The notes beneath the pieces are model-generated. The model worked only from the letters and a program-made list of their open reading frames with translations. It was not told where the DNA came from and ran no database searches. From a virus, in the IMG/VR virus record IMGVR_UViG_3300009103_000100, positions 1 through 33,737 of that record: a stretch of 33,737 nucleotides of DNA; one strand, 5' to 3'. Positions 1-33,737 of the stretch are shown here, one piece after another. The translations under genes and the position numbers were made by a program. Position 1 is the stretch's first letter, and every line of letters begins with the position of its first letter.

Positions 1-2828
1 TCTGATTTGCTGGCGACTATGGCGCGAGAATAAGCAATCATAGCGGCCTGAGCTTGACCGATAGATCTGGTATAAGTTGCCATCTGCTGGGCCGCCGCCT
101 TGTTTTCCATTTCAAACTGGGATACCCCAGCCGCACCCAAACCACGAAAACTCGCGGCACCGCTTTTTTTACCACCAGCCAAACCAACCATGCCACCCCA
201 AGCAAATTTAGCCACTCCACTTCGATTCATACCGTGAAGATTGTTATAGCCAATACTTTGGGCAGATTTTTTGTTAATGACAAATTCGCCCGGAGTTAAG
301 AGGGCTGGAACATTATCTACTTGACCACCAGAATTATAGCCAAAAGCCTTATTGAATTTAGCTTGATGCCGAGTTGATTGCTTGGCTATGGCGTTTTGTA
401 TGTCTGCTTTTTTGGCGTCTCGATTTAATCCTAAAGCAGCAAGGCCCACTTCTTTATTTCTAGAACCTTGCGTAAGCAAGGAATTAACTGCTATGTTTTT
501 TCTAGCAGATTCTAAAATAGTAACAGTGGCTTTTTTCATCAAGCTTTGTAGAGCATCAAGATTAAATGTCCTCTTTGTGTCTGTTAATGTTTTTGGCGGA
601 ATACCGAACATGGCGGCAAGCGGCCCAGACAACCCCTTCGGAAAATCCCAAGTAGAGTTTGCGGCTATTCTCGCATCACCCGAACTTTTTTCGCCCATAA
701 AATTAGCAGACTCTATAGCCGCTTCAAAAATATTACCCTCTATTTGCGACCTATTAGCTTTACTATACCCGGCCCTAAATCTTGACCTACTAAAATTAAT
801 ACCAGTTCCAAGCTGTTTAACCCACTTTTTACTAAACTCTCCAATAGCAACCGCTAATCTAGCCTGAAAATTACTTCTTTTGTCGGATGGTACTGATCCA
901 GAGCTTATATTTATTGGGATATCTAATCCACTCATCGAAGAGGTCGCGCCAAATCCAGCCTTTTGTGCAGCGGCTACGGCGCCCTTCTTTGTGCCCACCA
1001 ACCCTTTGGAGGCCGCCTTATAAACCTGTTGACCAGACAATAGACCCCTAAGCTTTTTCTTTATTCCAACAGGCTTCAAAAACGCTCCAGCAATATCTAA
1101 AGCCCCGTCGCCCGGTGTGAAATCAAACTGTTTTAAAATAGCATTCTTCGCCGCACCAAGACTCTGGGCCGTGCCAATACCAGCGGAACCCTGTTGTCCA
1201 GCCATAAATCTTCCAAAAGCACCCGTCTTTTGAGCAGCAGCTTGCTCTTTGTTGCTTAATTTTTTTACTGTTCTACCATTCGCATACCTATTATTATTCA
1301 TAGCAGACAAAGTGGCCGGACCAAGTTTTCGAGCACTACTCTTCTTAATAACAAATTCACCGGGGGTTAGCATGGCAGGAACAGTATCTCTATTACCAGA
1401 TCCGGGCACATAGCCCCCACTAGCAAAACGGCTAATACCACCCCTCATGCCAGCGCCTCTACCTCTGCCCCCCATAAGACCACCCAACATTGGGCCTACA
1501 GCCTGCCCAATCTTCATCCCGGCTAAAAGCGTTATCATAGGCAATAATGGCTCTAAAGCATCGGCTATTCTTATAAAAGCTTTTGCAAGCTCTAGCGCGC
1601 CAGTAGCAATACTTCTAAATGTGCCACTATCAGCAAATGTACGCATTAACGCTTTAAATTCTTGCCCGACTTTCTGGGCCTGTTGATAAAGAGATTGTTG
1701 AGCAGTAGCGGCATCTCTAGCCACAGATCCCGAAGACGCTTGAGCCACATTTAAAGCTTCTTGGGCGGTTTGAAATTGTCTAATAAGAGGAATAACCTTA
1801 CCAATTTGACGAAAACCACCAAGACTTTCAACAATTTCACTAAATCTCCAGTCCTTTGGATCTAAAGCAGAAAGACCAACCGATAATCTTCTAAAGGCTT
1901 CAAAAGCACCTACAAACTGACCTTCCGCATTACGCAACTCAATACCTAATGATTTAAGCTGATTAACGGTATCGGTACGCTGAATACGTGTAAAGATGGT
2001 TCTCAGGCCAGTAGAAATAGTCTCAGCAGATTCACGGGTTGTGGCACGAACAGAAGTAAATAGGGCGATTAACTCATTAACACTACCCCCAGCGGCCTCA
2101 AACACGCCACCAGTACGACGAATAACAGTAATCAAGTCACCAGATTCAACAGCAAATTTCTTAGATACAGAGTTAATAGCATCCATTGTCTGCTCAAGAA
2201 ATTTAACATCTCCACCAGCTTGACGCGCCTCTGTTCTAAACTGTCTTAAAACAGCAATTGCGCCTTCTGTTGTGTCCTGAATACTATCAAAGGTAGCAGC
2301 TAAACTAGTCTTGGCTAAGATATCTAACGCCTGTTTGGTTTTGTCGGCAGCAAAACCAGCTTGGGCCAAGACCCTAGAAACATTTAATAAATCAGAGGAG
2401 CTGGCACCTAGAGAGGTAGAAAGCCGAGTAACCTCTTTGGTTAAACCTCGTAGCTGATTAACAGACTTACCTGTAACCTGAGATATTTTAACTAATTCTC
2501 TTTCAAATAGAATGGCCTCGCCAACCCCATCCTTAATAGATCTGGCAAGGGCGAGCATTGTGCCCGTAGCAACTGTAATAACGCTAAACCTACGAGCAGC
2601 TTCGGCAAGATTTCTATTGAGCACACCCACATTTCGGCCAGCGGCCCCGGCGTTATCCCTCACGCCCTGCAACTGCCTGTTAACTACAGCTAAGTTACGA
2701 GTATTGCTCGTAACCTGCACATTGGCCGTAATACCAGATAACTGATTCCTTATCTGGTTAACTACTTGGCCAACATTTCTTGGTGCTTGTAGCTGCAATT
2801 GAGCAGTTAAATTAAATCGCTGTGACAT
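1..2828 (-). CDS. Tail tape-measure protein, TP901 type (partial, C-terminus beyond the window)
   Basis: The frame is open from the ATG at 2828 to the window edge (942 codons, no stop). It begins MSQRFNLTAQ. Residues about 95-270 look like the TP901 tape-measure core: helical, rich in Ala, Ser and Thr, with segments such as VTGKSVNQLRGLTKEVTRL and GDLITVIRRTGGVFEAAGG. Around residue 465 it carries the tape-measure motif GYVPGSGNRDTVPAMLTPGE followed by FVIKK, and near residue 828 a second copy, GGQVDNVPALLTPGEFVIN. A hydrophobic stretch near residue 440 (LEPLLPMITLLAGMKIG) could be the membrane-active part. Tape-measure proteins set tail length and are ejected with DNA. It is preceded by tail-tube and assembly genes, the usual order. 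A GTGTA promoter-like motif and a G-run hairpin lie upstream. The family assignment is secure; the total length is unknown. Confidence 0.9.
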   Translation of the reverse strand, partial: MSQRFNLTAQLQLQAPRNVGQVVNQIRNQLSGITANVQVTSNTRNLAVVNRQLQGVRDNAGAAGRNVGVLNRNLAEAARRFSVITVATGTMLALARSIKDGVGEAILFERELVKISQVTGKSVNQLRGLTKEVTRLSTSLGASSSDLLNVSRVLAQAGFAADKTKQALDILAKTSLAATFDSIQDTTEGAIAVLRQFRTEARQAGGDVKFLEQTMDAINSVSKKFAVESGDLITVIRRTGGVFEAAGGSVNELIALFTSVRATTRESAETISTGLRTIFTRIQRTDTVNQLKSLGIELRNAEGQFVGAFEAFRRLSVGLSALDPKDWRFSEIVESLGGFRQIGKVIPLIRQFQTAQEALNVAQASSGSVARDAATAQQSLYQQAQKVGQEFKALMRTFADSGTFRSIATGALELAKAFIRIADALEPLLPMITLLAGMKIGQAVGPMLGGLMGGRGRGAGMRGGISRFASGGYVPGSGNRDTVPAMLTPGEFVIKKSSARKLGPATLSAMNNNRYANGRTVKKLSNKEQAAAQKTGAFGRFMAGQQGSAGIGTAQSLGAAKNAILKQFDFTPGDGALDIAGAFLKPVGIKKKLRGLLSGQQVYKAASKGLVGTKKGAVAAAQKAGFGATSSMSGLDIPINISSGSVPSDKRSNFQARLAVAIGEFSKKWVKQLGTGINFSRSRFRAGYSKANRSQIEGNIFEAAIESANFMGEKSSGDARIAANSTWDFPKGLSGPLAAMFGIPPKTLTDTKRTFNLDALQSLMKKATVTILESARKNIAVNSLLTQGSRNKEVGLAALGLNRDAKKADIQNAIAKQSTRHQAKFNKAFGYNSGGQVDNVPALLTPGEFVINKKSAQSIGYNNLHGMNRSGVAKFAWGGMVGLAGGKKSGAASFRGLGAAGVSQFEMENKAAAQQMATYTRSIGQAQAAMIAYSRAIVASKS

Positions 2829-2851
2829 CTTTACCCCACCCTATATAAGTA

Positions 2852-2872
2852 GGGGGGAGCCAATATCCCCCC
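2852..2872 (-). promoter_or_regulatory. G-run hairpin in the tape-measure leader
   Basis: GGGGGGA (2852-2858) and TCCCCCC (2866-2872) form a perfect 7-bp stem with a 7-base loop, unusually GC-rich for this genome. On the transcribed strand it is not followed by a T-tract, so it does not look like an intrinsic terminator. It lies between the candidate promoter at 2893-2897 and the tape-measure ATG at 2828, so it would be part of the mRNA leader. Confidence 0.5.
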
Positions 2873-2875
2873 ACA

Positions 2876-2902
2876 AACTGTCCACATGTGAATACACACT
2901 TA
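2876..2902 (-). promoter_or_regulatory. Candidate late promoter, copy 7 (tape measure)
   Basis: On the minus strand this reads AAGTGTGTATTCACATGTG, with the GTGTA core at 2897-2893. It starts right after the stop codon of the upstream gene. The palindrome CACATGTG (2883-2890) lies two bases downstream of the core, and a wider CCACAT/ATGTGG inverted repeat (2882-2887, 2902-2907) flanks it. It is the least T-rich of the seven copies. Confidence 0.4.
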
Positions 2903-3841
2903 TGTGGTTTTAGTAGCCCTTCTCTTTCGTTTTGGTTTTGCTTCCTCTAAGTCAGAAGATTCTTCACACTTAATGGGTTTATCTTCATCATCCAAAAATG
3001 GTTTTCTTTTCTTTAGGGAAATTTTAACCCACTCTTCTTCTCCTTCGTCATTAGTCACAGAAACCACTTCTTCGCCATCAACATTAACAAAATACACCTG
3101 CTCAGGATCTTTGTTTTCTTTGCCTTCTTTGGTGCGATAGGCAATATATCTTCCATTTTCGTCTACAAGCCTACCATCAATATCAACAAAGTGACCTTCT
3201 TTATTAATAAATCTCAGCTCATCATCAACAAATTTAAATTCTTTTAGAAACTTATTTTCTTCAAGATTTTTATCATAGTTTGGATCAAGACCATAAATCA
3301 TACCCGCCAGTTCCGCAGCCGCCTCTACGACCCAAGGCTCATCGGCCTGTGAATCATAAGCTGCTTGGTCTGGGAATTTAGGACTTTTTGTATTTGGGTC
3401 TAACATACAAACACGAATAAGCTCAGAAAATCTAGCGTTATCAGCCTGACCCTCTGCGGAGTTTTGATCAAGTGCATTTCTTTCCGAAAGAAGCTCTCTA
3501 AATTCCGCCCTTAAATTTCTAAGCTCAAAGGCTATATCTTTAGCTTCACTAAGACGAATTCCACCAGCCTTCAGGGCATCCTCACGAGCAGAAATGTCTT
3601 TTATGTATTGATCATTTTTCTTTTGTTTTTCGTCATCCCAAATACCCTGATCTTTCATATAATCAGTTAACTTTTGGCGCAGAAGAGCCCCAGAGTCTAG
3701 CGCTTTCCTAAAAGTCTCATTATACTGTACTTGTGAATCTCTATAATCTTGGGCGGTGGGCCGCTTTAAAAGCGTTTTTACTTTATTATCATCCTTATCA
3801 ACGCCCTCAACGAGTATTTCCTTTTTTTGTTTATCCGTCAT
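2900..3841 (-). CDS. Putative tail assembly protein upstream of tape measure
   Basis: 313 residues, acidic and highly charged. Residues 1-165 are predicted mostly helical (SGALLRQKLTDYMKDQGIWD, LSEAKDIAFELRNLRAEF). Residues about 195-250 hold short tandem units of the type N-K-E-G-H-F-V-D / D-G-R-L-V-D-E-N-G-R. The C-terminus is Lys/Arg-rich (KPKRKRRATKTT). I know similar proteins as unnamed genes in marine phages. The slot directly before the tape measure is where tail-assembly chaperones (lambda gpG/gpGT type) sit, and that placement is the main evidence for the role. The start overlaps the previous gene by 11 bases and has an AGGAG-like ribosome site about 8 bases upstream. No canonical slippery heptamer is visible in the overlap. 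Confidence 0.5.
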   Translation of the reverse strand: MTDKQKKEILVEGVDKDDNKVKTLLKRPTAQDYRDSQVQYNETFRKALDSGALLRQKLTDYMKDQGIWDDEKQKKNDQYIKDISAREDALKAGGIRLSEAKDIAFELRNLRAEFRELLSERNALDQNSAEGQADNARFSELIRVCMLDPNTKSPKFPDQAAYDSQADEPWVVEAAAELAGMIYGLDPNYDKNLEENKFLKEFKFVDDELRFINKEGHFVDIDGRLVDENGRYIAYRTKEGKENKDPEQVYFVNVDGEEVVSVTNDEGEEEWVKISLKKRKPFLDDEDKPIKCEESSDLEEAKPKRKRRATKTT

Positions 3842-4208
3842 GTTTTTCTTCTCCTGAATGTACTGGTAATGTAATATAATGTTTTTTGCGAACTATTTCA
3901 TAATTAACAAATTCCGAATCTAAGTTTCTAATTTGAGTATTCCCCCTGTCTAAAATTTGCGCTCTAGCCTCTTCGTATATTTCGTATATTTTCTTCTGTT
4001 CCGGCGTCCTTTCTTCTTCGGGTGCATCAAAACCCCACAAAAAACCAAAACTGTTTTCTAGGGTAGATAATGCACCAATCATAGTTGTTTGTATTTTCTT
4101 TTTAGCGGCCTTAAAAAGCCTATCCCTTGAAACATCCCTGTGCCTTTCTTCGCGCGCGGATTTTAAGTCTAAGGACTGTTTCAAAAATTTATTATATTCT
4201 TCCGCCAT
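3831..4208 (-). CDS. Small helical protein, putative tail assembly partner
   Basis: 125 residues, begins MAEEYNKFLKQSLDLKSARE. It is strongly charged and helical with a short hydrophobic centre (IGALSTLENSFGFLWGF, about residues 43-60). It overlaps the downstream 313-residue gene by 11 bases and touches the upstream 351-residue gene at a shared base, so the three are translationally linked. I do not recognise the family. By position between tail tube and tape measure it could be the shorter tail-assembly chaperone, but the sequence itself does not show this. Confidence 0.45.
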   Translation of the reverse strand: MAEEYNKFLKQSLDLKSAREERHRDVSRDRLFKAAKKKIQTTMIGALSTLENSFGFLWGFDAPEEERTPEQKKIYEIYEEARAQILDRGNTQIRNLDSEFVNYEIVRKKHYITLPVHSGEEKHDG

Positions 4209-5263
4209 TATCTTCTTCCTCCTTTGATCTTACTTACTGCGGCTTGATGGGACTCAATAGCTATATTTTGACGCACGTCGTCAAATTTAGTAAAACTAAT
4301 TTGCTCACCAGCAGCCTCTTCAATCTTACCTCGTCTATTGTGAACCGTTGCCTTGGCAACCGGATCGTTCAAATCATATATTTCGTTTGCGGCCTGTTGA
4401 TCACGAGCAACAAGATAAATCTCTTGAGAATTTTTAATCTTCGGATTCGTAATCATATCATCTATTTCTTTTTGTTTTTTATCTTTTTTATGTTTTCTTC
4501 TTTGTGCTATAAACCAACCATCTAGACAATCATCATCTTCGATCACCTTTTCATCTGGGGCATCGGGACTCTCGTTAACATTATCATACATGGTAGAATA
4601 TGAGCAAAGAGCAATCTGATCTTTTGTTAGCTCGTAAGCGGGCTTACCAAAAACACTAAATTGCTTTTTGCCAATGTGCCACATGGATCTCCAAGGATCT
4701 GTTCTGGAAATCTTTCGTATGACTTCTGGCTTTAATTGTTCAGAGCTATAATGGTCCATAATCACAGAAATAGGATATTGTTGCCAATCATAATGAGAAC
4801 CATTCTTGAATTTGGTTGTTTGTGAAATTATCCACATAGATCTAGAAAAAGATGCAACACCCTCACACGAAGCATGGTCTAATACATGCTTTTTCATCTT
4901 ATAATCCACCATTTGTCTTTCTTTATTTCTTATTTGTACTTTAAGCCCCTTAACTTTTCTTTTGTCGTAAAAAGATTGGTAGGCTTCAACCTTTAAGTCT
5001 TCAATGTCTGTCTCCAACTTTTTAGATTGTTTTTCGTAAAAAGGACTCCACAAATCATTTTCAACTAGTATATCAATTAAATCTTTTTTTAGATAACAGC
5101 CTCTAAAATAAGCTTTTTTATAAGCCTCATCATATACATCATAAGACTCTTCTACCAAATCTGCGCTAGGTTCGTATATATATAAAACAAGATCGCCCAG
5201 AACTAGCCTGAGACGACCTTGTAATATTCTAAATAAACTTTTTTCGTAGAAAGCATCATCCAT
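4208..5263 (-). CDS. Conserved-looking phage protein of the tail module, unknown function
   Basis: 351 residues, begins MDDAFYEKSLFRILQGRLRL. It is rich in Lys, Asp and Tyr, with helical segments (residues about 60-125) and a basic patch near residue 262 (AQRRKHKKDKKQKE). No catalytic motif, signal peptide or membrane segment is visible. It follows the tail-tube gene with a 26-base gap and is linked to the next gene by a one-base overlap. Its location suggests a tail-assembly or tail-completion job; that is inference only. Confidence 0.45.
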   Translation of the reverse strand: MDDAFYEKSLFRILQGRLRLVLGDLVLYIYEPSADLVEESYDVYDEAYKKAYFRGCYLKKDLIDILVENDLWSPFYEKQSKKLETDIEDLKVEAYQSFYDKRKVKGLKVQIRNKERQMVDYKMKKHVLDHASCEGVASFSRSMWIISQTTKFKNGSHYDWQQYPISVIMDHYSSEQLKPEVIRKISRTDPWRSMWHIGKKQFSVFGKPAYELTKDQIALCSYSTMYDNVNESPDAPDEKVIEDDDCLDGWFIAQRRKHKKDKKQKEIDDMITNPKIKNSQEIYLVARDQQAANEIYDLNDPVAKATVHNRRGKIEEAAGEQISFTKFDDVRQNIAIESHQAAVSKIKGGRR

Positions 5264-5289
5264 CCAAGTTCCTTAATCTACAAGTCTAA

Positions 5290-6327
5290 TTAAGCGTGAG
5301 TAGTACCGCCATTAACCGTTAAAACATTAAAGTTAGAGAACGAGTAAGTAACAGTAGCATTTCCACCACCAGTATCACCACCAGAATAAGAAACCGAAGA
5401 AAGCTTATTCTTACCGCTACCGGCATCACCCAAGTCAATAACAGTACCCGCAGTATCACGAATACAAATATCATTATTAGTTAGGTTCGGTGCGTTTCCA
5501 GATACGTTAACCAAGTCACCCGAAGTTGCAATAACTTCAAACTCAGCAGTAACTTCGATTGGGAAAGTTGCATATCTGTGATATGGTCCAAATCTACCAA
5601 GTTCTTGAATATTTTCTTGACCGAAATCGGTACTAACAGAAATACTCTGAACATGATACCCACTACCAATACCAATGGGATCATTACCCATTTGGGATCT
5701 AACAATTTCTGGTAGCGCAGAATCAGCAAGGTCAACATCCACACGACGAACAACACCAGAAAGTGGTGAATCAGTACCGTCAATATTTGTTGTCGGACCT
5801 TTTCCAGTTGGGGAGTGTGGTCCCCAAATACCAGTTGGATTAGCAACAACAGTAGATGTATTCCAAAATCTATCGTTACCAACAAGGGTAACAGATTCTG
5901 TTGCACTACCATCTATACTATAGTTGTAAGCAACAGAGCTGACGAACATACCAGAGTTCATGCATACGGTTCTTGGTAGACCCGTACCATGATCTTGGCC
6001 ATCATCAAAGACAGCTAAGTATACATCAGACCTTTGTTTTGAAGCATTTACAATACTTGTTTTACACGCACCACCAGTAGCCAAGTCATAAACCAGCTTG
6101 TAACCGTCAATAACCTTCTCTAAAGTTACCTCAATATCGGCAACCTCTTCGATGTTTTCGTAGATCTCAATCTGACCCATTTCAAACACTTGGTCAAGTG
6201 TAAATGTTGAACTCATTCCAACACTTTGAAGACCGTGGACAACATGGTCAGCCGTTAATAGCGCTGTTCCACGAGGCGCGATAGCAACAGACTGCACAGC
6301 GTAAAATATACGTTGATTATGTGCCAT
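5290..6327 (-). CDS. Putative major tail (tube) protein
   Basis: 345 residues, begins MAHNQRIFYAVQSVAIAPRG. It is beta-rich with few Cys, with a segment around residues 40-75 (FTLDQVFEMGQIEIYENIE) typical of tube-type proteins, and a C-terminal half rich in Gly, Ser and Thr. It has its own candidate promoter and a strong AGGAGA ribosome site six bases before ATG, consistent with high expression. It sits between neck genes and tape measure. A tube protein is the best fit; no contractile sheath gene is seen in this window. A different tail structural protein is possible. Confidence 0.6.
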   Translation of the reverse strand: MAHNQRIFYAVQSVAIAPRGTALLTADHVVHGLQSVGMSSTFTLDQVFEMGQIEIYENIEEVADIEVTLEKVIDGYKLVYDLATGGACKTSIVNASKQRSDVYLAVFDDGQDHGTGLPRTVCMNSGMFVSSVAYNYSIDGSATESVTLVGNDRFWNTSTVVANPTGIWGPHSPTGKGPTTNIDGTDSPLSGVVRRVDVDLADSALPEIVRSQMGNDPIGIGSGYHVQSISVSTDFGQENIQELGRFGPYHRYATFPIEVTAEFEVIATSGDLVNVSGNAPNLTNNDICIRDTAGTVIDLGDAGSGKNKLSSVSYSGGDTGGGNATVTYSFSNFNVLTVNGGTTHA

Positions 6328-6360
6328 TATAGTTCTCCTATTATTTATTTAGCCCTCTGG

Positions 6361-6375
6361 TAAAAGGCACTTTTA
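6361..6375. promoter_or_regulatory. Dyad in the tail-tube leader
   Basis: TAAAAG GCA CTTTTA is a perfect 6-bp inverted repeat with a 3-base centre. It starts two bases downstream (transcription sense) of the GTGTA core at 6382-6378, at the place expected for the start of the transcript. It could be an operator or a short 5' hairpin. Confidence 0.4.
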
Positions 6376-6391
6376 TATACACAAAAAAGTT
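6374..6391 (-). promoter_or_regulatory. Candidate late promoter, copy 5 (tail tube)
   Basis: The minus strand reads AACTTTTTTGTGTATATAAA, with the GTGTA core at 6382-6378. It is the closest copy to the consensus TTTTTGTGTATWTA. It lies between the stop of the 321-residue gene and the tail-tube ATG, 48 bases from the latter. No matching sigma-70 -35 box is apparent. Confidence 0.55.
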
Positions 6392-6392
6392 A

Positions 6393-7358
6393 TTAAATGG
6401 CTTTTACTTGGGTAGAACATCGGGTAGTTCCAATGTATAATTCTGGAGAAAGCTGTCTAACTTCGTTACCCCTTGATTCACTGATCCAACATCTTCTATA
6501 TAGAAAATTATCGATCATATTTGGATATAGACCACTAGGAACAGCGTTTTCATTCAGCTCATTTCTATAATTATATGGGAAAACACCAGAAATAGCGACT
6601 GCGGTTGGATTAAATAGGTGTATGGTTCTATCATTCTGATAGAGTATGGTGTCCATTAGATTTGTACATTCCCAATGGTTTTCACTCATAACATAAAATA
6701 ACACATCACTGTTGATCCATTGTCCACCGCCAAGCTGATAGCCCTCTAAAGATCTAGCAGGAACAATTTCAATAGCAATAGCTGGTAGTTGAATTCTTGT
6801 CTGACCAAGATGAGCCCATCCACCAGAACCACTTACCTGAAAACCATCCTCGTTTCTAAAAGATCCTTGTTGTATCTCACGAAACCAAGGAATCCCCTGA
6901 GCGGGCACAACCTGAACCCATTTATGACTATACTCTAATTGTACAGCACTAGTAGCCGCAATAGCTGTATCAAAAACAATTCGACCATTAGGATAATCTA
7001 TATAAAAAGGTTTTGAGACATTTCCAGTAGCATAAAATGTATTATCAACAAATACACCCGAAATATCAACAGGTTGCTCTGTGGTGGCGCCTATATTTCC
7101 ACTACCCTCCCAAATCCAATTTTGGCGATAGCCCTCCCAGACCTGACCGTCCGTATAATTTGGGTCGCCAACGCTTCTTAATTTATGTCTATCGCCACCA
7201 TATAGACCAGATTGTGGTATTTTGATATTATAAAATTGACCCTTGTCTAAAAAACCCCAATCATAAAATGCAACAAAATTATCCAATAATACGTTAGACA
7301 ATGTAGAATCTTGGGCATTACTTATGTTTGCTAAACTAGTATGGGTTCCACCGGCCAT
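6393..7358 (-). CDS. Putative neck/tail structural protein, unknown family
   Basis: 321 residues, begins MAGGTHTSLANISNAQDSTL. It is beta-rich, with many Trp, Tyr, Gly and Asn (for example VWEGYRQNWIWEGSGN near residue 75) and a mixed C-terminal part. No enzymatic motif is visible. The start codon overlaps the stop of the preceding gene (TAATG). It lies between neck genes and the tail tube, so a virion structural role is likely. I recall similar unnamed proteins in marine phages but cannot name a function. Confidence 0.5.
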   Translation of the reverse strand: MAGGTHTSLANISNAQDSTLSNVLLDNFVAFYDWGFLDKGQFYNIKIPQSGLYGGDRHKLRSVGDPNYTDGQVWEGYRQNWIWEGSGNIGATTEQPVDISGVFVDNTFYATGNVSKPFYIDYPNGRIVFDTAIAATSAVQLEYSHKWVQVVPAQGIPWFREIQQGSFRNEDGFQVSGSGGWAHLGQTRIQLPAIAIEIVPARSLEGYQLGGGQWINSDVLFYVMSENHWECTNLMDTILYQNDRTIHLFNPTAVAISGVFPYNYRNELNENAVPSGLYPNMIDNFLYRRCWISESRGNEVRQLSPELYIGTTRCSTQVKAI

Positions 7359-7972
7359 TACTGAAGTACTCCTATTATCGCTGTTTCTATTTCTCTTGAT
7401 ACAGTCTGTATGGCCCTAGTAACAAAATTATTACTTTCGGTGCCAGAAAAAGAACTATTTACCTTAAATGGCTTCTGAGATTCTACCATATGCGCCCTAC
7501 CAGTACGACCAAATCGACCATACTCCACTCCAAAATTAGCTATTATAACAGAATCACCAAGAGTTAATAACCACTCTAACCATGGTATAGATCCACCATC
7601 TATTATTTGATGAGCCACAGGCAAAGAAAGAAGATTAGCATAATCAGAAGGCTGCATTGTTAAATCAAATCCCCCGCTTATTGTAGAAGAAGACGAGGTT
7701 GCTCTTCTGACCCTAATATCAAGACTAGACATCACTGACGAAACAATAGAATGAGAAGGATCAAAAGTTAAACCAAAATCAGCCATTAGCGTGCCCCCCA
7801 CCAAAGACCGAATTTCCTGACTATTATATAGGGCATTACCAACTATAGCCCTTATTCTAATACTAAGCGCTGGAAGATTTTGCCTCATGGTTCTATCAAA
7901 CGCGGTGGCCAAACCCCTATTTATTAGGGCGGAAATTTGCCGATCTGATTCTAAAATCCTTATATTAAGCAT
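7358..7972 (-). CDS. Putative tail completion / neck protein (HK97 gp10-like position)
   Basis: 204 residues. The N-terminal half is helical (IRAIVGNALYNSQEIRSLVG). The C-terminal half contains LSLPVAHQIIDGGSIPWLEW followed by LLTLGDSVII, a segment with GRFGRTGRAHMVES, and an ending NNFVTRAIQTVSREIETAII. This pattern recalls phage tail-completion proteins of the gp10 type that close the tail tube at the neck. It overlaps the upstream gene by 8 bases and the downstream gene by one. Support is architecture plus position; the exact family is not certain. Confidence 0.5.
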   Translation of the reverse strand: MLNIRILESDRQISALINRGLATAFDRTMRQNLPALSIRIRAIVGNALYNSQEIRSLVGGTLMADFGLTFDPSHSIVSSVMSSLDIRVRRATSSSSTISGGFDLTMQPSDYANLLSLPVAHQIIDGGSIPWLEWLLTLGDSVIIANFGVEYGRFGRTGRAHMVESQKPFKVNSSFSGTESNNFVTRAIQTVSREIETAIIGVLQ

Positions 7973-8477
7973 CTAATCTATTCCAAAAAGTGACTACGTA
8001 TTTAGTTGTATTTTGCTTAAACCCCTGTGGAAACGATGGTCCACTTTTTTCATATTTTGACGTATCATAATTTTCAATACCATCATATTTTGGTATCATA
8101 TATTTACATTGCTCAATTTTATTAAGATCGGTCATGTATGATATTGTTTGCACAGTGCCATCTGCAATATCAACAGGAATACCAACATTAAACCAAGATT
8201 TTCTATCCCAATAAATTCTTAAAGTAATATCATCACTAGCCTCAACAGCCTTATAGCCTTTCCCACCACAGTAGGGGCATGGCATCCCCCTCTCAAATGG
8301 GTAGGGGCCGCCGGGCCTATACAAGCTTACCGATTTATTTCTAGTACCCATTGTGTTCATATAGCAGTTAGGGCACTGTTCTCTTTTTTCTGGATATATT
8401 AATGTGGCGGTTCTAGTAAAAAGTAAAACCGCCTCATTGTAGATATCAAAGACACCGCTTGGTATTGTTATCGCCAT
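7965..8477 (-). CDS. Zinc-ribbon protein of the connector module (putative head-closure protein)
   Basis: 170 residues. A putative zinc ribbon spans residues 35-74: C35-x2-C38, then RPGGPYPFERGMPCPYCGGK with C67-x2-C70 followed by a Gly-rich turn like a DnaJ knuckle. The flanking parts are beta-rich (ITLRIYWDRKSWFN near residue 84). Position between the helical connector-like gene and the gp10-like gene suggests a stopper or head-closure protein. The same ribbon, including the GGPxPF sequence, recurs at the N-terminus of the actin-like ATPase at 27568-28803. The zinc site is read from the motif; the structural role is inferred. Confidence 0.5.
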   Translation of the reverse strand: MAITIPSGVFDIYNEAVLLFTRTATLIYPEKREQCPNCYMNTMGTRNKSVSLYRPGGPYPFERGMPCPYCGGKGYKAVEASDDITLRIYWDRKSWFNVGIPVDIADGTVQTISYMTDLNKIEQCKYMIPKYDGIENYDTSKYEKSGPSFPQGFKQNTTKYVVTFWNRLDA

Positions 8478-8487
8478 TCATAACTCC

Positions 8488-8748
8488 CTACACAGGATAT
8501 ATAGCAACCCCAGACGGCTGGTTAGCGTCATAAGCTTGTTTAAGACTGTATCTGCCGTCCATTCTACCATCAATAACCGCAATAGATTGATCTATTTGAG
8601 TGGTCAATAATGGGGGATCAGGACTAACAGTGTTATTTGAGCCTATTTTATCAGCAGCGGCTAAGCCTCGTGCTCCCGCTATACTAACAATACCCTCACC
8701 ACCTTGGGGTTGATCATTTCCAGTAATTATTTTTTGGGAAACTGCCAT
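8488..8748 (-). CDS. Small hypothetical connector-region protein
   Basis: 86 residues, begins MAVSQKIITGNDQPQGGEGI. It is low in aromatic residues, Gly/Ala/Asp-rich, with no Cys and no membrane segment. It has a good ribosome site (AGGAGAATATAAA then ATG), and the stop of the upstream gene lies within 12 bases. The operon position between connector genes makes a virion or assembly role plausible. I do not recognise the family. Confidence 0.45.
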   Translation of the reverse strand: MAVSQKIITGNDQPQGGEGIVSIAGARGLAAADKIGSNNTVSPDPPLLTTQIDQSIAVIDGRMDGRYSLKQAYDANQPSGVAIYPV

Positions 8749-8759
8749 TTTATATTCTC

Positions 8760-9260
8760 CTAATCGAACATATTACCACGATAGTCAAACTGATTAGCCC
8801 CCAATATCATACTACCGGGACTATAAGGACCAAGAACAGCCTGACCAACGAGGGTGTTGTTATATTGATAAGTTTTTAATAGTTGATCATATTTATCACA
8901 CAAATCTTTATACATTAAATTTAAATTTTGAGTAACGCCACGTAAATCAATTGCGGAAGGACCGTCTTTGATAGATATGGCGTTTGCTGCTTCTGTTTTT
9001 ACTTCACTACCCAAAAGTATGCAAGCCGACTTGTATACAGTTAGGGTTGTAAAGTCTGTATCATTTTCAGTTATTGGGTCGGGCGAAATAGAAACCGACG
9101 CAACATCTACTGTGTATGTGTTGCTAAAATCAGCATCATTCACTACGTTATAAGCACCCACTGTTAAAATTTGTTTTAATCTTTCATCAGTAAACTTGGC
9201 ATTATCCAAATCTCCAATCAAAGACCTAAACATTAAAACTAAATCTATTTTCCAAGGCAT
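8760..9260 (-). CDS. Putative head-tail connector (adaptor) protein
   Basis: 166 residues. It starts with a helical region (LMFRSLIGDLDNAKFTDERL, then a second helix KQILTVGAYNVVNDADF) and has a further helix around residues 110-130 (LMYKDLCDKYDQLLKTY). Small helical-bundle proteins that open this way, located before head-closure and tail-completion genes, are typical gp6/gp15-like adaptors that dock on the portal. The link is architectural; no diagnostic motif exists. It sits 7 bases after the previous gene and 11 bases before the next. Confidence 0.5.
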   Translation of the reverse strand: MPWKIDLVLMFRSLIGDLDNAKFTDERLKQILTVGAYNVVNDADFSNTYTVDVASVSISPDPITENDTDFTTLTVYKSACILLGSEVKTEAANAISIKDGPSAIDLRGVTQNLNLMYKDLCDKYDQLLKTYQYNNTLVGQAVLGPYSPGSMILGANQFDYRGNMFD

Positions 9261-9267
9261 AAGTCAC

Positions 9268-9597
9268 CTATGATAAGTTTTCATATACTTTAAAATCGCC
9301 CACGGTTGTGTTCCAATTACCAGCAGAAGTAACAACATATGCTTGCAAATGCCATCTTCCAGCAGTATTTAAAACACCACTTTCGGTTATGTATTGAATA
9401 TCGCCATCAGTACCATCTGTAGTAAATACAGCAGTTTTAGTAAAGGTACTACCATCCGGTCTTTTAAAAGTAAATTGTTTTGTTGTTGCTCCACTAATAT
9501 CGGCCACACTGGTGCCGCCACTAGACGTGGTGTCATACACAGTAACACGAAATATCGTGCCAACGTCATCTACGTGTGCTTCTTCTATGAATGCCAT
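9268..9597 (-). CDS. Small beta-sandwich protein, baseplate-upper-protein-like
   Basis: 109 residues, begins MAFIEEAHVDDVGTIFRVTV. It is an Ig-like beta pattern with TTKQFTFKRPDGSTFTKTAV and a GRWHLQAYVVTSAGNW strand pair. This resembles the N-terminal beta-sandwich of BppU-type baseplate proteins, where a 'KPDG' turn precedes the same F/W strand. It is the first gene after the fibre block and has a candidate promoter just upstream, with its Shine-Dalgarno held in a short inverted repeat. The fold call is moderate and the role is not settled. Confidence 0.5.
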   Translation of the reverse strand: MAFIEEAHVDDVGTIFRVTVYDTTSSGGTSVADISGATTKQFTFKRPDGSTFTKTAVFTTDGTDGDIQYITESGVLNTAGRWHLQAYVVTSAGNWNTTVGDFKVYENLS

Positions 9598-9600
9598 TTA

Positions 9601-9617
9601 TATACCCCTCCGGTATA
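9601..9617 (-). promoter_or_regulatory. Hairpin with Shine-Dalgarno in its loop
   Basis: TATACC (9601-9606) and GGTATA (9612-9617) form a perfect 6-bp stem; the 5-base loop on the transcribed strand is GGAGG, the ribosome-binding core of the gene starting at 9597. It lies three bases downstream of the GTGTA core at 9625-9621, so depending on the transcript start it either folds in the mRNA or acts as a DNA dyad. Confidence 0.5.
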
Positions 9618-9632
9618 ATATACACAATTATT
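9612..9632 (-). promoter_or_regulatory. Candidate late promoter, copy 6 (neck operon)
   Basis: The minus strand reads AATAATTGTGTATATTATAC, with the GTGTA core at 9625-9621. It is located between the stop of the S74 fibre gene and the ATG at 9597, about 25 bases from the start codon, the same spacing as copies 3 and 4. Confidence 0.5.
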
Positions 9633-9635
9633 TTA

Positions 9636-11360
9636 TCACTGTGAATTTTTAAGTTGTTCAATTTCCTGCTTTAGTTCTTTAACGGCCTGAATCAAAATCA
9701 CAGTAAGCTTCCCATAGTCAACAGCCTTGTGCCCCCTCCATAAAGATACTAACTCTGGAAAGATTTGTTCTACCTCCTGAGCTATCAAGCCAAAATCATG
9801 ACCCATTTTGCCATCATGTTCATCAAAAGCAGTTTGGTTCCAATCAAATTCTACTGGTCTGAACGCATCAATTTTGTCAAGACCATTAACACTTAAATTC
9901 ACTATGTTGTCTTTTAATTCTTCATCAGAAAGACCCGCCCCGGCTGATGCTAAAGTAATTGCCCCATCGGCATTGGTAATGGTCATATTGGAACCCTGAG
10001 TTAAGGTGGCTACCGCCGGACCACTAGTGCCACCTATTAACAATTCACCATTCCCGTCCATGGCCGCTGCCGCCACCGTGTCTGTACCACTATCTTGGGT
10101 AATTAGGACCGCTTTATCGGCAAAAGAAGTAGCATTAGTACCCCCATAAGCTACCGCAACCGTTGCTAACTCAACATTAATTTCGGTATCTGGATCTTCC
10201 GTAACCGAAAAACGAGAAGAAAAATCTAAAGTGGCTATATCTGAACCGCCCACCGCGCTATCGTTACTCTTAACGGCGTTCATCGTTCCGGCACCACCCC
10301 CAGCAGACTCCCAATTAGGAACGTTACCATTCATTTTAAGAATATGGTTATCAGTACCTTTGGCGAGTCTAACAAAAGAAGTTCCGTTATGATAAAGAAT
10401 ATCACCTTCAGCATTTGAGCCGAAAGCAATATTCGCCGTATTACCAGAGGCATATGCGGCAACACCTGAAACATAAGTATTTACATTATCCGCCCAAGCC
10501 ACATCTGTGCCATCAGAAGTCAATACTTGATCAGCACCCCCCAAAGCTAATGCGGCGGGATCACCATTACTATCACCATAAATAATCTTACCTCTAACAA
10601 GACCAGCCATTTTAGCAAGTGTTATCCCATCATCCTTAACTCTTATGGCATCGCTATTAGTTTCTATAGTGGAATCATCTACATTAACCGCCATAACAGA
10701 ATTGGATTTGGTTAATCCATCGCCAGCAAAAAGATTAGCAAGATCGTCCGTACTACCCTTAGAGGCCGCCCCAGTAGCTCCGCCATCTAAGAAAATTAAA
10801 TGATCCCCATGAGCAATTGTAGCAGCCGCAGACTCAGACAAATCAACATCTACCTGATCTGCTTGAACATCAATAAGTGTTCCGGCGCCAACAGCAAATG
10901 TTCTATCCGAGGCTATCGTCCCACCTCCGGTTAAACCATCCCCAGCAGTAAGACTAACCGTAGCGGGGGCCCCCGCAATGGTTTGTGTGGTGCCATCACT
11001 AAACCTAATACCCTGATGAAAGTTGCCAGTGCCAAAAACATCTAATTGATAAGCAGGAAGGACACCACTACCAATACCAACATTTCTACCATACTGGCCT
11101 ATTTTTACATCACCAGAAGCATCGGCCTCAACAAGAGGAAGACCCGTAATATCAGAGACACTAAATATAGTGCCGCTAGCAAGATTATCACTTATGGAAA
11201 GTAACTGACCATGAGTACCCTCAAAAGATAGCTCAGATGTTCCCGACGCTGGTACAACGCCAGATACTATAGTTAATTTTATAGCATTTGGCACACCAGT
11301 AGCTCTGAAATCTATAAATGGTTCTCCGCTACCGGGAGCAATTAAAATATCTTGTGTCAT
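9636..11360 (-). CDS. Tail fibre with C-terminal Peptidase S74 chaperone domain
   Basis: 574 residues. The N-terminal ~130 residues have the fibre pattern GSGEPFIDFRATGVPNAIKL, SFEGTHGQLLSISDNLASG and NVGIGSGVLPAYQLDVFG. A middle repetitive shaft follows (GDGLTGGGTIASDRTF). Residues about 300-350 carry a module with SNAEGDILYHNGTSFVRLAK that is shared with the 1312-residue fibre. Residues 478-574 are a Peptidase S74 intramolecular chaperone: SDEELKDNI with Ser478 and Lys483 at the five-residue spacing of the endosialidase Ser-Lys dyad, then HDFGLIAQEVEQIFPELV and a C-terminal coiled coil. Cleavage is expected just before Ser478 after trimer folding. The start overlaps the LamG gene stop (TAATG). 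Confidence 0.85.
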   Translation of the reverse strand: MTQDILIAPGSGEPFIDFRATGVPNAIKLTIVSGVVPASGTSELSFEGTHGQLLSISDNLASGTIFSVSDITGLPLVEADASGDVKIGQYGRNVGIGSGVLPAYQLDVFGTGNFHQGIRFSDGTTQTIAGAPATVSLTAGDGLTGGGTIASDRTFAVGAGTLIDVQADQVDVDLSESAAATIAHGDHLIFLDGGATGAASKGSTDDLANLFAGDGLTKSNSVMAVNVDDSTIETNSDAIRVKDDGITLAKMAGLVRGKIIYGDSNGDPAALALGGADQVLTSDGTDVAWADNVNTYVSGVAAYASGNTANIAFGSNAEGDILYHNGTSFVRLAKGTDNHILKMNGNVPNWESAGGGAGTMNAVKSNDSAVGGSDIATLDFSSRFSVTEDPDTEINVELATVAVAYGGTNATSFADKAVLITQDSGTDTVAAAAMDGNGELLIGGTSGPAVATLTQGSNMTITNADGAITLASAGAGLSDEELKDNIVNLSVNGLDKIDAFRPVEFDWNQTAFDEHDGKMGHDFGLIAQEVEQIFPELVSLWRGHKAVDYGKLTVILIQAVKELKQEIEQLKNSQ

Positions 11361-12058
11361 TATGCAAATCTCCCTTTAGTAGCATTATAATTCTGTTTAA
11401 TTTCGCCATGAGATAGGGCTTTGCTGTATACGGCTATTTGGGCTACTTTTATATTTGCATATGTGTTAAAGCGACCAATATAATTAACCTTGCCGCTGTT
11501 GTAGTCTATCTCATTCCCAGTTCCACCATCGGTCCCTCCATCATCAACACCATTAATATAAATAGTAGAACTGGTAAGACTTGCAAACACAGCACAAACA
11601 TTGTACCATGTGCCCACGGCCATTGTTGTGGTTCCCGTTTTAAATCTTCTTCTAGAGTCAGCGACTGGTCCCCACGTTCCCGTATTCATTTGTATAACAT
11701 TGTCTGTAGTTTTAGTTACCCAAAATCCTCCATAGTATGTAGAAGCGTAAGCAGATCTCCAAATAGGATCTAATTCGCCCGCCTCATTAAACATTACCCA
11801 AGAATTAAGAGTAAAAGGAAAATCTGGCTGAACTGTATCTGCCGGAAATTTAACCCTATCGTTAGTTCCGTCAAGGTTTATATATCCACCATTAAGATCG
11901 CTAAAAGTTGGGCCATTTACAAGTTCGCCCTCCTGACTAGAACCTAAAGCACTAAGATCATTCCAAGCAGTTCCTCCATCATAGCTACGCTTTGAAGCCG
12001 CATCTACACAAAAGATCAACTTATCGCTAACAATCTTAGCTCCACGATTCATGCCCAT
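11360..12058 (-). CDS. LamG/concanavalin A-like lectin-type virion protein (copy B)
   Basis: 232 residues. The pattern is a LamG jelly roll: GGYINLDGTNDRVKF, FTLNSWVMFNE, GTWYNVCAVF, STIYINGVDDGG, and the closing strand KVAQIAVYSKALSHGEIKQN. It is a paralogue of the gene at 12310-12984, sharing VDAASKRSYD-like N-termini and ending KGRFA. Such domains on phage virions bind carbohydrates, often decorating fibres or capsids. No enzymatic residues are visible. It begins one base after the 84-residue gene ends, and its last codons supply the AGGGAG ribosome site of the S74 fibre gene. The fold is well supported; the ligand is unknown. Confidence 0.75.
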   Translation of the reverse strand: MGMNRGAKIVSDKLIFCVDAASKRSYDGGTAWNDLSALGSSQEGELVNGPTFSDLNGGYINLDGTNDRVKFPADTVQPDFPFTLNSWVMFNEAGELDPIWRSAYASTYYGGFWVTKTTDNVIQMNTGTWGPVADSRRRFKTGTTTMAVGTWYNVCAVFASLTSSTIYINGVDDGGTDGGTGNEIDYNSGKVNYIGRFNTYANIKVAQIAVYSKALSHGEIKQNYNATKGRFA

Positions 12059-12313
12059 TTATTCTGTATCCTCCCAAACTGATGTGTGTAATATGGCCAA
12101 TATTTCAGCATGATCATATTCTTGGCTTTTGCTAGAACAAGCAGCAACACTAGATGGTTGAGATCCATCATACTTAACAAATGTCTGCGACTCGTCTATG
12201 CTGTATCGCAAAGTATCTGCCGAAGTTTCGAGAACCTGAGTAAAGTCTATATTACTAACATCAGAGGCCGATATAATAACCCAATGCCTGCCATCATATA
12301 AAGAATGCGTCAT
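12059..12313 (-). CDS. Small hypothetical protein between the two LamG genes
   Basis: 84 residues, begins MTHSLYDGRHWVIISASDVS. The start overlaps the LamG gene stop by four bases (ATGA) and uses an AGGGAGG ribosome site contained in the LamG C-terminal codons. It contains FTQVLETSADTLRYSIDESQ, where Ser/Thr and acidic residues alternate with hydrophobics. The family is unknown to me. Its tight coupling to fibre and lectin-like genes suggests a virion accessory role such as a fibre chaperone; this is inference. Confidence 0.5.
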   Translation of the reverse strand: MTHSLYDGRHWVIISASDVSNIDFTQVLETSADTLRYSIDESQTFVKYDGSQPSSVAACSSKSQEYDHAEILAILHTSVWEDTE

Positions 12314-12984
12314 ACAAACCTCCCTCTAGTTGCTTGATAATTTTGTTTAACTTCATCTGCTGTCAAACCCTTATCATAAATAAGTAATTGTGACATCCTG
12401 ATGCCAGCATAGTTACTTTTAACAGCGCCAATACGGGCTGGTTTACTACTACCATAATTTAAAGCGATGCCAGATCCATCATAGGTTCCACCATCATCTA
12501 CTCCATTAATGTAAATAGACATATCGGTTTCCCCCCTCCAAACACAGGCAATATGATACCAAGTATCGGCAACCAATGTTGATGTGCCAGCCTTACCTCG
12601 TCGATCAGAGGTTCCACCACCGCTTCCATCACCATAGTGACATTTGATCTTGTTATCTGTTGCTTTTTGTACCCAAAAACCAAAATAATCTGAAGAATGA
12701 TACGAAGAATCAAAAATGGGATCATTCGCATCCACCGCAGAAAATAATACCCAACAACTTAACGAACATGGTAACGCGGGCGATATAACATCATTACCAA
12801 GGTCAATATAATCATTACTGCCATCAAGCAAAATATAACCACCATTACCAACATTAAATGTGGGACTATTAGTTAAAGTGCCATTTAATTCTCCAACCAG
12901 ATCATCCAAGGTTGAATTATCATAGCTGCGCTTACTAGCAGGATCTACCGCAAAAATCAATCCATCAGTTACTACTTTGGCCAT
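12310..12984 (-). CDS. LamG/concanavalin A-like lectin-type virion protein (copy A)
   Basis: 224 residues, begins MAKVVTDGLIFAVDPASKRS. LamG strands are visible: GGYILLDGSNDYIDLGNDV, CSLSCWVLFSA, DTWYHIACVWRG, MSIYINGVDDGGTYDG and the ending MSQLLIYDKGLTADEVKQNY, then QATRGRFV. Identity to copy B is spread along the whole length, so this is a gene duplication. The ATG overlaps the end of the large fibre gene by 13 bases, with GGAGGTGGA directly before it. A receptor-binding or surface-adhesion role is likely from family knowledge. Confidence 0.75.
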   Translation of the reverse strand: MAKVVTDGLIFAVDPASKRSYDNSTLDDLVGELNGTLTNSPTFNVGNGGYILLDGSNDYIDLGNDVISPALPCSLSCWVLFSAVDANDPIFDSSYHSSDYFGFWVQKATDNKIKCHYGDGSGGGTSDRRGKAGTSTLVADTWYHIACVWRGETDMSIYINGVDDGGTYDGSGIALNYGSSKPARIGAVKSNYAGIRMSQLLIYDKGLTADEVKQNYQATRGRFV

Positions 12985-15900
12985 TCCACCTCCAGTGGAT
13001 CAATGTCCTTACGGGTTGCGTGAACTGTATAGTAAGCATTTACACGCTTATCGGAACGTAAATACACCTTGTTATCTTCTATTCTGTCTACAAACAAACT
13101 TGGCTGACTATAACCTTTAGCTGTTAATTGAACAGTTATTGAACTTTCATCAACCAATCCAATCCAATAATCTGGTAATTCTATAATATTATCCTCAACA
13201 ACGCCCCTAACATATACCCCATTTTCTGGACCTTCCAAAGATCCATGCTGTAACCTCATACCCTCTTTTGTTGGGTGGTCTATAACAAAAGCCTTAAGGC
13301 TTGCCATAAGAGTTCCGTTAATAGTTAGTACATTGCTGGTCTTGTTCCATGTGAGATCGGCATCACCACCAAAACTACTACTATCATTAAATTGAATTTG
13401 GGTATTAGAACCACCGGGGCTTCCGCCTCCAGCAGCCGCCTCCCAATTGGGGGTATTGCCATCCATAGTTAAGACGTGATTATCTGTACCTTTGGCAAGC
13501 CTAGTGAAAGAGGTTCCATTATGATATAAAATATCTCCTTCCGCATTAGAACCAAAGGCGATGTTAGCTGTATTCCCAGAAGCGTAAGTAGCAATGCCTG
13601 AAGTAGAAATAAGCGACGTGGCAACGCCAGAAACAGTATTGAATGATGTAGCTTGACCTGAAGCATAATTAGCAATACCCGAAGTTGCAACAATATCTCC
13701 TTCGTTTTCAATAGCTTGCCCGGAAGCATAATTCGCAACGCCAGAAACATAATTAAAATCTGTTGAGCTGACAGATTCGGCTTCCCAGTTTGGGGAATTT
13801 CCGTTCATCTTTAGTATATAATCATCAGTACCTTTTGCCAGCCTAATAAAACTAGTTCCGTTGTGGTAAAGAATATCCCCTTCCGCGTTCGATCCGAAAG
13901 TAATATTAGCGGTATTGCCAGAAGCGTATGTCGCAATTCCAGAAGTGGATATTAAGGCGGTGGCTGTCCCAGAGGCGTCAATTAAAGCTAAAATATCTGA
14001 TTCATTTGCAATTGCTTGACCCGATGCGTAATTAGCTATTCCAGAAGTGGCAATTATATTAGTGGCATTTGTTAGTGAATTGCCAGAGGCATAGTTGGCT
14101 ATGCCAGATACTGCTACAATATCCCCCTCGTTTTCAATAGCCTGCCCGGAACTGTAAACAGCTATACCAGAAACATAATTTAGCTGCGCCGTAGTAACAT
14201 CACCCCCACCACCAGCGTCTTCTTCCCAATTAGGCACATTGCCATTCATTTTAAGAATGTAATCATCGCTTCCTTTAGCCAGTCTCACGAAATTTGTACC
14301 GTTATGGTAAAGTATATCTCCTTCAGCGTTGGAGCCAAACGATATATTTGCAGTATTTCCAGACGCATAGGCAGCAATGCCAGATGTAGATACTAAAGAT
14401 GTAGCGGTGCCAGAGGCATCAAGCAAAGCAAGAATATCACTTTCGTTTTCAATAGCTTGTCCAGAAGCGTAATTGGCGATTCCAGAAACCGCAACAATAT
14501 CCGACTCGTTCGCAATTGCTTGGCCCGAACTATAAACAGCTATGCCCGATACGTAATTTAGCTGAGTAGTGGTTACATCTCCAGCAGCAGATTCCTCCCA
14601 GTTTGGCACATTTCCATCCATGGTGAGAACATAGTTGTCAGTACCCTTAGCGAGTCTGACAAAAGTTGTGCCATTATGGTATAGTATATCGCCCTCAGCA
14701 TTGGACCCAAAAGAAATATTGGCGGTATTTCCAGACGCATAAACCGCAATACCCGAAGTAGAGACTAAAGAGGTTGCAGTTCCAGAAGCGTTTAGCAAAG
14801 CCAGAATATCTGACTCATTTTCTATGGCTTGTCCTGATGCATAATTGGCTATACCAGAAACAGCAACAATATCGCCCTCATTAGCTATGGCTTGACCTGA
14901 AGCATATGTTGCAACACCAGATGTGTATGTATCGACACCACCAATTGCGGAACCATTAAAATACAAACTACCGCCAACATTATACAAAGTATTGCTTGTG
15001 ACATTTGGCGTATTGCTAGACAACACAACACCTGAATTTCCTACAATTAAACCACTAGACTGTATTAAGGCATCATAACCAAAAACATCTAATTTATAAG
15101 AAGGGCTCGATGTGCCGATACCCACCAAATCATTTGCAGCATTTGTTCTTATGAGATTATTATCATTCTCACCCTTAACCTGAAAGTCAATATCATTTTC
15201 GCCATTGTTGACCCTAACGATATCCTGCGACGTTTCATCCAGTGTGAGCATCGTAAGATTGCCAGCCACAAGGTCTATTTGATCACCTCGGAACCTGATG
15301 TAAGTGTTTGTGTCTCCATTATGCTTAATATATTCCTTCACATATATATCATCAAAAGTGGGAGTAGCGTTGCCATCAAACTGACCAGAAGCATAATTAG
15401 CAATGCCAGAAACAGCAACAATATCCCCTTCATTTTCTATTGCCTGACCAGAAGCGTAAGTGGCCACTCCAGAAACATAACTAACATCTGTTGCAGTGGT
15501 TTCTATTGGTAAACCATTCCAATAAAGAGCACTCCCGACATTATATAGAGTGGCGGCAGTAGAGGCGGGAGTAATGTCCGCTAATTTAAGACCATTACCA
15601 CTAGCATGTACAGCATTTGTGGTTAAAACTCCAGAGTTACTTAGGGCCGCAACAGATGCCCCCGCAGACGTTTGCCAATCACTCAATAGCGCGGATTGAG
15701 CAGCGGCGGATTTTATAACTAAGCCCTTTTTTGTAGCAGAAGCAATACCAACATATAAGGTATCTTCAAGCGTAACATCAGCAGCACCAACAGCAAGCAT
15801 CTTATTTTGCATATCCCCTTTTATAAGGGTTCTGCTACTAGATGGAGCACCATTTCCCACATATAAATAATCATTACTAGAATTGCTTTGTCCAGCACTT

Positions 15901-16910
15901 GGGCCTATATATATGCTATCATTAGCAGAAGAACTTTTACCAGCCTGATAACCAACACCAATAGATTTGGCTGCCCCCGCCGCCGACTGGCCAGCCATGT
16001 GGCCCACCCAAATAGAATTTTCACCAGCGGCCTCATATCCAGCCTTATAGCCTATGGCGACATAATAATCATCATCCATAGTGTAGCCAGAATCACTACC
16101 AATTGAAATACTGTAACTACCAACCTGATATCCAGCATTATTTCCTATTGCCACAAAATCAAATTCATAAGCTTCTCTACCAGCTCGATAGCCAATGGCG
16201 GTAGACCTAGACCTCATTCTACTTCCAGCCTGATAACCAACAGCAACAGAAGAAGCTATGGCAGTAGTATAATCTGTTTCATAGGGGCCAGCTTGTGTTC
16301 CTATGCTTACATTGTAGGCTCCAGCATTATTTGCAGTAGAGGCATCGACACCAATAACCACGTTCTCATAACCAGAAGTAATACCAGAAGCGGCCCCATC
16401 GCCAATAAGAATATTTTTCGAGTTTGATGGGCCAGTAGAATCCCCAATCAATAAGCTTTGATTGGTGTGGTCAAAAGAAAGTATATGGGTAGAGCTTGGG
16501 GTGCCACTTGAATTAACATCTGTTAATTCTCCTATTTTTGCATCTTTTACAAGTGTGCCATTATTAAAATATAGCCCAGAAGGACCGACAACAACTTCAC
16601 CATCAAGATTTCTAAACACACTTCTGTCGGATGGGTATGTTATAAATACTACACCACTTCCACCAAGATTTACATGACTATTACTATTAGAGCTAACGAG
16701 AACTGTGGTGCGGACCATATTCCCATCACCAAAGGTTCCAATACCCACTTCCCACTTATCATTTTCTGTAATGGTGTAATAAGTAGTATCACCGCTGTTT
16801 AACACAGAACTAAATGCGGCAAAACCAGTGGAAGTCCCGGTAAATGATATATCTCCAGTTCCCGTGCTATTGGTGAGCTGTTTTATCCTATCGCCAACTT
16901 TAAGTGCCAT
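12972..16910 (-). CDS. Large tail fibre with YadA-like head repeats and shared modular repeats
   Basis: 1312 residues. Residues 1-100 are the phage-fibre N-terminal domain (GDRIKQLTNSTGTGDISF, TYYTITENDKWEVGIGTF). Residues about 165-355 are YadA/haemagglutinin-like left-handed repeats of the type AIGYRAG, VAIGYKAG, SIGVGYQAG. Residues about 490-1180 hold SGIANYASGQAIENE units and four copies of a module with SNAEGDILYHNGTSFxRLAK. The last ~110 residues (KAFVIDHPTKEGMRLQHGSL, then a beta domain with LYLRSDK-like strands and HATRKDIDPLEVEWPK) form a C-terminal domain I recall from other marine phage fibres; there is no S74 dyad. It is a trimeric receptor-binding fibre. The ribosome site is GAGGG, eight bases upstream. 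Confidence 0.85.
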   Translation of the reverse strand: MALKVGDRIKQLTNSTGTGDISFTGTSTGFAAFSSVLNSGDTTYYTITENDKWEVGIGTFGDGNMVRTTVLVSSNSNSHVNLGGSGVVFITYPSDRSVFRNLDGEVVVGPSGLYFNNGTLVKDAKIGELTDVNSSGTPSSTHILSFDHTNQSLLIGDSTGPSNSKNILIGDGAASGITSGYENVVIGVDASTANNAGAYNVSIGTQAGPYETDYTTAIASSVAVGYQAGSRMRSRSTAIGYRAGREAYEFDFVAIGNNAGYQVGSYSISIGSDSGYTMDDDYYVAIGYKAGYEAAGENSIWVGHMAGQSAAGAAKSIGVGYQAGKSSSANDSIYIGPSAGQSNSSNDYLYVGNGAPSSSRTLIKGDMQNKMLAVGAADVTLEDTLYVGIASATKKGLVIKSAAAQSALLSDWQTSAGASVAALSNSGVLTTNAVHASGNGLKLADITPASTAATLYNVGSALYWNGLPIETTATDVSYVSGVATYASGQAIENEGDIVAVSGIANYASGQFDGNATPTFDDIYVKEYIKHNGDTNTYIRFRGDQIDLVAGNLTMLTLDETSQDIVRVNNGENDIDFQVKGENDNNLIRTNAANDLVGIGTSSPSYKLDVFGYDALIQSSGLIVGNSGVVLSSNTPNVTSNTLYNVGGSLYFNGSAIGGVDTYTSGVATYASGQAIANEGDIVAVSGIANYASGQAIENESDILALLNASGTATSLVSTSGIAVYASGNTANISFGSNAEGDILYHNGTTFVRLAKGTDNYVLTMDGNVPNWEESAAGDVTTTQLNYVSGIAVYSSGQAIANESDIVAVSGIANYASGQAIENESDILALLDASGTATSLVSTSGIAAYASGNTANISFGSNAEGDILYHNGTNFVRLAKGSDDYILKMNGNVPNWEEDAGGGGDVTTAQLNYVSGIAVYSSGQAIENEGDIVAVSGIANYASGNSLTNATNIIATSGIANYASGQAIANESDILALIDASGTATALISTSGIATYASGNTANITFGSNAEGDILYHNGTSFIRLAKGTDDYILKMNGNSPNWEAESVSSTDFNYVSGVANYASGQAIENEGDIVATSGIANYASGQATSFNTVSGVATSLISTSGIATYASGNTANIAFGSNAEGDILYHNGTSFTRLAKGTDNHVLTMDGNTPNWEAAAGGGSPGGSNTQIQFNDSSSFGGDADLTWNKTSNVLTINGTLMASLKAFVIDHPTKEGMRLQHGSLEGPENGVYVRGVVEDNIIELPDYWIGLVDESSITVQLTAKGYSQPSLFVDRIEDNKVYLRSDKRVNAYYTVHATRKDIDPLEVEWPK
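13430..14730 (-). repeat. Four-copy coding repeat in the large fibre
   Basis: Four modules of about 45 residues, each with NTANI-F-GSNAEGDILYHNG and an ending N-G-N-x-P-N-W-E, lie at about 13430-13575, 13785-13925, 14225-14370 and 14590-14730. They are joined by variable numbers of SGIANYASGQ units. A fifth copy is in the S74 fibre at about 10305-10450. Amino acids are nearly constant whereas codon third positions differ between copies. Confidence 0.8.
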
Positions 16911-16950
16911 AGCGCGTACCCTCAGATGAAATTATTTTAAAAACTTGCCA

Positions 16951-17238
16951 CTAATCGTTTGTAATATCTGGAGGAGTTGGTTGTGGTAATGCTTCTTTTT
17001 CCTTTTTAAGCTCATACGCTATAGTGTTTTCCATTAAAAAGGTTCGAGTCATACGATTAGCAAATTGGTTTCTAGTTTCTGGATTGGTTATAAATTCTGG
17101 ATTTGTCTCTGGGTCTTCTGGAATCGCCCCATTAAAATTTGGATTAGAGATTTGAGCGCTGTATCCATAATTAGCGCATAAAGCGGTAATCACTCTATCC
17201 ACATCGCCATCAGCAATATTTATGCAAAATTGCGCCAT
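16951..17238 (-). CDS. Small conserved-looking phage protein, unknown function
   Basis: 95 residues, begins MAQFCINIADGDVDRVITAL, with an N-terminal helical part and a Pro/Asn/Glu-rich middle (PEDPETNPEFITNPETRNQF), then a helix ending PQPTPPDITND. I recall similar short genes next to fibre or capsid genes in marine phages, without a named function. GAGGAG lies five bases before the ATG and overlaps the stop region of the previous gene, indicating coupling. A virion or assembly role is plausible from position. Confidence 0.5.
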   Translation of the reverse strand: MAQFCINIADGDVDRVITALCANYGYSAQISNPNFNGAIPEDPETNPEFITNPETRNQFANRMTRTFLMENTIAYELKKEKEALPQPTPPDITND

Positions 17239-17239
17239 T

Positions 17240-17518
17240 TTATCTCCTCGTGGTAAAATTTGTAATTATATTGATTTTCAGATCATGATTCTGTAATTGG
17301 TTTATTTTTAGATCAAGATCGTTAATTGTGTTTATATTAAGGCTATAGTTATGTAATGTGTTTATATTTAGATCGAAATTTGCTAAATTATTAATAGCCA
17401 ATGGAAACTTTAATAAGTTACTATTGAAGTAAAATATAGGAATAGAGCCAACCAATACCGCTTCGGTATCTTTGCTTTCACTAAAAGAAGTCTCACAGAA
17501 CGCGGTGTGGCCAAACAT
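17240..17518 (-). CDS. Small protein with 10-residue tandem repeats
   Basis: 92 residues starting MFGHTAFCETSFSESKDTEA. I chose the ATG at 17518 because GAGGAG lies six bases upstream; an in-frame ATG nine codons earlier has no ribosome site and lies in the candidate promoter. From about residue 42 there are four full and one partial 10-residue repeats of the form I-N-x-L-x-N-x-D-L-K (examples INTLHNYSLN, INTINDLDLK, INQLQNHDLK), encoded by 30-base units. The regular spacing of Ile and Leu suggests a beta-stacked or solenoid rod. It is the first gene after the capsid terminator. The function is unknown. Confidence 0.6.
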   Translation of the reverse strand: MFGHTAFCETSFSESKDTEAVLVGSIPIFYFNSNLLKFPLAINNLANFDLNINTLHNYSLNINTINDLDLKINQLQNHDLKINIITNFTTRR

Positions 17519-17529
17519 AAAAATCTCCT

Positions 17530-17549
17530 CACTATAAATACACAAAAAC
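17530..17549 (-). promoter_or_regulatory. Candidate late promoter, copy 4 (post-capsid unit)
   Basis: The minus strand reads GAGTTTTTGTGTATTTATAG, with the GTGTA core at 17543-17539. It is placed between the capsid-gene terminator and the ATG at 17518, about 21 bases from the latter. This position, immediately after a terminator, is the best contextual argument that the motif restarts transcription. Confidence 0.6.
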
Positions 17550-17561
17550 TCTCAATAAAAG

Positions 17562-17591
17562 AAAAAAGGCTACCCAAGAATAGGGTAGCCT
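17562..17591 (-). terminator. Strong intrinsic terminator after the major capsid gene
   Basis: On the minus strand AGGCTACCC and GGGTAGCCT form a perfect 9-bp stem with a 7-base loop (17591-17583 and 17575-17567), followed directly by TTTTTTC (17567-17561). It starts 25 bases after the capsid stop codon. This is a textbook rho-independent terminator. Confidence 0.9.
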
Positions 17592-17615
17592 CAACACAAG
17601 TAGAAACAAGTGTTA

Positions 17616-18620
17616 CTAGAAAGAGCCAGCGAGAACTCTTCTATTATCAAGAACACCAAAGCCAAGTTCGGCCCATCCGTAGTATCCTTGTCGTTGATGT
17701 CTATGAAGACCTTCGTCTTCGTAAATCTCAACTTCTTTCTTGATTGGCATCACAAATGAATCATTTGCAGCCTGATCAAGACCGACAACAAGCTCAACAT
17801 CGGAAGAAGCCAAAGAACCACCCAAGTCACTAGTAAAGTAACTCTGGTATTCTTGACCATCGCCAAACTCAAACACGTCGTGAAGATTCACGCCGAACAC
17901 TCTGGTGATGGCTGGACCATCATCTGTAGCCGTGTAGATTTCCCTACGTGAGACTTCATCCAGCTGGTCAACACCCCAGTTACGAATGTCTTCAATTGCT
18001 TCAGGCGAGCAATAAAGATCAGTCAAGCGACCCGGAGCGGTAGCGCTGTTACCACCACCATTTCGACGCATAACGGTTTTCATCAAGCTAATCAATCGTT
18101 TGGTAAATTGACCAGCAGCGGCATCAGCATCATAAACCAAAATGTTTCGGTCAACAGAAGCGGCCAAAAGTGTGTGCCATCCGTCATCATTAATCTTCTT
18201 AACAAAAGAAGACTCAAGGACTTGCATGGCGCGAGCAACAACGTTCCAGTTAGCCTCACGAGCATATTTCAGCAAGAAATCAATCGAGCTTGCGATGCCA
18301 TAGGTGTTAACCATAACGTAATCACCTTCAACATGTCGCTCAGGAATACGCCCATTACCGGGATTCGTATAAGCCACATGATCGGTTTCAGTTCCGGGCG
18401 CCAAGAGATCCAATGGAAACTCTGGGGTCGCGCCGGGCTCAAGAGGCATAGCCTCATAAATCGAAGTTACGATATCGCCAAACAAAACACCTTTTCTGAT
18501 AGGAGCTTCAAGAGCTTTAGCGATTTCTCTCTGAGCGGCCATAGCCACTGCTTTATCTGAACTACCCGAACGCTTAAGCAGTTCGATAAATTCAGGAGTC
18601 GGTCGGTTTTTAGTAGACAT
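17616..18620 (-). CDS. Major capsid protein, HK97 fold
   Basis: 334 residues, begins MSTKNRPTPEFIELLKRSGS. The helical N-terminal arm is followed by an alpha/beta core with a long spine-type helix (VVARAMQVLESSFVKKINDD), a segment with LTDLYCSPEAIEDIRNWGVD, and a beta-rich C-terminus with KKEVEIYEDEGLHRHQRQGY then YGWAELGFGVLDNRRV. The last pattern is characteristic of HK97-type capsid proteins. It lies after portal, protease-scaffold and decoration genes in the usual order, has AAGGAG eight bases upstream, and is followed by a strong terminator, as expected for a highly expressed product. It forms the capsomers of the icosahedral head. Confidence 0.85.
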   Translation of the reverse strand: MSTKNRPTPEFIELLKRSGSSDKAVAMAAQREIAKALEAPIRKGVLFGDIVTSIYEAMPLEPGATPEFPLDLLAPGTETDHVAYTNPGNGRIPERHVEGDYVMVNTYGIASSIDFLLKYAREANWNVVARAMQVLESSFVKKINDDGWHTLLAASVDRNILVYDADAAAGQFTKRLISLMKTVMRRNGGGNSATAPGRLTDLYCSPEAIEDIRNWGVDQLDEVSRREIYTATDDGPAITRVFGVNLHDVFEFGDGQEYQSYFTSDLGGSLASSDVELVVGLDQAANDSFVMPIKKEVEIYEDEGLHRHQRQGYYGWAELGFGVLDNRRVLAGSF

Positions 18621-18648
18621 ATTATCTTCTCCTTTTCTATTGGGTTAT

Positions 18649-19137
18649 TTATTGGTCAATGTTAGTATTAGGAAGGTCGATGTAAACCTTAGCGTAACCA
18701 TCCTCATCGATATCCGACAAGAATCGACCGACAACCATTTTGTGGCCAGAATCGTCTCCGCCGATATTTGATGATGCGAGATTTCCGCTATGTGCCAAAT
18801 AAGCCACATCACCCGCATTTGGGTCAGTGCCTTCGATATTACTACTTACAACCCAACCCTTTTGGAGAAGAGTAACCTTGCCACCCTTCTGTACTTCGTC
18901 TTTATGCTGATTCAGGTGTTGTCGAGTAAGGTCAATATTAACCATATCATTCATCAACAATCCAACCGGAACTTTACCAGATGGAGCTGCTGCGTAAGTA
19001 ACAAGGGCAGAACCATTGTCCATAGACGCGCCAGAACCAGCGGTGCTAATAACTGCAACACCGCCACGAGTGGCAGCTTCGTTCATAAAGAACGAAATGT
19101 CAGTTTGAAGTGTGCTTCTATCTGTTTTAAGAGCCAT
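18649..19137 (-). CDS. Putative head decoration / capsid stabilising protein
   Basis: 162 residues, begins MALKTDRSTLQTDISFFMNE. It is a beta-barrel-like pattern with GGVAVISTAGSG, KVPVGLLMNDMVNIDLTRQH, then KGGKVTLLQKGWVVSSN and VAYLAHSGNLASS. Proteins of this size and pattern between scaffold and capsid genes are usually capsid decoration proteins. An AAGGAG ribosome site precedes it. The family call rests on shape and position rather than a diagnostic motif. Confidence 0.6.
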   Translation of the reverse strand: MALKTDRSTLQTDISFFMNEAATRGGVAVISTAGSGASMDNGSALVTYAAAPSGKVPVGLLMNDMVNIDLTRQHLNQHKDEVQKGGKVTLLQKGWVVSSNIEGTDPNAGDVAYLAHSGNLASSNIGGDDSGHKMVVGRFLSDIDEDGYAKVYIDLPNTNIDQ

Positions 19138-19148
19138 TATGAATCTCC

Positions 19149-19162
19149 TTTTTTTAAAAAAA
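19149..19162. repeat. T7A7 palindromic tract
   Basis: Seven T (19149-19155) followed by seven A (19156-19162), between the protease-scaffold stop and the decoration-gene ribosome site. It is a perfect 14-bp palindrome of pure A/T. No function is evident; it may be a slippage-prone tract or a weak U-tract. Confidence 0.5.
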
Positions 19163-19166
19163 TTAG

Positions 19167-19847
19167 TTACTTGTCTTCTTTAGGAACGGATTGTAGAATA
19201 GAACCAAGCCACTCACTAGCAACTGCGCGAAGATTTTCGGATGGATCTTCTTCACCAACAGCTTCAGCAATAGCCACCTCTGACGATTCTTCAACATCTT
19301 CCAGCGCCTCAGCGCTTGCTTCTGCTTCATCCATTTCCTCATCAGTTTCAGCCTTATCTTTCATAACGGCTTCTGTCTCCATTTCTTCTTCGTCTTCGTC
19401 TTTCTTTCCTTTTTTCTTGTTCCAGTTTTTTTGCAAGGCGACGATCTTGTCGAAAGTGTCGTCGTCAACGCCTTGGAAGTCTTGCATAACAGCTTCAGCT
19501 TCATCAGCATCAAAACCAGCTTCTTCAAGTCGGGCTTTACGCTTCATGAGAGCTTCTTGTGCTTTCATTTCAGCAAGCGCTTCTTCTGTTTTCTTCATTT
19601 CTTCGTCTTTTGCAGCAAGAGCTTCCTCTTGCGACTTCAAAGACTCAGCCAAAGTCTTATTAGCTTCTGCTTGCTCGGCCAGCTTTTCAGCCTGCTCTGC
19701 GATAGTAGCATCAAGATTTTGAATTTTTTCTGAGAACTCAGCGTGCTGCTCGGCAACAACCTTGTCCTTCAATGCCTCGTTTGCAGCTTTTGCTTCCGAA
19801 AGCTCTTTCTGCAACTCAGCAATTTGTTTTTCGTAACTATCAGACAT
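19167..19847 (-). CDS. Internal-start scaffold protein (in-frame, within the protease-scaffold gene)
   Basis: Met270 of the long gene (ATG 19847-19845, MSDSYEKQIAELQKEL) is preceded by a perfect AAGGAG at 19859-19854 with a six-base spacer, a better site than that of most genes here. Translation from it gives a 226-residue free scaffold made of coiled coil and acidic tail without the protease. This matches the known strategy of nested scaffold genes. The site is seen directly; production of the product is inferred. Confidence 0.75.
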   Translation of the reverse strand: MSDSYEKQIAELQKELSEAKAANEALKDKVVAEQHAEFSEKIQNLDATIAEQAEKLAEQAEANKTLAESLKSQEEALAAKDEEMKKTEEALAEMKAQEALMKRKARLEEAGFDADEAEAVMQDFQGVDDDTFDKIVALQKNWNKKKGKKDEDEEEMETEAVMKDKAETDEEMDEAEASAEALEDVEESSEVAIAEAVGEEDPSENLRAVASEWLGSILQSVPKEDK

Positions 19848-20654
19848 TACATTCTCCTTAATAGAGGATACAGTTAAAGTTTCTGCTTTCGATTCGTCGA
19901 AAAATTCGTTTCCTTCCAATATTACACTACGAGGATTAGCAGGTTTTGAAACCAAGCCTTTACCAGAGAACGATAAGGTTCTTAATAGTCTGCCAACTCT
20001 ATAGTCTTGATATTTTCCACTTCCGCCATAAGATCTTAAATGTTTTGTTAAAAATGCCGAAGCCTCATTCCTTGGGATCACCTTTATAGAGCCGTCTCTA
20101 GTGGCTAAAGCGTAGTCAAAGTCTGGAAACAAGCATTCCATGGAGACGAACCATTTTCCATCCTCAATTTCGGAGACAATTTTTTGCATCCGTTCTCTTT
20201 GAGAGATATCACTCCACTCCTTATATATTACAGAAGTGGTAAGTATGTTAAATTCACTGGGCACTTCTTCAGCTTCTGGGTCGATTTCTTGACCATCAAA
20301 ACTAACCGCAATATTACCAGTAATATGACCAATAATATCCTTTTCATCATGCATATAATTAAAAGGCTTATCTTCGGGTGTGTCTTTTGCTAACCAGAGT
20401 TCTTTTGGATCAAAAACGTCATCGTTTTTATTCCATCCCGTGCTAACCAATATAGATTTAAGATAATACAAATCTATTTGATCTTGATTCTCTGCTTTAG
20501 CTATCCCAAGCTTTTCTAGCTCCTTTTGGGTGGCAGCATCAAGCTTTGGAATAGGCACCGGATCTGATTTTTCAGCAATAGCATAGCAAGCAATAGAATT
20601 ATTCTCTAGAGAGTCTGCCAAACCATCTTGTATTTCAGATTGATATATTTTCAT
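19167..20654 (-). CDS. Prohead protease fused to capsid scaffold
   Basis: 495 residues. Residues 1-250 are a T4 gp21/U35-like prohead protease: His102 in NYMHDEKDIIGH and Ser171 in GKWFVSMECLF are the likely catalytic pair of this herpesvirus-assemblin-like fold. Residues about 270-495 are a scaffold: a long Glu/Ala/Lys coiled coil (QIAELQKELSEAKAANEALK) followed by an acidic tail (KKDEDEEEMETEAVMKDKAE). Protease and scaffold in one frame, with an internal start for scaffold alone, parallels lambda C/Nu3. It follows the portal gene and has AAGGAGG nine bases upstream. Processing of scaffold and possibly capsid during maturation is expected. Confidence 0.85.
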   Translation of the reverse strand: MKIYQSEIQDGLADSLENNSIACYAIAEKSDPVPIPKLDAATQKELEKLGIAKAENQDQIDLYYLKSILVSTGWNKNDDVFDPKELWLAKDTPEDKPFNYMHDEKDIIGHITGNIAVSFDGQEIDPEAEEVPSEFNILTTSVIYKEWSDISQRERMQKIVSEIEDGKWFVSMECLFPDFDYALATRDGSIKVIPRNEASAFLTKHLRSYGGSGKYQDYRVGRLLRTLSFSGKGLVSKPANPRSVILEGNEFFDESKAETLTVSSIKENVMSDSYEKQIAELQKELSEAKAANEALKDKVVAEQHAEFSEKIQNLDATIAEQAEKLAEQAEANKTLAESLKSQEEALAAKDEEMKKTEEALAEMKAQEALMKRKARLEEAGFDADEAEAVMQDFQGVDDDTFDKIVALQKNWNKKKGKKDEDEEEMETEAVMKDKAETDEEMDEAEASAEALEDVEESSEVAIAEAVGEEDPSENLRAVASEWLGSILQSVPKEDK

Positions 20655-20671
20655 ATAAATAAGCCTCCTTC

Positions 20672-20692
20672 ACGATAATACACAAAAAACAA
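20672..20692 (-). promoter_or_regulatory. Candidate late promoter, copy 3 (protease-scaffold)
   Basis: The minus strand reads TTTTGTTTTTTGTGTATTAT, with the GTGTA core at 20683-20679, between the portal stop and the protease ATG, about 25 bases from the start codon. Confidence 0.55.
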
Positions 20693-20704
20693 AATCTTTG
20701 GTAT

Positions 20705-22813
20705 TTATTGACGAAAATCAAACATGTCAACAAAGGCGGAAGCATAGATATATTTTACTTCAGATGTATTTGGCTTCTTATTATTCGCTAATATAAAAGA
20801 ATCGGTTTTTTCTGCTAAGACAGAATTAAAATCTTTAGAAGGCTTAGTGTTATTATCTAGCAATTGTTTTACTAAATCTGGAGTAACGTCCATATATGGC
20901 TCCATGCCCGTTAATATGCACATCTTTAAGTATTCTAGCTGATCCACTTCTGATTTATTTAAACTTCTAGCGTTTTTCTTATTAAAATGAGATAGCGCTA
21001 TGGGAGTAACAATATCAGATATTTTATTCTGCGCCCCAAGAGCCCATAAGGTTGCAGTCATTGCGTCCCCACTACGAGGAAGAACCCGTTTTTGTTTGCG
21101 TTTTGTTACATCACGAGAAAACTTAGGGCGTCCCGTGGGCTCAGGAGGATCGTATTCCACTTCTTGCCGTGGAACCAAATCTTTAGTCTCCATCTCCCCC
21201 TCTTTGGTAGCAGGAGGGAGGCCAACCTTTTCTAGATATTGTTCAGAATCTAGAACATCTTTAGTAAGAGCTATCTTGGCCATATCCTCCCTATGCTGAG
21301 GATTATGATATGGACCAGCCTTCTTCGGAGCGGAAGTATCATTTGTTCTTTCTCTCTCTTCACGACGAACACGAATACGCTCAATACCGGGAAGCTCTCT
21401 AAATCTTTCAAGTAAAGTTTCTTGAGATATGATATCTCTATCTGCTAACTGAATAAGAAGATTCTTTTGGGCTGCCTCATCAGACAAGACAATAGAATCA
21501 AAATGAATCTCAGCAGGAAATCTGAATCCCATTGCTTTTCTAACAAGCTCAATTTCATGCCTCCAAAAACTAGAAAGTATTTCTCTACCATATTCCAATC
21601 TTTCAATCAAAGTTTTCAGAGAAACATAATTATTGGTGTATCCGCCACTAGTAGAAGCTCCTGTTAGAGTGGGAGGAATACCAAGTCCAGCATAAATACT
21701 AGTCAGTACGGGCTGATACTTTTCCGCTCCCAAGAACTTGTATACCTGAGACTGGCTCTCTGTAAATTTAAGCTCTGGCCCCCACACCAAATCCATAGTA
21801 CCACCACCAACATTACTAGCTAAGATATCGCGCAACTTATTAATTGCGGCCTTGGTGGGAATAATCTTATGGTCCAAATCACCAACAGTCCAAAGTCTAA
21901 CATTAGAAATGGCGCCATCTAAAGCCGCTAAATCCGCAAGCTTCATTTTTTCAAGCATTATGATATCATCAAGAATCGCGTATATCATTGGATTAGCCCA
22001 TAATAGCCAATCATCTTTTTTGTAATGGTAAAAACTAACTTTGTCGGGATCAAGAGGAATTTGTCTTTCTCCACCCTGTAATCTTTTTTGTAAATCATTC
22101 GGAAGTGTTTTAAATATTGTTTTATTGGTGGTGGAGCTTTTTACCAAGGACTCATAAGTATATTTAGACAAATTTAAAGTAAACTGGGGTTTTCCAATCA
22201 TTTGTGCGCCATAATCTTGAACATCTACAGCGAGAGGATTCAAAAAATCATATTGCCATGGCACTACTCTTCTTTTGACTTTTAGGTCTTTGATTTCAAG
22301 ATCGGCACCAGCGGCCCTTTTAAGCTCTCTTTCTCTTTGCTCATTTAACTTAGCTGTGCGCCTTTTAACAATAACATTACCACAGCGATAAAGATAATTT
22401 AGAAATCTTTCCGACCTATCGACACCACCAACTTGAGTAAACCATTTTCTGTAAAACTTTTCTATAGTTTTATTAGGATGAACCAGAGTCAAGCCCTGAG
22501 AAGCAAAATCGCTCATTAGATCAACAACATTACGAATAATACCCACCCTATCGTAAGCCTGCATACTCATTTTCATAATTTTCTTTTGCTGGCTAGATAC
22601 AGATTCTCCGGGTCTAAAAAGATCGTAATCCTGTCTAAGAAAACTGGTCCTAACAGATCTATTTGGTTCAATATCTATATAACTAGTTCTTCGACCATAT
22701 GCAACAGCTTTTTGTATACCATCATAAGCATCTAAAGTATCAGAAGTTTGCAAATACGCTTCTTGTCTTTGGGAGTCGCTGTCCCACGTTCTATAGAGTG
22801 ATGAGTCGGTCAT
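20705..22813 (-). CDS. Portal protein
   Basis: 702 residues, begins MTDSSLYRTWDSDSQRQEAY. The core contains SMQAYDRVGIIRNVVDLMSD (around residue 85), KFYRKWFTQVGGVDRSERFL, a basic segment around residue 155-185, LEKMKLADLAALDGAISNVR, and YAGLGIPPTLTGASTSGGYT. The last is the stem/crown-type sequence common to T4-like and HK97-like portals. The C-terminal third is charged and probably disordered (TGRPKFSRDVTKRKQKRVLP). It is larger than the 400-550 residues usual for portals. It sits directly after the large terminase and before the protease, as expected. Twelve copies would form the DNA channel at one head vertex. Confidence 0.85.
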   Translation of the reverse strand: MTDSSLYRTWDSDSQRQEAYLQTSDTLDAYDGIQKAVAYGRRTSYIDIEPNRSVRTSFLRQDYDLFRPGESVSSQQKKIMKMSMQAYDRVGIIRNVVDLMSDFASQGLTLVHPNKTIEKFYRKWFTQVGGVDRSERFLNYLYRCGNVIVKRRTAKLNEQRERELKRAAGADLEIKDLKVKRRVVPWQYDFLNPLAVDVQDYGAQMIGKPQFTLNLSKYTYESLVKSSTTNKTIFKTLPNDLQKRLQGGERQIPLDPDKVSFYHYKKDDWLLWANPMIYAILDDIIMLEKMKLADLAALDGAISNVRLWTVGDLDHKIIPTKAAINKLRDILASNVGGGTMDLVWGPELKFTESQSQVYKFLGAEKYQPVLTSIYAGLGIPPTLTGASTSGGYTNNYVSLKTLIERLEYGREILSSFWRHEIELVRKAMGFRFPAEIHFDSIVLSDEAAQKNLLIQLADRDIISQETLLERFRELPGIERIRVRREERERTNDTSAPKKAGPYHNPQHREDMAKIALTKDVLDSEQYLEKVGLPPATKEGEMETKDLVPRQEVEYDPPEPTGRPKFSRDVTKRKQKRVLPRSGDAMTATLWALGAQNKISDIVTPIALSHFNKKNARSLNKSEVDQLEYLKMCILTGMEPYMDVTPDLVKQLLDNNTKPSKDFNSVLAEKTDSFILANNKKPNTSEVKYIYASAFVDMFDFRQ

Positions 22814-22843
22814 TTATGTCAATCTCCAATTAGTGGTATTAAT

Positions 22844-22864
22844 AATGCTATTGTCAATAGTATT
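22844..22864. promoter_or_regulatory. Dyad between terminase and portal genes
   Basis: AATGCTATTG, one central T, then CAATAGTATT: a 10-bp inverted repeat with one non-Watson-Crick position. It begins at the GTGTA core (22868-22864) and extends downstream over the expected transcript start. It is an operator candidate or 5' hairpin; no T-tract follows, so it is not a terminator. Confidence 0.45.
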
Positions 22865-22876
22865 ACACAAAAATTA
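22858..22876 (-). promoter_or_regulatory. Candidate late promoter, copy 2 (portal)
   Basis: The minus strand reads TAATTTTTGTGTAATACTA, with the GTGTA core at 22868-22864, starting right at the large-terminase stop codon and about 50 bases from the portal ATG. Confidence 0.5.
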
Positions 22877-24853
22877 GTAAACGTCTTGTATTTTTTCAGC
22901 AAACCAATTAGGGCCGTGATATAGCTTGTCATTGTTGAATTTGCTGTTGGCATCAATGCGAGCAAATCCCCCAATAGCCCCATGTTTTTCAATTTCTTTT
23001 TCTATAGATAAGTGTCTAGCAGACATGTTTGCCATTAGCAAAGAAGAATAACGGTCCTTGCGTAATCTGCTTTTTCTACCCGCCGCTATTTTAACCTCCG
23101 GGGTATCCCATCTTTCCCTTCCGGTTGATGTCTGAGTCATAACAATCATAGATAACTCATCCTTGAGTTCTTCGATCTCCATAACACAATCTTCAAGAGT
23201 GTCATACCTTCTACCAGCCATTTTGTCTTGCTCAATTGAAAGACCAATACTAGCAGCATCAAAAAACGGAAACAATAATATCTTGTCCTCAAAATCTTTT
23301 CTCATGCCGTGATTAGCCTCGGCCAACCAATCGGCTCTTGCAAATTGACAAAGCCTCAAAATATGAAGTCCCGGCTTATCATCAGTATCTTTTTCTTTTT
23401 CCTCTATAACTGGCCATATGGGAACCTCACCCTCACCTATTTTATCTTTATCGTGAAGCGCCTCCATAACTGCAATACCACCACCCTGAGCATCTAGAGC
23501 AATTTCTGAGCATGGAAAAACCTTCATTAATTGTCTAATTTTTTTGGCGCAATAAGAATAAAAATCATCTTCATCGACAATTTTAGATCTTAGCTTGTCT
23601 TTGTGCTGTTGTCGATTCGTTGTCCAGCAGTGAGCTATTCTTCTGTGGTCTGAATGAACCTCTAAAACAACTATACTAAAATTATCAACTTCTGAGGCGG
23701 GATCAACGCCAAATACGTATTTTTTGTCCGAAGAGCCTTTGAGCATAGATTCAAAAGATATTTCTCCAGAATTCAAAATAACAGGCTTGCTAGGAGATGT
23801 GGTGCAAGATTCTAGAAGGCTTCTCTTAAAAAATCCCTGACTGTCGGTAGTAAAACAAGCCCCATACTCCATATTGTATATACCAGAATGGATTGTAGCC
23901 TTGGCCCTAGCCACCTGTCCATCATCCATAAACCCATCTGGAAGTTTATCAACAGGCAGACGAATCACAGAATATTCAGTCCAATCAAATTCGGGAGGGG
24001 GCTCCTCGCCAAACACCTCTTTAAGTTTAGCGGAATTGCCACGACTATTGGTTATTTGTCTGTATCTCTTCCAATAATCAGCAAAGTGGTTAAAATCATA
24101 ATAGGCGGTTCCCGATAAAATTATTTGGTTAGATTTCTCCATAATGGTATTTGACGCATCTTCTATGTTAACCCCTAGCTGATCTGCTTTCTTCTGTTTT
24201 GCTTTCCTTTTTACTTTTTCAATTGGTGACGCAGAAACCGCTGCAAAACCAGCAACAACGTTTTCAAATATTTCACGGGGAATAGAGGCAAATTCATCAG
24301 CAATAATGTCGTTTGCGCGCTGACCTCTAATTTTCGAGCCATCACCAAGGGGCAAACAGGTAATAGTGCTTTGATTGATATGCATAACACATCTGTCCAC
24401 ATCTCGTCTAGGACCACTATTAGTGCCACACAAATCCCTTAAAATCGGAGCATTTTTCCAAATGGTATCCATATACTCAAACAAGACTTTTGACTGTCTA
24501 AAAGCAGCACCAACAACAATTATTTTTCTGCGTGGCATAAACAGAGCACGAAGAAGGGGGTAAACTGAAAGTAGAAAAGATTTACCCATACCACGAGAAC
24601 CGATAAGCATTGGAAATTTTCTGTGCCATATCTCGTACAAAATAAGAGCTTGAAAAGGGGAAAGCTCGATGTTTAATATATATTTGCAAGCAAATGAAAA
24701 ATATTCTGGCCGCATCATTAGCCAAGCAATACGCTCCAGTAATTCGTCTCGACCAGCACCCTCCAATACAAACTCCATAGGATTAAATATATTAGATTCG
24801 TCAACCTCAATATTTAACCAAGCATCTTGTAATTTTTGTACATCTGATATCAT
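22874..24853 (-). CDS. terL: Terminase large subunit (packaging ATPase/nuclease)
   Basis: 659 residues. Walker A is GSRGMGKS (85-92), Walker B is DIIADE (182-187) with catalytic Glu187, and the coupling motif is LSGTAYYDF (247-). The RNase H-like nuclease half contains FGVDPASEVDNFSIVVLEV (Asp384), EIALDAQGGG (Asp454) and RKDRYSSLLMAN (Asp600), the likely metal-binding acids. It pumps DNA into the prohead and cuts concatemers. The start overlaps the ClpP-like gene by four bases (ATGA) with GGAG five bases upstream. All key motifs are present. The type of genome end it makes (cos or headful) cannot be read reliably from sequence by eye. Confidence 0.95.
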   Translation of the reverse strand: MISDVQKLQDAWLNIEVDESNIFNPMEFVLEGAGRDELLERIAWLMMRPEYFSFACKYILNIELSPFQALILYEIWHRKFPMLIGSRGMGKSFLLSVYPLLRALFMPRRKIIVVGAAFRQSKVLFEYMDTIWKNAPILRDLCGTNSGPRRDVDRCVMHINQSTITCLPLGDGSKIRGQRANDIIADEFASIPREIFENVVAGFAAVSASPIEKVKRKAKQKKADQLGVNIEDASNTIMEKSNQIILSGTAYYDFNHFADYWKRYRQITNSRGNSAKLKEVFGEEPPPEFDWTEYSVIRLPVDKLPDGFMDDGQVARAKATIHSGIYNMEYGACFTTDSQGFFKRSLLESCTTSPSKPVILNSGEISFESMLKGSSDKKYVFGVDPASEVDNFSIVVLEVHSDHRRIAHCWTTNRQQHKDKLRSKIVDEDDFYSYCAKKIRQLMKVFPCSEIALDAQGGGIAVMEALHDKDKIGEGEVPIWPVIEEKEKDTDDKPGLHILRLCQFARADWLAEANHGMRKDFEDKILLFPFFDAASIGLSIEQDKMAGRRYDTLEDCVMEIEELKDELSMIVMTQTSTGRERWDTPEVKIAAGRKSRLRKDRYSSLLMANMSARHLSIEKEIEKHGAIGGFARIDANSKFNNDKLYHGPNWFAEKIQDVY

Positions 24854-25482
24854 ACACTCTCCACCGCATCTGCAAACCCGTATTCAACCGCCTCTTCGGG
24901 TGTCAAAAACCAATCACCCCTCATGTCCAACTTTCTTTTTATGTCCGATCTAACTTGAGATTCTTTTTTGTTCTTATAGTACGGAGATTCTTTACATTTT
25001 TCCGCATATATGTCTATCATTCTTTTATCACAAAAATCCTCCCAAGCTGACCAAGACTTTGCTTGTTTTCTTGTGAGGTGGGGGCCAATACCCGTTGTAC
25101 CCCTATGTATGAGCCAACAGCAGTTGGGCATCGTTATTCTATGATCTGCGGCTTGAGGTACGATAGAACCCATAGACGCAGCCACGCCATGCGTATATAT
25201 AGTAATATGGCACTTGCTTTTTTTGATTGCATCATACATCATATATCCAGCCTCTTCATCTCCACCTATACTCATTTGATGAATATAGATATCGTCTGAG
25301 GACACATTTTCTAAAACCCTAAGATTTTTTACAAGAGTATTAGCCATACGCCAATCAACCCCCGGATCGCCCTCGTCGGGAGCATAACTTCCATGAACAA
25401 ATATTTCGCGCTTATCAATAATAAGATTATGCGAATGGGCCTCTTCAGCCATTGAGGAGAAGGTACTTCTTTTGGTGTTCAT
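24850..25482 (-). CDS. ClpP-like serine protease (phage head-module type)
   Basis: 210 residues with the ClpP/crotonase fold pattern: IYIHQMSIGGDEEAGYMMYD, GVAASMGSIV with nucleophile Ser103, CCWLIHRGTTG with His126, and GDWFLTPEEAVEYGFADAV with Asp190. The triad is complete. ClpP-like proteases next to terminase and portal genes are commonly prohead proteases in phages, but here a separate U35-like protease is fused to the scaffold, so its substrate is uncertain. No ClpX-binding hydrophobic loop can be judged. It overlaps both neighbours by four bases. Confidence 0.85.
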   Translation of the reverse strand: MNTKRSTFSSMAEEAHSHNLIIDKREIFVHGSYAPDEGDPGVDWRMANTLVKNLRVLENVSSDDIYIHQMSIGGDEEAGYMMYDAIKKSKCHITIYTHGVAASMGSIVPQAADHRITMPNCCWLIHRGTTGIGPHLTRKQAKSWSAWEDFCDKRMIDIYAEKCKESPYYKNKKESQVRSDIKRKLDMRGDWFLTPEEAVEYGFADAVESV

Positions 25483-25979
25483 TCTTTGTCCTCTTTGTGA
25501 AATAATTCATTTAACCGCTTAAACAGACTGTTGCACACTAGGAAAGCATTGTTTTTATTGCCACAGAATATTATTTTGGTATCATACCAAATTTGAAATT
25601 CTAATAGGCATTTCAATAAATATTTTCCCGTTACCCTTACTTTTGATCTAGCGCTCTTAGGAACTCTAGAATTTTCTGGGTACTTCAACACATCGTCCAT
25701 GTCAAATTCACAAATTATAAAAGAAAAATTATAATCTTTCATCCTTTCCATCTCAGCCTGAAAGGGCACTTTTTTCCTGCCTAAATTCATGGCTATTTCA
25801 GAAGCGCACGCTTTTCTTTCTATGCAAACAATATCTTCAAATCCTTTTATGGTATAATCACCTGTATGAAGGGTGTCTATCTGCATCCCGCCACATTTGT
25901 CATATTCAGAGAACAACCAACCATCTTGTTCTCGTGTGTCCTTAATTACTGTATAGTTTGGTATATCTTTTTTAATCAT
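25479..25979 (-). CDS. ERCC4-type (XPF/Mus81-like) nuclease
   Basis: 166 residues with the signature of the ERCC4 nuclease domain: DTREQ (14-18), LHTGDYTIKGFEDIVCIERK with GDY at 40-42 and ERK at 54-56. The acidic pair and ERK motif bind the catalytic metal. It lacks the helicase and helix-hairpin-helix domains of XPF, so it is a minimal single-domain nuclease. Substrates would be branched or flapped DNA, fitting resolution of replication or packaging intermediates. It is translationally coupled to the ClpP-like gene and terL. Confidence 0.8.
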   Translation of the reverse strand: MIKKDIPNYTVIKDTREQDGWLFSEYDKCGGMQIDTLHTGDYTIKGFEDIVCIERKACASEIAMNLGRKKVPFQAEMERMKDYNFSFIICEFDMDDVLKYPENSRVPKSARSKVRVTGKYLLKCLLEFQIWYDTKIIFCGNKNNAFLVCNSLFKRLNELFHKEDKE

Positions 25980-26214
25980 CCGAAACCGTTAATATTTGGT
26001 TATCTTGATCATAATCAAACCTAAATCCGCGATCAGTCTTGTCTAGCTGAAACGCCTCATTAACATTATTAAAACAATCAACATCAACATTTTCTATAAT
26101 AAGCTTACTACCACTTTGCCAGTTTCCGATTTTGTCAGAAACAGTGTCGGTGGGAGTGTTAACAGTTTGTGTTTTAGGTGTTGACTTAAATGGGTGCCAT
26201 TTTTTGAAAAACAT
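25972..26214 (-). CDS. Small hypothetical protein
   Basis: 80 residues, begins MFFKKWHPFKSTPKTQTVNT. It is polar and disordered at the start, with a short beta-like C-terminal half (SKLIIENVDVDCFNNVNEAF, then RFDYDQDNQILTVSDD). It overlaps the nuclease gene by eight bases and follows the HNH gene by two. No recognisable family. Confidence 0.45.
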   Translation of the reverse strand: MFFKKWHPFKSTPKTQTVNTPTDTVSDKIGNWQSGSKLIIENVDVDCFNNVNEAFQLDKTDRGFRFDYDQDNQILTVSDD

Positions 26215-26216
26215 CT

Positions 26217-26486
26217 CTAGCCTCTTTTTATTAGCTCTAAGAAATACGTAATATAGTGATTTTCCCTACCCTTAACACTATCGTGACATTTGCAACATAG
26301 TGTTATCCCATTATCTACATCGTATCTCAAAGAAGCCGCAGAAGACCACTTCATAATATGATGCACGTTTAACCTTGTTCTCTTCCCCCTTTTTTTACAC
26401 ATCTTACATGTAAATTTATCTCTTTTTAAAACAGACATTCTAAACTGCTTGTATACTGGATCGTCGTAATTTCGCTTCTTTGACAT
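26217..26486 (-). CDS. Small HNH endonuclease
   Basis: 89 residues: C27-x2-C30, then LNVHHIMKWSS with the HH pair at 42-43, Asn59 in DVDNGITL, and CCKCHDS with a second Cys pair and His68. This is a complete HNH fold with a structural zinc. It starts 47 bases inside the end of gmd, using GGTGG six bases upstream. Small HNH proteins near terminase genes are known packaging partners (terminase-associated HNH) and are also carried as homing nucleases; position favours the first. Confidence 0.8.
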   Translation of the reverse strand: MSKKRNYDDPVYKQFRMSVLKRDKFTCKMCKKRGKRTRLNVHHIMKWSSAASLRYDVDNGITLCCKCHDSVKGRENHYITYFLELIKRG

Positions 26487-27558
26487 CGTGGTCCACCATG
26501 TTTTTTGCTAATTGTTCAAAACTGATTTTAGGGCTCCAATCCAATAATGTTTTTGCTTTCTGGGGAAGGCCCAATAAATAATCAACTTCAGCAGCCCTAT
26601 AGAATTCTGGATCGATTACTACATATTTTTCCCATTTTTGTATGCCCACAGTCTCAAATGAAGCCTCTAAAAAATCTCTTACACTATGGGTTTCTCCAGT
26701 AGCTATAACATAATCATCTGGCCTTTCCTGTTTGAGCATCAGGTACATGGCGCGTACATAATCTTTAGCGTGTCCCCAGTCTCTACGTGCGTCCAAATTA
26801 CCAAGCCTCAACTTTGGAAATTGAAAACCCTGATCCACATGCGTTCTTCCGGGGATGTATACCTCATTTTTATCAATATCAGCCAAATCTTCTGGGCCAA
26901 CATTGTGATACATCATCCATGCTACAAATTCGCCAATCCACTTTGTAATTTTTCTAGTTACAAAATTTTCACCGCGCCTCTCGCTTTCATGATTAAACAA
27001 AATGCCACTACAGGCAAAAATACCATAAGCATCTCTATAATTACGAACAAGATGATGAGCAGCCAATTTCGCAATAGCATATGGGCTTTGCGGCATAAAT
27101 GCAGTATTTTCATCTTGATATTTATGGCAACTTTTTCCAAATATAGGCTCAACTACTTCAGTATAGTTTTTACCAAACATTTCACTAGAGCTTGCTTGAT
27201 AAAATTTAATATCATCTTTTCGTGGGCTATACCTAATGGCTTCAAGTATATTAAGCACACCAGAAGCGGTTACGTCCCAAGTTAATGACGGTTGATTAAA
27301 AGAAGTCCCCACATGCGACTGGGCTGCTAAATTATATATTTCGTCTGGTGTATTCTCATCTATAACCTTGCTAACATTAAAAGCGTCTGTAATATCGCCT
27401 TCTACAATTTTAATTTTGGGCAGAATATGAGAAATTCTTTTGGTGGTATCCACGCTAACCCGCCTAGTTACGCCAACTATTTTATACCCCTTTTCCAAAA
27501 GAAGCTCAGCTAAATAACTACCATCTTGTCCTGTTATTCCGAAAATAACTGCTTTCAT
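26440..27558 (-). CDS. gmd: GDP-mannose 4,6-dehydratase
   Basis: 372 residues, the normal length of Gmd. The NAD(P) Rossmann motif is GITGQDGSYLAELLLEKGY (7-25). Catalytic residues lie in YQASSSEMFG and SPYAIAKLAAHH (the YxxxK motif), followed by GILFNHESERRGENFVTRKI, which is diagnostic for Gmd. It converts GDP-D-mannose to GDP-4-keto-6-deoxymannose, the branch point to GDP-fucose, GDP-rhamnose and GDP-perosamine. It lies nine bases after the actin-like gene and overlaps the HNH gene. No second-step reductase (fcl/wcaG type) is in this window. It is an auxiliary metabolic gene, probably acquired from a bacterium; the modified substrate is unknown. Confidence 0.95.
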   Translation of the reverse strand: MKAVIFGITGQDGSYLAELLLEKGYKIVGVTRRVSVDTTKRISHILPKIKIVEGDITDAFNVSKVIDENTPDEIYNLAAQSHVGTSFNQPSLTWDVTASGVLNILEAIRYSPRKDDIKFYQASSSEMFGKNYTEVVEPIFGKSCHKYQDENTAFMPQSPYAIAKLAAHHLVRNYRDAYGIFACSGILFNHESERRGENFVTRKITKWIGEFVAWMMYHNVGPEDLADIDKNEVYIPGRTHVDQGFQFPKLRLGNLDARRDWGHAKDYVRAMYLMLKQERPDDYVIATGETHSVRDFLEASFETVGIQKWEKYVVIDPEFYRAAEVDYLLGLPQKAKTLLDWSPKISFEQLAKNMVDHDVKEAKLRRSSIQAV

Positions 27559-27567
27559 ATGTTTTTC

Positions 27568-28803
27568 CTATGTTATATGGTTAGATATTTTAGCGGCTTG
27601 ATATAAACCGTTTGAAACCGCAAATAATGGTTCTTTGGCGTGTTTTACTTCTGAAATGGGTACTGGAAAATCTTTATCAATCAACTCTTTTAATCTTTCT
27701 GTAAAACCAGTGATCAACGAAGTTCCACCAGCTATCACTATAGGCATTTCTGTGATAACGTTTGGAAGTTTCTTTTTGGGTGTTTTCTCATAAAGCTCTT
27801 TAAATTGTTCTATCACGTAACTCAGCAGTGATTCGTAATAAATTGAAATTGCTCTTTGAATTCCTGTGGTTGCGTCGGTCAAGCTAAAATCTGCTTTCTC
27901 TTTTATTGCTGTAACAACGTTATTAGTTTCATCCGTGTGCTTAGCCGCATGAGCGTCTATCCAGTCCCCTCCCCTGCTCAAACTAAAGGAAAACACGGGA
28001 ATACCCATAAAAGCATAGACAATATTGCACATGCCCGCGCCAAAACTCATACCGATACCAGTATATTGGGTGTCTGCAAGCTCTGAGTAGACCACAGCCA
28101 AACCTTCTGTCATCACATTTATGTTTTTATATCCCAAATCTGTAAAAACCCCATTTAGGATTTGTTTGTGGTACTCAACATCAAAGTCGGCATCTATTGG
28201 TTCTGCGGGAACACAGTAGTACAATACATCATCGGGAGATTCTGAACGTCCCGCCACAGCTTTTATTAGCTCAGAAACCATAACGTTAGAAACAGGTTGT
28301 TTGGGATTCAAAACACCCTTAGACATTGGGCGTAAACACTCTTGATGAAATAAATTAGCAAATTTAAACGCATCATCTCCCAACACATAAAGCGTGCCAT
28401 CAGCCTTCACATAGTGCGCACCCGCATTTTTAAGCATTGTTTCACCAAATTGATTTGCAGACCCCTCCAAAAATTTTGATGGATTTATTTTGAAGAAAGC
28501 ATCTCTTATTTTTCTAAACACAGTACTCCCATTTTCTTCTTCTGCGCATGAAATAAAACCCGTACCTATATCTATACCTATTACTTTTTTATTATTATCG
28601 GTCATCGAATATGCCTCATTTTCTTGTATTTGTTTTTGATTTCCGCGACCGCTACATTTTGGGCAGATGCCATATACTGGAAAAGGCTGCGGACCTCCCT
28701 CTCTGTATGCTGATGGGCGACTCGTGATACTATCGAAGCTAAATCCTGTTGTTTTGCTTGGTACACAGTTGTCACACTGAAATTCCTCATGATTTGTGTT
28801 CAT
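27568..28803 (-). CDS. Actin-like ATPase (ParM/Alp superfamily) with N-terminal zinc ribbon
   Basis: 411 residues. Residues 10-54 are a putative zinc ribbon: C10-x2-C13, REGGPQPFPVYG, then CPKCSGRG with Cys47 and Cys50. Residues about 73-411 show the actin/Hsp70 ATPase pattern: phosphate-1 VIGIDIGTGFISCAEEE, phosphate-2-like GIGMSFGAGMCNIVYAF followed by SFSLSRGGDWIDAHAA, and the adenosine motif PIVIAGGTSLITGF. A filament-forming or switch ATPase is implied. An alternative start at Met67 (ATG 28605) has GAGG eight bases upstream and would remove the ribbon. I keep the long form because two CxxC pairs with this spacing are unlikely by chance. Confidence 0.75.
   Translation of the reverse strand: MNTNHEEFQCDNCVPSKTTGFSFDSITSRPSAYREGGPQPFPVYGICPKCSGRGNQKQIQENEAYSMTDNNKKVIGIDIGTGFISCAEEENGSTVFRKIRDAFFKINPSKFLEGSANQFGETMLKNAGAHYVKADGTLYVLGDDAFKFANLFHQECLRPMSKGVLNPKQPVSNVMVSELIKAVAGRSESPDDVLYYCVPAEPIDADFDVEYHKQILNGVFTDLGYKNINVMTEGLAVVYSELADTQYTGIGMSFGAGMCNIVYAFMGIPVFSFSLSRGGDWIDAHAAKHTDETNNVVTAIKEKADFSLTDATTGIQRAISIYYESLLSYVIEQFKELYEKTPKKKLPNVITEMPIVIAGGTSLITGFTERLKELIDKDFPVPISEVKHAKEPLFAVSNGLYQAAKISNHIT
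28602..28790 (-). CDS. Possible 62-residue overlapping gene (uncertain)
   Basis: A second reading frame over the zinc-ribbon segment of the actin-like gene. Its ATG overlaps the stop of the membrane-protein gene (ATGA at 28790-28787) and its TGA overlaps the ATG of the internal Met67 start (28605-28602). It encodes MRNFSVTTVYQAKQQDLASI and then a basic helix (AEIKNKYKKMRHIR). Perfect four-base overlaps at both ends are what an operon gene would show, but the overlapping frame contains a convincing zinc ribbon. Both cannot be the main product of this segment unless it is dual-coded. Confidence 0.25.
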   Translation of the reverse strand: MRNFSVTTVYQAKQQDLASIVSRVAHQHTEREVRSLFQYMASAQNVAVAEIKNKYKKMRHIR

Positions 28804-29065
28804 GTTTGTAAACTGTTCCTATCCTTTTTTCACCAAAAGACGTTTCTATTGTTGGTGCAGAAAAGGACTCTAAATTTTTATTATGCGTGGGTAAATCGTC
28901 TTCGAAATTTTGTACCCTTTTATCTTTTTCTCTTTGTTGTTTTTTGCCTTTGCCAAAATCAGTATATTTAGACAACACATACATAACCGAAAAAACCAAC
29001 CATGTAAAGCAAAGCGTAATAACAAAACATAATACTATTATTTGTCCTAAAAGTTCGTAAGACAT
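28787..29065 (-). CDS. Small single-pass membrane protein
   Basis: 92 residues. Residues about 7-31 form one strongly hydrophobic helix (IIVLCFVITLCFTWLVFSVM), followed by a basic stop-transfer segment (KYTDFGKGKKQQREKDKR) and a polar C-terminal tail, which should be cytoplasmic. There is no lipobox or spanin-type periplasmic part. It sits between the TerS-like gene and the actin-like ATPase, overlapping both. A membrane anchor for the neighbouring ATPase is a possibility suggested only by gene order. Confidence 0.6.
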   Translation of the reverse strand: MSYELLGQIIVLCFVITLCFTWLVFSVMYVLSKYTDFGKGKKQQREKDKRVQNFEDDLPTHNKNLESFSAPTIETSFGEKRIGTVYKHEHKS

Positions 29066-29862
29066 TATTCTTTACCTTTTGCTGTTTCTGGTGTTAAAAA
29101 GGGCTGATCTACTTGTCCGTCATTGTACTGCATGTATTCTGAAAGACGTTCTTTCTCGTTTTCCATCGCTAATCTCATTTTTTCCATATCTACACCAATC
29201 TTGTTACGGAACTGAGGATCGGTTGCAATTTTCTTTACAAGCGAAGCGAAAGTGAGCTTAGAATCCTCAATTGCTTTGACTCGCTGCTCTCTGGTGCCCT
29301 TGAGATCCTTCAGCATCGTCGCCTTGCGCGCTTGAAGATCTTTATAGTCTTTGGATAGGGTTTCCATTGAAGCTCTTAAAACGGCCACCTGACGCTCCAG
29401 ATTGACTATCAGATCCATATCGCGCTGATCTTTGTCTCTGGCCTTTTCTTCTTGCACCAATCTTTCAGCTAATGCAATCTCCTGTTGATTCTCTCGTTGG
29501 CCTTTGAGTATTCTGTTCATAAGTATTTCTAGTTTGATTGTATCGATTATTTGCATCTCTTCCGTATGGAATACATCATCTTTGAATTGGCTCCACATTT
29601 TCTTGAAATGAAATTCGAACATTTCCAACTCTTCAGAAGAAAATTGATTTGATAGCTCTCTATAGTATGGCTTCTCCTTCAACTCATTAGCAACCGCTGC
29701 CTCTTTTTTTTGTTTCGTTGAGAAGCCCACATTCTTCTTTATCCAATCACGTATCGAATCTGGATCACGATCTAGCTTCTCAGCTATGGACTCTGGAGAA
29801 AGAACCTCGGCATTCGCCTCGATAAATTCCATCTCTTCTTTTGAAAATCTACCCTTCTTCAT
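29065..29862 (-). CDS. Putative terminase small subunit (HTH plus coiled coil)
   Basis: 265 residues. Residues 4-47 form a homeodomain/Myb-like helix-turn-helix (RFSKEEMEFIEANAEVLSPE, SIAEKLDRDPDSIRDWIKK). Residues about 75-235 are long, charged helices, likely coiled coil (RDMDLIVNLERQVAVLRASM). HTH followed by an oligomerising helical domain is the small-terminase plan, and the gene lies in the packaging cluster between two HNH genes and terL. It is longer than many TerS proteins (150-190 residues). Another DNA-binding scaffold protein is possible. Confidence 0.5.
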   Translation of the reverse strand: MKKGRFSKEEMEFIEANAEVLSPESIAEKLDRDPDSIRDWIKKNVGFSTKQKKEAAVANELKEKPYYRELSNQFSSEELEMFEFHFKKMWSQFKDDVFHTEEMQIIDTIKLEILMNRILKGQRENQQEIALAERLVQEEKARDKDQRDMDLIVNLERQVAVLRASMETLSKDYKDLQARKATMLKDLKGTREQRVKAIEDSKLTFASLVKKIATDPQFRNKIGVDMEKMRLAMENEKERLSEYMQYNDGQVDQPFLTPETAKGKE

Positions 29863-30424
29863 ACTTAGCTCCTTTGGAGATGTTTTCTAAAGCCCATAAC
29901 GGCTGTAAGTTTGACCAGTGAAAGCATTTACGTTGCTGTTCCGGATCGGTCAGATCAAATGCTGCACAGGGTATGATATGATCTATGTGCCACCTACCAC
30001 GATTCTGTCTTGTCATTCCTTCTGTGAACTGAGATTCTAAGTGTAGCCAAAGTGCTCCTATCGTGCAGCCTAACAGCTCCATCGTGCTGGCTGATTTGCT
30101 TTTACCTTTTAATGCGTGGTTAACCCTAGATCTTAGGGTGCACGCCATCTTGAAATTTTCGTCGGAATTATACCTTTTCTTATTATATTCAATCTGATGT
30201 GCTATTTTTTTCTCCCTATTGGCTTCGTACCACTCCTTTGCTTGTTTGATATATCTCTCCCTGCTGGCTTGGTAGTATCCCTTTATTTTTTCTTTGTTGG
30301 CTTCGCGGTGTTTTTTCTTGCAGACCTTACAGCTCGGATAGTACCCATCTTTAGTTGCGGAATCTTTAGTAAAATATTCCTTCGTTTTTTCTTCTGCGCA
30401 CTTTGTGCATTTTTTTGTGTCCAT
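29849..30424 (-). CDS. HNH endonuclease with N-terminal zinc finger
   Basis: 191 residues. An N-terminal CxxC...CxxC finger (Cys6, Cys9, Cys32, Cys35) is followed by a Lys/Arg/Tyr-rich helix (YQASRERYIKQAKEWYEAN) and a C-terminal HNH domain with RWHIDHIIPCAAFDLTDPEQ then CFHWSNLQPLWALENISKGA. This is the frequent phage HNH type with 'IDHI-P' and 'N-LQPL' motifs. It overlaps the TerS-like gene by 14 bases. It may be a homing endonuclease or a terminase partner; no intron or intein is evident nearby. Confidence 0.8.
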   Translation of the reverse strand: MDTKKCTKCAEEKTKEYFTKDSATKDGYYPSCKVCKKKHREANKEKIKGYYQASRERYIKQAKEWYEANREKKIAHQIEYNKKRYNSDENFKMACTLRSRVNHALKGKSKSASTMELLGCTIGALWLHLESQFTEGMTRQNRGRWHIDHIIPCAAFDLTDPEQQRKCFHWSNLQPLWALENISKGAKYEEG

Positions 30425-30434
30425 TCCATTTTTC

Positions 30435-31973
30435 CTATACTGTCACGCATTTGGCCAAGTTTTTAGGTTTGTCAGGATTGATACCCCGCTCTACGGCTAT
30501 GTAATAAGCTAGCAACTGTAATACAATATTACACACTAAGGACTGAGAATATTTCTCCCCCGTATCCCTACACGAAAAAATAATATCACCCAAGCCCTCT
30601 AGTTTGTCTTTTATGGCGTCATGAGTAATTATCACCACAAATCCCTTTCTTGACTTAATTTCTTTTATATTAGAAATAGTTTCAAGGCGAAAATTCTCTG
30701 TGACAATAAAAAGGCTCGGAACCTTATAGTCCACGAGCGCAATTGGCCCATGTTTCATTTCCGACGCTGGCATACCCTCAGCGTGGACATAAGCCACCTC
30801 TTTAAACTTCAAAGCCCCCTCAAGAGCTATGGGATAGTTCTGTCTGTCGCCCAGAAACAGAAAGTGATCATAGCCTATAATTCTTTTTGCTATATCCTTA
30901 ATTTCGGACGCCCTCTTCATTAAGTTGTTAATTTGTTTAGTCATGGGCTCGACAAGCCCACATAACTTCATACACGAGGCCGTAAAGGTTTTAGTAGCTG
31001 CGACAGAGTATTCTGGCCCCACATCCAACAATATTTTCGCATATGCCATATCATACAACATAGAATCGCACGTATTGGTCATACATACAAAGTCATCAGG
31101 AACCGCCCCAATAATATCCTTAGTTTCTCCACTTTGGCTAATTGCTAAAACGTTTTGATGTAATCCGTAATAATTAGCTTGGCTAGCATGAATACATCGT
31201 GTAGATATGCCCTGTTCTTCCAAAAAGTAGGCCCCAAACATGGCCGCATATAAACTACTACCCGTCGCAATAATATCCATGATGTCACAATCAAAATTGT
31301 GTCGCTCCCCCCCATCTAGCTCGGCCTGCTCCCAAATCTCAGTAAACATTCTGTTTGGGCCATATTCGCGCACATTATTTGGAACGAGAGACGTTTGATT
31401 AGGTGAGACATCGCCCAGTAGCCTAAAACCGTTCTCTAATTTGCTAGCTTTATCACTAAAACCCGAAAGAGCATGAAGATCGCTACTAACATAACCATTT
31501 TCTGTCATAAACAACCTTTTCTTGCCTTTTGCCACACACCACACTTCACCCGTTTCACTATTCAAAAAAACAAAGGCGTTATCGCCCTCGATACTTTCGT
31601 AAACCTTTTTGGGGTTGCCCTGATAAAGCCACAATACATTTGCCAGCCATTTTGTGTCCAATATATGAGAAGGGGCATTTTCAACAATACCATTATGGAC
31701 AACATAAAAGTTTTTAAAGTTTTGAGGGTGCGCATTCTCAACCGTGACTTCCCCGTTGGTGGCCCATCTAACATGACCGATGCACAAATCCACATCTTCT
31801 TTTTCAAACGCCGCTCGATCTACAGAACCCAGCCCCTTAACAACATCAACTTTATCGCCCTTCAGGGCGGCGGCGTAACCGAAGCTGTCGTAGCCCCTGT
31901 ACTCAAGCCGCGACAGCCCCTTGTAGGTGTCTTTGAGTGAATTTGTATTTATAGATCCAAAAATACCACACAT
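30435..31973 (-). CDS. glmS: Glutamine-fructose-6-phosphate aminotransferase (shortened)
   Basis: 512 residues against about 610 in bacteria. The N-terminal glutaminase begins MCGIFGSI (Cys2 is the nucleophile after Met removal), with RLEYRGYDSFGYA, GHVRWATNGE and VVHNGIVEN. Two SIS sugar-isomerase domains follow: IIATGSSLYAAMFG, AISQSGETKDIIG and EGALKFKEVAYVHAEGMPAS then EMKHGPIALVDY. The C-terminus is PKNLAKCVTV, the conserved GlmS tail. Missing sequence is in the glutaminase and linker; all catalytic residues I can identify remain. It makes glucosamine-6-phosphate from fructose-6-phosphate and glutamine, the entry to UDP-GlcNAc. It follows the sigma gene by two bases. No glmS ribozyme is expected or seen. 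Confidence 0.9.
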   Translation of the reverse strand: MCGIFGSINTNSLKDTYKGLSRLEYRGYDSFGYAAALKGDKVDVVKGLGSVDRAAFEKEDVDLCIGHVRWATNGEVTVENAHPQNFKNFYVVHNGIVENAPSHILDTKWLANVLWLYQGNPKKVYESIEGDNAFVFLNSETGEVWCVAKGKKRLFMTENGYVSSDLHALSGFSDKASKLENGFRLLGDVSPNQTSLVPNNVREYGPNRMFTEIWEQAELDGGERHNFDCDIMDIIATGSSLYAAMFGAYFLEEQGISTRCIHASQANYYGLHQNVLAISQSGETKDIIGAVPDDFVCMTNTCDSMLYDMAYAKILLDVGPEYSVAATKTFTASCMKLCGLVEPMTKQINNLMKRASEIKDIAKRIIGYDHFLFLGDRQNYPIALEGALKFKEVAYVHAEGMPASEMKHGPIALVDYKVPSLFIVTENFRLETISNIKEIKSRKGFVVIITHDAIKDKLEGLGDIIFSCRDTGEKYSQSLVCNIVLQLLAYYIAVERGINPDKPKNLAKCVTV

Positions 31974-31975
31974 GG

Positions 31976-32491
31976 TTAGTCCTCTTCAAAGTCTCCATTA
32001 ATAATATCCTCAATGGCCTGTATAATTATGGCCTTACGGCCTTTGGGCAGAGGAGAGTTTGTGCGTAGTTTTAAATAGTCAGAGCGCAAATCTGCGGGCA
32101 GCGTTCTGTCTATAAGATCTAGCATCTCAGATAAGTGGGCATTATCCACAGTCTCATCATCAATAGAAACACAATAGAGGGCCGTAATATCTACGGGCTC
32201 AAGTATGCTCTTTTTGCGGTCCTGAATCTTTTGGGCATTACCGTAATCAAATCTGTAATAATTATCCCGTTTGAAATTCTTCAACCGATTATTAATGTGC
32301 GTGTACATAAAGTTCTCTAGGGGCTTGTTGGTGTCGTACCTATTCAAACCCTCCACACCCATCAGAAACGCCTCCTGTTCTATATCTTCAACTTCATATG
32401 AGGCAAAGACATATTTAGGGGCTAACTTGCGGGCGACTCTAGTGATAACCTCAATTACTTCTTGCTCAGACAAGTTGCTCGGTATCTTCAT
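31976..32491 (-). CDS. Sigma-70 family late transcription factor, T4 gp55-like
   Basis: 171 residues. Residues about 25-80 fit sigma region 2: YEVEDIEQEAFLMGVEGLNR, then YDTNKPLENFMYTHINNRL and KNFKRDNYYR, the core-binding and -10 recognition part. Region 4 is absent; the C-terminus has LPADLRSDYLKLRTNSPLPK and ends in an acidic tail (GDFEED). This small region-2-only plan is that of T4 gp55 and its cyanophage relatives, which direct RNA polymerase to late promoters with a -10-like box only. It is the second gene of the operon that starts at copy 1 of the GTGTA motif. It overlaps the upstream gene by 26 bases. Confidence 0.75.
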   Translation of the reverse strand: MKIPSNLSEQEVIEVITRVARKLAPKYVFASYEVEDIEQEAFLMGVEGLNRYDTNKPLENFMYTHINNRLKNFKRDNYYRFDYGNAQKIQDRKKSILEPVDITALYCVSIDDETVDNAHLSEMLDLIDRTLPADLRSDYLKLRTNSPLPKGRKAIIIQAIEDIINGDFEED

Positions 32492-32702
32492 CGTCGTCCT
32501 CTTCTTCTCTTTGGGCGACTAATTCGTCATAGGGTATTCCATGAATAGTGTGTGGGGGCGATTCCCCGGCCCATTCTTCCATGTTAATTGGCTCAGTGGG
32601 ATCAGGGGTCGATAGGCTTTCTTCGGCCCACTTTTCTATTTTAGCGTTTCCGCGCATGTGCAATTGAGTTTCAATACCCTTTTTTTTAATTCTTCGTGAC
32701 AT
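32466..32702 (-). CDS. Small acidic protein, first gene of the leftward operon
   Basis: 78 residues, begins MSRRIKKKGIETQLHMRGNA, with a basic N-terminus, a middle with two related segments (IEKWAEESLSTPDPTEP and MEEWAGESPPHTIHGIP), and a very acidic C-terminus (EEEDDDEDTEQLV). The ribosome site is AGAGG about seven bases upstream. No known family. The repeated W-A-x-E-S pattern is a distinctive feature. Overlap with the sigma gene suggests coupled translation, perhaps a partner of the transcription factor; this is inference. Confidence 0.55.
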   Translation of the reverse strand: MSRRIKKKGIETQLHMRGNAKIEKWAEESLSTPDPTEPINMEEWAGESPPHTIHGIPYDELVAQREEEDDDEDTEQLV

Positions 32703-32729
32703 ATAGCACCTCTTGAAATATTGTTAATC

Positions 32730-32753
32730 TATATAAGTATATACACCAAAAGC
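32730..32753 (-). promoter_or_regulatory. Candidate late promoter, copy 1 (sigma factor operon)
   Basis: The minus strand reads GCTTTTGGTGTATATACTTA, with the GTGTA core at 32746-32742 and an AT-only dyad (32731-32742) directly downstream. It is 40 bases before the ATG of the first gene of the operon that contains the sigma factor. Confidence 0.5.
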
Positions 32754-32862
32754 ACTATATGCACATTATTTAGAACAATTATGGCGAGTCTGAGACAATT
32801 AGGTACGACATATAAGATATTTTTTTTGAATTGTGTCTAAACCACCTCCAAATACGCGAAGG

Positions 32863-32938
32863 GCCAGCACGGTGAGCCAGCGAACAAAAAAGTACCCCGC
32901 CAGCACGGTGTTGGGCGCGCGCGCGGGCGCGGACGACG
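32863..32938. repeat. GC-rich island with a 12-base direct repeat
   Basis: GCCAGCACGGTG occurs at 32863-32874 and again at 32900-32911. The second copy runs into a GC-only stretch (GGGCGCGCGCGCGGGCGCGG, 32913-32932) that contrasts sharply with the AT-rich surroundings. Alternating GCGCGCGC can form Z-DNA or strong hairpins. Confidence 0.8.
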
Positions 32939-32967
32939 TAAATTATTGGCCCATAAGGGTTTACGTC
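32935..32967. promoter_or_regulatory. Extended inverted repeat GACGTAAA / TTTACGTC
   Basis: GACGTAAA (32935-32942) and TTTACGTC (32960-32967) are perfectly complementary, and the inner TTAT/ATAA pair extends the stem across a GGG bulge. GGCCC in its loop (32948-32952) can alternatively pair with GGGCC at 32977-32981. The TTACG word recurs in the region. Confidence 0.55.
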
Positions 32968-33054
32968 ATGTTTACGGGGCCAAGAATGTTTTAAGTCCTT
33001 TGATAGTAAGGAGTTACGTCAAACTATAGGAAGGCGTGACACATGCGGTCAATT

Positions 33055-33074
33055 CCCCCCCCATAAAGGTGGGG
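33055..33074. promoter_or_regulatory. C-run hairpin
   Basis: Eight C (33055-33062), loop ATAAA, then GGTGGGG (33068-33074) can pair with one mismatch. A possible 7-codon leader (ATG at 33043, MRSIPPP) with a good AGGAAGG site ends inside the hairpin. No T-tract follows. Confidence 0.4.
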
Positions 33075-33122
33075 CATCTAAGTATAGGCACAGTAACGAC
33101 TTACGAAACGTGTCCCGAAAAC

Positions 33123-33136
33123 TAGGTGTCCACCTA
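33123..33136. promoter_or_regulatory. Operator-like dyad
   Basis: TAGGTG TC CACCTA, a perfect 6-bp inverted repeat with a two-base centre, about 55 bases upstream of the AT-rich box before the first rightward gene. Confidence 0.4.
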
Positions 33137-33185
33137 AGCTGTAAGTCCTTTGGTAGTAAGAGGTTACGTGTTTGCCCTTGACTCA

Positions 33186-33197
33186 TTGTATATAATT
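33186..33197 (+). promoter_or_regulatory. Candidate rightward promoter -10 region
   Basis: TTGTATATAATT, containing TATAAT (33191-33196), 23 bases before the first plus-strand ATG. A TTGACT lies only seven bases upstream of TATAAT, too close for a sigma-70 -35 box. The block is also close to the leftward GTGTATATA motif (one base different in the core). Confidence 0.45.
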
Positions 33198-33219
33198 AAA
33201 GAAAGAGAGAGAGAAGGAC

Positions 33220-33462
33220 ATGATAAAAAGTTTTAAAAAGTTTTCAGAATTAAGCCAAGATTCGAGCAGTTTGAACGAATATATAGTAGAGAACAACGAG
33301 TTAGTTTTAGAAAGAGAGTTTAAGATGAAAAAGATTCAATTGAAAAACGCTGTTGCTTTTGTTGGTAAAGCTCCAAAGCTGGTAGGTCCGAAAGTTAAGT
33401 CTGATATGGCCTATGACGTTAAAAAAGATTCTGGTTATTTCCAGAATACTAAACGGAAGTGA
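33220..33462 (+). CDS. Small basic protein, first rightward gene
   Basis: 80 residues, begins MIKSFKKFSELSQDSSSLNE, with an acidic helix (IVENNELVLEREF) and a basic C-terminal part (LKNAVAFVGKAPKLVGPKVK, ending NTKRK). The ribosome site is AAGG in a GA-rich tract two bases before ATG, rather close. A second in-frame Met at residue 36 (MKKIQLKNAV) has a purine-rich upstream sequence and could start a shorter form. The family is not recognised; an MKxFxxF opening is common in small phage proteins. It is the first of at least three small rightward genes. Confidence 0.55.
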   Translation: MIKSFKKFSELSQDSSSLNEYIVENNELVLEREFKMKKIQLKNAVAFVGKAPKLVGPKVKSDMAYDVKKDSGYFQNTKRK

Positions 33463-33476
33463 CCTAACGAGTCACT
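33428..33476 (+). promoter_or_regulatory. Two consecutive hairpins at the end of the first rightward gene
   Basis: ATTCTGG-TTATTT-CCAGAAT (33428-33447, perfect 7-bp stem) lies in the last codons, and AGTGAC-CTAACGA-GTCACT (33458-33476, perfect 6-bp stem) contains the TGA stop. No T-tract follows, so an RNA-processing or mRNA-stability role is more likely than termination. Confidence 0.4.
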
Positions 33477-33497
33477 GGGTTGGACGATAATAGTAAT

Positions 33498-33638
33498 ATG
33501 AAAGATAAAAAAATGACGCTCACAAAAGTAATGTTCCAAGTTTGTTACAGTCAAAAGCTACGCAAGCCCAACGGCGTTAGTAAAGTACGTTGGAACGCTG
33601 CGGTTAAAATGGCTAAACGTATTTTGAAAGAGGGTTAA
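33498..33638 (+). CDS. Small basic protein (46 residues)
   Basis: ATG AAA GAT ... TAA, product beginning MKDKKMTLTKVMFQVCYSQK and ending AKRILKEG. It is Lys/Arg-rich with a predicted C-terminal helix. The ribosome site before the first ATG is weak; Met6 (33513) is an alternative. Its last codon region provides the GAGGG site for the next gene, which supports it as a real operon member. No known family. Confidence 0.5.
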   Translation: MKDKKMTLTKVMFQVCYSQKLRKPNGVSKVRWNAAVKMAKRILKEG

Positions 33639-33639
33639 G

Positions 33640-33737
33640 ATGATGATTAGAATTATCACTAAACTTTATGACGGTTCAACCTACAGCAAGACGGTTGACA
33701 TTGGTGGAACTCCCGATAGCGGGATCAACTGTTTAGT
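33640..33737 (+). CDS. Small protein, partial (runs off the window)
   Basis: ATGATGATTAGA..., open to the window end (32 full codons), beginning MMIRIITKLYDGSTYSKTVD. GAGGG lies five bases before the first ATG, overlapping the previous gene's stop. Alternating hydrophobic and polar residues suggest beta strands. Too short to assign. Confidence 0.5.
   Translation, partial: MMIRIITKLYDGSTYSKTVDIGGTPDSGINCL

Follow-up and report, generated by a model that had tools for sequence, protein, structure and literature searches.

The window, that is the whole stretch of DNA of 33,737 nucleotides analysed here (IMG/VR record IMGVR_UViG_3300009103_000100, positions 1 to 33,737, from an uncultured phage), encodes an actin-like protein and a small membrane protein which together form a conserved two-gene cassette. 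The pair is a volactin-family actin in a new viral setting, with a type of partner that is undescribed in the literature searched. With somewhat better than even confidence, we read it as an accessory cytoskeletal cassette, made of a volactin actin and a membrane-anchored adaptor, which would serve as a spatial organiser of the infected cell. The features of the pair are collected in Table 1. Both genes had been recognised in the preliminary description of this DNA and are confirmed here; the membrane-protein gene comes first, and its frame overlaps that of the actin by 17 nt. The order given at the time (TerS-like gene, pair, terminase) stands in so far as the pair lies between the gene ahead of it (29065-29862) and TerL, but the HTH matches of that gene are weak, so the TerS-like label is a guess. 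Five genes separate the actin from TerL, coding for a GDP-mannose dehydratase, an HNH protein, an 80-aa ORF, an ERCC4 nuclease and a ClpP-type protease. As had also been stated, the window has no tubulin-like PhuZ: no tubulin/FtsZ domain (PF00091) was found in it or in six related viral records. A scan for promoters and terminators gave numbers of sites that were not above those of shuffled sequence.

Table 1. Features of the actin and membrane-protein genes, in positions of the window.
Feature	Residues	Position	Strand	Size or basis
Actin-like gene		27568-28803	-	411 aa
Small single-pass membrane protein gene, proposed filament adaptor/anchor		28787-29065	-	92 aa
Transmembrane helix	about 9-27	28985..29041	-	Kyte-Doolittle 2.7
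Tail motif P-T-IETSFGEKRIG-T-V, proposed actin-binding peptide	71-85	28811..28855	-	conserved in diverged orthologues
N-terminal extension of actin	1-66	28606..28803	-	alignment; disordered in model; dN/dS
Zinc-ribbon-like CDNC ... SAYREGGPQPF ... CPKC	10-50	28654..28776	-	conserved in L002, L003
Actin core, volactin family	67-411	27568..28605	-	PF25216; model; dN/dS 0.03
Phosphate-1 loop GIDIGT	76-81	28561..28578	-	D78, G80, T81 invariant in 30-33 family members
Phosphate-2 loop SFGAG	253-257	28033..28047	-	S253, G255, G257 invariant in phage, bacterial and archaeal members

The assignment of the actin to a family is clear from profile searches. Residues 75-404 match the Pfam family Volactin (PF25216) with E=9.6e-81 and 272 bits (cut-off 35), compared with E-values of 1.9e-9 for MreB_Mbl and 0.03 for salactin, and the ParM-type profile ALP_N stays under its cut-off (16.1 against 26.3 bits). 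NCBIfam scores are likewise far from their cut-offs (MamK 36/400, MreB 27/293, salactin 18/400 and BeeR 15/530 bits), and the match to the phrog_691 "partition protein" is weak (40 bits). Related viral records exceeded the PF25216 cut-off in 10 of 10 and in 13 of 14 cases, the exception being a gene cut by the end of its contig. An AlphaFold2 model of the actin was built on a 30-member alignment from which loci from phage records were left out, and most of its core is predicted with pLDDT >90. Among solved structures this core is closest to the MamK double filament (Z 27.8), followed by the BeeR filament (27.4), MreB (26.0) and F-actin (25.9). The actin fold read from the sequence is thus borne out by the volactin family and by a predicted fold closest to filament families, and none of the non-filament folds considered in the preliminary description (PilM, FtsA, Ppx) is the closest match; PilM and FtsA are absent among the structural matches listed, although such a listing alone does not exclude them. 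The window actin very probably forms filaments.

The phosphate-2 loop had been described as degenerate, and the letters SFGAG were read correctly. The aspartate expected at this position is however absent throughout the family, Haloferax gibbonsii volactin carries an identical SFGAGM, and the serine is invariant with the archaeal volactins included, so SFGAG is the family norm and not a sign of decay. Volactins of the genus Haloferax have this motif too, and the one of H. volcanii polymerises in cells. The core is under strong constraint (dN/dS 0.03 for the window against two relatives, L002 among them). Positions of the actin specific to its class were considered as markers of the adaptor site, and the nine found are scattered (129, 157, 166, 172, 197, 263, 295, 371 and 401) and therefore too few for mapping it. 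A separate observation concerns the volactin of another phage (L037:1612-3783), which holds an intein with HNH-like residues directly after the phosphate-2 loop (SFGAGM^C...HN^CN); the L016 volactin also bears an intein, in a truncated gene. Inteins favour active-site positions such as the one just behind this loop.

The N-terminal arm of the actin is less uniform. Its first 66 to 68 or so residues are disordered in the model (pLDDT <50), and the dN/dS of the extension (0.14-0.20) indicates that it is translated. The zinc-ribbon-like arm is replaced in sister phages by a conserved R..R(M/L)SG.Q motif and a linker. A segment of the type CxxC...GGPxPF...CPxC is common to the arm and to an ORF of the structural/tail region (7965-8477, 170 aa) and its orthologues in sister phages, a likeness in sequence which hints that the two may have a common virion-assembly target.

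The hydrophobic region of the membrane protein is modelled as a helix over residues 3-34 (pLDDT 83-94, about 90 in the hydrophobic part) and is followed by a stretch rich in Lys and Arg which, by the positive-inside rule, suggests that the C-terminal tail would face the cytoplasm. No Pfam DNA-binding domain was found in the protein, and the tail alone is disordered in the model, leaving no fold to search. Orthologues are only 27-75% identical to it, but their C-terminal P-x-IETSFG-x-x-RIG-x-V does not vary: P71, I73-G78, R81-G83 and V85 are unchanged across 12 diverged orthologues, while the remainder is variable. The dN/dS of the whole protein is about 0.24-0.28, and that of its last 26 residues is 0.10 (window against L002), so that the tail, like the actin core with its value of 0.03, is under purifying selection. 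The synonymous divergence of the membrane-protein gene, on the other hand, is about 0.5 and lies below that of the whole actin (window 28606-29065 and the corresponding regions in the pairs L006/L007 and L008/L009); in these two pairs the 5' end of the actin likewise has a lower dS than the full gene. A signal embedded in the nucleic acid, or recombination, may account for the low dS at the membrane-protein gene and the actin 5' end.

The preliminary description had tied the membrane protein to the actin, and the pairing extends across the whole clade. At least 16 other viral contigs have an orthologue of the membrane protein directly ahead of the actin (17 loci in its own BLAST cluster), and the close actin relatives in IMG/VR (74-86% identity) are all preceded by a membrane protein of 86-108 aa, whose gene overlaps the actin start by 11-47 nt. 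A DNA scan for the tail motif IETSFGxxRIG over 2.9 million IMG/VR viral contigs returned 18 contigs, and in all 18 a volactin gene follows directly, although one of these contigs (L182) ends after the first 37 or so matched volactin codons. More distant partners vary at their other end. The transmembrane (TM) partner of L014 has a slightly different tail (VTSSFDGKRIGQ), and the partners of L033 and L037 carry an IESSxDGK tail without a membrane helix, a pattern in which the tail stays and the other end changes. In a larger phage clade (actin identity about 37%) most partners are TM proteins of 98-118 aa with ISSAINKLKNMK-like tails, and huge phages (LR745208, L067, L069, L046 and others) have partners of 207-264 aa without a TM helix and with DDAASALKALRKK-like tails; the partner of the huge phage L020 also lacks the helix and has a similar tail. 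In five loci (L076, L078, L082, L086 and L088) the partner is 382 aa long, a domain of the trypsin-like protease type (GDSGGG) being apparently fused before a TM-plus-tail adaptor.

The same arrangement is found in archaea, where 67 of the 75 volactin genes have a multi-helix membrane protein, 200 aa long or longer, immediately upstream. The three archaeal upstream proteins tested all match DUF7139 (PF23600), and the tails of the haloarchaeal partners hold GVDxQVAGLKGLK and VDDQTAKLKELR segments. DUF7139 adjoins volactin in both haloarchaea and Archaeoglobi (loci L098-L172), and a literature search on this domain returned no paper. In the contigs of bacterial MAGs (L094, L096 and L097) the tail motif is carried by the gene that immediately follows the actin, and in four loci (L038, L041, L055 and L074) the motif-bearing gene is 0.7-2.1 kb upstream and does not adjoin the actin. 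The motif of the groups other than that of the window, bacterial MAGs included, can be written hDxAxxxLKxLK. Because a regular expression for LKxL was too strict for archaea, a tail profile with leave-one-group-out testing was used. Built from the other groups, the profile was applied to 43 loci with 6-29 genes each. It gave the gene near the actin the top rank in 35 of them and the second rank in 6, and missed it in 2, where an overlapping ORF had probably displaced the neighbour from the gene list; as the choice of tails had begun by eye, this ranking gives strong support but falls short of proof. The archaeal profile test is partly driven by composition: about half of its partners score above the 95th percentile of their own shuffles.

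The tail of the window clade, IETSFGxxRIG, cannot be recognised as a form of the LKxLK tail found in the other groups; the two are linked through their position and through the intermediates L014, L033 and L037. In the tree, the partners with IETSFG or SSFDGK tails are all found on one actin clade (20 rows, support 100/100) with a long branch leading to it, which suggests a single switch of the tail; long branches in the actin tree make its deep joins unsure. We give an about even chance to a general scheme according to which volactins of archaea, bacteria and phages all use an adjoining adaptor with a filament-binding tail and an exchangeable other end (DUF7139, TM helix or soluble), the window clade having a new tail code, IETSFGxxRIG, by which an archaeal-type actin cytoskeleton would be anchored in a bacterial membrane. 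The scheme predicts that DUF7139 is the membrane anchor of archaeal volactin and that it comes with a volactin-binding peptide.

Relatives of the actin are widespread amongst uncultured viruses, with at least 278 IMG/VR stretches. A search of 50,697 phage records found no isolate with a relative, the only matches being two uncultured huge-phage assemblies, and the plasmid matches are haloarchaeal megaplasmids. Proteins with sigma-70 region 2 scored above the cut-off in the window and in 6 of the 10 carrier records tested, and archaeal control genomes had none; bacterial hosts are therefore likely. The TerL of the window (22874-24853) has relatives in at least 600 IMG/VR stretches, indicating a very abundant phage group, and the annotated phage records nearest to it (Microcystis phage MaeS and Bacillus phages) are about 25% identical over most of the protein.

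The place of the cassette in the genome differs between carriers. In the window, L002 and L003 it is located between the HTH/coiled-coil gene and a nucleotide-sugar/nuclease/protease block ending in TerL. For comparison, 80 close TerL relatives were collected (best-segment identity 73-93%), in 40 of which the HTH gene and TerL keep their order, with 2.3-3.7 kb between them. Neither the actin nor its partner is present in any of these 40 segments, and no volactin was found anywhere on 18 of the relatives' contigs (about 17-139 kb, most of them fragments). In six sister phages (L004, L006, L007, L008, L009 and L011) the cassette is instead flanked by homologues of window genes 5290-6327 and 4208-5263, shortly ahead of the tape-measure block, and the actin is 77-84% identical whereas these flanking genes are 23-41% identical. 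Huge phages have it among genes related to the tail sheath, and the larger phage clade beside the clamp loader (L047). Most of the clade-B tail-region neighbours of the cassette are without a PHROG or Pfam match. The varied positions and the absence from relatives indicate that the cassette is accessory and movable, and it tends to sit among late genes. As the actin dS is 1.1-2.5, near saturation, between most of the carriers compared, constraint, and not recent transfer alone, explains its high identity. The suggestion made earlier, that the pair serves DNA packaging, is not upheld, and packaging was set aside as the main reading on account of the relatives that lack the cassette at the same locus.

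Our reading combines what was computed (family, fold class, gene pairing, conservation of the tail motif, purifying selection and the absence of the cassette at the packaging loci of relatives) with what we infer for the cassette, namely polymerisation, binding of the peptide to the filament, membrane topology, cargo and timing. The adaptor would have its single N-terminal helix in the host inner membrane, and its flexible cytoplasmic tail, ending in IETSFGxxRIGxV, would bind the actin, most likely at the filament end by analogy with ParR and ParM; the binding of the C-terminal peptide of ParR to ParM is a precedent (PDB 4A62, PMC3794156). Filaments could then grow from the membrane, or have their tips held there, much like volactin of Haloferax volcanii, which forms dynamic filaments in vivo with tips touching the membrane (PMC10869688). 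The variable N-terminal arm of the actin, a zinc-ribbon here, may serve as a further docking element, whose partner could be an intermediate of virion assembly. The role of the cassette would be the positioning of phage DNA or particles, or the reshaping of the host, as an accessory outside the packaging motor.

Four other explanations were weighed against this organiser. It is unlikely that the cassette is a purely host-directed device, whose tethered filaments change the shape of the host cell, or block its cytoskeleton, its division or superinfecting phages, and have no role in virion assembly. Its accessory presence in the window lineage and its strong constraint despite mobility would fit such a device, as would the control of cell shape by archaeal volactin (PMC10869688), but it is co-directional and tightly packed with late or structural genes in the window, the L004 group and the huge phages, which argues for late expression, and a PADLOC search gave no match. 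For the latter reason the cassette was also rejected as a defence system. A partition or DNA-positioning cassette of the ParMRC or AlpAC kind, in which the actin and a DNA-linking adaptor would move phage genomes, is distinctly unlikely. The adaptor-then-actin layout is that of alpAC (PMC4446434), the phrog_691 match is to a partition protein, and archaeal salactin, as quoted in PMC10869688, helps in DNA partitioning; against this, the partner is a membrane protein with no DNA-binding domain, the ALP_N profile is under its cut-off (16 vs 26 bits), and no centromere-like tandem or iterated repeats are found around the cassette at 26400-30500, a partition cassette with a centromere thereby being rejected.

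Quite improbable is a non-polymerising actin-fold ATPase that acts as a chaperone for tail or head assembly, with the membrane protein as its local recruiter. The missing phosphate-2 aspartate, the position among tail genes in several phages and the zinc-ribbon common to the actin arm and ORF 7965-8477 speak for it, while the nearest folds are filament formers and an archaeal member of the family whose loop has the identical sequence forms filaments in vivo. A packaging-linked anchoring device, whose filaments would hold proheads or DNA at the membrane by the terminase, is very improbable, for although the pair lies between the HTH/coiled-coil gene and the protease-TerL block in three carriers, it is missing from all 40 HTH-TerL relatives (TerL at least about 73% identical), from the 18 contigs of up to 139 kb, and is found by tail genes or the clamp loader elsewhere.

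The preferred reading, a membrane-anchored accessory cytoskeleton, can be placed amongst known systems. The closest is the volactin of H. volcanii (HVO_2015, PF25216), which belongs to the same family with a high score, has the same GxDxGT and SFGAG loops and, as in the window, a membrane-protein gene upstream; the window actin is about 40% identical to haloarchaeal volactins. It differs from them in belonging to viruses with sigma-70-like factors, whose hosts are probably bacterial, in having an N-terminal arm that is absent from the archaeal proteins, and in its partner, which has a single helix, 92 aa and another tail, whereas the archaeal one is a multi-helix DUF7139 protein. The type II system ParMRC of plasmid R1 also combines an actin filament with a co-encoded adaptor, and the C-terminal peptide of the window adaptor is proposed to bind the actin, but this adaptor is membrane-bound and not DNA-binding, centromere repeats are missing and the actin falls outside ParM/ALP_N by profile. 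The AlpAC system of prophage CGP3 in Corynebacterium glutamicum likewise has a phage-encoded actin with the adaptor gene directly upstream; AlpA however binds DNA repeats (alpS), while the window has a membrane protein and no repeats. MamK, BeeR and MreB are the closest solved structures (Z 26-28), although the window actin is far below the NCBIfam cut-offs and the gene context differs. PhuZ is similar as the idea of a phage-encoded cytoskeleton, but it is a tubulin and the window protein an actin. Among phages, the cytoskeletons known so far are tubulins of the PhuZ kind and a few actins of the ParM/Alp type, and the jumbo-phage reviews searched make no mention of a volactin-type phage actin. 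Volactin was previously characterised only in salt-loving archaea, and the cassette suggests that viruses encode a cytoskeleton about which little is known; together with its membrane anchor, the volactin-type actin would make up a third kind of phage filament system.
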